From positions 1,069,921-1,133,920 of the forward strand of contig NC_008942.1 in NCBI RefSeq assembly GCF_000015765.1: a stretch of 64,000 bases of DNA, written 5' to 3'. Shown one piece after another: positions 1 through 64,000 of this stretch. Both the position numbers and the translations under genes were made by a program. The notes beneath the pieces are model-generated. The model worked only from the letters and a program-made list of their open reading frames with translations, was not told where the DNA came from and ran no database searches. Origin of the DNA: Methanocorpusculum labreanum Z (lineage in GTDB: Archaea > Halobacteriota > Methanomicrobia > Methanomicrobiales > Methanocorpusculaceae). Position 1 is the stretch's first letter. The number at the start of each line of letters is the position of its first letter.

Positions 1-1
1 T

Positions 2-1093
2 GTCTATGACCCCCAGCCGGTCTTCATCACTGATCCTGAGGAACTTATCTCATGCGCAGGATCATTGCACTGCGGAACGTTTCTTCTCCCGAAACTGATC
101 AAAAAGTATCTGAACGGTGCCAAAGATCTGAAAGTCGGAATCACGGTCAAAGGCTGCGATGTCAAGGCACTCTATGAACTTGCCAAACGCCAGCAGATCA
201 ATATGGACAATGTCTTTTCCGTCGGTCTCAACTGCGGAGGGTCCGTTTCACCGACTGGCGCCCGAGCAATGATCGCCGAAAAATACGACATCAATCCCGA
301 TGACGTGGTAAAAGAGGAGATCGACAAGGGACAGTTTATCGTGATGACCAAAGATGGTCAGCACAAAGGCATCAAAATCGATGAACTGGAAGAAGAAGGG
401 CTCGGCCGCCGTGCAAACTGCCAGCGCTGTGAAACCAAAATTCCGCGTCAGGCAGATCTTGCCTGTGGTAACTGGGGTGTATTCGGCGAAAAAGCAGGTA
501 AAGCCACATTCGTTGAGGTATGTTCTGCAAAGGGTGCTTCAGTCTTCGACGGAGCGGTCAGTGCCGGTGTGATCGATGTTTGCGCCCCCGATCCGAAAGG
601 ACTTGAGATTCGCGGCAAGATCGAGAATGTCATGGTGAAGATGGGCAAAAAGACACAGAAGAGCCAGTTTTCTGCTCTTGGAGATGGTAAAGAGCGCCTT
701 ACAAAGATCATGCAGTCATCTTCACGCTGTATTGCCTGCCGTGCATGTATCGATAACTGCCCGATTTGTTACTGTGTCGAGTGTTCAACACTGAAACCGC
801 ATCTTGTCGATCAGACGCAGACACCTCCCGACTTTATGTTTCATTTGATCAGATTCGCGCATATCGCCGATTCCTGCGTGAACTGCGGTCAGTGTCAGGA
901 ATTGTGTCCTGCAGAGATCCCGAACGCCCTTTACATGCATGCTCAGCAGGTTGAACTCGAGAAGATGTTCGGTCACACCCCCGGATGCGACATGAGTCTT
1001 CCAGTACTTGCATTTGCAGAAGAGAGAGACGAACGTCAGCGTCTGAACGATACCGGATCGGACATGATCTTCGAGAATGTATTCAAGGAGTAA
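2..1093 (+). CDS. fdhB: Formate dehydrogenase beta subunit (F420-reducing), 5'-truncated by window edge
   Basis: The reading frame is open from base 2, so the gene starts before the window; about 363 residues are visible where I expect roughly 400 for the family. FdhB takes electrons from the molybdopterin alpha subunit (not in view) and reduces coenzyme F420 through FAD and iron-sulfur clusters. An FrhB/FdhB-type flavin and F420 domain comes first. Two ferredoxin-like cysteine clusters follow near the C-terminus: CIACRACIDNCPICYCVEC at about nt 727-783 and CVNCGQCQELCP at about nt 877-912. The second distinguishes FdhB from plain FrhB. No fdhA follows, so it must lie upstream or elsewhere. 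F420 hydrogenase beta is the main alternative, but the double cluster and the FHLIRFAHIADSCV context favour formate dehydrogenase. Confidence 0.9.
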   Translation, partial: VYDPQPVFITDPEELISCAGSLHCGTFLLPKLIKKYLNGAKDLKVGITVKGCDVKALYELAKRQQINMDNVFSVGLNCGGSVSPTGARAMIAEKYDINPDDVVKEEIDKGQFIVMTKDGQHKGIKIDELEEEGLGRRANCQRCETKIPRQADLACGNWGVFGEKAGKATFVEVCSAKGASVFDGAVSAGVIDVCAPDPKGLEIRGKIENVMVKMGKKTQKSQFSALGDGKERLTKIMQSSSRCIACRACIDNCPICYCVECSTLKPHLVDQTQTPPDFMFHLIRFAHIADSCVNCGQCQELCPAEIPNALYMHAQQVELEKMFGHTPGCDMSLPVLAFAEERDERQRLNDTGSDMIFENVFKE

Positions 1094-1258
1094 AAATAAG
1101 GAAAAGCTACATTCTTTACACAGAACTGAGATGCACACCAGCTTTCATTCAGTCCAACCCTCGCACATTCATCCACTCCCCATACTTTTTTGGACAGCTT
1201 TCATTTCAGTCAATAACTTTGAACCATATATCTTCTCTATCTCCTTTATGTAGCGTGA

Positions 1259-2248
1259 GTGACAATACCTCAGAACAATCAACATCAACCGAGAATGATA
1301 CGTCAGCCTATGGGATCTACAAGTATTTTCAAACGCCGAACCGTCAGTGAGATCCGGCTCGCTCCTTTTCTTATCATACTTGCTGCAGTCTGCTGGGGGA
1401 CAATCGGCATTTTCACTAGGGAGTTGCAGGCAGCAGGGTTTACATCAGTCCAGATAACCGCAGCACGCTGCGCAGTGACCGCTCTCTGTCTTGTTATGGG
1501 TTTGCTGTTCACCGATCGAGACAAACTAAAGATTGTTCCAAAGGATATCTGGATGTTTATTGGAACCGGACTTCTAAGCATCGTTTTTTTCAACATCTGC
1601 TACTTTACCTCGATCCAGTATCTGACTCTTTCAATGGCCTCGGTGCTGCTGTACACTGCACCTTTTTTTGTGATGCTGATGTCTCTGTTTTTGTTCCATG
1701 AAAAAATGACGATACAGAAAGGAATTGCTCTGATTCTGGCATTCAGCGGTTGTGTGCTCACTGCGGGAATTGTTGGCGATCAGATCAACAGTATCACGGA
1801 GATAGGCATTTTGATTGGGCTTGGATCCGGATTTGGATATGCCTTATACACGATCTTTGGAAGGGTGGCTCTGAAAAAATATCATCCGATTACCATTACA
1901 ACTTATACATTTCTGATTGCAGCTATCGGCATACTTCCGTTCTGCGATGTTGGAAATATGGTTCAGCTTTCTCTGGGAAATACGGGAATTCTGCCGTATA
2001 TTCTGATCCTCAGCATAGTATGTACGGTACTTCCCTATTTCCTGTACACCAAAGGTCTGAAACATGTCGAAGGAGGAAAAGCATCGGTGATGGCTTTTGT
2101 TGAGCCGATGGTTGCAACGCTTATCGGAATCTTCCTTTTCCATGAACAAATGACGCTTTTGAATATGACCGGCGTCGTTCTGATTTTTGCAGCAATCGTT
2201 CTTTTGAACAGCCGGACTCGGTCATCAGCTCCTCCCGACACTTCCTGA
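1259..2248 (+). CDS. DMT-superfamily (EamA) permease
   Basis: This is a ten-helix drug/metabolite transporter family protein of the inner membrane, with unknown substrate. Two EamA repeats are visible. The first runs from about residue 35 (APFLIILAAVCWGTIGIF) to 165, the second from about 180 to 320, ending in a hydrophobic helix and a short polar tail. The annotated start is a GTG. ATGs at 1295 and 1310 are plausible alternatives, because the first 25-30 residues are polar, poorly conserved-looking and precede the first helix. About 165 nt separate it from fdhB, so it is probably transcribed on its own. Amino-acid or metabolite export is a family-level guess only. Confidence 0.8.
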   Translation: MTIPQNNQHQPRMIRQPMGSTSIFKRRTVSEIRLAPFLIILAAVCWGTIGIFTRELQAAGFTSVQITAARCAVTALCLVMGLLFTDRDKLKIVPKDIWMFIGTGLLSIVFFNICYFTSIQYLTLSMASVLLYTAPFFVMLMSLFLFHEKMTIQKGIALILAFSGCVLTAGIVGDQINSITEIGILIGLGSGFGYALYTIFGRVALKKYHPITITTYTFLIAAIGILPFCDVGNMVQLSLGNTGILPYILILSIVCTVLPYFLYTKGLKHVEGGKASVMAFVEPMVATLIGIFLFHEQMTLLNMTGVVLIFAAIVLLNSRTRSSAPPDTS

Positions 2249-2527
2249 TTTACCTATGATCCTGCAGATCTGGCGCTACGCGCACAACTGCTTTTTATCA
2301 AATATTTGTGTGCTATAATTCGGCATTTGTTATTTGAAAATTCTAAGCTCAATATGGGTTTTATATCAAAATCAATCGGCAAAATGCCAATAAATATTGA
2401 TTTTGTGGACATCTGCGGCTTGAATTTTCAATTAAGGGGCATACTAGGTGAAAAATCACAATTCGCGTTTAAAATGAGCTTTTTTGAAAATGGGTCATTT
2501 TAACAAAGATTAACAACAAATACTAAG
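2249..2527. promoter_or_regulatory. AT-rich control region ahead of the betaine transporter, with a long hairpin
   Basis: No convincing gene lies in these 279 nt; a 65-codon open frame at 2306 has no family features. An inverted repeat, CAAAATCAAT at 2367-2376 and ATTGATTTTG at 2396-2405, is a perfect 10-bp stem. It encloses a smaller stem, GGCA/TGCC (2378-2381, 2385-2388). The downstream part is very AT-rich (TTTAAAATG near 2469, CATTTTAAC near 2497) and likely holds the promoter of the proV operon. The hairpin could be an operator or a leader structure. Confidence 0.4.
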
Positions 2528-3769
2528 TTGGAGGGTTTCGTTATAGTTGAAATAGTTTGCAGCGGAGATCCGCCTGAGTCAGAGCCGATTATTCGTGTAC
2601 ATGGTCTGACCAAAGTCTTTGGTCATGATCTGGAAAAAGCCCTGGAACTTCACCGTTCGGGCCGCTCAAAAAAGGAAGTTCACGAAGAGACCAATGCGAC
2701 GATCGCTCTGCACAATGTCTCTTTCGAGGTTATGCGTGGAGAGACTTTCGTCCTTATGGGTCTTTCCGGCAGTGGAAAATCAACTCTTCTTCGTTGTATT
2801 AATCGTCTTATTGATCCGACCGAAGGTGAGATTGAGATCGACGGAGAGGACATTATCGGCATGGATCATGAGGAACTTCGGCTGATCCGCCGACGCAAAC
2901 TGGGCATGATCTTCCAGAATTTTGCACTTCTTCCGCAGAGAAATATTCTGGACAACGTAACGTTCGGTCTTGAAATCATGGGCGTTCCCAAAGCAGAACG
3001 TAATCAGCGGGCCGAAAAAGTCCTGGAAATGGTCGGTCTTGGCGGCTACGGAAGCAGTATGCCCTCAGAACTTTCGGGCGGGATGAAACAGCGTGTCGGT
3101 CTTGCCCGTGCACTCACCAGCGATCCGGACATTTTGTTGATGGACGAAGCGTTCAGTGCTCTTGATCCGCTAATCCGCCGCGATATGCAGGACGAACTGC
3201 TGGAACTTCAGGAGAGGCTCGGCAAAACGATTATTTTCGTAACTCATGATCTTGACGAGGCACTGAAGCTCGGTACCCGTATCGCTCTGATGAAAGACGG
3301 TTCGATCGTGCAAATCGGTACGCCGGAAGAGATTCTGACAAATCCAGAGAATGCCTATGTCGAGAAGTTCGTTGCTGATGTGGACCTGACCCGAGTTCTC
3401 TCGGCAAAAGATGTTATGCGCCGTCCAGAGCCGGTTGCCCAGTGCACTGCCGGTCCGCGGGTAGCGCTGCATCTGATGGAAGAACATGATATCCCGATGA
3501 TTTTTGTTGTCACCCGCCACAGAAATCTTCGTGGTCTCGTGACTCTAGAAGATACCATCGGTGCTGTGAAAACAGGAAAGACCATGTCGGACATTCTCAA
3601 AACCGATATTCCCATTGTTGCACCCGACGCACCGCTTTCTGACATTCTCTCTTTGATTGTCGACAGCCAGTATCCAATGGCAGTTGTAGATGAAAACGGC
3701 AGACTGCATGGCGTGATCTCACGTGCATCAATCCTGGCTGCACTTGCCCGCAAGGGAGGTGATTCCTGA
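2528..3769 (+). CDS. proV: Glycine betaine/proline-type ABC transporter ATP-binding protein with two CBS domains
   Basis: This is the cytoplasmic ATPase of an osmoprotectant importer (OpuAA/ProV family). Walker A GLSGSGKST lies near residue 80, the signature LSGGMKQRVGLARAL near 180 and Walker B DILLMDEAFSALDP near 200. A tandem CBS pair follows from about 290, starting at the VLSAKDVMRRPEP stretch; in OpuA the CBS module senses ionic strength. The length (413) suits the family. The start is odd: the frame opens at TTG 2528, yet a strong GGAGGG lies inside it (2530-2535) and no ATG, GTG or TTG follows at normal spacing. Either TTG is used without a ribosome site or an unusual codon (ATA 2543) is used. 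The stop overlaps the proW start by one base. Confidence 0.9.
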   Translation: MEGFVIVEIVCSGDPPESEPIIRVHGLTKVFGHDLEKALELHRSGRSKKEVHEETNATIALHNVSFEVMRGETFVLMGLSGSGKSTLLRCINRLIDPTEGEIEIDGEDIIGMDHEELRLIRRRKLGMIFQNFALLPQRNILDNVTFGLEIMGVPKAERNQRAEKVLEMVGLGGYGSSMPSELSGGMKQRVGLARALTSDPDILLMDEAFSALDPLIRRDMQDELLELQERLGKTIIFVTHDLDEALKLGTRIALMKDGSIVQIGTPEEILTNPENAYVEKFVADVDLTRVLSAKDVMRRPEPVAQCTAGPRVALHLMEEHDIPMIFVVTRHRNLRGLVTLEDTIGAVKTGKTMSDILKTDIPIVAPDAPLSDILSLIVDSQYPMAVVDENGRLHGVISRASILAALARKGGDS

Positions 3770-4611
3770 TGGAATTACCTAAGATCCCGATTGGCGATGC
3801 TGTTGAAGCGATTGTCGACTGGATAGAGACGTATTTTTCCTGGCTGCTTGACGCGATCAGCGATGGTCTGCGTGTTCTTGTGAATGGACTCGAGGATATT
3901 CTCCTCGCAGTACCTGCACCGGTGCTGATCGCTCTTACGGGTGTTATCGTATGGTTCGTTACGCGTCACGACATCAAAATGACGATCCTTACGATGCTCG
4001 GCCTTGTCCTGATATGGGATCTCGGCCTCTGGGATCTATCAATGCTCACCGTGGTCCTTGTTCTCATCGCGACGGTGATCGCACTGGCGCTTTCGATTCC
4101 CATCGGCATCGGGGCTGCGAGGAGCGATACGCTGAATGCGGCTCTCCGTCCGATTCTCGATTTCATGCAGACGATGCCGTCATTCGTGTACCTTATTCCA
4201 GCCGTGATCTTCTTTGGTCTCGGCAGCGTACCCGGCATCATTGCAACGGTGATTTTTGCCATGCCTCCTGCATTGCGTCTCACGACGCTTGGTATCCGGC
4301 AGGTCCCCGTTGAGCTGATAGAGGTGGCGGATGCATTCGGCGCAACTCCCAGACAAAAATTGTTCAAGGTTCAGCTTCCGGTTGCTCTTCCAACGATCAT
4401 GGCCGGGGTCAATCAGTGTATAATGCTTGCCCTTTCGATGACCGTCATCGCCTCTATGATCGGTGCGGGTGGACTCGGGTATCAGGTTCTGGTTGGAATC
4501 CAAAGAGTGGATATCGGCATGGGATTCGAAGCAGGACTTGCTATCGTTATCCTTGCAATTATCTTTGACAGGATCACCCAGAATCTTGTTCCAAAATACG
4601 GGAAAAAGTGA
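3769..4611 (+). CDS. proW: Glycine betaine/proline-type ABC transporter permease
   Basis: This is the membrane component of the osmoprotectant importer (ProW/OpuAB family, binding-protein-dependent permease fold). It opens with an amphipathic N-terminal stretch of about 45 residues. Hydrophobic helices follow from about residue 46 (VPAPVLIALTGVIVWFV). The EAA loop is visible around residues 185-205 (VELIEVADAFGATPRQKLFKV), where the ProV ATPase docks. The length (280) is normal. Translation is coupled to proV through a TGATG junction. proX follows after a structured gap of 165 nt, so binding protein and pump may be expressed at different levels from one transcript. Confidence 0.92.
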   Translation: MELPKIPIGDAVEAIVDWIETYFSWLLDAISDGLRVLVNGLEDILLAVPAPVLIALTGVIVWFVTRHDIKMTILTMLGLVLIWDLGLWDLSMLTVVLVLIATVIALALSIPIGIGAARSDTLNAALRPILDFMQTMPSFVYLIPAVIFFGLGSVPGIIATVIFAMPPALRLTTLGIRQVPVELIEVADAFGATPRQKLFKVQLPVALPTIMAGVNQCIMLALSMTVIASMIGAGGLGYQVLVGIQRVDIGMGFEAGLAIVILAIIFDRITQNLVPKYGKK

Positions 4612-4660
4612 GACAGACATTCACTATTCCTTTCTCAAAACGAAACTCCAAAAAACTATG

Positions 4661-4769
4661 ATGAAGGGTGCACAGTGCTGTGTCCGCAGCCATCTCCCTT
4701 CATTTTGTCCGCGTATTGCCGCACCCCGTTATCCGGGGTAAGTATCCCGTCTTGTTTTGACGAGGCGGG
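4661..4769 (+). promoter_or_regulatory. Hairpin cluster between proW and proX
   Basis: Three stems lie in about 110 nt: ATGAAGGG 4661-4668 with CCCTTCAT 4696-4703 (8 bp, a small CACA/TGTG stem nested inside); ACCCCG 4723-4728 with CGGGGT 4734-4739 (6 bp); CGTC 4748-4751 with GACG 4759-4762. The last stem lies close to the likely ribosome site (GAGGCGGG, 4762-4769) of proX. This could be an mRNA-stability or processing element, or a translational switch. It does not end in a T-tract, so a simple terminator is unlikely. Confidence 0.4.
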
Positions 4770-4776
4770 TAATTCT

Positions 4777-5673
4777 ATGGTGAAAATCATGATTCAAAAG
4801 AAAAAAACATTAACTCTTATCGTAATTACAGGGCTCCTCTTAATGCTCGTTCTATTCACTGCGGGATGTACATCCCAGACAACAGAACCTGCTAAAGAGA
4901 TAAGCATCGGATATGTCACATGGGATTGTGCTATCTCCAGTACGAATGTGATGAAACAGGTGTTCGAAGAGGCCGGATATGATGTCACGCTGGTCGCAGT
5001 CGATGCAGGTCCGCTGTATCAGGCACTTGCCAAAGGTGATGTCGATTTCACGACTACTGCATGGCTGCCTTATACGCATGAAAGTTACTGGGAAACCTAT
5101 GGTGACCAAATCGCTTACGTCAATGAAAACATTCCGGGCGCTGCACGCATCGGTCTTGTCGTCCCGTCATATGTGACGATCAATTCGATTGACGAGCTGA
5201 ACAGCGTTGCCGATAAGTTCGGGAACCAGATCATTGGTATCGAACCAGGAGCAGGTATTACATCCCGAACGGAACAGGCAATTGATGAGTATGGTCTCGA
5301 TTACACTCTGGTCACCAGCAGCAGTGCTGGTATGGCGGCCGAACTCGGTTCAGCAATCAGCAAGAATGAGTGGATCGTTGTAACCGGATGGTCGCCTCAC
5401 TGGAAATTCAGCCGGTATGATCTCAAGTTCCTTGAGGATCCGAAAGGAGTCTACGGCGGAGCTGAGGACATCGTAACGCTTGCACGTCTTGGTCTTGAGA
5501 CCGATGACCCGGAGGCATATGGCATTCTCAGCCGATTCCAGTGGACTACTGAAGATATCACATCAGTCATGAATGATATCGCGGGCGGCATGTCCGAGAC
5601 GGATGCGGCAAAAGCATGGGTCAAAGCACATCCTGACACTGTCACTTACTGGATCAACGGTACAACCACCTAA
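4777..5673 (+). CDS. proX: Glycine betaine/proline-type substrate-binding lipoprotein
   Basis: This is the extracytoplasmic solute receptor of the ProVWX system (OpuAC family). ATG 4777 was chosen because it begins a classical lipoprotein signal (Lys-rich start, hydrophobic core, lipobox LFTAGC). The longer frame from 4675 would put about 34 non-signal residues in front, and a GAGGCGGG site lies just upstream. The mature part starts near EISIGYVTWDCAISSTNVM. Several Trp and Tyr residues (WDC, WLPY, WETY, WSPHWKF) are of the kind that form the aromatic box for quaternary ammonium ligands in this family. The length, 298 residues, is typical. The exact ligand (betaine, proline betaine, choline) cannot be read from sequence. 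Confidence 0.9.
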   Translation: MVKIMIQKKKTLTLIVITGLLLMLVLFTAGCTSQTTEPAKEISIGYVTWDCAISSTNVMKQVFEEAGYDVTLVAVDAGPLYQALAKGDVDFTTTAWLPYTHESYWETYGDQIAYVNENIPGAARIGLVVPSYVTINSIDELNSVADKFGNQIIGIEPGAGITSRTEQAIDEYGLDYTLVTSSSAGMAAELGSAISKNEWIVVTGWSPHWKFSRYDLKFLEDPKGVYGGAEDIVTLARLGLETDDPEAYGILSRFQWTTEDITSVMNDIAGGMSETDAAKAWVKAHPDTVTYWINGTTT

Positions 5674-5680
5674 ATCTCTC

Positions 5681-5750
5681 TTTTTTTCTGACGCAAAATT
5701 CTCGCAGGAAGATTTCCGTATTCAACAGATAATAATACTCATTAAAAAAA
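5681..5750. terminator. Convergent T-tract terminators between proX and the symporter gene
   Basis: A run of seven T residues (5681-5687) follows proX on the plus strand. A run of seven A (5744-5750) gives a U-tract just after the symporter stop on the minus strand. Oligo-T without a strong hairpin is the usual archaeal terminator signal, and the convergent gene arrangement agrees with it. Confidence 0.5.
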
Positions 5751-5757
5751 GGATGTT

Positions 5758-7341
5758 TCAGATCAGTTTCATCTGATCTTCATGTGTTATTCTCTTTTTG
5801 TCCAAGGGTATCAGGACAAGAAGCACAGTAACTGAAAGCACGACTCCGACGACCAGCGGATCGAGATAGCACCAGGGCGATCCTACCAGAGAGTTGACGC
5901 CAAACAGTGCATTGCAAATTCCAAGCATCTTCGACTCCGCTGTGTGGCAGAAAACCGCCCAAATAAGCCAGCCGCCGGCACCAACTGCCATACTCCATTT
6001 CGCAGCGAGATAGGATGGATTCTTTGAGGTGATTCCATGAACAAACGCCGGAAGAAGAGCAGCAGTACATAACCCCATGAACATGGCAGTAGCACGTGCA
6101 ATAATACTTCCCGGCATCATTACTGCGAGGATGATACTGACGATCATCATGATCATGATGCCGATCTGATTCGCTCTGATGGAGTAACGAACACCTCTCA
6201 TTCTGGCAAAGATATCCCCGCCGAGTGTTGTTCCCATAGTATGCAGAAGAGATGAAAGTGTCGACATGGCCGCCGAAAGCAGCGTCAGCATAAAGATAAT
6301 GACGAACAGTTCGGGCATTGCCGAGTTGATGTAGAGCGGAATGATCAGATCTGCATTTCCCCCGGCAGCATCGATTGCCAGCATTCCAAGTTTATCCATG
6401 AAATATACATTCGTCAGCGGTCCGACCGTGAAGGCTACTCCAGTCATCATCACGATGAAGAGAGCGCCGATTGGAATTGCCCGATTCAGTGATTTTCCGT
6501 CTTTTGCCGTCATGAACCTGACCGCAAGCTGCGGTTGGGCAAGAACACCCACGCCAACCCCGAGAACGAGTGTCGTAATGACCGTCATCCAAATGGGAGA
6601 GCCGAACTCCGGCATCGAAGTCCAACCGGTCATTCCCATAGATGAGAGTGTACTTGGAACAAGACCGCTCATCGACTCAAGCGCATTGTTCGCTGCCACT
6701 ATACCTCCAAGATATACATAGGTCAGAACCAGCAGGACTCCCATCCCAACCAGCATAATAGCTCCCTGTACCGCATCTGTGTACATGACGGCCATCAAAC
6801 CGCCAATGACGACATAGAGCGCGACAACACCGGCAAATCCAAGCAGGGCTGTGAGGTACGGGATGCCGAGTGTAGTTTCAATGAATCGTGCCCCGCCTAT
6901 CAGAACGGCCGCAGTATAAAGGGGCATTGCTGCAACGAAAATCGCGCCGGTTGCATAGATGATCTTCTTCGATCCGTACATCTTGCCGAGGAGTTCGGGA
7001 TATGTCAGGGCCCCAAGATCTTTCCCGATCCGTCTGATCCGTTTTCCCATACAGATGAACGCGATGATCACCCCAACGACGATACACAATACGGTCAGCC
7101 ACATCAGGCTCATACCGTATTGCGCCGACGTCCCGCCGAACCCGATGATGGCGGATGTACTGATGAACGTGGCTCCATAGGATAGGGCAATTATAGCCGG
7201 ATGCGTATTTCGTCCGGCAACCATATAGTCTTCTACCTTTTTTGTTCGCCTATATCCGTAATATCCGATACCTATGATCATCACAAGGTAGAATGCGACG
7301 ATGCCGATTGTCAGCTCAGTGCTTACCGTCATCATCATCAC
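5758..7341 (-). CDS. Sodium:solute symporter (SSS/PutP family)
   Basis: This is a 13-helix Na+-coupled transporter of about 527 residues, the normal SSS length. It begins with a helix (ELTIGIVAFYLVMIIGIGYYGY) followed by the family pattern RTKKVEDYMVAGR and an early FISTSAIIGFGG stretch. The region AMSTLSSLLHTMGTTLGGDI near residue 365 corresponds to the sodium-site helix. Four ATG codons in a row open the frame, so the exact start within MMMM is uncertain. The stop of a 42-residue accessory protein overlaps the start, so the two are translationally coupled. The substrate is unknown. The neighbouring betaine importer could hint at an osmolyte, but the two operons are separate and convergent. 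Confidence 0.88.
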   Translation of the reverse strand: MMMMTVSTELTIGIVAFYLVMIIGIGYYGYRRTKKVEDYMVAGRNTHPAIIALSYGATFISTSAIIGFGGTSAQYGMSLMWLTVLCIVVGVIIAFICMGKRIRRIGKDLGALTYPELLGKMYGSKKIIYATGAIFVAAMPLYTAAVLIGGARFIETTLGIPYLTALLGFAGVVALYVVIGGLMAVMYTDAVQGAIMLVGMGVLLVLTYVYLGGIVAANNALESMSGLVPSTLSSMGMTGWTSMPEFGSPIWMTVITTLVLGVGVGVLAQPQLAVRFMTAKDGKSLNRAIPIGALFIVMMTGVAFTVGPLTNVYFMDKLGMLAIDAAGGNADLIIPLYINSAMPELFVIIFMLTLLSAAMSTLSSLLHTMGTTLGGDIFARMRGVRYSIRANQIGIMIMMIVSIILAVMMPGSIIARATAMFMGLCTAALLPAFVHGITSKNPSYLAAKWSMAVGAGGWLIWAVFCHTAESKMLGICNALFGVNSLVGSPWCYLDPLVVGVVLSVTVLLVLIPLDKKRITHEDQMKLI

Positions 7342-7444
7342 TGTCCTTGTTCCAATTCATATATCCGTAAATTCCGCAGAATAGCAGTGCTATCAAGCAG
7401 ATGAGGTATGTCATCCATACCCACGGGTCACTGATGCCTAACAT
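7316..7444 (-). CDS. Symporter small accessory protein (42 residues)
   Basis: This short gene lies directly upstream of the symporter gene. It encodes one membrane helix (about residues 9-29, VWMTYLICLIALLFCGIYGY) followed by an acidic tail, NWNKDSDDDDGKH. The ATG at 7444 has a good ribosome site (AGGTGA, 6 nt upstream). Its TGA lies 23-26 nt inside the symporter frame, which argues for coupled translation. One-helix partners preceding SSS symporters are known in bacteria and archaea and probably aid assembly or stability. The identification rests on position, size and topology; no conserved catalytic motif is expected. Confidence 0.7.
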   Translation of the reverse strand: MLGISDPWVWMTYLICLIALLFCGIYGYMNWNKDSDDDDGKH

Positions 7445-7640
7445 AGAAATTCACCTAGTTTTGGGTGATTCGGGCGTTTTCGACACCATACGGTCGCTGT
7501 ATCGGATCAAGCGGAGAACCACCATACGCGAGCGTAACGGTGGTTCTCCTATCTAAAGAAGAAAAAGAAAACGTGGAACGTAGATAGAATGCCGCATGAA
7601 TTACTCGTGCGTTCTACGTCCATGAGAATCGTCTCATAGT
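7445..7640 (-). promoter_or_regulatory. Structured leader / candidate RNA element of the symporter operon
   Basis: Read toward the symporter there are several stems. One is an 11-bp perfect stem, GGAGAACCACC 7513-7523 with GGTGGTTCTCC 7539-7549, extended inside by TACG/CGTA around a CGAG loop. A second is ACGTAGA 7578-7584 with TCTACGT 7613-7619, enclosing CGCA/TGCG. A third is ATGAGA 7622-7627 with TCTCAT 7632-7637. A pyrimidine tract on the minus strand (7555-7570) sits between the first two. Finally TCACC 7451-7455 with GGTGA 7464-7468 can hide the ribosome site of the accessory gene. A TATA-like CTATAAATA at 7652-7660 could serve either strand. A cis-regulatory leader or an independent small RNA are both possible. 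Confidence 0.45.
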
Positions 7641-7791
7641 TTGAGTTTTACCTATAAATAATGAGCACATTCCAGAGTTTGTGCCGCATCAATCCAATTT
7701 TCGGTTTCCTGTAGGAAACTACCTGTTTTGCAACTCACTTTTTGCTTAATATCTCCTGAAATCCAATTTGAAGATACATTTGGAGACTGTT
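7641..7791 (+). promoter_or_regulatory. Probable promoter and leader of the HMA / P-type ATPase pair
   Basis: The TATA-like element CTATAAATA (7652-7660) would place transcription start near 7682, leaving a leader of about 110 nt. That leader has a 6-bp hairpin, GTTTCC 7704-7709 with GGAAAC 7714-7719, and two copies of ATCCAATTT (7692-7700 and 7761-7769). A metal-responsive operator would be expected here, but no known site is recognisable. Confidence 0.35.
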
Positions 7792-8010
7792 ATGAAAAAG
7801 AGTTTCATACTGGAAAATCTTGACTGCGCACATTGTGCAGCTGTTATGGAGAACGGAATCAGAAAAATCGACGGCGTCCATGATGCAAGTATCAGTTTCA
7901 TGACCAGACGGCTTGTTCTCGATGCTGATGATGGGAGATTTCCCGATATCCTGAAAGAAGCTAAGGTCATCTGCAAACGGGTCGAACCGGACTGTGTCAT
8001 TATGGAGTAA
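7792..8010 (+). CDS. Free-standing heavy-metal-associated (HMA) domain protein
   Basis: This 72-residue protein has the ferredoxin-like metallochaperone fold. The metal site is DCAHCAA near residue 14 (CxxC), in the position of the usual MxCxxC loop. Residues 18-55 match the HMA pattern of a helix followed by a strand with IRKIDGVHDASISF. ATG 7792 was chosen because GGAGA lies 5 nt upstream; an in-frame ATG at 7768 would only add seven residues. It sits 12 nt before a P-type metal ATPase that lacks its own N-terminal HMA domain, so it probably supplies that domain in trans, or shuttles metal to the pump. Confidence 0.85.
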   Translation: MKKSFILENLDCAHCAAVMENGIRKIDGVHDASISFMTRRLVLDADDGRFPDILKEAKVICKRVEPDCVIME

Positions 8011-8022
8011 CGAATCAGCCCT

Positions 8023-9903
8023 ATGGTTGTTACTCTCACAAAAAAACAGCGGCGATCCCTCAACCGGATCATTGCTGCTTCGATTCTCTTTGCCGGAGCT
8101 GTTTTGCTCACAGAATTTGCTGTCTTTCCAGAATCATACTCGCTGTATGCCGAGTTTTTCCTGTTCCTCTCCGTTTATCTTGTGATCGGCGGGGATGTCC
8201 TTCTGCGTGCCGGCAAAAATATTATCCACGGAAATGTTTTTGATGAACATTTTCTGATGTCGATTGCGACGATCGGAGCATTCTGCCTTGGCCAGTATCC
8301 CGAGGCTGTTGCCGTGATGCTTTTTTACCAGGTCGGAGAACTGTTTCAGAGTTATGCGGTGGAAAAATCCCGCAGATCGATCGCAGACCTGATGGATATC
8401 AGTCCGGACCATGCATATATCGAGCAGGATGGGGCAATCATCTCTGTTGACCCAGGCATCCTCCAGGTCGGAGACCATATCGTTATCAAAGCTGGAGACA
8501 GGGTACCTGTCGACGGTGTGGTGATCGCAGGTATGTCGGCGTTGGATACAGCATCCCTTACCGGAGAATCTCTGCCCCGCAATGTCGGTGTCGGCGATAA
8601 GGTGATCAGCGGATGCATCAATATCAGCGGCGTGCTTCATGTCCGGGTAGAAAAGCCGCTGAGTGAATCGACCGTCACACGTATTCTTGAACTGGTGGAG
8701 AATGCGGCTGGTAAAAAAGCCAAAACCGAGCAGTTCATCACAAGATTTTCGCGGTATTATACTCCCGTCGTCGTCCTCGCTGCAGTGATTCTTTCCGTGA
8801 TACCTCCGTTGATTCTCGCCGAGCCGTTTACCATCTGGATAGAGCGAGCTTTGATCTTCCTCGTCGTCTCCTGTCCGTGTGCCCTTGTTATTTCTGTCCC
8901 TCTCAGTTTTTTTGGCGGGATCGGGGGTGCTTCACGATCTGGAATACTCGTGAAAGGAAGCAGCTATCTTGAGGCTTTGTCGAAAACCGACACGATTGTC
9001 TTCGATAAAACAGGCACTCTTACCAACGGGAGTTTTTCCGTTACCGATATACATCCGATTGGAATTTCTGAAAGAGACCTGCTGGAAATTGCCGCACATG
9101 CCGAAACCTACAGTAGTCATCCGATCGCCGTTTCGTTACGGGTGGCATATCAGCAGCCGGTCAGCACTGACAATCTGACGGATGTTTCCGAGTATGCGGG
9201 CCATGGTGTTTCTGCAATGTATCTTGGTCGCCGGATTACTGTTGGAAACGCCGGATATCTGCAGGAACAGGGGGTCACCATTGATGATGGTTCCAAGGAG
9301 GGATCACTGATCCATGTTGCCATTGATGGAAGATACGCCGGATGGTTAAGGCTTGCCGACACAATCAAACCCACTGCCGTTCAGGCAGTGGCCGAATTGA
9401 AAAGACGTGGTATTCATCGAATTATTATGCTTACCGGCGATGCTCCACCTGCAGCGGCCGCAATTGCCCGTGAGCTGGGAATTGACGAGTATTACGCGTC
9501 CCTCCTCCCTCAGGACAAGGTCTCGGCACTGGAAAAAATTCTGGCAGAACAGCAGGTAGGACGAATGGCAGCATTCGTTGGAGACGGCATCAATGATGCT
9601 CCGGTCATTATGCGTGCCGATCTCGGTATTGCGATGGGATCTCTTGGATCCGATGCAGCTATCGAAGCGGCCGATATTGTCCTGATGGATGATGACCCAA
9701 TGAAAATCATATCTGCGGTACATATCTCACACAAGACGATGCATATCGTTTTCCAGAACATCGTGTTCGCCCTCGGAGTAAAGTTTTTCGTGCTGCTTCT
9801 AGCCGCCCTGGGAATTGCAAATATGTGGGAAGCAGTTTTTGCAGACGTTGGCGTCGCATTCATCGCGATACTGAACGCGATGAGAACGCTGAAAAGCAGA
9901 TAA
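8023..9903 (+). CDS. Heavy-metal translocating P1B-type ATPase (Zn/Cd/Pb class)
   Basis: This is a metal-exporting ATPase of the cytoplasmic membrane. The phosphorylation site is DKTGTLTNG near residue 326, TGES near 187, the nucleotide-binding His-Pro pair is SSHPIAV, and the hinge motif is GDGINDAP. The membrane metal site CPCALVISVP (about residue 286) is the form typical of ZntA/CadA-like pumps. The length (626) fits a pump with no N-terminal metal-binding domain; the HMA gene just upstream fills that role. Zn2+, Cd2+ or Pb2+ export is inferred from the CPC motif and the following helix, and copper cannot be fully excluded. Confidence 0.9.
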   Translation: MVVTLTKKQRRSLNRIIAASILFAGAVLLTEFAVFPESYSLYAEFFLFLSVYLVIGGDVLLRAGKNIIHGNVFDEHFLMSIATIGAFCLGQYPEAVAVMLFYQVGELFQSYAVEKSRRSIADLMDISPDHAYIEQDGAIISVDPGILQVGDHIVIKAGDRVPVDGVVIAGMSALDTASLTGESLPRNVGVGDKVISGCINISGVLHVRVEKPLSESTVTRILELVENAAGKKAKTEQFITRFSRYYTPVVVLAAVILSVIPPLILAEPFTIWIERALIFLVVSCPCALVISVPLSFFGGIGGASRSGILVKGSSYLEALSKTDTIVFDKTGTLTNGSFSVTDIHPIGISERDLLEIAAHAETYSSHPIAVSLRVAYQQPVSTDNLTDVSEYAGHGVSAMYLGRRITVGNAGYLQEQGVTIDDGSKEGSLIHVAIDGRYAGWLRLADTIKPTAVQAVAELKRRGIHRIIMLTGDAPPAAAAIARELGIDEYYASLLPQDKVSALEKILAEQQVGRMAAFVGDGINDAPVIMRADLGIAMGSLGSDAAIEAADIVLMDDDPMKIISAVHISHKTMHIVFQNIVFALGVKFFVLLLAALGIANMWEAVFADVGVAFIAILNAMRTLKSR

Positions 9904-10657
9904 TGAGAGAAGTGTGCGCATCTTCAAGGCATTCCCCTACAATTCGCACAGCAGGTCAGGTGCGCATTTCCAGCGCGTTCGGGTCTTTCAAGCCACATTT
10001 GGACAAAGAGCGCATGGAAGGCACGCTATATTTTCCGGGGTGACGAATGATTTATCCCTTTTGGATGGTGCATGCGCGAAAATTTTATGTAAGTTTTGTA
10101 GAGAATCACAGATTGCCCAAGGATACGACAATCTGGAAAAAAGCTGGAAATATTCCAGCATTACCAGAAATATACAATTTTGACGCTAATAAAATCACAC
10201 AGCAGGCGTGAAGTCGAGAGGGGACGTGACATATTCTATAGAGAATTATCTACACCAGCCGCATGAATTTTGTCCCGTGTTCTGGGACCAAGACATCAGG
10301 CAGGAAGTTTAGAACCAACCGTTTTGTAACATTTCTGTATTTAATCGTATCACTTTATTTGATATAAATTAGCCTGATTCGATTCTTTGTATGTTCACTA
10401 ACGAGTCTCAATGAAGTGCTCAGATAGGGGTACGTTTGACAAATAAAGCAACATATAAATCATTTAACAAAAAAATAAAGATGGAGAACTGGAGATTATT
10501 TTACTACTAATATATTAATTAATAGTATTTCGTGTTAATTAAATATATTAGTAAAATAAGTCTGTCCAACCTCCTTGGAACAGATTTTGTCCTATTAGAT
10601 AAGACTCCGTTCGGTAAAAAAGCATGCGATTTGCATGAAGAAAAACAGGTAAACATT
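9904..10657. promoter_or_regulatory. Long AT-rich control region upstream of mcrB
   Basis: About 750 nt without a believable gene; short open frames near 9914-10183 lack ribosome sites and family features. It contains a 7-bp hairpin GCTGGAA-ATA-TTCCAGC near 10143-10159, a good TATA-like element ACATATAAATC near 10450-10460, and a second AT-box (TTAAATATATTAG) about 110 nt before mcrB. Two candidate promoters would give leaders of roughly 170 and 85 nt. High and regulated expression of mcr makes an extended control region plausible. Confidence 0.5.
10499..10556. repeat. Long AT-only inverted repeat before mcrB
   Basis: The left arm at 10499-10522 (TTTTACTACTAATATATTAA and four more bases) and the right arm at 10535-10556 (TTAATTAAATATATTAGTAA and two more) are reverse complements apart from a three-base CTA insertion and one extra T. 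Twelve bases separate them (10523-10534). The repeat overlaps the proximal AT-box. It may be an operator, a cruciform or a leader hairpin. Confidence 0.6.
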
Positions 10658-11971
10658 ATGGCAAAATACAAGGATGTCATCGATTTATATGATGACTATG
10701 GTAAACTCTTACGGAGTAATATATCCCTTGAGCGGATCAGCCCGCTTGTAAACCCGGCAGTCAAGAAAATCATCGACGACACGAAACGTTCTGTTGCAGT
10801 CAACCTCGGCGGTATGCAGGATGGTCTGAAGTCGGGTAAGATCGGCAAGCACCAGCAGATCCTCGGACGTGAACTTGACCTTGATATCCTTGGAAACATC
10901 GACGCAATCGAAGCAAAGATCAAAGAGTATGTCTCTGTAGAATCTGGCGATGACACCGAGATCAAACGCTTCAACGGCGGAAAACTTCTGTTAGTGAAGG
11001 TCCCCTCAGCACGTATTGCTGCAGCAGCAACCTACGATGCAGCCCTCACCTCTGTCGCAGCAGCAACCACCTATGCAGTTGTCGAGCAGTTCAACGTTGA
11101 CATGTTCAACGCAAACACCGTCAAAGCAGCAGCATTCGGTACCTACCCGGTCACGATGGATCTCGCAGGCGGAGCATGTTCTATGATCATGTCTATCCCC
11201 CAGAACAACGAGTCTCTCGGATATGCACTTCGTAACATTCCGGCAAACCAGACCGTAATGATGACCCACAGAAACGCAATGCAGGGTGCAGCCCTCGCAT
11301 CCACCTTCGAGCATGCAGGTCAGTTCGAGATGGGTAACGCAATCGGTCCATTCGAGCGTGCACAGCTTTTACTCTTCGCATACCAGGGTCTGAACGCAAA
11401 CAACATCGTCTACGATCTTGTTAAAGCAAACGGTCAGACCGGTACTGTTGGTACTGTCGTTCAGTCCTTAGTCGAGCGTGCAATGGAAGACAACGTCATC
11501 ACTCAGGCAGCAGCAGCTAAAGGCGGATACTTCAAGCCCTACGAGACCAAGGACCCGATGCTCTGGAACGCCTATGCATCCGCCGGTACCCTCGCCGCAA
11601 CCATGGTCAACGCAGGAGCAGGAAGAATGGCACAGGCAGCATCCTCCACCTTACTGTACTTCAACGACCTTCTTGAGCACGAAACCGGACTTCCGGGATC
11701 CGACTTTGGAAGAGTTATGGGAGCCGGTGTTGGTTTCTCCTTCTTCAGCCACTCCATCTACGGTGGAGGAGGACCGGGTATCTTCAACGGAAACCACGTC
11801 GTTACCCGTCACGCAGCAGGTGTCGCAATGCCTTGTGCAGTTGCAGCATGTGCACTTGATGCAGGTACTCAGATGTTCTCTCCGGAAGGAACCGCAAAGA
11901 TCTACGGTGAAACCTTCGGTAAGATCGAAGAGTTTGCACACCCGATCCAGGCAATTGCAAAAGTTGCATAA
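10658..11971 (+). CDS. mcrB: Methyl-coenzyme M reductase I, beta subunit
   Basis: Beta subunit of the (alpha beta gamma)2 enzyme that releases methane from methyl-CoM and CoB. ATG 10658 gives MAKYKDVIDLYDDYGKLL and 437 residues, the normal McrB length; the longer frame from 10532 adds a sequence unlike the family. The N-terminal alpha/beta domain runs to about residue 180. The helical domain contains the glycine-rich GGGGPGIFNGNHVVTRHAAG stretch near residue 370, which helps form the F430 cavity. mcrG follows after 44 nt. The usual mcrD and mcrC genes are not between them. Confidence 0.97.
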   Translation: MAKYKDVIDLYDDYGKLLRSNISLERISPLVNPAVKKIIDDTKRSVAVNLGGMQDGLKSGKIGKHQQILGRELDLDILGNIDAIEAKIKEYVSVESGDDTEIKRFNGGKLLLVKVPSARIAAAATYDAALTSVAAATTYAVVEQFNVDMFNANTVKAAAFGTYPVTMDLAGGACSMIMSIPQNNESLGYALRNIPANQTVMMTHRNAMQGAALASTFEHAGQFEMGNAIGPFERAQLLLFAYQGLNANNIVYDLVKANGQTGTVGTVVQSLVERAMEDNVITQAAAAKGGYFKPYETKDPMLWNAYASAGTLAATMVNAGAGRMAQAASSTLLYFNDLLEHETGLPGSDFGRVMGAGVGFSFFSHSIYGGGGPGIFNGNHVVTRHAAGVAMPCAVAACALDAGTQMFSPEGTAKIYGETFGKIEEFAHPIQAIAKVA

Positions 11972-12015
11972 CTTTCATCCGTGAATAACCAAAACAATCA
12001 CGAAGGAACATAAAA

Positions 12016-12780
12016 ATGGCATATACACCACAATACGGGCCGGGAACTTCCCGCGTCGCGGAAGTTCGTCGCAACCAGATGAACCCGAACGTAAAGCTCG
12101 ATAAGATTCGCAACATTACCGATGAGGACCTTGTCCTTATCATGGGACACCGTGCACCAGGACAGGCATACCCGTCGGCACACCCCCCACTCGCAGAGCA
12201 GGGAGAACCCGACTGCCCGATCCGCAAACTCGTTCAGCCGACCGAAGGCGCAAAAGCCGGTGACCGTGTCAGATACATTCAGTTCGCTGACTCTATGCTG
12301 AACGCACCATGTCAGCCTTACCAGAGAACCTATCTCGAGATGTACCGCTACCGTGGTATCGACCCGGGAACTCTCTCCGGCCGTCAGATCGTCGAGTGCC
12401 GCGAGCGTGATCTTGAAGGATACGCACGCGAACTTGTTGAGAGCAGCCTCTTTGACCCGGCGACTGTCGGTATCCGCGGTGCAACCGTGCATGGACACTC
12501 ACTCCGTCTCGCAGAGAACGGTATGATGTTCGATGCAGTTCAGAGATGTATCCTTGACACCGACGGTGTTGTAAAGTACGTCAAAGATCAGGTAGCAATT
12601 CCACTCGACCGCAAAGTTGCTGTCGGTAAACCGATGGATGCAGCCTGGCTGAAAGAGAACACTCCGATGTTCCACTCCCTTGTCGGAACTCCATTCCGTG
12701 CCGACAGTGAATATGTTGCATACGTTCAGCGTATCCACGCCCTCCGTACCAAATACGGATTCATGCCCAAGGAGGCCTGA
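12016..12780 (+). CDS. mcrG: Methyl-coenzyme M reductase I, gamma subunit
   Basis: Gamma subunit of methyl-CoM reductase, 254 residues, as expected. Family landmarks are the N-terminal [20 protein letters not shown], then [20 protein letters not shown] around residues 43-62, and [20 protein letters not shown] near 157-176, which lines the substrate channel in known structures. A GAAGGAA ribosome site precedes the ATG by about 8 nt. The mcrA start lies 5 nt after the stop, so gamma and alpha are surely cotranscribed. Confidence 0.97.
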
Positions 12781-12785
12781 GTAAT

Positions 12786-14492
12786 ATGGCAAAAGTAGAA
12801 AAGACCCAGAAACTTTTCCTTGATGCACTCAAGCAGAAGTTCCCAAAACAGGACGTTGCATCTGTTCAGACAGAGTTCTACAAGTTTAACGGCGTCCAGC
12901 AGTCTCCTCGTAAGAGAGAGTTCATGGCCGAGAACAAAAAGATCGAAGCTGCACGTGGAATCTCCATGTACGACCCGGAACACTGCCACCTTGGCGGTAT
13001 CCCGATGGGTCAGCGCCAGCTGATGACCTACGAAGTCTCCGGCACTGGAACCTTCGTTGAGGGTGATGACCTTCACTTCGTCAACAATGCTGCCATGCAG
13101 CAGATGTGGGATGATATCCGCAGAACCGTAATCGTGTCCATGGACATGGCCCACCAGACCCTGCAGAAGCGTCTCGGCAAGGAAGTTACTCCTGAAACCA
13201 TCAACGAGTATCTCCACGTCGTCAACCACGCAATGCCCGGAGGCGCCGTCGTTCAGGAACACATGGTCGAGACCCACCCGGGACTTACCGACGACTGTTA
13301 CGTCCGTGTGTTTACCGGTGACCAGGAACTCGCCGACAACCTCGAGCCCCAGTTCGTCATCGACGTCGAGAAGCTCTTCCCGAAGAAGCAGGCTGAAGCC
13401 CTTCAGGCAGCAGTCGGCAAATCCCTCTGGCAGTGTGTCCACATGCCGACCATCGTCGGCCGTACCTGCGATGGAGGAACTACCTCCCGCTGGTCCGCCA
13501 TGCAGATCGGTATGTCCTTCATTGCCGCATACCGTATGTGCGCCGGTGAAGCAGCCGTTGCTGACCTGTCCTTTGCAGCAAAGCACGCTGGTGTCATCAA
13601 CATGGCCCACCACCTGCCTGCACGCCGTGCACGCGGTCCGAACGAGCCCGGAGGAATGCTCTTTGGTAACTTCTCCGATATGATCCAGGCAGACCGTGTC
13701 AACCCGAACGACCCGGCAAAAGCATCCCTGGAAAATGTCGCAGCAGGAGCCATGCTCTTCGACCAGATCTGGCTCGGATCCTATATGTCCGGCGGTGTCG
13801 GTTTCACCCAGTACGCAACTGCAGCATACACGGATAACATCCTTGATGACTTTGTATACAGCGGAATGGACTACATCCACGACAAGTACAAGGTTGACCT
13901 CAAGAACCCGAACCCGAACGACAAAGTCAAAGCAACCCAGGAAGTTGTCAACGACATCGCAACCGAAGTCAACCTTTACGGTATGGAACAGTATGAACAG
14001 TTCCCGACCATGATGGAAGACCACTTCGGCGGTTCCCAGCGTGCAGCAGTTCTTGCAGCAGCATCCGGTATCACCACTTCCATTGCAACCGGAAACTCCA
14101 ACGCCGGTCTCAACGGCTGGTATCTGTCCATGCTTCTCCACAAAGACGGATGGTCCAGACTTGGTTTCTTCGGCTACGACCTGCAGGACCAGTGCGGTTC
14201 CGCAAACTCACTCTCCATCAGACCCGACGAGGGCTGTATCGGCGAGTTCCGTGGACCGAACTACCCGAACTATGCAATGAACGTCGGTCACCAGGGAGAA
14301 TACGCAGCCATCGGAGCAGCAGCCCACTTCGGCCGCGGCGACGCATGGACGCTCTCCCCGCTGATCAAGATCTGTTTCGCAGACCCGGCCCTGAAGTTCG
14401 ACTTCGCCCACCCGCGTGCAGAATTCGCCAAAGGAGCAATCCGCGAATTTATGCCTGCTGGTGAGAGATCCCTCATCATCCCGGCACAGTAA
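12786..14492 (+). CDS. mcrA: Methyl-coenzyme M reductase I, alpha subunit
   Basis: Catalytic alpha subunit, 568 residues. The residues known to be modified in Mcr are present: His267 in AAKHAGVIN (N-methylhistidine), Arg281 in LPARRARG (methylarginine), Gln in GGSQRA (methylglutamine), and Gly463 and Cys470 in [12 protein letters not shown] (thioglycine and S-methylcysteine). The presence of the target residues does not prove that each modification occurs. The [13 protein letters not shown] and [10 protein letters not shown] regions near residues 40 and 80 are also conserved. The divergent, formate-type relatives and ANME variants lack features seen here, so this is a conventional methanogenic Mcr. 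Confidence 0.98.
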
Positions 14493-14527
14493 GTGGTTCA
14501 TTAACCACTCACTTTTTTTTCTTTTTT
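14493..14527 (+). terminator. Terminator of the mcr operon
   Basis: The stem GTGGTT 14493-14498 with AACCAC 14503-14508 begins directly after the mcrA stop and is followed by a T-rich tract from 14513 to 14527 interrupted by one C. This is the strongest hairpin-plus-U-tract in the window and fits a highly expressed operon. Confidence 0.8.
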
Positions 14528-14611
14528 CAACAGTTCTGCAAAAAAAATCAGCAGAGATAATTTCATAAAAAAAAGTGATGATCAATTCAGAGTTCTTGAT
14601 GAGCTTATGAA

Positions 14612-15877
14612 TCAGGTAAGCTCACTCAAAAGTTCGCTCATCCGTTTTAAAAGATGTTGCGCTGTGTCATACTCACCATCGGTGAATATGGAAAACGACA
14701 TCGTATTATTCCACGTGAGAACCACGATAACAAACGGATTTCCTGTAGTGATATTTGCATAGTTCAAAGCATCTATCACAGAAATACCATCGCCGAAATC
14801 CACAATATCTTTCGGAAGGATTCCGGTATTCGACATGAATGGAGTTGAGTAATACTCCGGCTCGAGATACGGTTTGGCTGCTTCTGACTCCGGCTCTTCG
14901 ATAGCGAAAAGTTCGCCTATACCCGGAGCAGTCGTACGGTGCGTCTTTGATAATGCAGTAACTTCGCGAAGAATTGATACTATATCCCCGGACTTCGGGA
15001 TCGGTGCTCTTGACCAATAGGAAACTGAATAGTTTTTAATTTCGTTTCGAAGATAAGGAGGCAGATATCTTCTGAGATCTACGGCTCCCCGGATCGGCAC
15101 TATAGACATCGAGGTCTGGAACGTGTCCAACACATACTCCTGTAGTGCAGCCGCATACACTGTAACCAGAACATCATTCAATGTTGCATTATTTCGGCGG
15201 GCAAACTCCTTCATAGAGTGCAGTGTATGAGGCTGTATCTTTTCGACAAGAAGCTGAGGCTTTCCACGCTTTTCCTGCGGGAATAGAAACAATTTCTGAT
15301 ATTGCTGGACAGGAATCCGTTTTACCGCTTCGGCACGGCACATTGCGGCGCATGCTTCACGGGAATAAGAATCAAGAAGCGGATCCAGAGATCGGGTGTT
15401 GCATTCCCTGACTGGAGCAGGAGTATAATCCGGATCCCACGCAAGATTTACATAACATGCCGAAATCATCCCGACAATATCCCACAAGCCATGTGCATCG
15501 GTTACTGTGTGATCTATCGAGAAAACCAGCGTGCATTGCGGCCCATTCTGATCCGCCGTCACATGCAGGGGGGGATGTTCAGTTGGCAGATTATCCAGAA
15601 TGGCCGTCACACTCGCGGGGTCGGAACTGGCCACGCTCAGCCATTTTGGTTCTCTGGTCAGCAGCACCCACCCGCTGTTCTCGTCCTCATAACTGCCGGT
15701 ATAATAACACCTGAGAATTTTGACTGCATCTGCAACTTTTGTAATTGCCTTTTCCAGGCGGTTAAGATCGATATATCCATTAAGCTCCAGATGAAGTGAG
15801 ATGAAATAGAATCGGTTGTCATTGAATTTGCGTTGAAAACGGTCGAGTTTTGCGGAGGGGATGAATTTGTCTGCCAT
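14612..15877 (-). CDS. Condensation-domain / alcohol acyltransferase-like protein
   Basis: A 421-residue protein resembling the chloramphenicol-acetyltransferase-like superfamily that includes NRPS condensation domains, PapA and alcohol O-acetyltransferases. The catalytic-type motif appears as SIDHTVTDAHGL near residue 120, a variant of HHxxxDG in which the first His is Asp and a residue sits between D and G. A C-terminal half with SMSIVPIRGAVDLRRYLP near 260 corresponds to the second lobe. No carrier-protein or adenylation gene lies nearby. It stands alone and diverges from the transporter at 16041. The acyl acceptor is unknown; a role in lipid or surface-glycan acylation is only a guess. 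Confidence 0.6.
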   Translation of the reverse strand: MADKFIPSAKLDRFQRKFNDNRFYFISLHLELNGYIDLNRLEKAITKVADAVKILRCYYTGSYEDENSGWVLLTREPKWLSVASSDPASVTAILDNLPTEHPPLHVTADQNGPQCTLVFSIDHTVTDAHGLWDIVGMISACYVNLAWDPDYTPAPVRECNTRSLDPLLDSYSREACAAMCRAEAVKRIPVQQYQKLFLFPQEKRGKPQLLVEKIQPHTLHSMKEFARRNNATLNDVLVTVYAAALQEYVLDTFQTSMSIVPIRGAVDLRRYLPPYLRNEIKNYSVSYWSRAPIPKSGDIVSILREVTALSKTHRTTAPGIGELFAIEEPESEAAKPYLEPEYYSTPFMSNTGILPKDIVDFGDGISVIDALNYANITTGNPFVIVVLTWNNTMSFSIFTDGEYDTAQHLLKRMSELLSELT

Positions 15878-16040
15878 AAGAACATTCCTGAATAAATATT
15901 CGCTTTCAGCCTATTTCTATCTCTGCTGAATATATTGTGACGTTCGGTTTGAACACAGGTGCCCAAAAAGAAATAGAGCAATTATATGTTCTGAGAAACA
16001 ACCTGTGAGGATATCGGTCACAGGCTTGGGACATATTAGT

Positions 16041-17648
16041 ATGGCAGTATCCTCAAAAACACTTACATTTCATCTCTCGGAAGATGCGGTCGGGCAGATC
16101 AGTTCTTTAACAGCCGAAGCACTCAAAGAAGGAAATATTGAAGAATACGACATTGAGCGTTTGCATCTTGCCGTCGAACAGGTCCTGTTGAAATGGCTCG
16201 CTGTTCTCGGAGAAGGAATCGAAGGAACATACCGGAGCGGCAAACGTCTGGGCCGTCAGTACATTAACCTCTCGGTTATAGGACCAAGAGTAAATCCGTT
16301 CGGTGAAGACGGAGGGGACTGTGTTTTAAACGGGGGCAATTCGGTCCAGACACTGCTTGCAAATATCGGACTTACCCCGTCGTATCATTACGTAAACGGC
16401 GAAAATCAGATATCGCTCATGCCGAAGCGGAAAAAGATCAATCCGCTGATTTATCTTTTCTGCTCGATTTTTGCAGGAGTATTCGTTGGACTATTGTGCC
16501 GTGAACTACCGTATGACATCAGACACGCAGTCTCCGAGGTCGTTGTTGTCCCGCTGTTCGACACCTTCATTGGACTTTTAATCGCGGCGGCCCTTCCCAT
16601 GATGTTTTTATCCCTTATCTGGGGTATTTACAGTATTGGCGATACGGCTACACTCGGAAATATCGGCAAACGTGTTATAGGCAGATACCTTGGAAGAATC
16701 TACTTCACGTTGGTCATCTGCACACTGGTCTGTATTCCGTTTTTTACGTATGCGGCCGGCGGGACAATAGTGAACGGCGGGGAGTTCACGGCGATTTTTT
16801 CCATGATCCTCGATATCATTCCATCCAATCTCATCTCTCCGTTCGTCGAAGGAAACTCTCTTCAGATCATCTTTCTGGCAGTGACTTTTGGTCTTGCCAT
16901 GCTTATCCTGAACAAAAAGATCCCGGTGATCATACAGTTCGTTGGACAGGCAAACAACATCATCCAGCTGATCATGGAATGGATCACGTCACTCCTTCCA
17001 GTGATCATCTTCATCAGCATTCTTCAGTTGATGCTGACGGATATGCTTTCAGATATGGCAGGTCTCGTGAAACTTTTTGTAATCATCTTCCTCTGTGTAG
17101 GTGCAAACCTTGTCCTGATGATCATGAGTGTTTCGATTCGAAGAAAAATCTCCCCGATCATTCTGGTAAAAAAACTGCTCCCCTCATTTCTGGTGGCTCT
17201 TACGACCGCTTCATCAGCGGCTACCTTCTCGACGAACATGGAGTGCTGCGAGAAAAAACTGGGCATACAGCGTAAACTCGTGAACTTCGGCGTTCCTCTT
17301 GGAACCGCCTTCTCGAGACCGGGGCATGCCGCGGTATTTTTCTGCGTCTGTTTATTTATGGCCGATACCTACGGCGTTCCGATCACCTTTTCCTGGATAT
17401 TTGCCGCCATACTGACCTGCGGCCTTCTTGCTTTGGCCGTCCCTCCGGTGCCCGGAGGAGGGATCGCCTGTTACTCGATTCTATTCCTTCAGTTGGGAAT
17501 ACCTGTAGAAGCGCTTGGTATCGCTGTGGTTTTGGAGATCGTGCTGGACTTCCTGAGTACATCACTGAACATGGTGGCCGTGCCTGTGGATATGATCCAT
17601 GTGGCAGGCAAACTGGATCTGGTTGATGAAAAAGTGATGAGAGGCTGA
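16041..17648 (+). CDS. Dicarboxylate/amino acid:cation symporter (DAACS) with extra N-terminal domain
   Basis: The C-terminal 400 residues are a glutamate/dicarboxylate-type Na+ or H+ symporter. Helices start near residue 135 (INPLIYLFCSIFAGVFVGLL) and the substrate region contains TTASSAATFSTNMECC and VPPVPGGGI, standing for the two re-entrant hairpins. The first 130 residues are soluble and unusual. YDIERLHLAVEQVLLKWLAV resembles the N-box helix of GHKL/anti-sigma ATPases, and INLSVIGPRVNPFGEDGG a following strand-loop, but the expected Asn and glycine-rich lid are missing. ATG 16041 was preferred to the GTG at 16005, which would add twelve residues. The ligand is unknown. A regulatory role for the N-terminal domain is inference. 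Confidence 0.75.
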   Translation: MAVSSKTLTFHLSEDAVGQISSLTAEALKEGNIEEYDIERLHLAVEQVLLKWLAVLGEGIEGTYRSGKRLGRQYINLSVIGPRVNPFGEDGGDCVLNGGNSVQTLLANIGLTPSYHYVNGENQISLMPKRKKINPLIYLFCSIFAGVFVGLLCRELPYDIRHAVSEVVVVPLFDTFIGLLIAAALPMMFLSLIWGIYSIGDTATLGNIGKRVIGRYLGRIYFTLVICTLVCIPFFTYAAGGTIVNGGEFTAIFSMILDIIPSNLISPFVEGNSLQIIFLAVTFGLAMLILNKKIPVIIQFVGQANNIIQLIMEWITSLLPVIIFISILQLMLTDMLSDMAGLVKLFVIIFLCVGANLVLMIMSVSIRRKISPIILVKKLLPSFLVALTTASSAATFSTNMECCEKKLGIQRKLVNFGVPLGTAFSRPGHAAVFFCVCLFMADTYGVPITFSWIFAAILTCGLLALAVPPVPGGGIACYSILFLQLGIPVEALGIAVVLEIVLDFLSTSLNMVAVPVDMIHVAGKLDLVDEKVMRG

Positions 17649-17661
17649 CCCTCTCATGCTG

Positions 17662-19035
17662 CTAATTATGAGGAAGTAAAATATCCTCGCGTCTTTCCCT
17701 CTGCTCCCTGAAGATGGTGTTCTTACCCATGATAAGACAGGCCAGAACAAGTGCGGCCATAGCAGGGATGAGGATCCCAAAGTCCCCGGTCATCTCGAGC
17801 ACCATGATCATGACCGCAATCGGCGCATGAGCGATACTGCCGAATAGTGCGATCATGCCTATGATGACGAATATAGGAACCGTTGTAAGAGGTATGATTG
17901 TCGGGAAAAGGATATGCAGAATCATGCCGAATGCTCCGCCGGTAAATCCTCCGATCGAGATGCCCGGTGCAAATACACCGCCGCTCCCGCCCGACCCTAT
18001 GGTCAGAGATGTCGTGAGAGTCTTGGCGAAAGGAAGAAGGATCAAAACAGTGAGGGGAAGCATGTTGTAAAGAGCAAGCTGCACAAATCCATAACCCGAT
18101 CCGAGACTTCCGAGCGCTACCATAAGAGTGTCCGGTGAGATATAGGCAAAGACGATCACAAAGATGCCGATGATAAATGCTCCCAGAACTGGTTTAAGAT
18201 ATGTCGGCAGTCCATATGTTCGAAAGAATTTATCGAAGAGGGTCTTGGTTCCATAAAACGATTTGATGTACATGATCCCAATAAATGCACACAGAGGACC
18301 CAGAGCGAGGAAAAAGGGAACCTGAACAACGGACCAGGTCATTTCCGTCGTGCCGAATATGGCATCATACCCCATGAAAAATCCGAAAATCGAGTAACTG
18401 ATGACCGACGCAAGAAAAGACGGGATTAAAACATCGGCATCAACGTCCCTAAGATAGAGGATCTCTGCTGCCAGCACGGCTCCTCCCAAGGGAGCCTTAA
18501 AAATCGTACCGATACCTGCCCCGATTCCTGTCGCGATCGCGATTTTTCGTTCACGCGGCGAAAGCTGAAAAACATCAGAGATAATTGCGCCAAATCCTGC
18601 AGCGATCTGGGCAGTAGGACCTTCGCGTCCGGCACTGCCCCCCGTTGAAATAGTGATCAAAGATGCAACTGCTTTAACGAACGGGACGCGCCAGCGAATT
18701 TTTCCATCCCCGTGATACGCTTTTAACGCCGCATCTGTACCATGACCTTCGGCTTCCGGTGCAAATTTATAGACGATCAGCCCGGAAAGGAGTGCGCCGC
18801 CGCAGATGATAGGGAGAATGAGCCAGATTATCGGCGGGGGTGTCCAGCAGGTGATCCCTGTGCAGGACTGACCAGGTGTAGGGAACGCACCGCCGTAGAA
18901 GATTCCCATAATTAGATTGATACAGTATTCGAGAGCCGTGAAAAACAAAAGCGTCCCGAATCCGGATATTATGCCGATACTTACCCCGATCAACAGGGTT
19001 TTTTTAAATGATATTCGTTCTTCTCCGGGATGCAA
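17662..19035 (-). CDS. ClC-family chloride channel or Cl-/H+ antiporter
   Basis: A membrane protein of 457 residues with the ClC signature blocks: GSAGREGPTAQIAAGFG near residue 131, including the gating glutamate of the GREGP motif, and GSGGVFAPGISIGGFTGG near 345. It begins with a cytoplasmic helix and lacks the C-terminal CBS pair of some relatives. The gating glutamate is kept, so either channel or proton-coupled antiport is possible. Its start faces the end of cbiA across about 55 nt on the same strand, so it may be transcribed after cbiA. Confidence 0.9.
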   Translation of the reverse strand: MHPGEERISFKKTLLIGVSIGIISGFGTLLFFTALEYCINLIMGIFYGGAFPTPGQSCTGITCWTPPPIIWLILPIICGGALLSGLIVYKFAPEAEGHGTDAALKAYHGDGKIRWRVPFVKAVASLITISTGGSAGREGPTAQIAAGFGAIISDVFQLSPRERKIAIATGIGAGIGTIFKAPLGGAVLAAEILYLRDVDADVLIPSFLASVISYSIFGFFMGYDAIFGTTEMTWSVVQVPFFLALGPLCAFIGIMYIKSFYGTKTLFDKFFRTYGLPTYLKPVLGAFIIGIFVIVFAYISPDTLMVALGSLGSGYGFVQLALYNMLPLTVLILLPFAKTLTTSLTIGSGGSGGVFAPGISIGGFTGGAFGMILHILFPTIIPLTTVPIFVIIGMIALFGSIAHAPIAVMIMVLEMTGDFGILIPAMAALVLACLIMGKNTIFREQRERREDILLPHN

Positions 19036-19090
19036 AATAACACCAGATATTAAGATCTATACTATTTTCGTTCTTCGCCAAGAATCAATT

Positions 19091-20392
19091 TTACTTATTG
19101 ACTGCGCCGAAGTACATGTGTGTATATGCACCGATCACTGAACCAGCCATAATCCCGTCTTTTCCATTACCGACCCCTTCACCGCGGGTCAGGGTGAGCG
19201 CATATCGTACGTCTGAATCGGGTATGGTTCGCGAGTAGTGGAACTCATGACCGCGAATATCCATCCCCTCAGGGAAAAATGAGGGGGCCGTCACTTTACC
19301 AACAACATAATTCAAAGCGACGAACCGTTTTTCCATCTGACAGTCAGCATCAAGAAGCCCAGTCATTTTATAATTACGCCCTTCCAGTGTAGTTATCGAA
19401 CGATTCAGCCACATCAGACCGCCGCACTCGCCAAAAATCGATTTACCTGAATCGGCAGCCCATTTCAGCTCAGACCTGCACCGGGATTTCGCCAGTTCTT
19501 CGGCATAGAGTTCCGGATAACCCCCGCCGAAGTAATAGGCATCTGCTTCAGGAAGAGTGTCGTGAATGGGAGAAAAGAAAATCAGTTCGGCTCCTTTCTT
19601 TCTGAGATGATCGAAGTTGTCCTGATAATAAAAACAGAACGCCTCGTCCAGCGCGATACCTATTCTGATTTTGTTTTCTGCAGGGGGCATGTTCGTCTCT
19701 GCCGTGATCACTGCTGTATCGGCAGCAGCGGCCAAAAGGGCGTCAAGCAGGCAGTGTTCTTCGATGAATGCTCCGGTATCTTTCATCCGAGCATCCTCAT
19801 CCGCCATCTTCAAACCCAAGTGCCGGCTTTCAACGGCGAGTGCATCGCTTCGCGGGATCCATCCGAGAAGAGGGACGGAAATATCCGTGGTCGTCATCGC
19901 TTTATGCTTCTCACTGCCCCCTTTCGTCATAATTACGCCGGCAAACCGGACTCTGGAATCAAATTCCGTGTACCCCTTGATCAAAGCGGCCACACTCCGG
20001 CTCATGCCTTTGATGTCTGTAACCAAAACAACAGGAGCATCGAGAATGCGTGCGACATGCGCCGTGCTCGCGCAGTCCCCCCCATCCACGCCGTCATACA
20101 ACCCCATCACACCCTCGATTACAGCAATGTCTGCCCCCTCGCATGCAGAAACAAACGAACGGCGGACCGACTCTTCACCCATCATGAACGGATCGAGATT
20201 GCGCGAACTTCTCCCGCAAACGACCGAATGATGGGACGGGTCGATAAAATCCGGTCCGACTTTGAACGGCTGGACCACGAGACCCCTCGCCCGAAGTGCC
20301 GCCATGATCCCGGACGCAGTGGTTGTTTTTCCGCATCCGCTGTGAGTGCCGGCGATCACGATACGGGGGATGCTGGTGCTTTGTCTAATCAT
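19091..20392 (-). CDS. cbiA: Cobyrinate / Ni-sirohydrochlorin a,c-diamide synthase
   Basis: An ATP- and glutamine-dependent amidase that amidates the a and c carboxylates of cobyrinate; in methanogens the same family (CfbB) amidates Ni-sirohydrochlorin on the way to F430. The N-terminal dethiobiotin-synthase-like P-loop GTHSGCGKTTT lies at residue 14. The phosphate-binding EGVMGLYDG is near 95, and a class I glutaminase domain follows from about 245 with the nucleophile in FGECGGLMWL near 328. The length (433) is typical. It diverges from the cbiMNQ-cbiO transporter. An AT-box about 25-30 nt upstream of the ATG suggests a nearly leaderless mRNA. Which metal-tetrapyrrole it uses, or whether both, cannot be told from sequence. 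Confidence 0.92.
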   Translation of the reverse strand: MIRQSTSIPRIVIAGTHSGCGKTTTASGIMAALRARGLVVQPFKVGPDFIDPSHHSVVCGRSSRNLDPFMMGEESVRRSFVSACEGADIAVIEGVMGLYDGVDGGDCASTAHVARILDAPVVLVTDIKGMSRSVAALIKGYTEFDSRVRFAGVIMTKGGSEKHKAMTTTDISVPLLGWIPRSDALAVESRHLGLKMADEDARMKDTGAFIEEHCLLDALLAAAADTAVITAETNMPPAENKIRIGIALDEAFCFYYQDNFDHLRKKGAELIFFSPIHDTLPEADAYYFGGGYPELYAEELAKSRCRSELKWAADSGKSIFGECGGLMWLNRSITTLEGRNYKMTGLLDADCQMEKRFVALNYVVGKVTAPSFFPEGMDIRGHEFHYSRTIPDSDVRYALTLTRGEGVGNGKDGIMAGSVIGAYTHMYFGAVNK

Positions 20393-20464
20393 AATCGTTT
20401 ACCTTATATCAGTTTGAGTTTAATTTTATAGAATTATATCTTATCGATAGATACTAGGTGTTTT

Positions 20465-22264
20465 ATGCATATTATGGAAGGGTTTCTGCCAAGCCCGTGG
20501 TGGCAGTTTTGGGCACTCCTCGCTGTGGTTTGTGTTTTGGCAGGCATGGCCGCGCTTATCAGACTCGTCAAGAGAAATCCTGAGTCACTGCCGCTTCTCG
20601 GACTTGCGGGAGCATGTGTTTTTATCCTTTCATCCCTGAAACTCCCTTCCGTAGGATCCTCATCGCATGCAACCGGCACGGGATTTGGCGCGATACTATT
20701 CGGACCTGCGGTGTGTTCAGTGTTCTGCACAATAGTATTAGTATTTCAGGCACTTCTTCTTGCACATGGAGGGATCACCACACTTGGCGCAAACATCATC
20801 TCGATGGGTGTTGCAGGCCCGCTTGCCGCCTGTATTATTTTTAAAATCGGCCATCTGATTCGACCCGAATTTAGTATCAGGAGTTTTTCGGTCACCGTGT
20901 TTTGTGCTGCTGCTGCGGCAGATTTAGTCACTTACATGATGACCTCCCTTCAACTCGCACTTGCCTACCCGGCGGCTGAAGGAGGGGTGCTTGCCTCTTT
21001 TGTGGTCTACCTTGGGATTTTCAGCATAACGCAGGTTCCCCTTGCTGTTCTTGAGGGCATACTCATTGTTCTTATGATGAGATTTGTGATCAGGATACGC
21101 CCGGATATCTTTGTCTCCCTCGACATTCTGTCGAAAAAAGAGACACGCATACTTCTTCCGAGTTCCGATCAGAACTTATCCCCAATATCGAAAAACAAAT
21201 GGATTATTGCCGGAATCATTGTCGTGCTGCTTACAGCCTCCCTTGCATTCCTGCTTGCAGGACTCGGACTCCAGTCCGGATCTGATGATCTGGTCGCAGA
21301 AACGCTGATAGATCTGGGAAATCTTCCGGTCTTTGATCCGCTGAATCTTGTCTCCGAGGATATGCACGGCTGGCTGTTTGCTCTTCAGGCCGGTATCGGG
21401 GCTGCAGTCCTTGTTTTCTGTCTCTATCTGCTGAGAATCAGATCGGCATCCCGAGGTTTTGGAAAAAAACCTCACACCATCTTTGATGAACATATTCTCG
21501 ATGATGTGGCGATCGCAAGTCCTCTTCGGCAGGTTTCAGCATGGCTTAAACTGCTGTTCTGTCTGTCAGCGATCATAATCGGCGTGACCTCGCCGCTCCC
21601 GTATCTCCCATTATTTATTGCGGGGGTCATGATCTTTGCAGCACTCATCATCGCGAAAGTCAGTCCGCGTCTTTACGGATCTCTCCTGACGATCCCTCTG
21701 GTGTTTGCCGGAACGGGAGCTGCGGTGATTTTACTCATCACCGGCGGCGGGGAAACACTTATCGACTTTTTCCGTATCGGAGCATTTCATTTCCAGATAA
21801 CCACGACTTCGCTTGAACTGGCGGCACTGGTATTATCCAGGACGCTGGCAGGTATGTGTTCGCTCTACTTCCTTACTCTAACCACGCCGATAACATCACT
21901 GTTTTCCGTTCTCCAGAAGATGCGGATGCCTCAGGCATTCATCGATTTGTCCATGCTGATTTACCGGTATATCTTCGTCTTCATCGGCGAGGCGATCGCG
22001 ATCCACAATGCACAGATTATGCGGGGAGGATATGGCACGTGGAAAAATTATCTCACTTCGTTTTCCATGCTTGCCTCGATGCTTTTTATCAGAACCTGGG
22101 AAAAAGGAGAGGCAATCTTTGTTTCCATGGACTCACGCTGTTATGACGGATGCATGGCTCTTCCAGAAGAAGAGGGTCATGTCACTCCGCTTTCAGCGAT
22201 GGCTGTGTTTCTCTTTATTGCGTTAATATTTGGTCTGTTATGTGCGGAGATGCTGTTATTATGA
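20465..22264 (+). CDS. cbiMNQ: Fused cobalt ECF transporter: CbiM-CbiN-like-CbiQ
   Basis: One 599-residue protein carries the S-component and T-component of an energy-coupling-factor Co2+ importer. Residues 1-220 are CbiM, beginning MHIMEGFLPSP; the N-terminal Met-His is part of the metal site in this family, and SSSHATGTGFG near 68 supplies another His. Residues 230-325 contain two hydrophobic helices flanking a short extracytoplasmic loop (GLQSGSDDLVAETLIDLGN), like CbiN. Residues 335-599 are CbiQ, with the coupling-helix area around MRGGYGTWKNYL and MDSRCYDG. The stop overlaps the cbiO start (ATGA). A three-part fusion is unusual, since these are normally separate proteins. Confidence 0.88.
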   Translation: MHIMEGFLPSPWWQFWALLAVVCVLAGMAALIRLVKRNPESLPLLGLAGACVFILSSLKLPSVGSSSHATGTGFGAILFGPAVCSVFCTIVLVFQALLLAHGGITTLGANIISMGVAGPLAACIIFKIGHLIRPEFSIRSFSVTVFCAAAAADLVTYMMTSLQLALAYPAAEGGVLASFVVYLGIFSITQVPLAVLEGILIVLMMRFVIRIRPDIFVSLDILSKKETRILLPSSDQNLSPISKNKWIIAGIIVVLLTASLAFLLAGLGLQSGSDDLVAETLIDLGNLPVFDPLNLVSEDMHGWLFALQAGIGAAVLVFCLYLLRIRSASRGFGKKPHTIFDEHILDDVAIASPLRQVSAWLKLLFCLSAIIIGVTSPLPYLPLFIAGVMIFAALIIAKVSPRLYGSLLTIPLVFAGTGAAVILLITGGGETLIDFFRIGAFHFQITTTSLELAALVLSRTLAGMCSLYFLTLTTPITSLFSVLQKMRMPQAFIDLSMLIYRYIFVFIGEAIAIHNAQIMRGGYGTWKNYLTSFSMLASMLFIRTWEKGEAIFVSMDSRCYDGCMALPEEEGHVTPLSAMAVFLFIALIFGLLCAEMLLL

Positions 22265-23403
22265 ACGATAATGTACTTACTTTTGAAGATGTCCGGTTCT
22301 CGTATCCGGGCCGCCCCGCATCGCTGAATGGAATATCCTTTTCGATTAAGAGAGGAAAGAAAGTTGCTGTTGTCGGACCTAACGGAGCTGGAAAGACCAC
22401 GCTCCTTCTGATGTGCAATGGTACGCTGGTGCCGGAAAGCGGAAAAATTCTGGTAAACGGCGAGGAGATCGCATACGATAGAGTTTCGCTTCGGGACGTT
22501 CGGACCAGGGTGGGCCTCGTGTTTCAGAACTCAGATTCCCAGATATTTGCCCCGAGCGTCTATGCCGACGTGGCATTTGGACCGATGAATCTGCATCTCT
22601 CCGAAGAAGAGATACTGGAACGTGTTTCTGATTCGCTGTTTGCCGTTGGCCTTGTGGATTATGACAAGCGTCCGCCTCATCACTTGTCGGGTGGTGAAAA
22701 GAAACGTGTCGCGATCGCGGGGATTCTTGCCATGCGGCCCGACATTCTGGTAGCTGACGAACCAACTGCGTCACTTGATCCGGCAACGGCCGCCGAGATC
22801 ATGGATCTTTTGGACGAACTCCATGAAGACGGGACGACGATCCTGCTCTCGACCCATGATGTTGAACTTGCCTACGCATGGGCAGACGAGGTGATTCTTC
22901 TTGCCGAAGGCATGGTCCTTCATCAGGGAGAACCTGCCGAGGTCTTCACCAGCTATGAATTGATGACAAAAGCGAGGATGACCCCGCCGGTCCTGCTGGA
23001 TCTCTACATGGAGCTTGTGAGAAGAAATATCCTTGCGCAGGGTATCCCCCCGAAAGGTATCCCGGAGATGACCCGACTTATCGAAGGATCCTGTCCTATC
23101 GTGACCGGGACAATCTATCTCGCTGATACTGATTCTCTGACTCCTTCTTTGGCACAGCAGATGCAGGCAGAACACCCGGCCTGGCACACGGGTGCTATGG
23201 GAACGAGAGCAAAGAAGTTCTGTTATCTCTCGGAGATTTCGCTTGAATATACGCACGGCGTTGTGGACAAGTGTCTTCTTTCCGTCATGAGCGGAGAAGA
23301 TACTCTGATTCTGACCTGCGGCGGGATGCTTGACCGGGTGGAACTTCGGGCGGCCACATTCTCAAAAGAAAGCGGGATCGAGGTACAGGTCATCCGAATC
23401 TAA
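22261..23403 (+). CDS. cbiO: Cobalt ECF transporter ATPase with C-terminal extension
   Basis: The ATPase of the Co2+ importer. ATG 22261 was chosen because it overlaps the cbiMNQ stop by four bases and gives MNDNVLTFEDVRFSYPGRP. Walker A GPNGAGKTTLL lies near residue 39, the signature HLSGGEKKRVAIAG near 140 and Walker B DILVADEPTASLDP near 160. The ATPase proper ends near residue 275. A further 105 residues (from about RNILAQGIPPKGIPEM) form an additional domain of unknown function that I do not recognise, with a possible Rossmann-like pattern. Total length 380 against about 270-280 for ordinary CbiO. Confidence 0.9.
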   Translation: MNDNVLTFEDVRFSYPGRPASLNGISFSIKRGKKVAVVGPNGAGKTTLLLMCNGTLVPESGKILVNGEEIAYDRVSLRDVRTRVGLVFQNSDSQIFAPSVYADVAFGPMNLHLSEEEILERVSDSLFAVGLVDYDKRPPHHLSGGEKKRVAIAGILAMRPDILVADEPTASLDPATAAEIMDLLDELHEDGTTILLSTHDVELAYAWADEVILLAEGMVLHQGEPAEVFTSYELMTKARMTPPVLLDLYMELVRRNILAQGIPPKGIPEMTRLIEGSCPIVTGTIYLADTDSLTPSLAQQMQAEHPAWHTGAMGTRAKKFCYLSEISLEYTHGVVDKCLLSVMSGEDTLILTCGGMLDRVELRAATFSKESGIEVQVIRI

Positions 23404-23554
23404 AACAGCATTCACCAGATAGTCGGTAATCATACACGGATTCTTTGGATAATGCCCCCATACAAATATATTTCAGGCAAAAAACCCATTGTTAATTCAT
23501 GAATACAAGCATTCAATGGAAAAATACCGTTGCGGCGGGGCTACGGAGGGTCCG

Positions 23555-23818
23555 ATGAAAAACGCCAGGATGAATGCGTGGGTCGATCTCGCTGCGTTCA
23601 TTGCAGCAGTAGCCACATGTGTGACCGGTTATGTTCTCTGGGCATTTTTCCCTCTGGGATCGGGAAGGGGGGCAATGAATTTCCTTGACGTCAGTTATCA
23701 AGTCTGGTATGATCTCCATTTCTATACAAGTACCCTATTTGTTGTCCTCGTTGCAATTCATCTAATTCTCCATTATCGGTGGATTCGAAATATGCGTATG
23801 ATGCTGGTCAAAAAATAA
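23555..23818 (+). CDS. Small DUF4405-like membrane protein
   Basis: An 87-residue protein with two to three hydrophobic helices. One is WVDLAAFIAAVATCVTGYVL near residue 9 and another is TSTLFVVLVAIHLILHY near 59. Histidines in WYDLHFY and AIHLILHYRWI recall the haem-coordinating pattern of DUF4405 and related cytochrome-b-like small proteins, but haem binding is not shown. The start at 23555 has a perfect GGAGG site 6 nt upstream; the longer frame from 23489 is less likely. It sits between the cobalt transporter and the cbi pathway genes, possibly transcribed separately because a TATA-like AAATATATT lies near 23465 and T-rich stretches follow its stop. Confidence 0.6.
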   Translation: MKNARMNAWVDLAAFIAAVATCVTGYVLWAFFPLGSGRGAMNFLDVSYQVWYDLHFYTSTLFVVLVAIHLILHYRWIRNMRMMLVKK

Positions 23819-23823
23819 TAACG

Positions 23824-23844
23824 ATATTTTTCCTTATTTTTCCT
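23824..23844 (+). terminator. T-rich termination region after the DUF4405-like gene
   Basis: Two pyrimidine-rich blocks, ATTTTTCC and TTATTTTTCC, follow the stop within 25 nt. No hairpin precedes them. This matches a typical archaeal U-tract terminator and would separate the gene from the cbi operon. Confidence 0.4.
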
Positions 23845-23993
23845 GCAAAAGCTGATTGTAAATATTGGGAAGATAAACTTTCATCAACCCCGTGATTTTG
23901 CCATGCAAACCAGTTATTCTATAACTGCTTACAGCAAATAATTCACTAGTACATTTTCTCTATTGAAAATAGTTTTACCTAGGAGATTACAGA

Positions 23994-24524
23994 ATGGATT
24001 TACCCGGAGGACCCACTCAGCCGGAAGTCATGGCCGTTTCCCTTGCAAAACTTGCCATTCGCCCGGGCGACACGGTCGTTGACATCGGCTGCGGGACCGG
24101 AACGGTCACGCTCGAGATGGCGAAACTCGCAGGAAAAGAGGGATATGTCTATGCCGTTGACCGGAGACATCAGGCCATTGAATGTACGCAGGAAACCTGC
24201 CGGGATGTAGATGTTGAGATCGTCGCAGGTGAAGCTCTTGATTTTCTTGCCTCGCCGCATAAACCGATCGATTGTGCGTTTCTCGGCGGTAGCCGCGATA
24301 TCCGTGAGATACTTCCCCATCTTCAAAAGGAAGGGACGCGAAGCATCGTAGTGAATGCCGTACTGCTGGAAACCGCCGTTGAAACCATCCACGCGATGAA
24401 AGAACTGGGTATCTTCATCGAAGCCGTCCATCTGCAGGTCTCCAGATCCCATGATCTTGTGGAGCGTATTATGTTTCAACCAATCAATCCCGTCTATATC
24501 ATACACGGAGGCAGAACATGCTGA
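23994..24524 (+). CDS. cbiT: Cobalt-precorrin-6B C15-methyltransferase (decarboxylating)
   Basis: A class I SAM-dependent methyltransferase of 176 residues that methylates C15 and helps decarboxylate the C12 acetate chain of cobalt-precorrin-6B. The SAM loop is VVDIGCGTGTVTLEMAKLA near residue 30, followed by VYAVDRR at the acidic strand-2 end. The N-terminal GGPTQPEVMAVSLAKL is the usual CbiT lead-in. AGGAG lies about 8 nt before the ATG. It is the first gene of an eight-gene run whose members mostly overlap by 1-7 nt; the CbiE half of the CbiE-CbiT fusion known elsewhere is a separate gene at the end of the run. Confidence 0.92.
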   Translation: MDLPGGPTQPEVMAVSLAKLAIRPGDTVVDIGCGTGTVTLEMAKLAGKEGYVYAVDRRHQAIECTQETCRDVDVEIVAGEALDFLASPHKPIDCAFLGGSRDIREILPHLQKEGTRSIVVNAVLLETAVETIHAMKELGIFIEAVHLQVSRSHDLVERIMFQPINPVYIIHGGRTC

Positions 24525-25129
24525 CCGCAGTGGGCTTAGGCCCGGGCGATGCCGAACTTCTGACCCTCAAAGCAGTTCGAATATTAAAAGAAGCAGACAC
24601 GGTTTTTGTACCTGGAGGCATTGCTCTTGAATTAGTCAAACCCTATGCAAAAAACATCGTCACGCTCGAATTCCCTATGACCCGGAATGAGAATGAGATC
24701 ACTAAATGCATGCAGCGAAATGCTGAAAAGATTTTGCCTGCGGCAAAAAGCGGCAATGCAGTGTTCGGCCTGATTGGTGACCCGAATTATTACTCCACAT
24801 TCTCACGCCTGGCTGAGATGGTGAAAGCACTCGTGCCTGATCTGATCGTGGAAACGATTCCAGGAATTAGTTCGATCACCGCGGTGGCATCGCACGCGAA
24901 AATACCGGTGAACGGAGCATTTCTGGTGACGGATGGACCAACCTCTCCCTCGACAAAGATAATGATGAAGGTCACACAGCCAAGAAATACCGCTGAACAG
25001 CTGAAATCCGCCGGCTACAATGATTTCATTGTCGTTGAGCGGATGTATATGGAAGGCGAGAAGATTTATCGTAATGTTCTTCCCGAAAAGACCAACTACT
25101 TCAGCATTATGATCGCGAGGAAGCTATGA
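24518..25129 (+). CDS. cbiL: Cobalt-factor II / precorrin-2 C20-methyltransferase
   Basis: A class III tetrapyrrole methylase of 203 residues. The N-terminal GLGPGDAELLTLKAVRILKE is the family start, the substrate/SAM region VFGLIGDPNYYSTFSRLAEMV lies near 87, and ETIPGISSITAVASHA near 110. The spacing of the GDP..YSTF block and the ETIPGISS block is typical of CbiL rather than CbiF or CbiH. It acts early, adding the C20 methyl that is later lost on ring contraction. It overlaps cbiT by 7 nt and cbiF by 4 nt. Confidence 0.9.
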   Translation: MLTAVGLGPGDAELLTLKAVRILKEADTVFVPGGIALELVKPYAKNIVTLEFPMTRNENEITKCMQRNAEKILPAAKSGNAVFGLIGDPNYYSTFSRLAEMVKALVPDLIVETIPGISSITAVASHAKIPVNGAFLVTDGPTSPSTKIMMKVTQPRNTAEQLKSAGYNDFIVVERMYMEGEKIYRNVLPEKTNYFSIMIARKL

Positions 25130-25839
25130 AATATTATATCGTTGGTGCGGGATGCGGGGATCCAGGACTTATCACCGTGAAAGGCATGGATATTTTGAAA
25201 CGTGCCGATATCCTCATTTATGCCGGCTCGCTCGTAAATCCTGAACTCGTCGCCGCATCTCCAGCGTCCATAAAGCTTGACTCGTGGGGAATGAAACTCG
25301 AAGAGATTACAAGTGTTATCGAAGAAGGAGTACGGGCCGGGAAGTTCGTCGTTCGTCTTCACTCCGGCGACCCGGCAATCTACGGCTCGATCGTTGAGCA
25401 GATCGCTCCTCTTGAGGCAAAAGGGATCCATGCAGAAATCGTTCCGGGCGTTTCATCGATGTTTGGGGCGGCAGCAGCACTGCAGACTGAATACACCCTT
25501 CGTGGAGTCTCAGAATCGGTCATCGTGACCCGATCTGCAGGGGAGACTCTCGACGCTGACCAGATCCCCGAACTCTCTGCCCACGGTACGACGATGGTCA
25601 TCTTTTTATCGACGGGACATATCGACACCGTGATGAAAAAACTGCAGCGCACGCCCGAAACACCGGTCGCCGTGGTCTATCATGCCTCATGGCCTGACCA
25701 GAAGATCATAAAAGGAACGATCGAGACCATCGCCGAAAAGGTGCACGATGCTGAAATATCACGCTCGGCACTGATTATCGTCGGCGACATTGTTGCCGGA
25801 ATCCACGCGGCATATACCAACTCCCACCTCTACGGATGA
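25126..25839 (+). CDS. cbiF: Cobalt-precorrin-4 C11-methyltransferase
   Basis: A class III tetrapyrrole methylase of 237 residues. Landmarks are IVGAGCGDPGLITVKGMDIL at residue 4, ADILIYAGSLVNPELV near 28, VRLHSGDPAIYGSIVEQI near 76 and EIVPGVSSMFGAAAALQTEY near 103. The combination YAGSLV and LHSGDP..YG is characteristic of CbiF/CobM. It methylates C11 after ring contraction. ATG overlaps the cbiL stop, and the stop overlaps cbiG by 4 nt. Confidence 0.93.
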   Translation: MKYYIVGAGCGDPGLITVKGMDILKRADILIYAGSLVNPELVAASPASIKLDSWGMKLEEITSVIEEGVRAGKFVVRLHSGDPAIYGSIVEQIAPLEAKGIHAEIVPGVSSMFGAAAALQTEYTLRGVSESVIVTRSAGETLDADQIPELSAHGTTMVIFLSTGHIDTVMKKLQRTPETPVAVVYHASWPDQKIIKGTIETIAEKVHDAEISRSALIIVGDIVAGIHAAYTNSHLYG

Positions 25840-26705
25840 AGATCGTCGTCGTCACTCTGCCAAGATTCCAGGAAGCTGGAATGCGCATCGCAGCGTTTCT
25901 GGATGCTGAGCTTCTTCCCTATTCGCCGGAAATATTCTCTGAACTTTATGGGACGTACGACGCGATCGTCTGCGTTATGTCGGCAGGGATCGCGGTTCGC
26001 GGCTGTGCTCCTCTTCTGACCGACAAGTGGCATGATCCGGCAGTCATCGTCGTCACGCCCGATATGCGGTATGCCATACCCGTTCTCGGGGGCCATCACG
26101 GAGCAAATGACGTTTCGAAACGTCTTGCAGATCTTGGAATCGAGCCGGTTATTTCGACCGCGACGGAAGTGATGGGCAGGCCGTCAGTCGAAGAGACTGC
26201 AAAATTCGGCGGGCTGACGATTGTCAACCGATCTTCGACGAGAGAAGTGAACGGCGCAATTCTTGACGGCGATGTGCCGATTGTTCGCGTACCGGGACCA
26301 AAGATCGTTGTGGCGGATCCTGGAGTTTCGGTTCTCGTGACCGATTCACCGTATGTCATCGGGATCGGGTGCCGGCTTGGAACCACTGCCGATGAGATCC
26401 GCTCTGCGATCTCTGCAGCATGCAAAGATGCGGGTATCCCGGAGAACTCAGTAACATTATTCGCAACAACCATCAAAAAGTTCCATGAAAAGGGACTTCA
26501 TGAAGGCATTGCGACCCTCGCCGGCAACCTCATCTTTCTGGATGATGAAACTATTAACAAACAGATACCGCTCACTTCATCACGTGCAGGGATGATTGGG
26601 CTTTGCGGGGTTGCAGAACCGTGTGCCCTCGCCCTCTCGAAAACAGGCACTCTCATACTGAAAAAAACCGTATACGGGCGTGTAACCATTGCTATAGGAA
26701 GATAA
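25836..26705 (+). CDS. cbiG: Cobalt-precorrin-5A hydrolase
   Basis: CbiG opens the delta-lactone of cobalt-precorrin-5A and releases the two-carbon fragment (acetaldehyde). The central domain has YDAIVCVMSAGIAVRGCAP near residue 44, and VLGGHHGANDVSKRLADLG near 83 with the conserved HHGAN. The C-terminal domain begins at about residue 180 with VIGIGCRLGTTADEI. Its length (289) is at the lower end because the middle insert of bacterial proteins is short. Position between cbiF and cbiH matches the reaction order around the ring-opening steps. Confidence 0.92.
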   Translation: MKIVVVTLPRFQEAGMRIAAFLDAELLPYSPEIFSELYGTYDAIVCVMSAGIAVRGCAPLLTDKWHDPAVIVVTPDMRYAIPVLGGHHGANDVSKRLADLGIEPVISTATEVMGRPSVEETAKFGGLTIVNRSSTREVNGAILDGDVPIVRVPGPKIVVADPGVSVLVTDSPYVIGIGCRLGTTADEIRSAISAACKDAGIPENSVTLFATTIKKFHEKGLHEGIATLAGNLIFLDDETINKQIPLTSSRAGMIGLCGVAEPCALALSKTGTLILKKTVYGRVTIAIGR

Positions 26706-26706
26706 T

Positions 26707-27468
26707 ATGGGTATTTTATGGATCGTAAGTTCAGGCCCGGGAAGCACACAGCAGCTTACCCCCGCCGCAATGAAGGCAATCGCCTCTGCTGATGTCATAA
26801 TCGGCAATGCATTCTATCTGGATATGCTTGAACCGTTGTTGAAAAACAAACAGGTCATCCGAAGTGCGATGGGTAAAGAGGTCGACCGTGCCCGTGAAGC
26901 GGCACGTATGGCGGCCGATCACAATGTGGCCATGGTTTCGGGAGGAGATGCCGGCGTCTACGGTATGGCGAGCATCGTTCTCGAGATGGTCGAACATGAA
27001 TTCCCTTCCCAGAAAGTAATCGTGCTTCCCGGCGTCACTGCGGCCACCGCGGCGGCGAGCAGACTCGGGTCCCCGCTCTCGGGCGACTACGTGACCTTAA
27101 GCCTCTCCGATCTCCTGACGCCCTGGGACGTTATTGAAAAACGACTGGGTCTTGCCGCACAGATGGGAACCCCGATCGCTCTTTATAATCCAAAGAGCCG
27201 TGGTCGTCCGCTGAATCTTGCCAAAGCATTGAAAATCGTTCTTACCTGCCGGGATCCGGAGACCCCGGTCGGCATCGTAAAGAATGTGTTTCGGGAAGGT
27301 GAAGAGACTCATATAACAACGCTTGGTGAGCTCGCCGAAAACGATGAGATTGTGGATATGCACTCGATATTAATCATTGGCGGTGAAGAAAGCAGAATCT
27401 GGAAGGAGGACGAAGATGTCAAAGGAATCATTACACCCCGCGGTTACCACAGAAAATACGTATACTGA
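26707..27468 (+). CDS. cbiH: Cobalt-precorrin-3B C17-methyltransferase (ring contraction)
   Basis: A class III methylase of 253 residues that methylates C17 and drives corrin ring contraction in the anaerobic route. Family blocks seen are WIVSSGPGSTQQLTPAAMKA near residue 5, MVSGGDAGVYGMASIVLEM near 77, VLPGVTAATAAASRLGSPL near 106 and ALYNPKSRGRP near 158, the last being diagnostic of CbiH/CobJ. The ATG is one base after cbiG. Its 3' end overlaps the chosen start of cbiC by 53 nt, which is unusually long. Confidence 0.93.
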   Translation: MGILWIVSSGPGSTQQLTPAAMKAIASADVIIGNAFYLDMLEPLLKNKQVIRSAMGKEVDRAREAARMAADHNVAMVSGGDAGVYGMASIVLEMVEHEFPSQKVIVLPGVTAATAAASRLGSPLSGDYVTLSLSDLLTPWDVIEKRLGLAAQMGTPIALYNPKSRGRPLNLAKALKIVLTCRDPETPVGIVKNVFREGEETHITTLGELAENDEIVDMHSILIIGGEESRIWKEDEDVKGIITPRGYHRKYVY

Positions 27469-28078
27469 TATCGGAGCAGACACACCCGAAGGTTTTTCGA
27501 TCTCGTCGAGAAGCCGAAGCCTTGCAAGAGAAGCTGTCGGCAATGCAACTCCTGAGGATCGTATCAGGCAGAGATGCTCGATCGCTGTAGGCGACTGGGC
27601 GATGGCGGATCTTCTCCGTTTTTCCCACGACCCGGTGACGGCAGGACTCCAGGCACTCGAAGAGGGGGCTCCAATATTCACCGACATCCGCATGGTCCTG
27701 ACCGGAATCCAGAAGAAAGGTCACTCTTCAGCGGTCGAGTGTGCCTTGGATTATGGTGCCGATATTTCCAAAGATTTGGGGATCACCCGAAGTTCAGCAG
27801 GGTTCATAGCCCTGAAAGAACGGCTTGATGGTTCCATCATTGTGATCGGAAATGCGCCGAGTGCTCTCTTAACGGTTTGTTCATTTGTGGATGAAGGTAT
27901 CCGTCCGGCGCTCGTGATCGGAACACCGGTTGGTTTTGTCAATGCGGCCGAGTCGAAGGAAGTTCTTCGCACGAAAAATGTTTCGTCGATATCCAATATC
28001 GGGACCCGCGGAGGCACGCCGATTGCCGTCGCTTCGCTGAATGAAATCATTACGATGTTTACCGAACTGAAAAAATGA
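27416..28078 (+). CDS. cbiC: Cobalt-precorrin-8 methylmutase-like protein
   Basis: CbiC moves a methyl group from C11 to C12 to make cobyrinate. ATG 27416 was chosen for its GGAGG site six nt upstream; the result is 220 residues. DIGADTPEGFSISSRSRSLA near residue 18, GAPIFTDIRMVLTGI near 83 and the C-terminal GTPVGFVNAAESKEVL near 166 are clear family blocks. In the segment normally reading R-x-x-H-x-T-(G/A)-D, this protein has RCSIAVGD, so the catalytic histidine known from CobH (His43) is replaced by isoleucine. The frame itself is intact. It may work by another residue, or belong to a methanogen subfamily. Confidence 0.85.
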   Translation: MSKESLHPAVTTENTYTDIGADTPEGFSISSRSRSLAREAVGNATPEDRIRQRCSIAVGDWAMADLLRFSHDPVTAGLQALEEGAPIFTDIRMVLTGIQKKGHSSAVECALDYGADISKDLGITRSSAGFIALKERLDGSIIVIGNAPSALLTVCSFVDEGIRPALVIGTPVGFVNAAESKEVLRTKNVSSISNIGTRGGTPIAVASLNEIITMFTELKK

Positions 28079-29082
28079 TCGACCCGGTTACTGGTTTTGC
28101 ATATCCCGAGTCCTGGACGGCAAAATGCCGCGATGCAGAAGCATTGGCAGCTGCAAAAAGCGGTTTTGGTGTGCTGACTTCTACCGGTTCTGTTTTACGA
28201 AGGGGGTTCACCACGGGTTCAACAGCCGCAGCTGCGTGTTATGCTGCGGTCGCTTCCCTCTCGGTTCCCGTTGATACTGCGCCGATCCTGCTCCCCTGCG
28301 GGATCCTCGCAGTGATCCCTGCCGTCGGAAAAAACGGTGAGGGATATTCCAAAAAATATTCTGGAGACTATCCAAACGATATCACGGCCGGGATCCTGAT
28401 CTGTGCGAAAGCGACCCCTTCTGATGAAATTTCTCTGGAAACAGGTGAAGGGGTCGGCAGGTTTGTTCGGGATACTCCACGTTACTCAAAAGGCACTGCC
28501 GCCGTAAGCCCGCCTGCGAAAAAAGAGATCCTCACTGCGATCTCTTCTGCATGCCGTGTGGCAGGAATTTCCGGTGCCGCAGTTTTACTCACGATTCCCG
28601 ACGGTCGAAGGATCGGGGCACTGACGCTGAATCCGAAGGTCGGGATTGAGGGAGGTATTTCTGTTGTAGGAACGACCGGGTTTGTTGAACCTTGGGATGA
28701 TCACCTGTCGGAAACGGTAAGCGAACGAATAGCCGGAGCAAAAAATGTGGTAATAACAACCGGCAGGATCGGGCTTCGTTATTCAAGACTTCTTTTCCCG
28801 GAGTATGAAGTAGTTCTTGCCGGATCGAAAATCTCTGAGGCTCTTGAAGCGGCTAAACTATGCGAAAATGCTGTCATATGCGGTTTGCCCGGTTTGATCC
28901 TGCGATTTTTCCATCCGGACGTCGCTACCTCGCGAGGATTTCCAACTGTCGAGGAACTGATCGCCGGACCCGAAGGCAAATCTGTTCTTGCCGAGGAGCT
29001 GAATGCAGTAAAGCAGAAATACCCCTGGCTTCGTATTGTGATAATAAACCGTGATGGTCAAGTTATAGGAGATACAGAATGA
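28075..29082 (+). CDS. cbiD: Cobalt-precorrin-5B C1-methyltransferase
   Basis: CbiD methylates C1 of cobalt-precorrin-5B in the anaerobic pathway and has no counterpart in the aerobic one. The conserved LRRGFTTGSTAAAACYAA lies near residue 42. The glycine-rich GEGVGRFVRDTPRYSKG follows near 124, then LTLNPKVGIEGGISVVGTTG near 184, and GLPGLILRFFHPDVATSRGF near 264. The length of 335 is normal. It overlaps cbiC by 4 nt and cbiE by 4 nt, and its presence shows the cobalt-early route. Confidence 0.93.
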   Translation: MIDPVTGFAYPESWTAKCRDAEALAAAKSGFGVLTSTGSVLRRGFTTGSTAAAACYAAVASLSVPVDTAPILLPCGILAVIPAVGKNGEGYSKKYSGDYPNDITAGILICAKATPSDEISLETGEGVGRFVRDTPRYSKGTAAVSPPAKKEILTAISSACRVAGISGAAVLLTIPDGRRIGALTLNPKVGIEGGISVVGTTGFVEPWDDHLSETVSERIAGAKNVVITTGRIGLRYSRLLFPEYEVVLAGSKISEALEAAKLCENAVICGLPGLILRFFHPDVATSRGFPTVEELIAGPEGKSVLAEELNAVKQKYPWLRIVIINRDGQVIGDTE

Positions 29083-29657
29083 AAATAGTCGGTGTAGGTT
29101 GTGGTGAGGGAATGCTCACAGAGGAGGGTGAACGTGTTTTGGCAAAAGCTAAAGTTATTTACGGCTCGGGGCGTTCGATAGATCTGGTCAGAGCGTTTAT
29201 CCCTGCTGAGGCGGAGGTATTCGAGATAACGGACTACAAGGCGCTTCGTACACTTCCCGACGATGCGGTGGTTCTTTCGACAGGAGATCCTTTGATGGCC
29301 GGGCTTGGCTATTTGCCGGGCGAGATCATCAGCGGAATTTCATCGATGCAGGCGGCGTTTGCACGTCTTCATGCTCCCTGGACCAATGTAGCAGTGGTGA
29401 ATGCTCATGGAAAAAATCATCAGGATGCCGTGTACCGGGTCGTTCATGACATTGCTGCCGGGCACTCGGTGTTTCTAATCGCTGACCCTGATTTTTCTGT
29501 GGAGGAACTTGCCCGTTCTCTTCCCGAATCTGTAACTATCGCAGTCTGCGAGGATCTCGGATACCCTTACGAGAGGATCGCAGAAGGAACGGCGAAAAAT
29601 CCTCCTAAAGTATTAAGTAAACTCTTCTGCATCGTTGCAGGATACAATGAACAATAA
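29079..29657 (+). CDS. cbiE: Cobalt-precorrin-7 C5-methyltransferase
   Basis: A small class III methylase of 192 residues: KIVGVGCGEGMLTEEGERVL at the start, VIYGSGRSIDLV near 26, VVLSTGDPLMAGLGYL near 67 and EIISGISSMQAAFARLHAPW near 86. It lacks the C-terminal CbiT domain that is fused in CobL; CbiT is the separate first gene of this operon. It is the last gene in the run cbiT-L-F-G-H-C-D-E. CbiJ (precorrin-6A reductase) is not in the window. Confidence 0.9.
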   Translation: MKIVGVGCGEGMLTEEGERVLAKAKVIYGSGRSIDLVRAFIPAEAEVFEITDYKALRTLPDDAVVLSTGDPLMAGLGYLPGEIISGISSMQAAFARLHAPWTNVAVVNAHGKNHQDAVYRVVHDIAAGHSVFLIADPDFSVEELARSLPESVTIAVCEDLGYPYERIAEGTAKNPPKVLSKLFCIVAGYNEQ

Positions 29658-29692
29658 AAAAGTGAGATGTGGTTTCGGTCACAAAAAGAAGA

Positions 29693-30007
29693 TTACTCTT
29701 CTTCCTTTTTCCCTCTTCGTGCTTTTGCCGAAGCGTTCCAGTAACCGAAGAAATAACCAATAATTATTGCTCCAATTGCAGTCTGGATACAGAAGAACAG
29801 TGATTCAATTTCTCCGCTTGGTGGTGCCCAGATCGATTCAAACCACGGGGTATAACCGGTTGCATCGATCATTTCAGCAGCACCGCTGTCTGCTCCTCCC
29901 CAGCCTTCTTCATCACCAGTACCGGATTGAACTATGGCAAGTGTGGCAACAACGAGCAGAACGATGACAAGGACACCCACAAGAATTTCAAGATGTGATT
30001 TTTTCAT
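29693..30007 (-). CDS. cbiN: Cobalt transport protein CbiN
   Basis: A 104-residue protein with two membrane helices (about residues 8-26 and 68-90) and an acidic extracytoplasmic loop containing [17 protein letters not shown] and [17 protein letters not shown]. This is the CbiN layout, which in Co2+ ECF transporters loads metal into CbiM. The ATG overlaps the cbiM stop by four bases. A C-terminal Lys/Arg-Glu tail faces the cytoplasm. It converges with cbiE. Confidence 0.9.
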
Positions 30008-30699
30008 ACTGCTTCTCCCTGGATTTTTGCGATCTCTTCATCCTGAATAATACCGAGTTTCTTTAAGATCTCCGGCTTTACGCGGACGATGTACTTTGCG
30101 ACGAGTGCACAGATGATACCCTCGATAATAGCGAGAGGAATCTGGGTTACGGCAAAGATACCTGCGAATGCGATGAATGCATTGAGAATACTTCCTTCGA
30201 CCGGAAACACTAATGCGAGCTGCAGTGAGGTGACGGTGTAGGTAACTAAATTTGCGACAGCTGCGGTGATAAACACGGCAACTCCGATGCCGACCTTGCC
30301 GGTTTTTCTAAGACCTACAAAGACGAGCCAGGCAATAAAAGGACCAGCAATGGCCATGGAAAAGACGTTTGCTCCAAGTGTCGTCAGTCCGCCGTGTGCC
30401 AGCAGCAGGGCTTGAAATAACAGAACGATCGTGCCGAGAACCGATGTGATGAACGGTCCAAAGAACGCAGCTGAAAGACCGGTTCCCGTCGGGTGAGAAC
30501 AGCTTCCCGTTACTGACGGGATTTTGAGGGCAGAAAGTACAAAGACAAATGCTCCGCACACTGCCATCAACGGGAGGACACGCCGATCCTCCTGAATCAT
30601 TTTAGTCATTTTCCAGATGCCGTAGATGACAAACGGAGCTGAAAGAACAGCCCAGAATATACACCAGCCGATGGGTAAATACCCCTCCATAATATGCAT
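30004..30699 (-). CDS. cbiM: Cobalt (or nickel) transport protein CbiM, second copy
   Basis: S-component of an ECF metal transporter, 231 residues. It begins [12 protein letters not shown], with the N-terminal Met-His metal site, and [17 protein letters not shown] near 70 carries the further His. Six to seven helices follow. With cbiN it forms a CbiMN pair, but no cbiQ or cbiO follows; the only such genes in view belong to the fused system at 20465. TATATAA at 30721-30727 lies 25 nt from the ATG, so the mRNA is probably leaderless. Co2+ is favoured over Ni2+ because of the CbiN partner and the surrounding corrin genes. Confidence 0.92.
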
Positions 30700-30720
30700 A
30701 ATAAAAATTGTCTTAACAAA

Positions 30721-30727
30721 TATATAA
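30721..30727 (-). promoter_or_regulatory. cbiM: TATA box of cbiMN (leaderless)
   Basis: TATATAA centred about 25 nt upstream of the cbiM ATG. In archaea transcription starts 24-27 nt from the TATA centre, so the first transcribed base would be at or next to the A of ATG. Confidence 0.55.
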
Positions 30728-30810
30728 TTGATGAGTACTTGATTTTTATTTACAATTGGAAAATTTATTTGTTAACATGGTTGGATTGCAAAAAAGTGTG
30801 AATGGGTGAA

Positions 30811-31218
30811 TCAGAGATGGGTATTCAGCGCGGCATTGGCGTTTTTCAGCATTATGTCGGCGAGAAGCGGATCTTTGCCAATAGGTTCGGCATACACGAG
30901 AGGAATTTTTGTTCCGTCTGCAAGAACAAAACTTCCACGCGACTCACCTGATTTCAAATCGAGAAGCTCGGGAATGTCCATAAGTACGTGAACGCCTTTG
31001 GCAAGGAACAGCGGAACAACAACCAGTCGATCGATATCCTCGGTTTTCATGGAATCCAGTCCTTCCAGAACTGTCGGGGAACAGTTTTCCATAAAACATG
31101 TTTTTATCAGATATTCATCCGTCTTCTTGGTCATCAATTCAGCGGTTGAAGTGATGAGCTCTTTATTATAATTGAGTCTGCTTCCATGACCTATCAGAAG
31201 TAAACCGTGTTTGCGCAT
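30811..31218 (-). CDS. cbiX: Small sirohydrochlorin cobalto-/nickelochelatase
   Basis: CbiX-small (called CfbA in the F430 pathway) inserts Co2+ or Ni2+ into sirohydrochlorin. The 135-residue protein starts MRKHGLLLIGHGSRLNYN, with the catalytic His of the LIGHGSR motif, and carries VVVPLFLAKGVHVLMDIP near residue 74 with the second His. Small CbiX works as a homodimer. ATG 31218 was preferred to GTG 31236 because a TATA element lies exactly 26 nt upstream of it. It supplies the first committed step for the cbi operon, and by known dual activity probably for F430. Confidence 0.92.
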   Translation of the reverse strand: MRKHGLLLIGHGSRLNYNKELITSTAELMTKKTDEYLIKTCFMENCSPTVLEGLDSMKTEDIDRLVVVPLFLAKGVHVLMDIPELLDLKSGESRGSFVLADGTKIPLVYAEPIGKDPLLADIMLKNANAALNTHL

Positions 31219-31240
31219 ACATATGGTATGATTCACTTAC

Positions 31241-31247
31241 TATAAAT
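31241..31247 (-). promoter_or_regulatory. cbiX: TATA box of cbiX (leaderless)
   Basis: On the minus strand the element reads TTTATA, centred near 31244, 26 nt before the chosen ATG at 31218. There is no ribosome site in between, so the transcript is likely to begin with the start codon. Confidence 0.55.
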
Positions 31248-31271
31248 CAAGTTGGTTTTATGTTTGCAGTC

Positions 31272-31706
31272 TCATTCTGTTTTGAGAAACTGTTTTGACT
31301 CATCAATACCTCGGGAATACGGTTTGATGTCGATGACCGGTGTTTCATTCAAGGCGTCCAAACCACATACCGTTATCACATTATCTTTGATGGATTCTAT
31401 AATCACCAATGTCAGCGAAACAGGATTTGGACGGGCAGGTGAACGAGTGTTAAATACTCCGGTCAGTGGGGCTGCGGGATTACCCCGCGGGTGGACCTCT
31501 ATCACATTTCGATCTGAACGGTCGAACCAGCAGATAACAAATATCTGTCTGCCGGGGGAGAGACCATCAAGTCCTTTGGCATACTCCGGAAAGATGACGA
31601 TTTGACTGCTTTGTTCATTTTCACGCCCCTGTGATGGGGCATCCCCCTTTTCCTTAAACGGAGATAATACGAATCCTATGGGTTTACACTCAAATTGTCC
31701 GGCCAT
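31272..31706 (-). CDS. TrmO-like (TsaA/YaeB, UPF0066) SAM-binding protein, copy 1
   Basis: A 144-residue protein of the family that in E. coli N6-methylates t6A37 of tRNA-Thr. Signature blocks are PIGFVLSPFKEKGDAPSQGR near residue 9, VICWFDRSDRN near 57, FNTRSPARPNPVSLTLV near 86 and ETPVIDIKPYSRGID near 120. It lacks the C-terminal domain of the enterobacterial enzyme, as usual for archaea. It comes 44 nt after the His-rich ABC ATPase gene and looks like the last gene of that metal-uptake operon. A second paralogue precedes the permease. The context suggests a substrate other than, or besides, tRNA; this is inference. Confidence 0.8.
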   Translation of the reverse strand: MAGQFECKPIGFVLSPFKEKGDAPSQGRENEQSSQIVIFPEYAKGLDGLSPGRQIFVICWFDRSDRNVIEVHPRGNPAAPLTGVFNTRSPARPNPVSLTLVIIESIKDNVITVCGLDALNETPVIDIKPYSRGIDESKQFLKTE

Positions 31707-31750
31707 AATAATTCCTGTTTTTTGTAGAGTAAAGATGTTTGCATGATTGG

Positions 31751-32650
31751 TTATTCACATGGCACAACGATCGGCATGTGGTTGTGGTAGATCACATCTA
31801 CAGGGATGCCGTATACTGCCTCGATCATCTCTGCAGTCACCCCGGATTTATCGCACATTGCGTAAATTTTCCCATCTTTCATAAAGATAAACCGATCGGC
31901 AAACCGGAGAGCCAGATTCAGATCGTGCATAGTCATTACGGTTGCCACATCATGATGATCAACTACATTTCGAATGGCCCGTAATATTTCCATCTGTCTG
32001 CACAGATCAAGAGCGCTTGTCGGTTCATCCAGAAGAAGGACGGAGGGTTCCTGAACAATTGCCCGGCAAAGACAGACTCTCTGCAGTTCACCGCCGGAGA
32101 GCTCGTCGATGTATCTGAGCTGCATGTCGGCAAGCCCAAATTGGTCTATTGCCCTTTCCACGATGCTATAATCATTGTCCGTGACCCGCCAGCCGATATG
32201 CGGTTTTCGTCCGAGAAGGACCGAATCAAAAACCGTCATACGTGCCGAGTCATTCCTCTGGGCAACATACCCTACATTTTTTGCAATATCATTGCCGCTC
32301 ATCTTCGTCAGGTTCAGCTCGCCAAGCATGATTGTCCCGGTTTTCGGCTGGAGGATCAGGTTCATACACTTGAGAAGCGTTGATTTCCCGACACCGTTTG
32401 GACCAAGAATCGCAAGGATTTCACCGCGGGCAACACCGACACAGATCTCGTTGAGGACTCTGTCTGTTTTGTACTCAAAATTAACTCCGTCAACATTCAG
32501 CAGCGCCGGTGCCGGAGAATCGGTGTGATGATCGTGTGGAACACCGTGAAGATGTTCATGCGTATGGACATATCCTTCTGAATGAACATGAGGGTGTACA
32601 TGCATTTTTTCATCGTGGTTGTGCTCTTCGTGAGATATGTCGTCAGTCAT
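31751..32650 (-). CDS. FecE/BtuD-type ABC transporter ATPase with His-rich N-terminus
   Basis: The ATPase of a metal, siderophore or corrinoid importer. ATG 32650 was chosen over the longer frame because GGGGAGA lies just before it and it overlaps the permease stop by four bases. Residues 1-44 hold about fourteen histidines in motifs such as HVHPHVHSEGYVHTHEHLHG and HDHH. The ATPase follows: Walker A GPNGVGKSTLL near 80, signature ELSGGELQRVCLCRA near 180, Walker B SVLLLDEPTSALD near 202. A His-rich tail on the ATPase suggests binding or buffering of Ni, Co or Zn, and argues for a metal-related cargo over ferric siderophore or vitamin B12. Confidence 0.88.
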   Translation of the reverse strand: MTDDISHEEHNHDEKMHVHPHVHSEGYVHTHEHLHGVPHDHHTDSPAPALLNVDGVNFEYKTDRVLNEICVGVARGEILAILGPNGVGKSTLLKCMNLILQPKTGTIMLGELNLTKMSGNDIAKNVGYVAQRNDSARMTVFDSVLLGRKPHIGWRVTDNDYSIVERAIDQFGLADMQLRYIDELSGGELQRVCLCRAIVQEPSVLLLDEPTSALDLCRQMEILRAIRNVVDHHDVATVMTMHDLNLALRFADRFIFMKDGKIYAMCDKSGVTAEMIEAVYGIPVDVIYHNHMPIVVPCE

Positions 32651-33714
32651 GTTCGTCTCCCCCTGATAATGAGATACAGGAACACGGGCGCCCCGAGGAA
32701 TGCAGTCAAAACTGCTACGGGCAAAACATGCGGAGCGATCAAGGTTCTTGCGATAGTATCGGAAACAAGTAAAAGCACTGCTCCGCAGACAAAACTTGCC
32801 GGAATCAAAAATCGGTGATCGTCGCCGATGACACGCCGCATCATATGCGGACAAACGAGACCGACAAAGCCGATGATCCCAAGAAATGCCACGATTACAG
32901 CGCTGATCAAGGATGCAGCGATCATACCAAGGAGGCGTGTCCTCTCAACATTGACACCCAGACCTTTTGCAGTTTCTTCTCCGGCATCTATCGAGTTATA
33001 ATCCCAGCGTTTATAGATGAAATAGATAAAGCAAATGACGGTCATCAGCGTAATCAGTCCTAACTCTGTCCAGCTTGCTCTTGCAACATCTCCAAACTGC
33101 CAGAAAACGATTGAGGCAAGACGGGTGTCATCAACGAAGTACTGAATTGCCATTAATCCGGCGCTAAAGAGCGAACTTATGGCAACACCTGCCAGAATCA
33201 TCGTTTCGGGCGTTGCAGAGCGAATCTTTGCAATGAACAGAATAATTACTGTTGTCAGAATAGAGAAGACGAACGCCGAGATTGTAGTCAGATACGGGTT
33301 GTTAATTACAACTGCATCGGCGATGCTGCTTCCAGTCGTTCCTGCTCCAAAAAGCAGAATACCGACAGCAGCTCCAAAGGCAGCGGCACTGGATAAACCA
33401 AGGGTAAACGGAGAGGCAAGCGGATTACGCAAAACGGACTGCATGGAAACGCCGGCAATTGCTAGTCCAGCGCCGGCCACAATAGCCGTCAAAGCCTGAG
33501 GAATCCTGATATTCCAGATAATTCTTTCATAAAGACTTGTGCCGCCGCCGCCAAAAATCGTTGTGATAATATCGGGAATTGGAATAGATACAGCACCTAC
33601 CGAAACCGATACGAGAAACATAACGACAGTTGCAATGATTCCGATTACAATTATCGTTACTTTTCTGCCGACGTAGGCTTTGTAGTCCGTTGGTTTTTTC
33701 TCTTCTTTTGTCAT
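32647..33714 (-). CDS. FecCD/BtuC-type ABC transporter permease
   Basis: A permease of about ten helices, 355 residues, FecCD family. The N-terminus is cytoplasmic (EEKKPTDYKAYVGRK). Family blocks are IPQALTAIVAGAGLAIAGVS near residue 71, NPLASPFTLGLSSAAAFGAA near 97, and the ATPase-coupling region GIIGFVGLVCPHMMRRVIGD near 279 with CPHMMR. It serves the three binding proteins encoded upstream. Its ATG lies 3 nt after the stop of a TrmO-like gene. Confidence 0.93.
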   Translation of the reverse strand: MTKEEKKPTDYKAYVGRKVTIIVIGIIATVVMFLVSVSVGAVSIPIPDIITTIFGGGGTSLYERIIWNIRIPQALTAIVAGAGLAIAGVSMQSVLRNPLASPFTLGLSSAAAFGAAVGILLFGAGTTGSSIADAVVINNPYLTTISAFVFSILTTVIILFIAKIRSATPETMILAGVAISSLFSAGLMAIQYFVDDTRLASIVFWQFGDVARASWTELGLITLMTVICFIYFIYKRWDYNSIDAGEETAKGLGVNVERTRLLGMIAASLISAVIVAFLGIIGFVGLVCPHMMRRVIGDDHRFLIPASFVCGAVLLLVSDTIARTLIAPHVLPVAVLTAFLGAPVFLYLIIRGRRT

Positions 33715-33717
33715 TTT

Positions 33718-34143
33718 TTATCCATTTCGCGGCGTATCGATTCCTTCTGAATAAGGTTTGATGTCAACAACTGGTGTCTGATCCAATGCTTCCAGTCCCT
33801 GAACTGTCAGAATACTGCCCTCAATATTCACTAATTTCACCAGTGTTAATGCAATCGGATTCGGACGATTCGGTGAGCGGTTCGAGAATATGCCGCGGGG
33901 CGGTTTTTGTTCCTCTCCGGGTCTTCGCGACTTCAAAACCGTTCGATCGGACCGGTCGAACCAGCAAAAGACAAACAGATCGTCACCGATGCAAAGTCCT
34001 TCTGCTGCCTCCTGATATGCAGGTTCAAGTGTGATGATACTCAGTTCATCGGTATGTCTTCCCTGTTTGGGAGCGTCTTCGCGTGTTTTAAACGGGGATG
34101 AGACGAAACCGATAGGAACACAATTCATACATAATTCAGCCAT
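33718..34143 (-). CDS. TrmO-like (TsaA/YaeB) SAM-binding protein, copy 2
   Basis: A 141-residue paralogue of the gene at 31272. The blocks are NCVPIGFVSSPFKTREDAPK near residue 6, VFCWFDRSDRTVLKSRRPGE near 57, FSNRSPNRPNPIALTLVKL near 86 and QTPVVDIKPYSEGID near 121. ATG 34143 starts MAELCMNCVPIG; the longer frame from 34260 overlaps the preceding binding-protein gene. It lies within the operon, between binding protein 1 and the permease, so its expression is tied to metal uptake. Two copies in one operon suggest specialisation on different substrates. Confidence 0.8.
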   Translation of the reverse strand: MAELCMNCVPIGFVSSPFKTREDAPKQGRHTDELSIITLEPAYQEAAEGLCIGDDLFVFCWFDRSDRTVLKSRRPGEEQKPPRGIFSNRSPNRPNPIALTLVKLVNIEGSILTVQGLEALDQTPVVDIKPYSEGIDTPRNG

Positions 34144-34159
34144 AATATATCTCCAAAAA

Positions 34160-35281
34160 TCAAATGGTGGAAAGATCCACTTTCTGATAGGCGAGTGAGC
34201 CGGTGTTCTTATACAACTGATTAAAGACAGGATCTCCAACAAGGAAGGTATAGATTTCATCTGCTTTCAATTTAGCATCGATATCTTTGAACTGTTCCGG
34301 ATAAAGGACGGTTCCAACAAAGTAGGCATTTGCAAAGCTGGTTCCGTAATTCGTCCAACTTCTTGTGTCCGGAGGAATTGCATAGATATTTCCTGTCTTG
34401 ACTGCTGCAAGTTCCTGATACGAGGGATCATTTTTCAGTTCAAGCAGTGCACCGCCGCCGGCGGCACCCGATGTATCAAGGTCGATGAAGAGAATCTCGG
34501 GATTCCATTCAAGAATTTTTTCTTTGGCGATTGTGGCCGCATCATTACTTGCAATACCAGCTGCTTTCTGGTTTGCAGAGAGAAGCGTGAATCCGATAAA
34601 CTCGGGTTTAGTAGACTGCAGACCATGCGGACCACGGTTGCCGACTCCGCCTATATAGACAACTGGTTTTTCATCCTGAGGAATATCCGGGGTTCGTGCA
34701 ATAAGATCTGCTTTGATTCCAGCAAAATATTCTATAACTTCATTTGCACGATCCTCTTTTCCAAGGACCTTGCCCATCATAAGAATACTTTGAGAGAATT
34801 TGTCAAACTGGGTTACAGGATCATATGGGTAGAAGCAGACGATCGGGATTCCTGCTTTTTCATATGCTTCGTTGGCAGCGGCTGCGTCTTCCGTTGTTAA
34901 AAAGATAACATCAGGATTGATTGTTAAGGCAAGTTCTGCATCAAAGCTGTCTGCTGTTCCGATTAATGCAAGATCGACAATTTCAGGATGCGCCAGCATA
35001 TACGGACGACCTTCGGTATCGACATCTACCGTCTTATCATTTGAACTGACCCCCACCAGCATATCGACGGCATCAAGATATGTGATGAATCTCGTGGATG
35101 CAGATCCATATGTCCCGACCGTTGTGATATTATCTGGGAGAATCACTTCTCTTCCGGCTGAATCGGTTATCATAATGGTTCCCGATTCCGTTCCATTTGC
35201 AACACAACCTGCGCACATGCATAATGCAAGCACACAGAGACCTGCGAAAAATAAGGGGATAATTTTTTGTTCATGAATCAC
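34160..35281 (-). CDS. Substrate-binding lipoprotein, BtuF/FepB-type, copy 1
   Basis: A receptor of the FecB/BtuF fold, 373 residues, with signal peptide LFFAGLCVLALCMCAGC and lipobox. The mature part starts GTIMITDSAGREVILPDNIT and shows the paired domains linked by a long helix. The start is a GTG overlapping the stop of copy 2 (GTGA). An ATG homologous to the copy 2 start lies 10 nt further but is out of frame, because its following A-run has six bases where copy 2 has seven. So either the start has shifted by slippage, or the sequence has an error here. Confidence 0.88.
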   Translation of the reverse strand: MIHEQKIIPLFFAGLCVLALCMCAGCVANGTESGTIMITDSAGREVILPDNITTVGTYGSASTRFITYLDAVDMLVGVSSNDKTVDVDTEGRPYMLAHPEIVDLALIGTADSFDAELALTINPDVIFLTTEDAAAANEAYEKAGIPIVCFYPYDPVTQFDKFSQSILMMGKVLGKEDRANEVIEYFAGIKADLIARTPDIPQDEKPVVYIGGVGNRGPHGLQSTKPEFIGFTLLSANQKAAGIASNDAATIAKEKILEWNPEILFIDLDTSGAAGGGALLELKNDPSYQELAAVKTGNIYAIPPDTRSWTNYGTSFANAYFVGTVLYPEQFKDIDAKLKADEIYTFLVGDPVFNQLYKNTGSLAYQKVDLSTI

Positions 35282-36414
35282 AACCCGATTTTCTGATAAG
35301 AGAGCCCATTCATGTGCTCTTTCAATTCTTCATACACATCTCCGCCAACAACTTTGTTGTAGATCTCATCAGCTTTTTTGGCGAGATCAACATCTGCAAA
35401 TTGTTTCGGATAGAGCACTGTTCCTATATAGTATGCGTTGACCAGTTGCGTTTCATAGTTTGCCCCTGCTGAGATGTCGGGGTTTACTGTGTAGACCTCT
35501 CCAGTCTTCACTGCAGTCAACGTCTTGTATGAGACGTCGTTTTTGAGTTCATAGATTGCTCCCCCTCCTGCAGCATTGAGCGTACCCAGTCCGACGAAGA
35601 TGATTTCCGGATCCCAGGCAAGAATCTGTTCTTTTGAAACCTGTGCATATTCGGTCTGACCGACATTGGATAGGTTAGATGCAACATTGTTTGCATGAAG
35701 AACGGTGAACGGATAATAGGTGGGATTTGTACCATCAAGTCCATGTTCTCCCCTGTACGATATGCCGCCAACATAGGCACGTTCATCAGATGTTGGAACA
35801 TTTGCGACACGGGAGGTAAGGTCATTTTCAACTGATGTGAAGTAGGTAAGCAGGTCCTGATATCTGGTTTCTTTATGCATGATTTCAGCAAGCATTTCCA
35901 GGGAGTCGCAGACTTTTTCTTTCTGCGTCACATAGTCTCCAGTATAGAAGAGAACAACCGGAATGCCTGTTTTATCTTGAATCTCATTAGCTGATTCTAT
36001 ACTCGCTTCACTTGATGCAGCAATAAACAGGATCTCGGCACCGGATGTCAGAAGTTTTTCCCCGTCGACAACGCCTCGTGATGCACCAACCGCTGAAATG
36101 TTGAGGATTTCAGGATTTGCAAGCATATACGGGCGCGGGTCTTCTGGATAAATGTTAAGAGCACTGTCAGAATAATCAACCGCAACTACACGATCTAAAT
36201 CAACATCGAGATAGACAAAATATCTCATGGACCCTGAACCGCTGACGGCAATTTTATCCGGGTTGTCGGGAATGGTTACCACGCGACCAAAGGAGTCGGT
36301 GATGTTAATTGTCCCATCTCCTGCATCAGGGGTACCGCCAACACAACCTGCGCACATGCATAATGCAAGCACACAAAGACCTGCAAAAAATAAGGAGATA
36401 ATTTTTTTGTTCAT
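35278..36414 (-). CDS. Substrate-binding lipoprotein, BtuF/FepB-type, copy 2
   Basis: A 378-residue paralogue. Its signal MNKKIISLFFAGLCVLALCM with lipobox CAGC is almost identical, even at DNA level, to that of copy 1. The mature part, beginning TINITDSFGRVVTIPDNPDK, is closer to copy 3 (SGSGSMRYFVYL, GGISYRGEHGLDGTNPTYYP). The conserved WDPEIIFVGLGTLNAAGGGA near residue 280 is shared by all three with changes. The ligand is unknown; the shared HGLDGT and GGGA elements suggest related ligands for copies 2 and 3. Confidence 0.9.
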   Translation of the reverse strand: MNKKIISLFFAGLCVLALCMCAGCVGGTPDAGDGTINITDSFGRVVTIPDNPDKIAVSGSGSMRYFVYLDVDLDRVVAVDYSDSALNIYPEDPRPYMLANPEILNISAVGASRGVVDGEKLLTSGAEILFIAASSEASIESANEIQDKTGIPVVLFYTGDYVTQKEKVCDSLEMLAEIMHKETRYQDLLTYFTSVENDLTSRVANVPTSDERAYVGGISYRGEHGLDGTNPTYYPFTVLHANNVASNLSNVGQTEYAQVSKEQILAWDPEIIFVGLGTLNAAGGGAIYELKNDVSYKTLTAVKTGEVYTVNPDISAGANYETQLVNAYYIGTVLYPKQFADVDLAKKADEIYNKVVGGDVYEELKEHMNGLSYQKIGL

Positions 36415-36416
36415 AG

Positions 36417-37547
36417 TTACACTACGAGTTTCGTATAGGAGAGATTGTTCAGGTTTGCTTTCAGTTGTTCGTAGACTGGAGCTCCGTCAATAAACGTGTA
36501 AATCTCATTTGCTTTTTCTGCCGGGTTAATATCGGCAAACTGTTCTGGATAAAGAATCGTGCCGATGTAGTAGGCATTTGCCATACTTGTTTCATGGTTC
36601 GTACCCATTGAGGTGTGGGGATTGACCGCATACACTTCACCGGTCTTTACCGCTGTCAGTTCCTGATAGGATGGATCGGTCTGCAATTCTATAATTGCTC
36701 CGCCTCCGGCAGCATTCATAGTACCTAGGTCAACAAAGATGATATCAGGATCCCATCCAAGAATCTGTTCCTTTGAGATCGCCGCATATCCGGTACTCGT
36801 TGTTGCATTTATTACCGAGGCAACATTCATTGCATGAAGGACAGTGAACGGATAATATGTTGGATCAGTTCCATCGAGACCATGTGCCCCGCTATAGGAA
36901 ATCCCGCCAACATAGACGGATGGTTTTTCTGCATCGGGAATGCCCGCAGTTCGGGTTTCCAAATCGGCACGCACATCAGCAAAGTATTGTATGACATCAT
37001 CCGCACGTTTATCCACGTGGAGAATATTACCAATCATTTTCAGGGATGAGGCTACTTTGTCTCCGTTGGTGACATAATCTCCCGCGTAGAAAAGAACCAC
37101 AGGGATCCCGGTTTTTTCCTGAATCTCGTTTGCCGACTGGATTGCGGTATCACTGTATCCCGCCATGAACAAAATATCGGGATTGATTGACAGAAGTTTC
37201 TCTGCATCAACGACACCTTTTGCGGTTCCAAGAGCCGGGAGGTCTTTGATTTCTGGATGGGCGAGCATGTAGGGACGAACATCATTAGGGAAGTTAAGAA
37301 GATTGCTGTCCTGATAATCAATAGCAACGAGCCTGTCGGTCACGTTGAGATAGGCAAAATAACGTGTCGAGCCCGAGCCGCTGACGGCGATTCTTTCAGG
37401 ATTGTCGGGAACAACGACCACTCGACCACCCGAGTCGGTTATGGTGATGGTACCACCACCGGTTTCTTCAGAGGTGCTTACGCAGCCTGCAGACATACAA
37501 ACGAGAGTCAGAGCAAGCAGTAAAAGTACAGTAACAATTTTCCTCAT
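36417..37547 (-). CDS. Substrate-binding lipoprotein, BtuF/FepB-type, copy 3
   Basis: First gene of the operon, 376 residues. Signal peptide MRKIVTVLLLLALTLVCMSA with lipobox SAGC differs from those of the other two copies. The mature domain begins TITITDSGGRVVVVPDNPER and contains VYVGGISYSGAHGLDGTDP near residue 206 and WDPDIIFVDLGTMNAAGGGA near 280. A TATA-like TAATATG near 37581 gives a short leader. It diverges from the fmdE-family gene at 37670 across about 120 nt, so a shared regulator is plausible. Confidence 0.9.
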   Translation of the reverse strand: MRKIVTVLLLLALTLVCMSAGCVSTSEETGGGTITITDSGGRVVVVPDNPERIAVSGSGSTRYFAYLNVTDRLVAIDYQDSNLLNFPNDVRPYMLAHPEIKDLPALGTAKGVVDAEKLLSINPDILFMAGYSDTAIQSANEIQEKTGIPVVLFYAGDYVTNGDKVASSLKMIGNILHVDKRADDVIQYFADVRADLETRTAGIPDAEKPSVYVGGISYSGAHGLDGTDPTYYPFTVLHAMNVASVINATTSTGYAAISKEQILGWDPDIIFVDLGTMNAAGGGAIIELQTDPSYQELTAVKTGEVYAVNPHTSMGTNHETSMANAYYIGTILYPEQFADINPAEKANEIYTFIDGAPVYEQLKANLNNLSYTKLVV

Positions 37548-37640
37548 AGTATTAACATTCTAGAGTTTTGTCACAATAGGTAATATGTATTTCTATTTTC
37601 CCCATAATTAAAACATGCAATGTATATTTTCGTATGATTA

Positions 37641-37646
37641 TTATAT
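37641..37646 (+). promoter_or_regulatory. TATA box of the first fmdE-family gene (leaderless)
   Basis: TTATAT is centred 26-27 nt upstream of the ATG at 37670, and no ribosome site lies between them. The region 37548-37669 is shared with the divergent binding-protein operon. Confidence 0.5.
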
Positions 37647-37669
37647 CGGATAAGGCATATAATATTAAT

Positions 37670-38251
37670 ATGAAAGATTTTAACGAAGCAGTTGCTTTCC
37701 ACGGTCACACCTGCGGCGGACTTGCCATGGGATACAAAGCCTGCGAACTTGCCATTGAAAAGCTTGGACTCTCCTTCTCCGAGGATGAAGAAGTTGTCTG
37801 TATCACAGAAACGGATTCGTGCACGGTTGATGCAATTCAGGTGGTGCTTGGCTGCACTGCCGGCAAAGGAAATTTGTTCATCAATAATTGGGGAAAAAAT
37901 GCCTTCTCGTTTTACCGGCGCGACAATGACACGTCAATTCGTCTGGTCGCCAATCCTGAATTTATGAATGTAAATCCAGAGATGGCAGAACTTCGTCCGA
38001 AGGTATTCTCCGGAGCGGCAACCCAGGAAGAAATTGATCGGTTCCATACCCTTTCCCATATGTGGATTGATGAAATTCTCAACATGCCGGCAGAGAAGAT
38101 GTATCTCGTTAAGGAAGCAACCGAACCCCTCCCAGGTCATGCACGGATCTATAATAATGTGACCTGTTCTGTCTGCGGTGAGCAGGTTGCCGAGGGATTG
38201 GCGCCGGTTATTGATGGAAAGCATGTCTGCATTCCCTGTTTAAGAAAGTAA
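37670..38251 (+). CDS. FmdE-family protein with C-terminal zinc ribbon
   Basis: A 193-residue protein named after a gene next to molybdenum formylmethanofuran dehydrogenase, although FmdE is not a proven subunit. The N-terminal domain has FNEAVAFHGHTCGGLAMGYK (conserved Cys/His), TETDSCTVDAIQVVLGCTAG near residue 60 and GNLFINNWGKNAFSF. The C-terminus has two CxxC pairs (CSVCGE and CIPCLRK). ATG 37670 is preferred to 37634 on TATA spacing. It diverges from an ABC metal-uptake operon, and a shorter relative opens the Znu-type operon downstream. A role in metal handling is inferred from this repeated association. Confidence 0.85.
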   Translation: MKDFNEAVAFHGHTCGGLAMGYKACELAIEKLGLSFSEDEEVVCITETDSCTVDAIQVVLGCTAGKGNLFINNWGKNAFSFYRRDNDTSIRLVANPEFMNVNPEMAELRPKVFSGAATQEEIDRFHTLSHMWIDEILNMPAEKMYLVKEATEPLPGHARIYNNVTCSVCGEQVAEGLAPVIDGKHVCIPCLRK

Positions 38252-38737
38252 ATTTAACACACACAACAAAGTATATATCACAATAAGTGATACATAATTG
38301 TGTTAGTGTAATACTAACGCCAGACCCAGTGCCTTAATGCGGAAGAGTAGGGCACAATGCACGAATTACGAAAAAACACAGGAAGATGAGCCGAGATTCA
38401 ATTGGCAAAGTATCATAGGGATATCGGGTAGTTGCACTCATACATATTCATGTACCGAATCCACACACATGAATAAACCCACATTTGAAATTTCTGTTTC
38501 AAATGATTGCCCGGAGTTTGGATTCCATTTCAAACTCCGGTGTTTCCCCATTTTTAATCCGCATTTTCTTACTATTATTTTAATAACTTTTCATTTCTGC
38601 CTTGACATTTAAAATGAGATGCGTCAGATGAGTCCGGATGTCTGGCTGCATATTCTATGATTAAATATCATCATTGGTAATACATTATTTAATATACGTT
38701 AGATTTAATTACACGAGTGTGGATATAATTAAGATGT
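38252..38737. other. Hairpin-rich intergenic region, candidate non-coding RNA
   Basis: No gene is evident in 486 nt. Stems on either strand: TATCAC/GTGATA near 38276-38292; GTTAGT/ACTAAC near 38303-38319; GTGCC/GGCAC around 38329-38357; ATTTGAAA 38483-38490 with TTTCAAAT 38497-38504; and a perfect 10-bp stem, CCGGAGTTTG 38511-38520 with CAAACTCCGG 38531-38540. T-rich sequence follows to about 38600. An AT-rich promoter for znuA occupies 38660-38737. A terminated small RNA or long leader is possible; no known riboswitch consensus was convincing. Confidence 0.35.
38511..38600 (+). terminator. Hairpin followed by T-rich tract
   Basis: The 10-bp stem CCGGAGTTTG/CAAACTCCGG with a 10-nt loop is followed by several T-runs (ATTTTT, ATTTTCTTAC, TTATTTTAATAAC). 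This resembles a strong transcription terminator reading rightward. It lies 260 nt after the fmdE-family stop, so it may end a separate RNA. Confidence 0.45.
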
Positions 38738-39730
38738 ATGAAAAAAACGATTGGAATTATTCTTACCTTGTTTTTGATCTGCAGCATGCTGATTTCAGGC
38801 GCATCTGCTCTGAATGTTGTAACAACTATGCCGAATATCTGGGATGTTACTCAGGAAATCGGCGGTGACAAAGTCACCGTGATTTACGTCGCTCCCCCAA
38901 CCGCGGTACATATCTCGAGTGACACCATCGATGCAGTTCTGCAGAAGAACAGCGATTTCATTAATACTGCCGATCTTTTCATCGGTCAGGGCGGCGGGAT
39001 GGATGGAACACCGATCACTAAAGTCACAGAATTCAGAAAGACCAACTTCGGAAAAGATACGGATTGGAAGCTGATGAACGAAGTTCCAACTTCAGCATTA
39101 CCCAACGCGACGAACGTGTATGATAACCCGACAAGTCTTATCGGCTATGCACAGACGATAGCTTATATTCTGGAAACTGCGGATCCAGCAAATGCCGGCA
39201 CGTATGCTGCAAATCTTGAAACATATCTGAAAAAAATCTCGACGGTAACTACTCTTACGCCTGCTGAAAAGGAAGCGCTCTCGGATGTTCCGATCATATG
39301 TCAATTCCGTATCAAAAATCAGGCTGAAACCTGGCTTGGTATGCATGTTATTACCTCATACCCCAGCCCGGAAACGGTTCAGGCCATCGTTGACGACATC
39401 CACGCAGATCCAGCCAAGTATTCAAAGATTGCTGAAGATGCAAAATGCGGAAAAATATTCGTGGTCGAAAACATTGTCGCAGGTCAGGATATTGGAAAAC
39501 CGATCCACGAAGCATTGACCGATGAAAAAATACCATGCGAACGTGTGGTTTTCCTGAACCTCCCGAAATCGGCTGATGGAATCAACTCGATTCTCGACTA
39601 CTACACATACAACAAAGATCTCATTTTAGACAGCATAAACGACGAGACGCAAACCCAGTCACCGCTGGCTGTCGTTCCGATCATCGGGGCTCTTGCCTGT
39701 GCGGTACTTTTCCTTACCAGAAGGAACTAA
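38738..39730 (+). CDS. Metal-binding protein of a ZnuA-like ABC transporter, C-terminally anchored
   Basis: A cluster-9 (ZnuA/TroA-like) solute receptor, 330 residues. A cleavable-type signal (residues 1-25, ending SGASA) is followed by LNVVTTMPNIWDVTQEIGGD. The His usual in this family appears in PPTAVHISSDTI near 59, and further candidate ligands occur at GMHVITSYPSPE near 206. There is no lipobox; instead SPLAVVPIIGALACAVLFLT and RRN close the protein as a membrane anchor, typical of many archaeal surface proteins. It starts the operon receptor - FmdE-like - ATPase - permease. The metal (Zn, Mn or another) is unknown. Confidence 0.8.
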   Translation: MKKTIGIILTLFLICSMLISGASALNVVTTMPNIWDVTQEIGGDKVTVIYVAPPTAVHISSDTIDAVLQKNSDFINTADLFIGQGGGMDGTPITKVTEFRKTNFGKDTDWKLMNEVPTSALPNATNVYDNPTSLIGYAQTIAYILETADPANAGTYAANLETYLKKISTVTTLTPAEKEALSDVPIICQFRIKNQAETWLGMHVITSYPSPETVQAIVDDIHADPAKYSKIAEDAKCGKIFVVENIVAGQDIGKPIHEALTDEKIPCERVVFLNLPKSADGINSILDYYTYNKDLILDSINDETQTQSPLAVVPIIGALACAVLFLTRRN

Positions 39731-39812
39731 CTCTTCTCTTTTTTACCACCCCAAGTAGTACCAATTTATAATAACGACATATTTTATTAACTTTAAAATT
39801 ATATTGGTATGT

Positions 39813-40265
39813 ATGAAGTGGCATGAAAACTGCAGATATATGGAACTCCCGCGGGAATATACAAGCGAGGAACTGGCAAAATTTCACGGACATCTTGGTC
39901 CCTTTATCGTTCTTGGATATCGGATGGGCAAATATGCACTACAATATTTTGACAATGACCCGTTCTCCATTTTTGCCACGGTCTATTGTTCCGGGACAAC
40001 GCCGGAATCCTGTTTAATGGATGGGGTTCAGATAGGCAGCGGGTGCACGCTTGGAAAACGAAACATCGAACTCGTTCCGTCTCAAACGGCAGAAGTCATG
40101 TTCCGGCATGCGGACGGGCGTGCTATTCTGATAAAACCAGGCGACTACATGAAATACAAATCAGATTATGATTCTCTTGACCCGGAGCTTGCTCTTGAAC
40201 ATTTTGCCGAGGCCATGTATTCAATGGAAGATACGGATCTGTTTGTCGTCACGGAATTACGATGA
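39813..40265 (+). CDS. Short FmdE-family protein in a Znu-type operon
   Basis: A 150-residue protein with the FmdE core: EELAKFHGHLGPFIVLGYRM near residue 20, CSGTTPESCLMDGVQIGSGC near 58 and TLGKRNIELV. The zinc ribbon of the longer copy is absent, and the first Cys of HGHTCGG is Leu-Gly here. ATG 39813 was taken; a TTG at 39804 adds three residues. Its stop overlaps the ATPase start by 4 nt, so it is firmly part of the metal-transport operon. Not a structural part of formylmethanofuran dehydrogenase, judging by context. Confidence 0.82.
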   Translation: MKWHENCRYMELPREYTSEELAKFHGHLGPFIVLGYRMGKYALQYFDNDPFSIFATVYCSGTTPESCLMDGVQIGSGCTLGKRNIELVPSQTAEVMFRHADGRAILIKPGDYMKYKSDYDSLDPELALEHFAEAMYSMEDTDLFVVTELR

Positions 40266-40993
40266 GTGAAGCAATCGTCAGACTGACGAATGTAACCACT
40301 ACATACGAGGGAGCAGCCCATCCGGTGATTCACGACATCAATCTCGCCGTAAATCCAGGGGAGTTCGTCATCGTCGGGGGACCAAACGGCGCAGGAAAAA
40401 CTACGCTTCTTGAAACGATTGCCGGGCTCTTACCGGTGGTGAATGGATCCGTAGAGATCTGCGGCGAAGATATTCTGAAGAAAAAGAACAAACTCCGGAA
40501 AAAACTCGGATATGTCATTCAGAACTTCGACTTCGATGCCTACACACCGTTTACCGTTGAAGAGGTCCTGATCATGGCAAGATTCGGTCTGCTCGGTCTT
40601 TTTAAACGTCCGGGCGAGGAGGATCATGCTGCGGTGGATACTGCTCTTTCGACGCTTGGGATTGCCGATCTCAGAAAAAGCCACATAGGTAAACTCTCCG
40701 GTGGGCAGCAGCAGAAAGTCCTCATTGCCCATAATCTCGCAAAGAAGCCGGAGATTCTTCTTCTCGATGAACCATTCAGTAATCTGGATCTTGCGACCCG
40801 TGAACATGTCTGCGATGTTCTCTGCAGAATCGCAGATCTTGGAGTCACGATCATCATTGTATCCCATGCATTCGATGCACTGCCGAAAAGAGATGTCCGC
40901 GTGGTCGTGATGAAGTCCGGAGAAATCGTTCTGAACAAAATAACTCCTCCGGAATGTGTTCAGCAGATCGTCAGACTCACCTCCGAATCATAG
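40262..40993 (+). CDS. ZnuC-type metal ABC transporter ATPase
   Basis: An ATPase of 243 residues. Walker A GGPNGAGKTTLL near residue 40, Q-loop VIQNFDFDAYTPFTVEEV near 83, signature LSGGQQQKVLIAHNLA near 140 and Walker B EILLLDEPFSNLDLAT near 160. The DAYTPFTVEEVLIMAR section is typical of Zn/Mn-type ATPases. It overlaps the FmdE-like gene upstream (ATGA) and the permease starts 10 nt downstream. Confidence 0.9.
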   Translation: MSEAIVRLTNVTTTYEGAAHPVIHDINLAVNPGEFVIVGGPNGAGKTTLLETIAGLLPVVNGSVEICGEDILKKKNKLRKKLGYVIQNFDFDAYTPFTVEEVLIMARFGLLGLFKRPGEEDHAAVDTALSTLGIADLRKSHIGKLSGGQQQKVLIAHNLAKKPEILLLDEPFSNLDLATREHVCDVLCRIADLGVTIIIVSHAFDALPKRDVRVVVMKSGEIVLNKITPPECVQQIVRLTSES

Positions 40994-41002
40994 ATATTAC
41001 CC

Positions 41003-41851
41003 ATGCTTGAGTTTCTTATTCCAAACAATATGGTCTGTCACGCAACAGAAGCCATGCTTTTTGCTTCGGTCGGGTGCGGGATACTGGCGGTCCTGATTAC
41101 TCAGATGAAGATCTCATCTATCGGATTTACAATGGCGCACGGGGCATTTGCCGGAGCAGCGGTCGGAATGTTTTTCGGACTGAACATCACGCTCGCCGCA
41201 GTTGTCGGCAGCATTCTGATAGCATTTCTGCTCGGGCCGCTTTCCGACAAAGCGCGTATGCCGGTCGACACTATTCTTGGCGTACTGTTCGGCGCAATGA
41301 TGGCAGTAGCCATTTTTTTCTATGCATGGATGGTCCAGCTCGGCATGGGATACGACGCTTCGGCACTTATGTTCGGCAGTGTCCTTTCACTCTACAGGGA
41401 AGAGATCTATGGACTTGCTCTGATCATGCTCCTCGTTATCGGTTTTGTAATTGTATTTTACAAGGAGATCTCTTCCATGATTTTCCATATGAAAATTGCA
41501 GAGATATCCGGAATAAAAACACGTCCGATGATGTATGTCCTGCTTTTTATGATCGCACTGATGGTAGCTCTGACCATGCCCATAGTTGGGGGACTGTTAT
41601 TATACGTCTGGCTCGTGACGCCTGCTGCTATAGCATATCAGTTCTGCGGGACGCTCAAACAGATGATGATCGCATCGCCGATTATTGCAGGCAGTATAAG
41701 TCTTCTCGGAACATGGCTCGCCTTTACATTTAATCTGCCCATAGCGCCGCTTTCTGCAGTACTGTTCGCATTTGGCTTTTTAGTGGCGGTCATCATCTCG
41801 CCGAAACGAAAAATATCACGCGAAAAATATGGTGCGGTAAAAAAAGAATAA
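41003..41851 (+). CDS. ZnuB-type (ABC-3) metal transporter permease
   Basis: A permease of 282 residues with about eight helices, ABC-3 family. Characteristic pieces are FTMAHGAFAGAAVGMFFGLN near residue 43, MPVDTILGVLFGAMMAVAIF near 88, and ISGIKTRPMMYVLLFMIALM near 168, followed by VVGGLLLYVW. It completes the receptor/FmdE-like/ATPase/permease operon. Metal specificity cannot be deduced. Confidence 0.9.
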   Translation: MLEFLIPNNMVCHATEAMLFASVGCGILAVLITQMKISSIGFTMAHGAFAGAAVGMFFGLNITLAAVVGSILIAFLLGPLSDKARMPVDTILGVLFGAMMAVAIFFYAWMVQLGMGYDASALMFGSVLSLYREEIYGLALIMLLVIGFVIVFYKEISSMIFHMKIAEISGIKTRPMMYVLLFMIALMVALTMPIVGGLLLYVWLVTPAAIAYQFCGTLKQMMIASPIIAGSISLLGTWLAFTFNLPIAPLSAVLFAFGFLVAVIISPKRKISREKYGAVKKE

Positions 41852-41963
41852 TCACTGTTATCACCAGCTGTGTCTCCCTGGAAAACAGAACTCATAAAAA
41901 TATTTAGTAGTAAAGCAATACTATTTGTATCAAAAACGTTATCGGTCAAATTTGGAGACAGAA

Positions 41964-42797
41964 ATGGCAAAAACACTCATGATACAGGGGACAACGTCCA
42001 ACGTCGGAAAAACCACCCTGACCGCCGGTCTTTGCCGGATCCTGGCTCAGGACGGGCACCGTGTCGCTCCGTTCAAACCGCAGAATCTCGCTTCAGCTGC
42101 CTATGTCACCAAATCCGGTGACCGGATCGGTATCGGACAGGCTGTCCAGGCCGAGGCGGCAGGGATCGAACCGGATGGGCGAATGAATCCCGTGCTCGTT
42201 AAACCGTGCGGCGTAGGAACTGAGGTATGCATCAGAGGAAAACCGGTCCCGGGAATCAAAAAGTATGGCGAGATGGTCCAGTTGATGCCCGAAGTCCTTT
42301 CAGCATTCCGTAGTCTCGAGGAAGAGTATGACGTTATCATCATCGAGGGTGCGGGAGCGGCGGCAGAACTCAACCTCATGGATCGTGACATCTCCAACAT
42401 GGGTTTTGCAAAAGAGATCGGCGCTCCGGTCATCGTCGTAGGCGATATCGAACGCGGCGGAGTATTTGCTTCACTGTACGGGACCTTCGGGCTCTTCGAC
42501 GATGCAGCCAAAAAGCTGGTTCGCGGTTTTGTCATAAACCGGCTCTGCGGCGACCCGAATCACCTGGGAACCGGACCTGAACGCCTCACCGATCTGACCG
42601 GGATACCGGTTCTCGGCGTCGTCCCGAAACTTGACATCCATCTTCAGGAGGAAGACATCCCCGGACCGATCCCACGCGACAACAGCCTGCTCGAAGACAA
42701 AGCCTACCGCGAACATCAGCTTGATCTGCTAGCCGACGCTTTACGGGAAGCACTCGACATGGATGCGGTGTACCAAATCCTGGAGGAACAATCATGA
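41964..42797 (+). CDS. CobQ-like amidoligase lacking the glutaminase domain
   Basis: The 277 residues match the N-terminal synthetase half of cobyric acid synthase (CobQ/CbiP, about 490 residues): P-loop IQGTTSNVGKTTLTAGLCRI at residue 6, VAPFKPQNLAS near 35, MNPVLVKPCGVGTEVCIRGK near 74, IIIEGAGAAAELNL near 125 and VIVVGDIERGGVFASLYGT near 154. The protein then stops, with no class I glutaminase domain (no Cys-His-Glu site). The frame is intact and the next gene overlaps by four bases, so this looks like a genuine short protein rather than a broken gene. ATG 41964 has GGAGA upstream. It may use ammonia or a separate glutaminase. Confidence 0.8.
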   Translation: MAKTLMIQGTTSNVGKTTLTAGLCRILAQDGHRVAPFKPQNLASAAYVTKSGDRIGIGQAVQAEAAGIEPDGRMNPVLVKPCGVGTEVCIRGKPVPGIKKYGEMVQLMPEVLSAFRSLEEEYDVIIIEGAGAAAELNLMDRDISNMGFAKEIGAPVIVVGDIERGGVFASLYGTFGLFDDAAKKLVRGFVINRLCGDPNHLGTGPERLTDLTGIPVLGVVPKLDIHLQEEDIPGPIPRDNSLLEDKAYREHQLDLLADALREALDMDAVYQILEEQS

Positions 42798-43447
42798 AAT
42801 TCGTTATATCATACAGCTGCGGGAAAGACAGCACGCTTTCTCTCCACAAGATGATCGTCGCCGGCCATACGCCTGTCGGCCTGCTCGTCATGGTAAACAA
42901 GGATGAAAAACTTTCCTGGTTCCACGGGGTTGACCTTGGTCTGCTTGAACAGATATCGGAATCACTGGAAATACCTCTGATCAAATGCGTATCGGGCGGG
43001 GAGGAGTATCATCTCGAACTCGAAGAGGGACTTCGCCGTGCAAAGGAGCTCGGAGCTGAACTCTGTGTTTTTGGAGACATCGACATCGAAGAGCACATGG
43101 AATGGGGAATGGCAAGATGCAACGCCGTCGGCCTGATCCCGTATTATCCCCTCTGGCACCGAAACCGTGAGGAAAATACGAAAGAGCTCATTGATCTTGG
43201 ATACCAGTGCGTGATAAAATGTGTCAGAAACGCGGATCTCCCACAGGATCTGCTCGGCAAAGTTCTGGATCATGAGATGGTCGCATACATGAAGGAGCTG
43301 GGAATCGATGTATGCGGGGAGAACGGCGAGTATCATACAGTCACCGTAGGCGGACCGATTTTTCACGCTCCGGTCCCATACAAATGCGGCGAGATCTTAG
43401 ATCTCGGCAACACCTCGGTTATCAGCGTCACGCCAAAATCCCTCTGA
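42794..43447 (+). CDS. DUF71/COG2102 PP-loop ATPase (diphthine-ammonia-ligase family)
   Basis: A 217-residue ATP-pyrophosphatase. The PP-loop SYSCGKDSTLSLHKMI is at residue 6; GDIDIEEHMEWGMARCNAVG near 96, PYYPLWHRNREENTKELIDL near 118 and the C-terminal CGENGEYHTVTVGGPIF near 175 are family blocks. Dph6 of this family makes diphthamide with ammonia. A distinct subgroup has been predicted by comparative genomics to act in B12 salvage. Coupling to a CobQ-like gene (4-nt overlap) favours the B12 subgroup, but diphthamide synthesis remains possible. Confidence 0.82.
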   Translation: MKFVISYSCGKDSTLSLHKMIVAGHTPVGLLVMVNKDEKLSWFHGVDLGLLEQISESLEIPLIKCVSGGEEYHLELEEGLRRAKELGAELCVFGDIDIEEHMEWGMARCNAVGLIPYYPLWHRNREENTKELIDLGYQCVIKCVRNADLPQDLLGKVLDHEMVAYMKELGIDVCGENGEYHTVTVGGPIFHAPVPYKCGEILDLGNTSVISVTPKSL

Positions 43448-43462
43448 TTCGTCAGAATCAAT

Positions 43463-44026
43463 ATGGCCAACAATTATTTTTTTCGAATTCCATGTATGCA
43501 TATGGATGAAATTATTTGGACTGCCGAGCTCCCTCCTGAGAAAGGATCATGGTATACAGCAGTCGATTATGTTATCAATGATCTCGGCATCTTTGCAAAA
43601 ATCGAGAAACGATCAAAGAAGAGCGGGACGACCGCCCAGTTATGGGGGTTCAGGGCCGGGAAAAACAAAGTAAAAGGAGCTGATTATCTCGCACAGATAC
43701 AAGGCAGAAAGGCTCTTCTCTGGCAAAAGATCACTGAGGTGATATGTGGCGATCAGCAGATAATCGTTCGGGGAAACAGACAAACAGAGATCATACTCTT
43801 TTGTACGCCGGAAAATTTTTCGGATGTCAGCGACATGATCCAGCGTATGACTACATCGCACCCAGCCGAGAAAGGGGCAAGCCGTGAGGCGGCATGCTGG
43901 CTCTGCTGGGAACAGGATGAAGACTGGGAAACAGGAGAATCGCTGGACGCGATGATCGAAGCTGAACGAAACGGCGGCAAACGGTTTATCGAAGATGATA
44001 TTCTTGAAGAGACAATTCTCTCTTAA
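43463..44026 (+). CDS. Hypothetical protein
   Basis: An open frame of 187 codons, with a later possible start at ATG 43502 (174 residues, MDEIIWTAELPPEKG). It is soluble, with mixed charge, tryptophan-rich stretches (CWLCWEQDEDWETG near residue 145) and an acidic C-terminus. I recognise no family. A short hairpin, TGATTC/GAATCA (43445-43460), sits just after the preceding stop, so it may be transcribed with the DUF71 gene or end that transcript. Codon use resembles its neighbours, which supports a real gene. Confidence 0.6.
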   Translation: MANNYFFRIPCMHMDEIIWTAELPPEKGSWYTAVDYVINDLGIFAKIEKRSKKSGTTAQLWGFRAGKNKVKGADYLAQIQGRKALLWQKITEVICGDQQIIVRGNRQTEIILFCTPENFSDVSDMIQRMTTSHPAEKGASREAACWLCWEQDEDWETGESLDAMIEAERNGGKRFIEDDILEETILS

Positions 44027-44070
44027 ATTCCAGTAACCCGCATTTCATTCATATACTATTCAAGACTCAC

Positions 44071-45057
44071 TCATCTTATTTTTGCACGGGCGTGAGGATG
44101 CAGAAATCTTTGCATGCCCACACCTTTCCGGATCTGTTTTTGTCTTGGATGCGGGTGGTATTGAGGATACGCGATGCCGATAGTTAGTAGAACCATTCCT
44201 GCATACTGGATCCATGATACTGTTTCGCCAAGAAAAAGCACGGCGCAGATGATGGATGCCGGCAGTTCCGATGAACTGAGGATCGTTGTTGCTCCAGTCG
44301 AGATCCTCGGTGCGGCTATCGCGAAGAGGCACATCGGGAGAATACACCCAATCGATCCCAGAATGATTCCATACTGCCAAATGCCGGTGACGAACGTGCC
44401 CTGCATGAAGTAGGCGGGGGTAAAGAGGAATGTCAGGAGCAGGAGAGCGCAGCTGAGAATAAGAAAACTTCTGTTCAACGGATGCATTCCAATCTCGAAC
44501 CGGCCGAGCATGAACATATACATTGCATACAGAAGAGCGGAAAGAAGTCCAAAGATCACACCAGACGGGTCAAGCGGCCCGTCCAGTCCGGCAAAACCCG
44601 CCGCAAGGAAGGTGCCGATCACGAGAATAACAACCGCGAGAATCATCTTCGGCTCCGGAAGCCGCTGTTCGGTTATTGCCTGAATCAAAACCCCCATCCA
44701 GGTAAACTGAAAGAGAAGAATCACCGAGATGTATGCAGGAACGCTCTGCAGAGAAAGACAATACGTCACGGTAACAAGAGAGATGCAGGTTCCGGCAAGT
44801 GCAAGACCTGGTATGCGGCGCAGGAGGGGACGGGGATTTTTTGCAGGAATGGTCTGTTGTTTTCGAATCAAGCGAAGAAGGAAAAGACCAACAAAGATAA
44901 CGAACAGTATCAGCCATCCGTAAAAATACTGACTCATGACCACATCCGTCCAGGAATAGCCGGCAGCATACGCTAGTTTTATTGTGGGCGATGAAGGTCC
45001 GTAACAACAGCCGCCAAGGAAGACAAGGAGGGGAAATATGAGCAGACGAAGGTCCAT
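44071..45057 (-). CDS. DMT-superfamily (EamA) permease
   Basis: A ten-helix transporter of 328 residues with two EamA repeats, the second starting near DPSGVIFGLLSALLYAMYMF (about residue 162). LSSSELPASIICAVLFLGE near 260 is the family's second-repeat signature. A basic C-terminal tail is rich in His and Arg (PQYHPHPRQKQIRKG, FLHPHARAKIR). It is only distantly similar to the permease at 1259. The substrate is unknown. Confidence 0.82.
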   Translation of the reverse strand: MDLRLLIFPLLVFLGGCCYGPSSPTIKLAYAAGYSWTDVVMSQYFYGWLILFVIFVGLFLLRLIRKQQTIPAKNPRPLLRRIPGLALAGTCISLVTVTYCLSLQSVPAYISVILLFQFTWMGVLIQAITEQRLPEPKMILAVVILVIGTFLAAGFAGLDGPLDPSGVIFGLLSALLYAMYMFMLGRFEIGMHPLNRSFLILSCALLLLTFLFTPAYFMQGTFVTGIWQYGIILGSIGCILPMCLFAIAAPRISTGATTILSSSELPASIICAVLFLGETVSWIQYAGMVLLTIGIAYPQYHPHPRQKQIRKGVGMQRFLHPHARAKIR

Positions 45058-45115
45058 TTCAGTCCCTTATTATTTGCTGTTCACATGGATTAAACCAGCA
45101 GGTGATGCAAAATAA

Positions 45116-45562
45116 TTACGAAATATGCCGTCGTAACGAGCTTTTTTCGAGCTGTAAAAGAGATTTTTTGATTTCAAGGTCCGGTGAGAAACCGCCAAGA
45201 CTTCCGTCGGATGAGATGACCCGATGGCACGGGACAATTAAAGGTGTGGGGTTTCGTGCCATAGCATTTCCGACCACCCGCGGGTGTGTTTCTGCTGCCT
45301 TGGCAATCTCGCCGTAACTTTGCGTTTCTCCGTATGGGATCCTTGATACGGCACGATAGATTTCTGCATATGTCCCATCACCACCCAGAGCCGCAGAGGT
45401 CAGCGGAGCAAAGCCGGTCCCTTTTCCCGCAAGAAATCGGGTGAACTCTATCGGAACCGGCCCGTCCGGTGCCGTTCTCATGAACCTGACCCGGTGGACT
45501 ACCATATCGTCATAATCGACAGCGACCTTCCAGAGTCCGAAACTACAGGCGCCCTGACGCAT
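45116..45562 (-). CDS. ogt: Methylated-DNA-protein-cysteine methyltransferase (Ogt/AGT)
   Basis: This suicide enzyme removes O6-alkyl groups from guanine. The active-site block is LIVPCHRVISSDGSLGGF near residue 108, with the acceptor Cys in PCHR; PYGETQSYGEIAKAAETHPR near 78 is the DNA-binding helix and includes the arginine finger region (VVGNAMARNP). ATG 45562 is preferred over TTG 45580. The gene overlaps the end of the helicase gene by 20 nt, so the two repair genes are likely cotranscribed. Confidence 0.9.
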   Translation of the reverse strand: MRQGACSFGLWKVAVDYDDMVVHRVRFMRTAPDGPVPIEFTRFLAGKGTGFAPLTSAALGGDGTYAEIYRAVSRIPYGETQSYGEIAKAAETHPRVVGNAMARNPTPLIVPCHRVISSDGSLGGFSPDLEIKKSLLQLEKSSLRRHIS

Positions 45563-47573
45563 CACGTCCCCACTTTTCAAGCTTACTTTTTACCGTGTCC
45601 ACATCGCATTCCATAAGTTCATCCTGCATCCAGGGAGATAAACCGCCGAAAATCTCGCCTTCAAGGAATCTTTGGTCGCCGAGAATCAAAACACCCCGGT
45701 CGTTTTCGGTTCGAAGGACACGACCGAGGGCCTGCATAGATTTGTTGATCGCAGGAAGCGTGTAGGCGATGAACTCTCCTTCGGCCCCAAACTTGCGCCG
45801 GTAATAACTGTTGACCATCCGACGAACGGGGGTGAACGGAGCGAGCGGGAGACCTATCACGAGGGCCGCGGTCAGTTGATCGCCCCGGTAATCCAGACCT
45901 TCGCTCCATTTCCCGCCGCAGACGGCGAAAAGTATCCCGGATTTATGTTTTCCCGGGAGCGAGATGAACTCCTTCAGCGCTTCGTTTGCCTCGTCTGATT
46001 CACGCGGCTCAATGAATACCTGTTTGTTTCGAATCTTGCTTACGCATGCTTCGGCAAAACGGTTCTGCAACTGATAGGAAGGGAAGTAGACCGCGATGTT
46101 TCCTGGGAGTTTGGCAAAGGCAAGAATATACTCCACAATTGCCTGAGTGTTCTCGGCGTTCTGGCGTTTGGAAAATGCCGTGGTGATGTCCCGGGTCCCA
46201 AGAACCAGGCGGTTTTCTTTGGGAAACGAGTTGGCAAGCGAGAGGGTTTTGACAGGCATGCTGCCGAAGTAGTATTTCCTGTAGGAATCGACCGGCGACA
46301 GCGTTCCGCTGATCAGAATGGTTGCTGCATGTTTGGAGACGAGCTCTTGGAGCCGATCGGCCGGATCGATGTTTCTGACCTCAAGCGTGATGGTCTCGGC
46401 GTCTTTGGTGTAAACGGTCAGAAACGACGGGTCGGTGGAAGAGCGGTAGAGCCGGATCAAAAATTCGCAGAGTTTTTCGATCGCCGATTCGCGGTAGTCG
46501 CCCCGTTCGATGCCGCGTTCGCGCATAGCCTCTTTGATGGAAATGATATCTTCGAGCATCGCCTCGGGTTTTCCATACAGAGAACCTTTGATGATGAACC
46601 GGTTGAAGATCTGCGGGTCAAACCAGTCCTCTGCCTCGTTCGAACGCTGGAGCCCGTCGATGAACTCGGCAATTCTCGGGAGGATATGGCGGACCGCTTC
46701 GGAACCGCGGACCTTATCGCGGAGTGAAGCGACTTCGTTTGCCGCGGCTTCGATGTCGGTGTCCCGTATCCGAATGCTCTGGATCGTCTGAATGACGTCG
46801 CCTAAGTTGTGGGCTTCATCAAGGAGGAGCATGACGTTGTGCTCCTCGCACTGAAGATTGACGTACAGCTGCTCTCTGATATCGTCGTTGAAGAGGTGAT
46901 AGTAGTTACAGATGATCACATCAGCTCCCTTGGCGGCCGAGAGCATGAGGTCGTAGGGACAGACCTTGCCCGCGAAATTCAGAAGTTCGTTTGGTCGGAC
47001 GATCTGTTTCTGAGCAATATCGGATTTGCGTCTGAGTTCCGGGGAAGGGATCATGCGCCGCCCGCCCTCTTCGCTCTGGACAAAGACCCGGCTGTTGACG
47101 AAGTAGGGACAAATGAGAGGATGTTCCCGATCCTGCTTTCTGATCTGCTCGAGAATCTGTTTGTCGGTTGCCGGATCGAATGAACCGCGGTCTGCCCTCT
47201 GCTGCATAAGTGCCGAGGTGAATGCTTTGACGCCTTCGCATCTTCGGTAGACATCCCCGTATCCTCCGAGAGGGCACATGTTTCCCTTTCCAATAAGGTA
47301 AACGAATTTAAGGGTCGGCTGTTTTTTCTGCCTGATGAGGTCGAGTTCCCGAATGAAGATCTGGAGCTGGGATATGGTTCTGACGGCGACGAGGATCTTT
47401 CGTCCGTTGGCTTTAGCAAGGAGACTTGCGATCACGCTGGATTTCCCGCTGCCGGTCGGTGCGTCAATTAAGAGGATGCCGTTTTCTTCGGCGGTTTTTT
47501 CTACCTCTTCGAGCATTTCCTTTTGGTTTTTCCGGTAGGTTTGATAGGGAAAAAAGTCAGCTGTGTCTGCCAT
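45543..47573 (-). CDS. XPD/DinG-family DNA helicase
   Basis: A superfamily 2 helicase of 676 residues. Motif I is IDAPTGSGKSSVIASLL near residue 35, motif II LLLDEAHNLGDV near 250, and later motifs include VYFPSYQLQNRFAEA near 500 and QALGRVLRTENDRGVLILGD near 610. Four cysteines between motifs I and II (CPLGG, YRRCEG, CPYFV, CPYDLM) sit where the 4Fe-4S cluster of XPD, DinG and FancJ lies. It acts as a 5'-3' helicase in DNA repair by family analogy. Overlap with ogt supports a repair role. Confidence 0.88.
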   Translation of the reverse strand: MADTADFFPYQTYRKNQKEMLEEVEKTAEENGILLIDAPTGSGKSSVIASLLAKANGRKILVAVRTISQLQIFIRELDLIRQKKQPTLKFVYLIGKGNMCPLGGYGDVYRRCEGVKAFTSALMQQRADRGSFDPATDKQILEQIRKQDREHPLICPYFVNSRVFVQSEEGGRRMIPSPELRRKSDIAQKQIVRPNELLNFAGKVCPYDLMLSAAKGADVIICNYYHLFNDDIREQLYVNLQCEEHNVMLLLDEAHNLGDVIQTIQSIRIRDTDIEAAANEVASLRDKVRGSEAVRHILPRIAEFIDGLQRSNEAEDWFDPQIFNRFIIKGSLYGKPEAMLEDIISIKEAMRERGIERGDYRESAIEKLCEFLIRLYRSSTDPSFLTVYTKDAETITLEVRNIDPADRLQELVSKHAATILISGTLSPVDSYRKYYFGSMPVKTLSLANSFPKENRLVLGTRDITTAFSKRQNAENTQAIVEYILAFAKLPGNIAVYFPSYQLQNRFAEACVSKIRNKQVFIEPRESDEANEALKEFISLPGKHKSGILFAVCGGKWSEGLDYRGDQLTAALVIGLPLAPFTPVRRMVNSYYRRKFGAEGEFIAYTLPAINKSMQALGRVLRTENDRGVLILGDQRFLEGEIFGGLSPWMQDELMECDVDTVKSKLEKWGRDASGRL

Positions 47574-47612
47574 TCGTAATGTATTATTTGTCTGGACCCA
47601 AATCTATTAAGC

Positions 47613-47933
47613 ATGCCTCTTTCGACCCAGACCAAAGATCAGATACTCGCACTTCTCGCAAAGGTGGAGGTATGTTCTCTTGAGGGAAGTTTTGCCGGAT
47701 CCGAGAAGATCATCGCGCCTGACATCACTGTATTTGCGCCGGGTCTGGATCATCACGGACGCGAGGGTTTGTCTCTTGGCCCGCTGAAATTTGGCGGGAT
47801 GGAAGTGAAGGGCGAGGGAGTTATCGCCTGGGTGTCGGGCGAATGTATATACTGTAAAACTGCCAGGCGTTTTACGGCAGTGCTTAGAGGAACGGGGCAT
47901 GCCTGGGAGCTTGTTCTGCTGCATATCGCGTGA
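47613..47933 (+). CDS. Hypothetical small protein
   Basis: A 106-residue open frame starting with ATG 40 nt from the divergent helicase start. It is predicted to be mostly beta-stranded, with a CIYC pair near residue 78 and a glycine-rich middle (DHHGREGLSLGPLKFGGMEV). I do not recognise a family. A metal or disulfide site at CxxC is possible. The frame and codon use look genuine, but no other evidence supports it. Confidence 0.5.
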   Translation: MPLSTQTKDQILALLAKVEVCSLEGSFAGSEKIIAPDITVFAPGLDHHGREGLSLGPLKFGGMEVKGEGVIAWVSGECIYCKTARRFTAVLRGTGHAWELVLLHIA

Positions 47934-48009
47934 GATTTTAAAAAAGTCCCCAAACTCAAATATTAATACATACACGGCTCTATCCTGAATCATCAGAAGA
48001 GGGACAGAC

Positions 48010-48438
48010 ATGAAGGATCATAAAAAAGCAGCGTTTGTGTGTTCGGTGATAGGCACGGTTTTACTGTGGATCCCTATCGCTTTAACGCTAGTGACCGGTG
48101 TCGTCGGATCAATTTTCGCCGGAAAACTGCTGATGGATTATCTGATGCCTGCTGAACTGTTTTTCCTTGTTTTGGCTGGATGGATCCTGCTGATCGTTGG
48201 TTCAGTATTTTCAGGGAAATGGAAAATCCCGGTGGTAATCACCGGAGTGGCCACATTAATACTGCTTTTCGGAGCTCAGATACTTGCTGTCGTGAGCGGG
48301 CTTGCCTCAGGTGTAGTCCCGGCCGAGGGTATGATCTGGTATCTGGTTCTTGGGATGCTCATCCTGTATGATCTGCTTGTGATCGTTTTGGGTATTCTCG
48401 GCATACGTCTTTCGTATGTTGTAAAAATGGGGAGATGA
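48010..48438 (+). CDS. Hypothetical membrane protein
   Basis: A 142-residue protein with four predicted helices (about residues 10-35, 45-68, 73-95, 108-135), starting MKDHKKAAFVCSVIGTVLLW. GAGGGACAG lies upstream of the ATG. There are no polar catalytic motifs in the helices; it resembles small archaeal membrane proteins of unknown role. It converges with the DUF447 gene. Confidence 0.6.
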   Translation: MKDHKKAAFVCSVIGTVLLWIPIALTLVTGVVGSIFAGKLLMDYLMPAELFFLVLAGWILLIVGSVFSGKWKIPVVITGVATLILLFGAQILAVVSGLASGVVPAEGMIWYLVLGMLILYDLLVIVLGILGIRLSYVVKMGR

Positions 48439-48489
48439 ATTTAACACAACGTTAAATGAAGACAGTCAATCTCTTTTGAAATGATCTGC

Positions 48490-49056
48490 TTAAAACCCGC
48501 AGACCTCTTTAATCAGTGCCGCCGCCTCAATATCCCTCGGTCCCCCGCACTTTCGAACGATTCCCAGATGATACTCGATCAGTTCACGAAGCTCTGGATC
48601 ATGATTCATCACATACCGTGTTGCATGGACCGTCGCATCGATCACCGAATTAAAGCCCCGGTTCACCGGCCGCATCTCATCACGGCAGTACTCAGATCCC
48701 ACCGGTTCAAGCTCCACAAAATACGCATCCTTCGTCTCGTTGACGATCTGGGCGGTAAACGCCATCCATGCATCAGCATCGCGAAGCAGCTGCATGACCA
48801 TCTCACCGACAAACACCTTTCTCAGATCCGACTTTGCCACGTCGGAAAACGCATACAGAGGATAGAGATACGAGTCACTCACGAAGTTCGCCGTTACCCA
48901 GCCGTACTTTTCCACATTCTCCGCCGTCTTCGACCCCTTGAAAAGGATCATCTTCGGTGCCTGACCGGACCGCACGATGATCCCGATAGGGGCCGCATTA
49001 TCCTTAGTGACCGCGATCACTTCGGTGATCCCTTCGCCTAACAGTCCCACTGCCAC
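48490..49056 (-). CDS. DUF447-family flavin-reductase-fold protein
   Basis: About 188 residues, with the DUF447 opening LLGEGITEVIAVTKDNAAPI, then FKGSKTAENVEKYGWVTANFV and a C-terminal helical part. The fold belongs to the FMN-binding split barrels. The start is uncertain: GTG 49056 and GTG 49050 both precede the conserved opening, and both lie inside the CitG-like gene end. The family is common in methanogens and in bacteria that make tetrahydromethanopterin, so a role in that C1-carrier pathway is plausible from phylogenetic distribution, but not demonstrated by this sequence. Confidence 0.75.
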   Translation of the reverse strand: MAVGLLGEGITEVIAVTKDNAAPIGIIVRSGQAPKMILFKGSKTAENVEKYGWVTANFVSDSYLYPLYAFSDVAKSDLRKVFVGEMVMQLLRDADAWMAFTAQIVNETKDAYFVELEPVGSEYCRDEMRPVNRGFNSVIDATVHATRYVMNHDPELRELIEYHLGIVRKCGGPRDIEAAALIKEVCGF

Positions 49057-49844
49057 CCCTCCAGAAGTGCGGTGAATATCCCCGCGATGCAGATGTCCGC
49101 AAGGGAACCCGGATTCACCCCGCCGAGGATACACTCCTCGTCGAACCTGCTCAGTGAAAGTCCGCCGGCACGAACCAGCTGAGCACGTTCCATCACGGAA
49201 ACCGCCCTGGCATACCCGAACTTCTTTGCAATAAACGTATCCGGATACGCGGCCATAAGGCGCAGAAACATCTCCTGGATCTGATCGGCCCCGTCCTTTT
49301 CTTTGAGGATATCGGCGGCTTTCCGGGTCAGGGCAAATCCGTTCGTCCATTCGCGGGCGACCATATCGGTCTCGCTCGAATACCTCATCACATCGAGCAT
49401 GGTCATCTGCTTCTCGCGAAGCATCGTGATCGAAGCGGGATCATTGACATCCATCTCATCCTCCCTGTTGACCCGAACTTGGGTTTTCCCGAAAGCCTGA
49501 TAAAAACGAACGGCGTCTTCGACCGTTGTTCGAAGAACGGCCTCGCACGCCCCGGCGATGCCTTTGCCTTTGATAAGCGGCAGAAGAAGAATGAACGCCC
49601 CAAAATGCGTATTCCCTCCCGTATGGCCGTTCGTATGCTCGACGGCCGCATACATCGCTTCACCAAGCGTCATCTGCGGAACGCGTTCAAAAACGTCGCG
49701 GGCAAGTACCGCCGATGCCAGAAAATGCCGGAACTTCGTATCCTCGTAATCATGGAACCGGTCGATATTTCCCGGTTTGATATTGGCGCTCACCTCAAGG
49801 AGCATCGAAAGTTCGGCGGTTTCGGCAAGAGACAGCTTAGACAT
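49038..49844 (-). CDS. CitG/triphosphoribosyl-dephospho-CoA-synthase-family protein
   Basis: A helical protein of 268 residues. ATG 49844 gives MSKLSLAETAELSMLLEVSA; the TTG at 49850 adds only two residues. NIKPGNIDRFHDYEDTKFRH near residue 22 and EHTNGHTGGNTHFGAFILLL near 69 match the CitG core (KPGxVD, GNTHfGaLL). There are no citrate lyase genes here, so the citrate-lyase prosthetic group role is unlikely. Clustering with DUF447 and methanogenesis marker 9 suggests a methanogen cofactor pathway, perhaps methanopterin, as an inference. It overlaps both neighbours. Confidence 0.78.
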   Translation of the reverse strand: MSKLSLAETAELSMLLEVSANIKPGNIDRFHDYEDTKFRHFLASAVLARDVFERVPQMTLGEAMYAAVEHTNGHTGGNTHFGAFILLLPLIKGKGIAGACEAVLRTTVEDAVRFYQAFGKTQVRVNREDEMDVNDPASITMLREKQMTMLDVMRYSSETDMVAREWTNGFALTRKAADILKEKDGADQIQEMFLRLMAAYPDTFIAKKFGYARAVSVMERAQLVRAGGLSLSRFDEECILGGVNPGSLADICIAGIFTALLEGWQWDC

Positions 49845-50940
49845 TTTCAAAGATTTTCTTCACGATCTTCTCAGAAAGCGTACGTTTCAGAGCCATATAT
49901 TCATTCATCGGGAGATCGATCGACTTCAGCGTCATATCCCGGAACATACAGGGGGTCGAAGACTTACAGCAGTAGGCAAGACTGCCGAAACAGGTGTGGC
50001 TGCCCATGGAAAGAGGAGTCTCGGCAGTCATTTCCTTTTTCAATGCGAGATACTCCTCCCGGCTCATCCCAAGCGACTCGAGAGAGGGAAGAAGCGGGCA
50101 CTGTTTCACCGGCATGCAGCAGAACGTGAGCGAACGGAGATCTCCTCCGCGGCACAGCTGTTTGGGGGCATTATACCAGCCGATCTCTTCGGCGACCGCC
50201 CGGATATACCGGTCAAGTGTCTGAAGAACGCTGAGACTTGCACTTCGTGCGACCGAGACGAGATCGGCCCCGTGGGCAAAATAGTCCATCATTTTGTCGG
50301 GACTGGAAACACCGTTGTTTGCGATGATGATTAAGGGGCAGCTGTTTCGAATCTGTCTGATCTTCGTGTGTCCGGTATCCATCAGATCGACATGGAGAAT
50401 CGAAGCTCCGGCTTTCCAGAGCATGCGTGCAAGCTGGCGGTCATCAACCACGCCGGCACGGGTCTTGACGGAGACGGTCATGCCTTCGGCTGCAAGCGCA
50501 GAAACGATGGCACAGAGTTTCTCAGGATTGTGAAGGAGATACTCTCCGCATCCTGCGTCGATCATGGGCTGCTGACGGCAGTGGGCATCGATCTCGTATA
50601 TTACAGAAGGTCCAAACCGTTTTGCGGCAGAAACGAATGCTTCCGGCGTCGCCCCTCTCAGATTGAGACCGATGATGATATCCGCCCCTTCCAGAATGTC
50701 GATCTCGGTTGCTATTTCGTCGAAATCGGCATTGAACTCGGTCCGGCCCGCTGCTTCCATAGCAACAGAGGCTTTCCTGCTTGGTTCATCTGTATTGTAT
50801 CCGCCAATAAAAGCAACACCGGCATGTTTACTGCGGGCAAGAACAAACTCCGCATCGGTTATTCCGGCCATTGAAGCGATCACGATGGGGGTTTTGACAG
50901 GCCTTCCGTTTATTGATATGAATCTTGTAGCTGCCGTCAT
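49837..50940 (-). CDS. Methanogenesis marker protein 9
   Basis: A 367-residue protein with a TIM barrel similar to dihydroorotate dehydrogenase / tRNA-dihydrouridine synthase (PIVIASMAGITDAEFVLARS near residue 18, VSVKTRAGVVDDRQLARMLW near 155, IIIANNGVSSPDKMMDYFAH near 200), followed by a C-terminal cysteine-rich domain: FCCMPVKQCPLLPSL near 278, HTCFGSLAYCCKSSTPCMF near 317. This cysteine arrangement is the hallmark of methanogenesis marker 9 and could bind an iron-sulfur cluster. The reaction is unknown. It is the first gene of the operon with citG-like and DUF447. Confidence 0.88.
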   Translation of the reverse strand: MTAATRFISINGRPVKTPIVIASMAGITDAEFVLARSKHAGVAFIGGYNTDEPSRKASVAMEAAGRTEFNADFDEIATEIDILEGADIIIGLNLRGATPEAFVSAAKRFGPSVIYEIDAHCRQQPMIDAGCGEYLLHNPEKLCAIVSALAAEGMTVSVKTRAGVVDDRQLARMLWKAGASILHVDLMDTGHTKIRQIRNSCPLIIIANNGVSSPDKMMDYFAHGADLVSVARSASLSVLQTLDRYIRAVAEEIGWYNAPKQLCRGGDLRSLTFCCMPVKQCPLLPSLESLGMSREEYLALKKEMTAETPLSMGSHTCFGSLAYCCKSSTPCMFRDMTLKSIDLPMNEYMALKRTLSEKIVKKIFENV

Positions 50941-50971
50941 GAATTTTATATTATTTGGTTTTCACTCCTAA

Positions 50972-51436
50972 TTACTCTGATGGATTGAGACAGGAAAGAC
51001 GGTACCCGCCAGAGACCCGTTCGAGCGGAATGCATCTTCTAAACTCCTCAATAGATATCCCGGGGGATGTTTCGAAAAACTCCAGAACTTTCGTCCAGGG
51101 CATAAGATATGCTTCGTTTTTTGCACCCTGGCCCCGGAACTCGACCGCGAGATAGCCGCGGCGGCCGGTGTATTTGACGAACCCGGAGATGTTGTCGACC
51201 TGATGCACCCCGTCCTTGTCTTTATGGAAGTTGCTGGTAAAGTAGAGCCGTTTTCCGTTCAGGGATTTGCACTCGATCGCGAGATAATAGGCAGGATCCA
51301 GCGAGTCGACGATGATGTCCACATACTGCGTGTTGAAGTGAGACTGTTTGAGCCGGTAGGCAAACCCTTTCATCCTGTTTTCGGTGAAGAACCGGTTCAT
51401 GCAGACGACCATCTCCCGCTCGAAGTCGTTACTCAT
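50972..51436 (-). CDS. PD-(D/E)XK nuclease-like protein (Hjc-like)
   Basis: A 154-residue protein from ATG 51436 (MSNDFEREMVVCMNRFFTEN); the longer frame to 51493 adds 19 unlikely residues. The nuclease core appears as QYVDIIVDS followed by YYLAIECKSL, giving the D-(x)n-ExK catalytic pattern, with a conserved N-terminal Glu (FERE). This resembles the archaeal Holliday junction resolvase superfamily. The C-terminal 60 residues (TKVLEFFETSPGISIEEF) are not typical of Hjc, so it may be another DNA-structure nuclease. It diverges from the oxidoreductase pair. Confidence 0.65.
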   Translation of the reverse strand: MSNDFEREMVVCMNRFFTENRMKGFAYRLKQSHFNTQYVDIIVDSLDPAYYLAIECKSLNGKRLYFTSNFHKDKDGVHQVDNISGFVKYTGRRGYLAVEFRGQGAKNEAYLMPWTKVLEFFETSPGISIEEFRRCIPLERVSGGYRLSCLNPSE

Positions 51437-51553
51437 CTGATGTATGATTTTGTACTCAAGAGTGATGAATCTGGCGACCAAAACGCGGGCCAAGCGTCAT
51501 TATTAATGTCTGTCAGATCAAATGTACAAGCACATACCTCAAAGGAACATATT

Positions 51554-52408
51554 ATGGGAAACTACACGATTGTTCAGGCACGAGCCTTATCGGAGGCCGT
51601 ATTCGAGATGTGGATCCATGCACCTCAGGTCGCACGCCATGCAAAGGCCGGCCAGTTTTGTATCATCCACGCTGACGGAGCGGGAGAACGGGTTCCTTTG
51701 ACTATCTCCGCAACAAACGGAGACAATATCAGGATCGCTTTCATGGCTGTAGGAACGACGACGAAACTGCTCGCAACCCTGAAAACGGGTGACGAACTCC
51801 GTGATGTGGCGGGCCCACTTGGGATGCCAAGCGACATCACCGAAGGTCCTGAGACCGTTATCATCGTCGGAGGAGGAGTCGGTGTTGCCTGTACACCGAT
51901 CCTTGCCCAGGCGGCAAAGGACGCCGGCAACTATGTCATCGGCATCATCGGGGCAAGAAACCGGGATCTTCTGATCTTCGAGGACGATATGCGGGCGATC
52001 TGCGATGAACTTTATGTAACGACGGATGACGGTTCATACGGGATCAAAGGGTTCGCAAGCGGCCCCTTAAAAGATCTCTGCGAATCAGGGCGCAAAATCG
52101 ACAAGGTCTGGATCATCGGCCCGGGCATGATGATGAAGGTCACCAGCGAAGTGACCCGTCCCTTCGGCATCAAGACTTATGTTTCCCTCAACCCGGTGAT
52201 GGTGGACGGAACCGGGATGTGCGGGAGCTGCAGAGTGACCGTCGGCGGCGAGATGAAGTTCGCCTGTGTAGACGGACCCGAGTTCGATGCGCACGAAGTT
52301 GACTGGAACGATCTTATGACCAGACAGAGAATGTACCTTGCCGAAGAGAAACAGTCGATGGATTTCCGTGAAGAACATCATGAATGCCGCTGCAGGAAGG
52401 TGGAGTAA
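51554..52408 (+). CDS. Ferredoxin:NADP+ oxidoreductase-type FAD/2Fe-2S subunit (NfnA/SudB-like)
   Basis: 284 residues. An FAD-binding domain (RVPLTISATNG near residue 46) is followed by the NAD(P) domain with TVIIVGGGVGVACTPILAQA near 98 and the C-terminal iron-sulfur motif DGTGMCGSCRVTVGGEMKFA with the last Cys in CVDGPEF near 245, as in dihydroorotate dehydrogenase electron-transfer subunits. ATG 51554 fits GGAACAT upstream; the frame from 51203 merely overlaps the divergent gene. It pairs with the following gene. Electron bifurcation or sulfide dehydrogenase activity is possible by homology; the true partners are unknown. Confidence 0.88.
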   Translation: MGNYTIVQARALSEAVFEMWIHAPQVARHAKAGQFCIIHADGAGERVPLTISATNGDNIRIAFMAVGTTTKLLATLKTGDELRDVAGPLGMPSDITEGPETVIIVGGGVGVACTPILAQAAKDAGNYVIGIIGARNRDLLIFEDDMRAICDELYVTTDDGSYGIKGFASGPLKDLCESGRKIDKVWIIGPGMMMKVTSEVTRPFGIKTYVSLNPVMVDGTGMCGSCRVTVGGEMKFACVDGPEFDAHEVDWNDLMTRQRMYLAEEKQSMDFREEHHECRCRKVE

Positions 52409-53749
52409 ATGGACCGCGATGCAGATCTCAGAGTAGCCGACTTTGAAGAAGTGGATCTCGGACTCACCAAAGAGCAGGTCATTGCCGAGGCAAAACGGTG
52501 TATCCAGTGTAAAAAACCGAAATGCATCAGCGGATGCCCGGTCGGAATCGACATTCCGGCATTCATCCAGGCGATCGCCGATGAAAAGCTCCAGGATGCC
52601 GTGGACATCATCAAAAAAGACAACATGCTTCCTGCCGTCTGCGGACGGGTCTGCCCGCAGGAAACCCAGTGTCAGGGAGTCTGTGTCCTCGGCATAAAGG
52701 GCACGCCGATCGCGATCGGTCAGCTCGAAAGGTACGTTGCCGACATCGAACGAAAGAAGGGAGCGAAGTGCCCGAAGTGCGCCCAGCCGACCAATAAAAA
52801 AGTGGCGGTCGTCGGCTCGGGTCCGGCAGGTCTTGCCTGTGCAGCCGAGCTTGCACGCCGCGGTCATTCGGTGACGATCTTCGAATCCCTGCATGAGGCG
52901 GGAGGCGTGCTGATGTACGGTATCCCGGCGTTCCGTATGCCCAAAGACATCGTCCAGTACGAGATCAATCAGGTGAAAAAGCTCGGTGTCGAGATCAAAA
53001 CGAACCATATCGTCGGTCGGTCGGTCTCGGTCGAAGAGCTTCTCTCCTACAGCGCCGTTTTCCTTGGAACAGGCGCCGGCCTGCCGTACTTCATGGGCAT
53101 TCAGGGAGAGAATCTGCCCGGCGTGTACTCGGCAAACGAGTTCCTTACCCGCGTGAATCTGATGGGAGCAAACAAGTTCCCTGAAAACGACACCCCGGTA
53201 AAAGTCGGCAAAAAAGTGGTCGTCGTCGGCGGCGGGAACGTCGCGATGGATGCGGCGCGTGTCGCCCGGCGTATGGGCGCAGACGTAACGCTGATGTACC
53301 GCAGAGGCGAGGCAGATATGCCGGCAAGACTCGATGAGGTCCGTCATGCAAAGGAGGAAGGTGTCTTCTTCATGACCGCGACCAACCCGATCGCGATCCT
53401 CGGCGAGAACAACGCCGTCTCCGGCGTCAAGGCCATCAAAATGGAACTCGGCACGCCCGGAGACGACGGACGCTGCTCCTTCTATCCCGTAGAAGGAAGC
53501 GAGTTCGTGGTCGAGGCGGATGTCGTGATCGAAGCAATCGGTCAGGGACCAAACCCGCTTCTCCTCAGAATGCTGCCCGAACTTACCAGAAACAGAAACG
53601 GCAGCGTTGCCGTGAACTGTCTTGGCGAAACGAGCATTCAAAAAGTCTACGCCGGCGGGGATGTTGCAACCGGCGCGGCCACCGTGATTCTCGCAATGGG
53701 GACCGCGAAAGAAGCGGCCGTCGCGATCGATAAAAAGCTGAGAACCTAA
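52409..53749 (+). CDS. Glutamate-synthase-small-subunit-like oxidoreductase (NfnB/SudA-like)
   Basis: 446 residues starting right after the partner's stop. The N-terminal cysteine block (CIQCKKPKCISGCPVGIDIP near residue 32, then CGRVCPQETQCQGVCVLG near 77) binds iron-sulfur clusters. The FAD dinucleotide motif is VAVVGSGPAGLACAAELARR near 132 and the NADPH motif VVVVGGGNVAMDAARVARRM near 270. The last GGDVATGAATVILAMGTAKE closes the FAD site. A glutaminase/glutamate synthase large subunit is absent, so an NfnAB or sulfide dehydrogenase complex with the previous gene is preferred. Confidence 0.9.
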   Translation: MDRDADLRVADFEEVDLGLTKEQVIAEAKRCIQCKKPKCISGCPVGIDIPAFIQAIADEKLQDAVDIIKKDNMLPAVCGRVCPQETQCQGVCVLGIKGTPIAIGQLERYVADIERKKGAKCPKCAQPTNKKVAVVGSGPAGLACAAELARRGHSVTIFESLHEAGGVLMYGIPAFRMPKDIVQYEINQVKKLGVEIKTNHIVGRSVSVEELLSYSAVFLGTGAGLPYFMGIQGENLPGVYSANEFLTRVNLMGANKFPENDTPVKVGKKVVVVGGGNVAMDAARVARRMGADVTLMYRRGEADMPARLDEVRHAKEEGVFFMTATNPIAILGENNAVSGVKAIKMELGTPGDDGRCSFYPVEGSEFVVEADVVIEAIGQGPNPLLLRMLPELTRNRNGSVAVNCLGETSIQKVYAGGDVATGAATVILAMGTAKEAAVAIDKKLRT

Positions 53750-53892
53750 ATTCTCAGGCTTTGTTCTTTTTTTCAGATTAATGAAGGGTTTATCGTCCTC
53801 TGAGAGCCATTCTTCATAACGGGACTGGAAAACGCCCAAGACATCATACGAATACCTTTTGGGTACTTCAGTTCAACAATTATACCGTAATC

Positions 53893-54816
53893 GTGTCAGA
53901 TAATACTGCCAAAAAAAACGTTGCACGCCTCTCCATACTCTCGAATGCATTTCTTACGATAGCTAAGCTGATCGTCGGCCTCAGCATAGGATCGGTCAGT
54001 ATAATATCCGAGGCCATTCACTCGGGAATGGACCTGTTCGCCTCATTCATCGCCTACTTCTCCGTTCGAAAATCCGCGATGCCTCCTGACACCGACCATG
54101 CGTTCGGTCACGGCAAATATGAAGACGCATCGGGTCTCATCGAAGCTCTGCTGATCATCCTTGCAGCAGGCATCATCATCTGGGAAGCGGTGACCAAACT
54201 GATTTACGGAGGCGACACCCTCTCTACCAATCTTCTCTTCATCGGTATGATCGTGATGGGAGTTTCAGCCTGTCTGAACTTCTTCGTGTCGCAGAAACTG
54301 ATGAAAGTAGCTAAAGCGACGGATTCCATCGCCCTTGAAAGTGATGCCTGGCATTTACGGACTGATGTCTTCACCTCGGTCGGGGTCGTGGCCGGACTTA
54401 TTCTGATCAGGATCACCGGACTCACGTTCCTCGATTCGGTCATCGCCATACTCGTTGCGCTGCTGATCCTGCGTGAAGCATATTCACTCATCCGGCGCTC
54501 GTTCAGCGATCTCATGGATCAGAGTCTCGATGAAGAAGAAGTTGAAAAGATATGCGAGATCATCTGCAGACATCAGGATGAATATACCAACTATCACAGT
54601 CTCAAAACGCGAAAAGCCGGACCCGACAAGTTCGTCGAGTTCCATCTCATGATGCCGCATGCAACACCCCTTTCAGATGCTCACAAGGTTTTGCAGGAGG
54701 TCGAGGATGAACTCAAAGCAGAGATCCCGCGGGTCACGGTGATCGTGCACCTCGACCCCTGCGACGGAAGATGTAACCGCGATACATGCACGTTCTTCTG
54801 CCGCAGAAAAACGTGA
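53893..54816 (+). CDS. Cation diffusion facilitator (CDF) metal transporter
   Basis: A 307-residue metal/H+ antiporter. Six helices occupy about residues 12-200; HSGMDLFASFIAYFSVRKSA near 43 and ALESDAWHLRTDVFTSVGVV near 148 carry the His/Asp metal ligands (HxxxD and DxWHxxxD). A cytoplasmic C-terminal domain with KFVEFHLMMPHATPLSDAHK follows. The last 20 residues (CDGRCNRDTCTFFCRRKT) add four cysteines, which is unusual and may bind metal. The start is GTG 53893; 143 nt separate it from the preceding gene. Confidence 0.88.
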   Translation: MSDNTAKKNVARLSILSNAFLTIAKLIVGLSIGSVSIISEAIHSGMDLFASFIAYFSVRKSAMPPDTDHAFGHGKYEDASGLIEALLIILAAGIIIWEAVTKLIYGGDTLSTNLLFIGMIVMGVSACLNFFVSQKLMKVAKATDSIALESDAWHLRTDVFTSVGVVAGLILIRITGLTFLDSVIAILVALLILREAYSLIRRSFSDLMDQSLDEEEVEKICEIICRHQDEYTNYHSLKTRKAGPDKFVEFHLMMPHATPLSDAHKVLQEVEDELKAEIPRVTVIVHLDPCDGRCNRDTCTFFCRRKT

Positions 54817-54831
54817 GCCGAACGGGTCGGC

Positions 54832-55986
54832 TCACCTGAGAAACATATGCAGGAATCTTCCTGCCATACTTCTTTTCATTTCGATCGCGTGATACTGGCA
54901 CATCTCATGACAGCAGTAGCATCGTATGCATTTTCTATGGTCGAAGGACGCTTTTTGTCCTTTCATCGCGGCGGCTCCCACTGGGCATATCCTCACGCAC
55001 TGCCCGCAGCCCACGCATATCTCCTTTTTTACAACAGGAGCGGGAGCATAATACTTCCCCATCGTCTGGAACCTGCGCAGTACATTTCGCCGGAACCAGG
55101 TATTTCGTGAAGGAGAACTGTATGTCGAAGGCAGCACAAAATCGGTGAGCGGAATAATAGCATCGCCGGCCGTTACGACGCTTTCCGGATCCACGAGACC
55201 GCGGGCGGCGGCAGCCGCTGTTGTTGGGATCCGCAGAGGATCCATAGAGATGAGTCTTTGTGCGGTGACGTCCAGCGTATACACCGACTTTGATGCAAGA
55301 ATATAGCCGACGTGTCTTGGATCGCCGCTCATCGGCCCGCTCCCCTCCATGCCGACGACCGCATCCATTACAACAAAATCTGGCCGGATCAGTTCGTTTA
55401 AGTCCACCAGCATCTCGGAAAAATCAGCAGGATCCGGAAACCTGGAATGAAACACCGGTTTGTCGAGTCCAGGCACGACTCCAAACGTATTTTTCACCGC
55501 ACCGGAATACTGAGTGAACATGTGGGTCTTTAATTTACAGACCGATATGATGACATCGGCTTCGCACGCCTGATCGATGACCGTGAAATGTTTCATCACC
55601 TTTCCTTCGGGAAATGCACGGTCTTGGGATCCCGTTTCGTTTGACAAAGTGATGCCCAGATCACCCGCGATACGGGTGATCCCGCATTTCTGATAGACGC
55701 GTTTCATCACGCGGGGCGTATATAATATTCCCGCCCCGGAACTGTCGGCAATCAATGGAACGCCGCCTGCTTCCAGAACCAGTTTCCCAACGGCATAGAG
55801 TACTTCAGGCTGTGTACTTACCGCCTTTTCATATCCGGCATCCGAGAGAAGATTTGGTTTGAGAAGTACCTTCTTTCCTGCTAGCGGGGGGAGTCCGCCG
55901 GCAGCTTCGATCGCGTTCTCCACTGCCCGACAGACCTCTTCCCGATCGTATGAACTGCATTTTGCAGAACCGGTGATCTGGTTCAT
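54832..55986 (-). CDS. DUF362 protein with C-terminal 4Fe-4S ferredoxin domain
   Basis: 384 residues. The DUF362 domain (residues 1-280) includes GKKVLLKPNLLSDAGYEKAV near 38, ADVIISVCKLKTHMFTQYSG near 142 and FVVMDAVVGMEGSGPMSGDP near 205. The C-terminus holds two 4Fe-4S motifs: CVGCGQCVRICPVGAA near 322 and CIRCYCCHEMCQYHAI near 348. The activity of DUF362 proteins is not well defined; an iron-sulfur redox or assembly role is likely. It follows phoU by about 50 nt on the same strand and may be cotranscribed. Confidence 0.82.
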   Translation of the reverse strand: MNQITGSAKCSSYDREEVCRAVENAIEAAGGLPPLAGKKVLLKPNLLSDAGYEKAVSTQPEVLYAVGKLVLEAGGVPLIADSSGAGILYTPRVMKRVYQKCGITRIAGDLGITLSNETGSQDRAFPEGKVMKHFTVIDQACEADVIISVCKLKTHMFTQYSGAVKNTFGVVPGLDKPVFHSRFPDPADFSEMLVDLNELIRPDFVVMDAVVGMEGSGPMSGDPRHVGYILASKSVYTLDVTAQRLISMDPLRIPTTAAAAARGLVDPESVVTAGDAIIPLTDFVLPSTYSSPSRNTWFRRNVLRRFQTMGKYYAPAPVVKKEICVGCGQCVRICPVGAAAMKGQKASFDHRKCIRCYCCHEMCQYHAIEMKRSMAGRFLHMFLR

Positions 55987-56036
55987 GAATTATGAATTCT
56001 ATTACACGGGAGTGATAAAAAGGGTATTCAATGAGA

Positions 56037-56689
56037 TCATTGCTGGCTGATCTCTTCCAGGGGCACGCGTTTGCCGGTCTGGAGATAATACACCTTTTCA
56101 GCCATTCTGCAGGCATGATCGCCGCAGCGTTCCAGATACCTGTTCACGAGATGGCAGGCGCTCCCAAAGGGGATCGTCATACTGCCGCCTTCCATCGCCG
56201 TTACGATCTCTTTGTAGAGGGAGGCATACAGCGTATCGATCTCGCCTTCGATATCTGCACAACCCTGCAGGCGGGAAACGTCTCCTGACTCGAACGCTGT
56301 ATACACTTCATTGAGGATCGAGACGGTGGCCTCGCCTTCTCTATGAAGGGCCGGCGGGATCTTATCGGGGACGCTTGCAGCGACTAACTCAGTAATGTCT
56401 TTTGCATAACGGCCGATCCTTTCTGAAGAGGTAACGATGTCCATGCAGCTTGAGATCATGCGCAGATCCTTTGCCATCGGCTGGTTCAGGGCTATCAAAA
56501 GAAGACCCCGTTCATTCAGCATCTCGTACTGATTGTTCACATACTCCTTCTGCCGGATGATATCGGCGGCGATCATGAGATCGGCCGACTCATATGCCAG
56601 CAGGGAGTTTTTCAGCATGGTAAGGGCAAATCTCCCATACCAGGTCACTTCGCTTTTGTATGAATCAAGTTCAACGTGGAAATAGGTGT

Positions 56690-56693
<4 letters not shown>
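56037..56693 (-). CDS. phoU: Phosphate-uptake regulator PhoU
   Basis: 218 residues, two repeated three-helix PhoU bundles. ATG 56693 ([20 protein letters not shown]) overlaps the pstB stop by four bases. Conserved helices are [20 protein letters not shown] near 85, with [11 protein letters not shown] after it, and [20 protein letters not shown] near 180, containing the ERxGD(H) metal-binding motif. PhoU dampens Pst uptake when phosphate is plentiful. Last gene of the pst operon. Confidence 0.93.
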
Positions 56694-57435
<742 letters not shown>

Positions 57436-57439
<4 letters not shown>

Positions 57440-59319
57440 ATTAATCTCTTCTGGAAACGTTTTCGAATCACGATCGCAACGAGGTATATCGCCATAACAA
57501 GGGATATAAGAACGACGGCGGTCCCATACTGCTGGGTTTGTGACCCGGGCACACTTGTTGCGAGGACATACAGATGGAAGGGAAGCGCCATCACCGGATC
57601 AAAGAGATCCATACTGATGAACCGTTTGGAAAACACCACTGCAGTGAACATGATCGGGGCTGTTTCGCCGGCTGCTCTTCCGATCGAAAGGATCGTTCCG
57701 GTAAGAATTCCGGGGGCCGCCGAGGGTAAGACCACATTTTTCAGGGTCTGCCATTTGGTCGCACCAAGTCCAAGCGATGCCTCCCGCAGAGAGTTTGGAA
57801 CCGATTTGAGGGCTTCTTCTGTTGTTTTTATGATCGTTGGGAGGATCATCAAAGCAAGACAGACCATACCTGCAAGAAGACAGACACCCCATCCGAGGAA
57901 TATAACAAGGAAGGCAAACCCGAACACGCCGAAAACGATTGACGGCGTGCCGGCAAGCAGATCGTTCCCTGTCCTAAGAAGGCGGGTCAGGATGTTATCT
58001 CTGGAGTATTCATGCAGATAGATCGCAGATCCGATTCCAATTGGGAGGGCTATAAGAATAGCGCCGCCGACCAGCTGGAGCGTTCCGATGATCGCAGGGA
58101 AAATCCCTCCTTCCAGTCCCATATTGCTCGGCGAAGTCGTCAGAAATTCCCACGAAATTGCCGGGATCCCGTTTATGAAAATGTTTCCAAGAATAAGGAC
58201 CAGGATTCCGATAACGATGAACGTTCCCGCATAAATTAGGCCAAACGCTGTTCGCTCGATCGATTTGTGGGATAAAACTCCCCGAACGAAGAACAGTCCT
58301 CCGGCTATCGCCATCAGAACGATCGTCGGCAGGATCCCGATTGCATACATCAGGAAGCTGATGAGAAGTATCGCCCCGCAAAGCTTAAGGAATGTTTTGA
58401 TTTTGGCAGGTACGCTGAAGACGGGTCTGCCGCTCTGGATCTTTTTTGTGATCCTGCCTGAGAGGAGGTTGATCAGAAGAGTGATCAACAGGAGCACAGC
58501 TGCAACGCCGAAGAGAGCGTAATAATGCATTGAGCCCGTCGCGACTTCGCCAAGCTCTATACCAAGCGTCGCCGTCAGCGTTCTGACCGGGGAGAGGACA
58601 TCCCAAATTGGTGACGGAATCACTGCCGCATTTCCGGCGACCATCATCACGGCCATTGTTTCGCCGATCGCACGGCCGATTCCAAGAATCACCGCAGCCG
58701 AGATGCCCGATGCGGCGGCAGGTATCAGCACACGCGAAATGGTCTGCCATTTCGTGGCTCCAAGACCAAGCGACGCCTCTTTGTAATCCTTTGGAACCAC
58801 ATAGAGAGCATCTTCGGAGACGGATACGATCGTCGGCAGTGCCATGATTCCTAGAAGGATCGAGGCGGCAAGCCAGGAAAAACCGCTTGGAATATTCAAA
58901 GTACTCTGCAGGAAACTGCAGAGAACGACCATGCCGAAAAATCCGTAGACTACCGACGGGATTCCTGCAAGAAGTTCTATTGCCGGCTTGACGATATCAC
59001 GGACCTTTTGCGGGGCAAGATAGGCAAGAAAAACGGCACTGATGATACCAAGAGGTACGGCAAAAATCATCGCTCCGAATGTTACCAGAAGCGTGTCGAT
59101 AATAAGAGTGGCAATTCCATATGACGGAGTACTGCCTGTCGGATTCCAGACTGTATTAAAGAAAAATCCGGAGATACCAGTTTCAAAAAAAATCGGGAGA
59201 GAAGTCAGGACAAGGTATCCGAGAATGAACACCACTGCCGAGGCGGCGATCAGTGCGGCTGCCAGCCACACCGATTTGATACCTGTCTCTTTCCATCCCG
59301 CTGTAATCCTTACGTTCAT
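57436..59319 (-). CDS. pstCA: Phosphate ABC transporter permease, PstC-PstA fusion
   Basis: A single 627-residue protein contains both permease subunits. Residues 1-285 are PstC-like, with the coupling loop [20 protein letters not shown] near 178 and [17 protein letters not shown] near 214. Residues about 340-627 are PstA-like, with [20 protein letters not shown] near 512 and [16 protein letters not shown] near 548. A linker with extra hydrophobic segments joins them at about 286-340. The continuous frame over both EAA loops rules out a simple annotation merge. It overlaps pstS and pstB by four bases each. Confidence 0.93.
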
Positions 59320-60152
59320 GCGTTAACCGGAACAAAACCGTTTTCTGCGATGATCGTCTGACCTTCATCCGAGAGAATGAACTCAAGGAACTTCTTTGCA
59401 AGGCCGGTCGGTTCACCGTTCGTGATCATCAGAAGAGGACGGTTGATCGAGTAACTGCCGTTGATAACGTTCTCAACCGTCGGGGCAACGCCGGAGAGCG
59501 TAAATGCTTTGACGGAATCATCAACGAACTCGAGAGACACATAACCTATAGCTCCGGGTGTCTGGGCTACGGCCTGCTGCACGGCTCCGTTTGAACTGAA
59601 CTCCTGCATGGTGCTTGCTGCATCCTCCTTCTTCAGAACAAACTCGGTAAAGAATTCCCGGGTGCCCGATGCACTGTCACGACCGATCAGGACAATTTTC
59701 ATGTCGGCTCCGCCAAGTTCTTTCCAGTTTGTGATCTTTCCCTGATAAATGTCTTTGATCTGTTCAAGGGTCAGGTCCGAAACCGTGTTCGACGGGTGGG
59801 CGATCAGAGCGATTCCGTCTTTTGCAATGACGTATTCTTTCAGGTCGCTTCCTTCTTTTTCAGAGTCTTTGAGTTCACGCGAAAGCATGCCTATGTCAGC
59901 CGTGCCTTCTTTTGCTGCCGTCGCGCCGACGCTTGATCCGCCGCCGCTGACCTGGATGTCGGCAGTCGCGTGCTCATCCATGTAAATTTCTGCAACGGTT
60001 TGGGCGACCGGTAGAACGGTTGTGGATCCCGCTAAGGTAAGGGTCTCCGGTTCTTCTCCTTGGCTTACACAGCCGGAAGCAAACACAAGGAACACAGCAA
60101 AAAGAATTGCCGCAGCTCCAACAATACTCATGGTCTTTCGTTTCATAACCAT
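59316..60152 (-). CDS. pstS: Phosphate-binding lipoprotein
   Basis: 278 residues, with signal and lipobox FLVFASGC near residue 25. The phosphate site is read from LAGSTTVLPVAQTVAEIYMD near 40, VSGGGSSVGATAAKEG near 68 and IGRDSASGTREFFTEFV near 155. It is the first gene of the operon pstS-pstCA-pstB-phoU. Which ATG among MVMKRK is used is not certain. The upstream region with repeated AACTAT motifs is shared with the divergent AbrB-PhoU gene. Confidence 0.93.
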   Translation of the reverse strand: MVMKRKTMSIVGAAAILFAVFLVFASGCVSQGEEPETLTLAGSTTVLPVAQTVAEIYMDEHATADIQVSGGGSSVGATAAKEGTADIGMLSRELKDSEKEGSDLKEYVIAKDGIALIAHPSNTVSDLTLEQIKDIYQGKITNWKELGGADMKIVLIGRDSASGTREFFTEFVLKKEDAASTMQEFSSNGAVQQAVAQTPGAIGYVSLEFVDDSVKAFTLSGVAPTVENVINGSYSINRPLLMITNGEPTGLAKKFLEFILSDEGQTIIAENGFVPVNA

Positions 60153-60303
60153 AACTGAATAGGAAACTGTCGGGTATAGTGATATTCGACATAGATTGAG
60201 GAAATTATGATTTAACTATACGCACTCATAATTTCAATTGAACTATGATGTCTCTATAGTTTTTTCATAGAAGTTAAATACCGTGCCGGCGAATATACTA
60301 TAA
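60153..60303. promoter_or_regulatory. Divergent promoter region of pst operon and AbrB-PhoU gene, with AACTAT repeats
   Basis: The motif AACTAT occurs at 60214-60219 and 60241-60246, and in inverted form ATAGTT at 60256-60261, with CATAG at 60266-60270. Motifs two and three form an inverted repeat with a 9-nt spacer, suggesting a dimeric repressor site. TTAAATA at 60274-60280 lies about 27 nt before the ATG at 60304, so that gene is probably leaderless and the inverted repeat lies just upstream of its TATA box. A phosphate-regulon operator is a reasonable inference. Confidence 0.45.
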
Positions 60304-61305
60304 ATGGAAATCCGGAAAGTTCAGATGACGGGCGGGTCATCCTATGTATTGTCTCTTCCAAAAGGATGGATACGTGAGAGAAATATTCAGAAAAACGATC
60401 CCCTCGGCGTGGTTTCACAGGCAGACGGAACCCTGCTTATCACACCGAATCTGCATTACGACAGCACGTCAAGGACGAAGGAGTTCGGTCTTAAGGATTA
60501 TCCTGATCCGACGACGCTTCTTAGATCCCTTATCGGCGCATACATATCCGGATTCACGACGATAAAAATCACATCAGCCGGCAGGATCCCGCCAAAGGTG
60601 CGTATGGTCGTTCGCAAATTCTCCCAGATGACGATCGGGCAGGAAGTTTCGGAAGAGGCTGACAACAGTATCGTTCTCAAAGACATCCTGAACCCAACAG
60701 AGATGCCGTTTGAAAATACCATTCGCAGGATGTACGTGATCGTGAAAGGTATGCACGAGGATGCAATGAATGCTCTCGAGCAGGGAAGACTCGATCTCGC
60801 CGAAGACGTTATTGCAAGAGACACGGATGTCGACCGCCTTCACTGGCTGGTCCACCGCCAGTTTTCCCTGATCGTCGATAATCCATCACTCTCTTTAAAG
60901 ATGGGGATCACTCCAGGGATCGCTGCGACCTACTACCAGATTTCCCGGATCATCGAACGGGTCGGGGACCACACGGTTCTCATTGCCGAGGCGGCCGCGA
61001 CCCTTATCGAAAAAGGCGTTGACCGGACGCTCGTTGCGAAACTGACGGGCCTGAGCGAGTTTTCCCTGAACATCTTCAATAAAAGCATACAGGCTATCTA
61101 CTCTGGCAGCATTCCGGGAGCAAACAAGATCATCACCGAAGTGGAAGAGATGGAAGCGGCGTATCACGGCCTGGCGGACTCGATTCGTAAAATGCGGGTC
61201 CCCGAGGCAGTGGCAGTCACGCAGATCACCCAAAGCCTTCACCGAATTACCGAATACAGTTCCGATATCGCCGAGATCCTGATCAACCGCATGGTCTCGC
61301 AGTAA
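60304..61305 (+). CDS. AbrB-PhoU phosphate regulator
   Basis: 333 residues, an archaeal combination. The N-terminal SpoVT-AbrB-type domain (EIRKVQMTGGSSYVLSLPKG, then WIRERNIQKNDPLGVV) is a swapped-hairpin DNA-binding fold. Residues 115-333 are two PhoU repeats, with IERVGDHTVLIAEAAATLIE near 218 carrying the ERxGDH metal motif and HRITEYSSDIAEILINRMV at the end. It faces the pst operon and is a good candidate for its DNA-binding repressor, sensing phosphate status through the PhoU part. The assignment as repressor is inference. Confidence 0.88.
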   Translation: MEIRKVQMTGGSSYVLSLPKGWIRERNIQKNDPLGVVSQADGTLLITPNLHYDSTSRTKEFGLKDYPDPTTLLRSLIGAYISGFTTIKITSAGRIPPKVRMVVRKFSQMTIGQEVSEEADNSIVLKDILNPTEMPFENTIRRMYVIVKGMHEDAMNALEQGRLDLAEDVIARDTDVDRLHWLVHRQFSLIVDNPSLSLKMGITPGIAATYYQISRIIERVGDHTVLIAEAAATLIEKGVDRTLVAKLTGLSEFSLNIFNKSIQAIYSGSIPGANKIITEVEEMEAAYHGLADSIRKMRVPEAVAVTQITQSLHRITEYSSDIAEILINRMVSQ

Positions 61306-61307
61306 AT

Positions 61308-62186
61308 ATGCTGGTCACCGATCTTCGGACCCGTTTCCGGGAAGAGGGAATCACCCCCTCTCTTGTTGCGGATTTCCAGCGTCATGTCATGGAGTTTTAC
61401 GCAGCGAAAGGCAGGCATGATATGGAATGGCGGCATACGAGCGACCCGTATAAAATCGTCGTCTCCGAGATCATGCTCCAGCAGACTCAGGTCCCGCGGG
61501 TCGCAGTGATCTTTCCAAAGTTCATCGAACGGTTTCCCGATTTTATTGCGCTTGCAAAAGCGGAGCAGACCGATGTTCTCGCCGCATGGCAGGGAATGGG
61601 CTATAACCGCCGGGCTTTGAATCTCCAGAAACTTGCCGGCGTTATCGTGAATGAATACAACGGCACGGTGCCTGAGGATCCGCTCGTCCTGAAGAATCTC
61701 CCGGGAATAGGGCCTGCCACATCCTGTTCGATCGCAGCATTCGCCTTCAACCGGCCTGTCGTATTCATCGAAACGAACATAAGAAGAGTGTTCATCCATT
61801 ACTTTTTCGAAGACGACCAAGTCGTGGACGACAGAGAACTGCTGCCACTCGTTGCGGCCATGCTTCCCGAGTATTCCCGTGAATGGTACTGGGCTTTGAT
61901 GGATCTTGGAACGGCGCTGAAAGCATCGGTGCAGAACCCGAATCAGCGAAGCCGTCATTACACGAAACAGAAGACCTTCGAAGGCTCCGACCGGAAGATA
62001 CGAGGCAATGTTTTGAAAAAAATGCTCGAACAAAAAAACGGTGACCCGGAGATGTTTGCAAAAGAGATGACTGAGGATCCGTCACGAGTCAGGAGGATCA
62101 TGGATAAAATGACGGCCGAAGGGTTTTTCGTGAGAGAAGAGACTGGGACATACCGGTTAAGTGATAAAAAAAGAAGAGAGGAATAA
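61308..62186 (+). CDS. MutY-like HhH-GPD DNA glycosylase without iron-sulfur cluster
   Basis: 292 residues. IVVSEIMLQQTQVPRVAVIF near residue 46 matches the MutY N-terminal block with the catalytic Glu, and LKNLPGIGPATSCSIAAFAF near 127 is the helix-hairpin-helix. The next block reads VFIETNIRRVFIHYF near 150, where the catalytic Asp of MutY/Nth (DGNV or DTNV) is Glu. The usual four-cysteine iron-sulfur loop is absent (ASVQNPNQRSRHYTKQK instead). A C-terminal winged-helix-like part ends the protein. It starts 3 nt after the AbrB-PhoU gene. Substrate preference is uncertain (adenine opposite 8-oxoG, or a mismatch). Confidence 0.78.
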   Translation: MLVTDLRTRFREEGITPSLVADFQRHVMEFYAAKGRHDMEWRHTSDPYKIVVSEIMLQQTQVPRVAVIFPKFIERFPDFIALAKAEQTDVLAAWQGMGYNRRALNLQKLAGVIVNEYNGTVPEDPLVLKNLPGIGPATSCSIAAFAFNRPVVFIETNIRRVFIHYFFEDDQVVDDRELLPLVAAMLPEYSREWYWALMDLGTALKASVQNPNQRSRHYTKQKTFEGSDRKIRGNVLKKMLEQKNGDPEMFAKEMTEDPSRVRRIMDKMTAEGFFVREETGTYRLSDKKRREE

Positions 62187-62213
62187 TACTTCCCGCTTGT
62201 TTTCAGGACACGA

Positions 62214-63557
62214 TTACAGCGTGCAGTACGGCGCAAGTTTTCGGATCAGATTTTCCACCTGAACGCCCGCAAGCCCGGCGTAGCTTTCGGGCTTGAGCAG
62301 TTTTGCGATCTCTTCAGCCGAGACATACTCAGTGACCTCCGGCTTTGCCGCAAGGATCTCGGCAAGCGGCATCTTTGCAGAAAGCGCCTCCATGCTTGCC
62401 TCGCGGATGGTCTCGTGCGCATCCTCGCGCTTCATCCCGCGTTTCGTCAGCTCGATCATCACCGACTCGGCAAGATTGATGCCGTGCAGATATCTGAGGT
62501 TTCGTTCGACCGCTTCCGTGTTGATGGTCAGATTTTCGATGACGCCCGTCATCACCTGCAGACAGTGATCGCACAGAATGCTGGTCTCGAGGAAGGTGAT
62601 ACGCTCGGCCGACGAGTTCGTCAGATCCCGTTCGTCCCAGAGCGTATTGTTCAAAAGAGCCGGCTCGACCATACTGCGGACGATCCGTGCAAGACCGCAG
62701 ACCTGCTCGCTCTTGATCGGATTTCTTTTATGCGGCATCGTGGAAGATCCTACCTGCTTTTTGGAGAAGGACTCTTCGACCTCGCCGATCTCCGTCCGCT
62801 GCAGGGTCCTGACCTCAATTCCCACTTTGTCCAGCGTCGTTGCGATGTTTGCGAGCAGGAAGATGTACTCGGCATACCGGTCGCGTGAGATGACCTGGGA
62901 CGAGACATCCACTGATCCAATGCCCAGATACTTCATCATCTCAGCCTGGACTTCAATGCCGTGTTCGCCCATGGCAGCCATCGTTCCAACCGCTCCGGTC
63001 ATCTGCCCGACGACCACACGCGGCCGGCTCTCTCTTAGTCTTATGAGATGCCGTGAGACCTCGGACGCCCAGATCGCAAACCGAAGGCCGTAGGTCGTCG
63101 GCACACCCTGCTGACCGTGGGTCCGGGCAATGCAGATCAGATTTTTGGTCTCCTCGGCACGTTTCAACAACACACCCATCAGCGTTGATAGTTTTTTCTC
63201 TAAGAGATCATACGCCTCTTTGAGCTGAAGACCGGTCGCCGTATCCAGAATATCGTTCGAGGTGGCCCCGTAATGGATCCAGCGTCCCGCATCCCCGCAG
63301 ACCTCCGAAATTGCCCGGGTTATTGCCATCGTATCGTGGCTGATCTCCGCCTCGATCTCTTTTGCACGGACGCGTGAAGCCGAAAGAGCGTTTTTCTCGA
63401 TGATCGCCGCATCCTCCGCCGGGATCATCCCGACGACTCCCTGAGCATGGGCCAGAGCAACCTCGGCCCTGACAATGCAGGTAAACCGGTTGTCTTCACT
63501 CCACACACGTTTCATTTCAGGAGTTCCGTACCGGAAATCTATCGGATGTATTGCCAT
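62214..63557 (-). CDS. purB: Adenylosuccinate lyase
   Basis: 447 residues of the fumarase/aspartase superfamily. PurB makes AICAR and AMP in purine synthesis. The signature GSSTMPHKRNPIKSEQVCGL lies near residue 267, the catalytic His region ARTHGQQGVPTTYGLRFAIW near 144, and an N-terminal DFRYGTPEMKRVWSEDNRFT typical of archaeal PurB starts the protein. The length is normal. It diverges from the partial gene at 63671. Confidence 0.95.
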   Translation of the reverse strand: MAIHPIDFRYGTPEMKRVWSEDNRFTCIVRAEVALAHAQGVVGMIPAEDAAIIEKNALSASRVRAKEIEAEISHDTMAITRAISEVCGDAGRWIHYGATSNDILDTATGLQLKEAYDLLEKKLSTLMGVLLKRAEETKNLICIARTHGQQGVPTTYGLRFAIWASEVSRHLIRLRESRPRVVVGQMTGAVGTMAAMGEHGIEVQAEMMKYLGIGSVDVSSQVISRDRYAEYIFLLANIATTLDKVGIEVRTLQRTEIGEVEESFSKKQVGSSTMPHKRNPIKSEQVCGLARIVRSMVEPALLNNTLWDERDLTNSSAERITFLETSILCDHCLQVMTGVIENLTINTEAVERNLRYLHGINLAESVMIELTKRGMKREDAHETIREASMEALSAKMPLAEILAAKPEVTEYVSAEEIAKLLKPESYAGLAGVQVENLIRKLAPYCTL

Positions 63558-63670
63558 AGTAAAACTAGTATTGGTTTTCTTTGGTTATGAGTTTGTCCTG
63601 TAGAATAGAAACGCTGGGAATGTCCCCGGGGCAGTTCTTTTTCACCACGGAAAACAAATAGGTACGCATC

Positions 63671-64000
63671 GTGCCGCACGAATATAAGAAACCGCATTAC
63701 CGAAAGAAGGCAGAAAAACCAGCACGCATACGTGGAGAGAAAAAACCGGTTCCGAAAAAGGAGCTCAAGCCTGGATACTATATCAAGGAAACCGACGACT
63801 TTGTGACTAAATTTCTCTACTGGTGTCCGGCATGCAATATCCCCCTCCTTGCAAAGACCTGTGCCTGCGGGAACGAGAGCATAAAGATCTCCCTTCAGCA
63901 GCCGTACGATGTCCGTCCGGCCCTGAAGGCCGATCATGACCTCATCTCTTCCCTCATCAAACAACGGTTCGGGGATGCGGTGACTCTCCCAAAGATCCTC
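63671..64000 (+). CDS. PAPS-reductase-family protein, N-terminal part (cut by window edge)
   Basis: An open frame starting with GTG 63671 and still open at the window end (110 codons). It begins with a basic stretch (PHEYKKPHYRKKAEKPARIR), then KPGYYIKETDDFVTKFLYWC, and a zinc-ribbon-like CPACNIPLLAKTCACG near residue 53. This opening resembles the N-terminal extension of archaeal PAPS reductase/PUA-domain proteins, whose catalytic PP-loop domain would lie beyond the edge. The identification is therefore provisional; other zinc-ribbon proteins are possible. No ATG alternative is evident. Confidence 0.5.
   Translation, partial: MPHEYKKPHYRKKAEKPARIRGEKKPVPKKELKPGYYIKETDDFVTKFLYWCPACNIPLLAKTCACGNESIKISLQQPYDVRPALKADHDLISSLIKQRFGDAVTLPKIL

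Follow-up and report, generated by a model that had tools for sequence, protein, structure and literature searches.

Genes for single-domain TrmO-fold proteins lie beside metal-importer genes more often than chance explains, and these links have evolved independently several times. The 64,000-nt stretch of the Methanocorpusculum labreanum Z genome analysed here (the window) contains two such genes, embedded in a cluster that we lean towards reading, from sequence evidence, as a trace-metal uptake-and-delivery operon, most likely for nickel and/or cobalt, in which the TrmO-fold proteins would serve as AdoMet-dependent importer accessories and not as the m6t6A enzyme.

On the minus strand, three tandem Peripla_BP_2 receptor genes are followed by genes for TrmO-a, a FecCD permease, an ABC ATPase with a His-rich N-terminus and TrmO-b, with an FmdE-family gene diverging from them (Table 1); a preliminary description of this locus had listed the same genes in the same order. 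Receptor, permease and ATPase are encoded together, which places the importer in type II (FecCD). The TrmO-a gene is separated by 3 bp from the FecCD gene and by 16 bp from the last receptor gene, and the TrmO-b gene lies downstream of the ATPase gene. Overlooked in the preliminary description, the operon continues on the same strand past position 31272 into CfbA, then CbiM and CbiN, and the order TrmO–CfbA–CbiM is retained in four sister genomes of the genus (L089, L090, L091 and L097). Beyond FmdE, a ZnuA-type receptor, a second FmdE, an ATPase and an ABC-3 permease form an adjoining importer (38738–41851, plus strand). Neither a tRNA scan nor an Rfam scan of the window returned a match.

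Table 1. Genes of the metal-uptake locus and the adjoining importer (window positions).
Feature	Coordinates	Strand	Evidence
CbiN	29693..30007	-	NF002780 106 bits, cut-off 84
CbiM, cobalt/nickel ECF transporter S component	30004..30699	-	TIGR00123 285 bits, cut-off 184
CfbA/CbiX-small, sirohydrochlorin nickelochelatase (F430 pathway)	30811..31236	-	NF033198 F430_CfbA 149 bits, cut-off 120
TrmO-b, second single-domain TrmO-fold SAM-binding protein, 144 aa	31272..31706	-	PF01980 E 1.3e-28
ABC ATPase, His-rich N-terminus (MTDDISHEEHNHDEKMHVHPHVHSEG...)	about 31751..32650	-	PF00005 E 1.1e-30
FecCD-type (type II) ABC permease	32647..33714	-	PF01032 E 1.8e-91
TrmO-a, single-domain TrmO-fold SAM-binding protein, 141 aa	33718..34143	-	PF01980 E 1.6e-29
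Metal receptor 3	34160..35281	-	PF01497 E 2.5e-20; 50% identity to receptor 1 (alignment)
Metal receptor 2	35278..36414	-	PF01497 E 1.9e-15; 60% identity to receptor 1 (alignment)
Metal receptor 1, Peripla_BP_2 lipoprotein, TM0189/YiuA/MolA-like	36417..37547	-	PF01497 E 9.8e-21
FmdE-family protein, divergent	37670..38251	+	PF02663 E 8.7e-42, 143 bits; zf-dskA_traR
ZnuA-like metal receptor, neighbouring importer	38738..39730	+	PF01297 E 2.2e-15
Second FmdE-family protein	39804..40265	+	PF02663 E 2.8e-23; FHGHLG
ABC ATPase of ZnuA-type importer	40262..40993	+	AztA/MntA-like, below cut-offs
ABC-3-family permease, ZnuA-type importer	41003..41851	+	profile seeded on own gene; assigned by sequence and position

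To establish whether TrmO-fold genes keep such company elsewhere, neighbourhoods were surveyed in an evenly spread sample of 60 genomes from the phylum. Within 3 kb of 39 of the 89 TrmO_N genes, and of 6 of 344 random genes, lay a trace-metal or Mo/W gene, with a gene list in which some Mo/W families had been picked after the neighbourhoods were seen; a gene set seeded from the source genome alone gave 22/89 and 3/344, respectively. In the first kilobase around TrmO, core genes numbered 307 per Mb; at 6 kb the density was down to about 60, and random regions held 2 core genes in 652 kb. These counts and the steep decay with distance bear out the recurrent functional neighbourhood supposed in the preliminary description, and the random-region controls rule out an incidental position in the operon. 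About half of the TrmO genes are located away from metal or Mo/W genes. The strongest pattern was ModA–TrmO–ModB(–WtpC), present in 17 operons with gaps mostly below 30 bp or overlapping, followed by the order receptor–TrmO–FecCD (five occurrences). In these molybdate/tungstate importers (ModABC/WtpABC) TrmO occupies the slot that it has in the window, between receptor and permease, whereas the transporter type is unrelated to FecCD, its cargo is an oxyanion and the window itself has none. TrmO lies within 3 kb of 9 of 43 WtpC genes (expected, 0.2), so it is not obligatory there. In a bacterial class searched with the archaeal profiles, with distance decay serving as the control, 15 of 40 TrmO loci had the same partners, in arrangements that include TrmO–Mrp–receptor–FecCD–ATPase and TrmO–DUF364–FmdE–receptor–FecCD; operons similar to the archaeal ones occur in Bacillota. 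The tree required 11 changes for the ModABC link and 10 for the FecCD link, of which the starred branches force at least four and at least six, ruling out a single ancestry. Repeated placement in the metal importers of unrelated microbes suggests a role in metal handling and not in transfer RNA.

The two TrmO-fold proteins match PF01980 with 100 and 103 bits (cut-off 26.8), exceed the TIGR00104 cut-off of 93 bits (144 and 130 bits) and fall in separate clades of the tree. The AlphaFold model of TrmO-a (pLDDT 92) matches the AdoMet-bound crystal of Archaeoglobus AF0241 (UPF0066, PDB 2nv4), the same single-domain protein, with a TMt of 0.95 and about 42% identity. The AdoMet contacts Q25, R92, D125 and K136 (Q22, R82, D111 and K122 in AF0241) read Q, R, D, K in TrmO-b (4/4 kept) and Q, R, E, K in TrmO-a. 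Residues conserved in this way are also compatible with an RNA methyltransferase. The window proteins thus have in common with TrmO/YaeB, the tRNA-Thr m6t6A methyltransferase, the beta-barrel AdoMet fold, PF01980, TIGR00104 and the AdoMet-contact residues, but differ in having several paralogs, in sitting in metal-importer operons and in lacking the C-terminal DPRxxY domain. That domain, required for tRNA-Thr methylation in E. coli (PMC4132733), is found in none of the five paralogs that the 1.8-Mb genome encodes and in none of the 121 archaeal proteins of the survey, and on these two grounds, the missing domain and the paralog number, we discount a tRNA-Thr role, in agreement with the earlier remark that the two genes have no obvious tRNA explanation. 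What the archaeal TrmO-fold proteins modify has been a standing question since 2014 (PMC4132733).

The preliminary description called the three receptors BtuF-type; their number and tandem order stand, but they are nearest to TM0189, YiuA and MolA-type proteins. The closest solved structure to receptor 1 is 2etv (E 1e-66 by sequence, TMt 0.85 by fold), and MolA is a relative (profile E 1.7e-34), though not the nearest. B12 uptake by a BtuF system was rejected, as neither the receptor nor the permease belongs to that subfamily and the BtuC and BtuD equivalog cut-offs were missed (BtuC models, 210 bits against 461 and 205 against 334; BtuD, 130 against 281). Ferric chelates or molybdate, and not nickel or cobalt, are the ligands of the closest characterized receptors; since these relatives differ in ligand, they do not allow the ligand of the window receptors to be named. 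MolBC-A and other type II importers share the receptor, FecCD permease and ATPase families with the window, which differs in its three receptors, in the TrmO-fold gene between receptor and permease, and in the ATPase N-terminus, where 15 His fall within about 44 residues ahead of the nucleotide-binding domain. Such stretches of 10–15 His were found in 6/6 operons of the genus and not in other families.

The divergent FmdE retains its metal ligands (FHGHTC and DSCTVDAIQ) and a C-terminal C4 zinc finger, which fits the earlier proposal that it may hold the metal. Its start is most likely 37670 and not 37634, as the frame is conserved from 37670 onwards in the sister species. The second FmdE has no zinc finger and has lost the first Cys. 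The FHGHxC and Cys metal site, the zinc finger and the adjacency to metal transporters are shared with the FmdE family (PF02663; 2glz, 2gvi and 3d00; PMC2954224), of which 2glz contains Zn/Ni and only 13 of 208 members are co-transcribed with formylmethanofuran dehydrogenase subunits (PMC2954224). The window FmdE likewise lies outside a formylmethanofuran dehydrogenase operon, with metal importers on both sides, and differs in being paired with TrmO-fold genes. Our survey also recovered FmdE–TrmO fusion proteins in archaea and Bacillota, which join in one protein the two families that the window encodes as separate genes at one locus (PMC2954224, PMC11237513). At one locus (L059) CobN stands between the importer and FmdE–TrmO; around the bacterial fusions L186, L208 and L218, Pfam scans found mostly unrelated genes. 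Upstream of the FmdE gene, the sequence TTTCGTATGATT has been conserved within the genus. It was rejected as a shared promoter motif: with a single site in the window and three loci in all, one of them the window's own, it does not define a regulon.

In the explanation that we propose, the receptors and the FecCD/His-rich-ATPase importer would carry the metal into the cell, FmdE would be a cytoplasmic metal-binding carrier or sensor, and CfbA and CbiMN would channel metal into tetrapyrroles (F430 and corrinoids) and add ECF import. TrmO-a and TrmO-b would probably be methyltransferases whose substrate, a protein or a small molecule, takes part in metal handling. The metal is probably nickel or cobalt for F430 and corrinoids, as suggested by CfbA and CbiMN downstream, CobN at L059, the His-rich ATPase and the Zn/Ni in 2glz (PMC2954224). 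We consider it rather unlikely that the importer is instead a molybdate/tungstate (MolBC-A type) or corrinoid carrier: the nearest solved receptors include MolA, FmdE and TrmO–FmdE fusions are frequently near FdhA, FdhD, MoeA and MOT1, and cobalamin genes flank the operon, yet the same nickel/cobalt genes and His-rich ATPase speak against such cargo, and a corrinoid carrier is further opposed by the BtuC and BtuD scores.

F430 and corrinoid biosynthesis use AdoMet, and the TrmO-fold protein could be a non-catalytic AdoMet-sensing subunit on the permease or ATPase that gates uptake by cellular AdoMet. Its co-translation within two unrelated transporter types, immediately before the permease, and the AdoMet held in 2nv4 favour this arrangement, but the family conserves methyl transfer chemistry and the FmdE fusions show that the protein can do without a membrane partner, and we regard it as unlikely. 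That the proteins methylate tRNA or other RNA, with expression tied to metal supply so that metalloprotein translation follows metal status, would accord with their TIGR00104 scores, their TrmO-like fold and AdoMet pocket, and a paralog (L087) that carries an RNase H-like domain as a fusion. We judge this quite improbable, given the missing C-terminal domain, five paralogs in so small a genome, FmdE fusions and positions within Mod/Fec operons that are ill-suited to an RNA substrate, and archaeal tRNA in which m6t6A is not known (PMC4132733). Methylation of a small metal chelator imported by the receptors, or of its precursor, was raised in the preliminary description and is only one option among others for the biochemical step. 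The receptors nearest by fold (YiuA and CeuE) bind ferric chelates, and another paralog adjoins DUF364, a family with a proposed role in metal chelation (PMC2954201). The proposal is not supported here and appears quite improbable as well, because TrmO holds the same slot in ModABC/WtpC operons, where the cargo is a free oxyanion, and because the operon has no chelator-synthesis gene. Nicotianamine synthase (PF03059), the best-known archaeal chelator synthase family, is present in 4 of the 60 phylum genomes and absent from the source genome, which excludes it as the chelator source.

The preliminary description also termed the locus an undescribed system. This is too strong for the FmdE half, since a 2010 paper described FmdE beside metal transporters as well as FmdE–UPF0066 fusions (PMC2954224), and FmdE–tRNA-methyltransferase fusions were reported again in 2024 (PMC11237513); for the link between TrmO and importers, we found no report in the non-subscription literature searched. 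In archaea and in many anaerobic bacteria, these proteins receive the name of tRNA methyltransferase from a curated equivalog, TIGR00104, and their repeated independent placement in Mo/W and Ni/Co importers points to metal homeostasis. It is possible, and we put it forward tentatively, that the TrmO fold serves trace-metal acquisition in anaerobes generally, as an AdoMet-dependent module, importer-linked or FmdE-fused, that provides an undescribed methylation or AdoMet-gated step for Ni/Co, Mo and W; in that case most archaeal 'TrmO' proteins would be misannotated. A metal role would unite three orphan families (FmdE, DUF364 and single-domain TrmO) in one process, and it would be tractable in methanogens, whose central enzymes rely on Ni/Co, Mo and W.

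The two TrmO-fold proteins encoded in the metal-uptake operon of the window, TrmO-a and TrmO-b, each consist of a single PF01980 domain that scores above the TIGR00104 cut-off. The AlphaFold model of TrmO-a (pLDDT 92) matched the AF0241–AdoMet complex (2nv4) with a TMt of 0.95 and an rmsd of 1.3 Å, and both proteins keep the four AdoMet-contacting residues established for AF0241 and mutation-tested in E. coli (PMC4132733), with one D-to-E change in TrmO-a. The two are therefore TrmO-fold AdoMet proteins, and the TrmO-like, SAM-binding identity given to them in the preliminary description stands. They differ from TrmO in one tested feature, the C-terminal DPRxxY domain required for tRNA methylation in E. 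coli (PMC4132733), and on this feature they fall short of TrmO in the functional sense. No such domain was found in the five paralogs of the host genome (5/5) or in the surveyed archaeal proteins (121/121); among 81 proteins from named genomes the motif occurred in two, both of them long-form bacterial proteins. Kimura et al. described archaeal proteins without the C-terminal domain, with many paralogs, and no m6t6A in archaeal tRNA (PMC4132733).

The host genome is one contig of 1,804,962 bases. Minus-strand intergenic gaps in the operon are 0–45 bp up to CfbA and about 110 bp ahead of CbiM. The order receptor–TrmO–FecCD–ATPase–TrmO–CfbA–CbiM is common to three genomes of the same genus (L089, L090, L091), and in another (L097) TrmO-a is missing from the otherwise kept order.

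Features of the metal-uptake operon and other genes of the window
Feature	Position	Strand	Remark
Three Peripla_BP_2 lipoprotein receptors	37547 to 34160	minus	5′ end of operon
TrmO-a	34143-33718	minus	after third receptor
FecCD permease	33714-32647	minus	
ABC ATPase	32650-31751	minus	
TrmO-b	31706-31272	minus	
CfbA	31236-30811	minus	
CbiM	30699-30004	minus	
CbiN	30007-29693	minus	last of listed minus-strand genes
TTTCGTATGATT element	37628-37646		upstream of FmdE start
FmdE-family gene	start 37670 (most likely start codon)	plus	divergent from operon; FHGHTC motif intact, downstream Cys, C4 zinc finger
ZnuA-like receptor, second FmdE, ATPase, ABC-3 permease	38738-41851		downstream of divergent FmdE
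Cobyric acid synthase-like protein	41925-42797		290 aa; matches N-terminal half only of 480-aa model; next gene is Diphthami_syn_2, not the missing half
PstC + PstA phosphate permeases	57436-59319		single fused 627-aa protein

The element between the divergent genes is conserved in sister species and is a possible operator or promoter. The second FmdE, which has lost the first metal Cys, sits within another importer, which is unrelated to the first and is also kept in L089 and L090.

The preliminary description had called for a neighbourhood survey. We located all TrmO_N genes in 60 genomes drawn evenly from the phylum and retrieved nearly all of these genes with their flanks. Neighbours were labelled by profiles built on genes of the window and on flanking genes met in the survey, as a trace-metal set (FecCD, FmdE, DUF364, ZnuA, NifX-like, CbiM, CbiX/CfbA) and a Mo/W set (ModA, ModB, WtpC, MOT1, MoeA, FdhA, FdhD). 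The neighbourhoods proved non-random: at least one gene of either set lay within 3 kb of 39 of 89 TrmO genes and of 6 of 344 control genes from 40 random regions of the same 60 genomes (Fisher p 2e-24, shared ancestry uncorrected). When only the metal set was counted, whose profiles came from the window and one TrmO locus of the same genome, the figures were 22/89 and 3/344. Metal and Mo/W gene density was 307 per Mb at up to 1 kb from TrmO and about 60 at 5–7 kb, against two such genes in 652 kb of random sequence. In the reverse count, 9 of 43 WtpC genes had TrmO within 3 kb (expected 0.2), so that the association is frequent, not obligatory.

The most telling pattern of the survey is ModA–TrmO–ModB(–WtpC), which occurred 17 times, with gaps mostly below 30 bp or overlaps. 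Transporter genes of three loci (L093, L021, L092), checked against NCBIfam, scored 89 bits for ModA (cut-off 62), 236 for Mo_ABC_porter (cut-off 210) and 423–439 for WtpC (cut-off 440). TrmO occupies there the same receptor–permease slot as TrmO-a, whereas the FecCD system of the window is unrelated. Other contexts recur as well: FmdE–TrmO pairs or fusions adjoin formate dehydrogenase, FdhD and MoeA (L070, L071, L073, L074, L076, L193), and a locus from another Methanomicrobiales family (L059) reads receptor–FecCD–ATPase–CobN–FmdE–TrmO. Elsewhere in the host genome (L086), DUF364–TrmO lies beside a NifX-like gene; DUF364, a proposed heavy-metal chelation family, has been linked to metal transport (PMC2954201). 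The full row there (L086:6843-10617, ~317.5-321.3 kb) comprises radical SAM, TrmO, DUF364, NifX-like PF02579 and two ParA/Mrp-like genes, and is partly kept in L095, L102 and L211. TrmO_N also follows a putative RNase H-like N-terminal region at L087:7983-8834 (host genome, 427-428 kb), L050:1887-2756 and L053:7500-8423; an Mrp/NBP35-like NTPase adjoins this gene in two sister-family genomes.

Outside the phylum, 80 TrmO loci from named genomes were compared. Those of Desulfallas, Dethiobacter, Syntrophomonas and a Peptococcaceae bacterium include FecCD, FmdE, MOT1 or Mod genes as partners, and NifX/Mrp genes accompany TrmO in Sulfurospirillum and others. In the Desulfallas class, scanned with the same archaeal profiles, 15 of 40 TrmO loci had these partners (an uncontrolled raw count), including TrmO–Mrp–receptor–FecCD–ATPase four times and TrmO–DUF364–FmdE with receptor–FecCD twice. 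One Dethiobacter genome (L192; G089 C30:246067-288571) carries four TrmO genes (263–300 aa open frame) within 43 kb; two of them, inspected in sequence, end in FmdE-like tails and lie on either side of a MOT1 molybdate transporter, next to FecCD genes. In a phylogeny of 196 TrmO domains, built on few columns and with many forks left open, 11 changes were needed to explain the ModABC link and 10 to explain the FecCD link. Well-supported branches set minima of 4 and 6 changes, respectively, so that each link must have originated, or been transferred, on several occasions.

For the window operon, Ni/Co is favoured as the metal because CfbA and CbiMN share its gene run, CobN occurs in L059, the ATPase N-terminus is His-rich (6/6 operons of the genus) and the FmdE crystal 2glz contains Zn/Ni (PMC2954224). 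The receptor does not single out one metal: the nearest solved structures to it are TM0189, YiuA (iron chelates) and MolA (molybdate).

FmdE genes mostly adjoin metal transporters, and FmdE–UPF0066 fusions were noted in 2010 (PMC2954224); archaeal FmdE–tRNA-methyltransferase fusions, listed again in 2024, were read as possible formylmethanofuran dehydrogenase regulation (PMC11237513). Our literature search, which covered papers outside subscription, gave no report of TrmO-fold genes within Mod/Wtp or FecCD operons, and the link thus appears new. Since the TrmO-fold gene is found both with FecCD importers and with importers of free oxyanions, its function is unlikely to depend on a single chelator. 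More probable is a general step, either at metal entry or in the first handling of the metal in the cytoplasm, which agrees with the TrmO fusions to FmdE; in that step the protein may methylate a protein or small partner, or may control the importer by sensing AdoMet.
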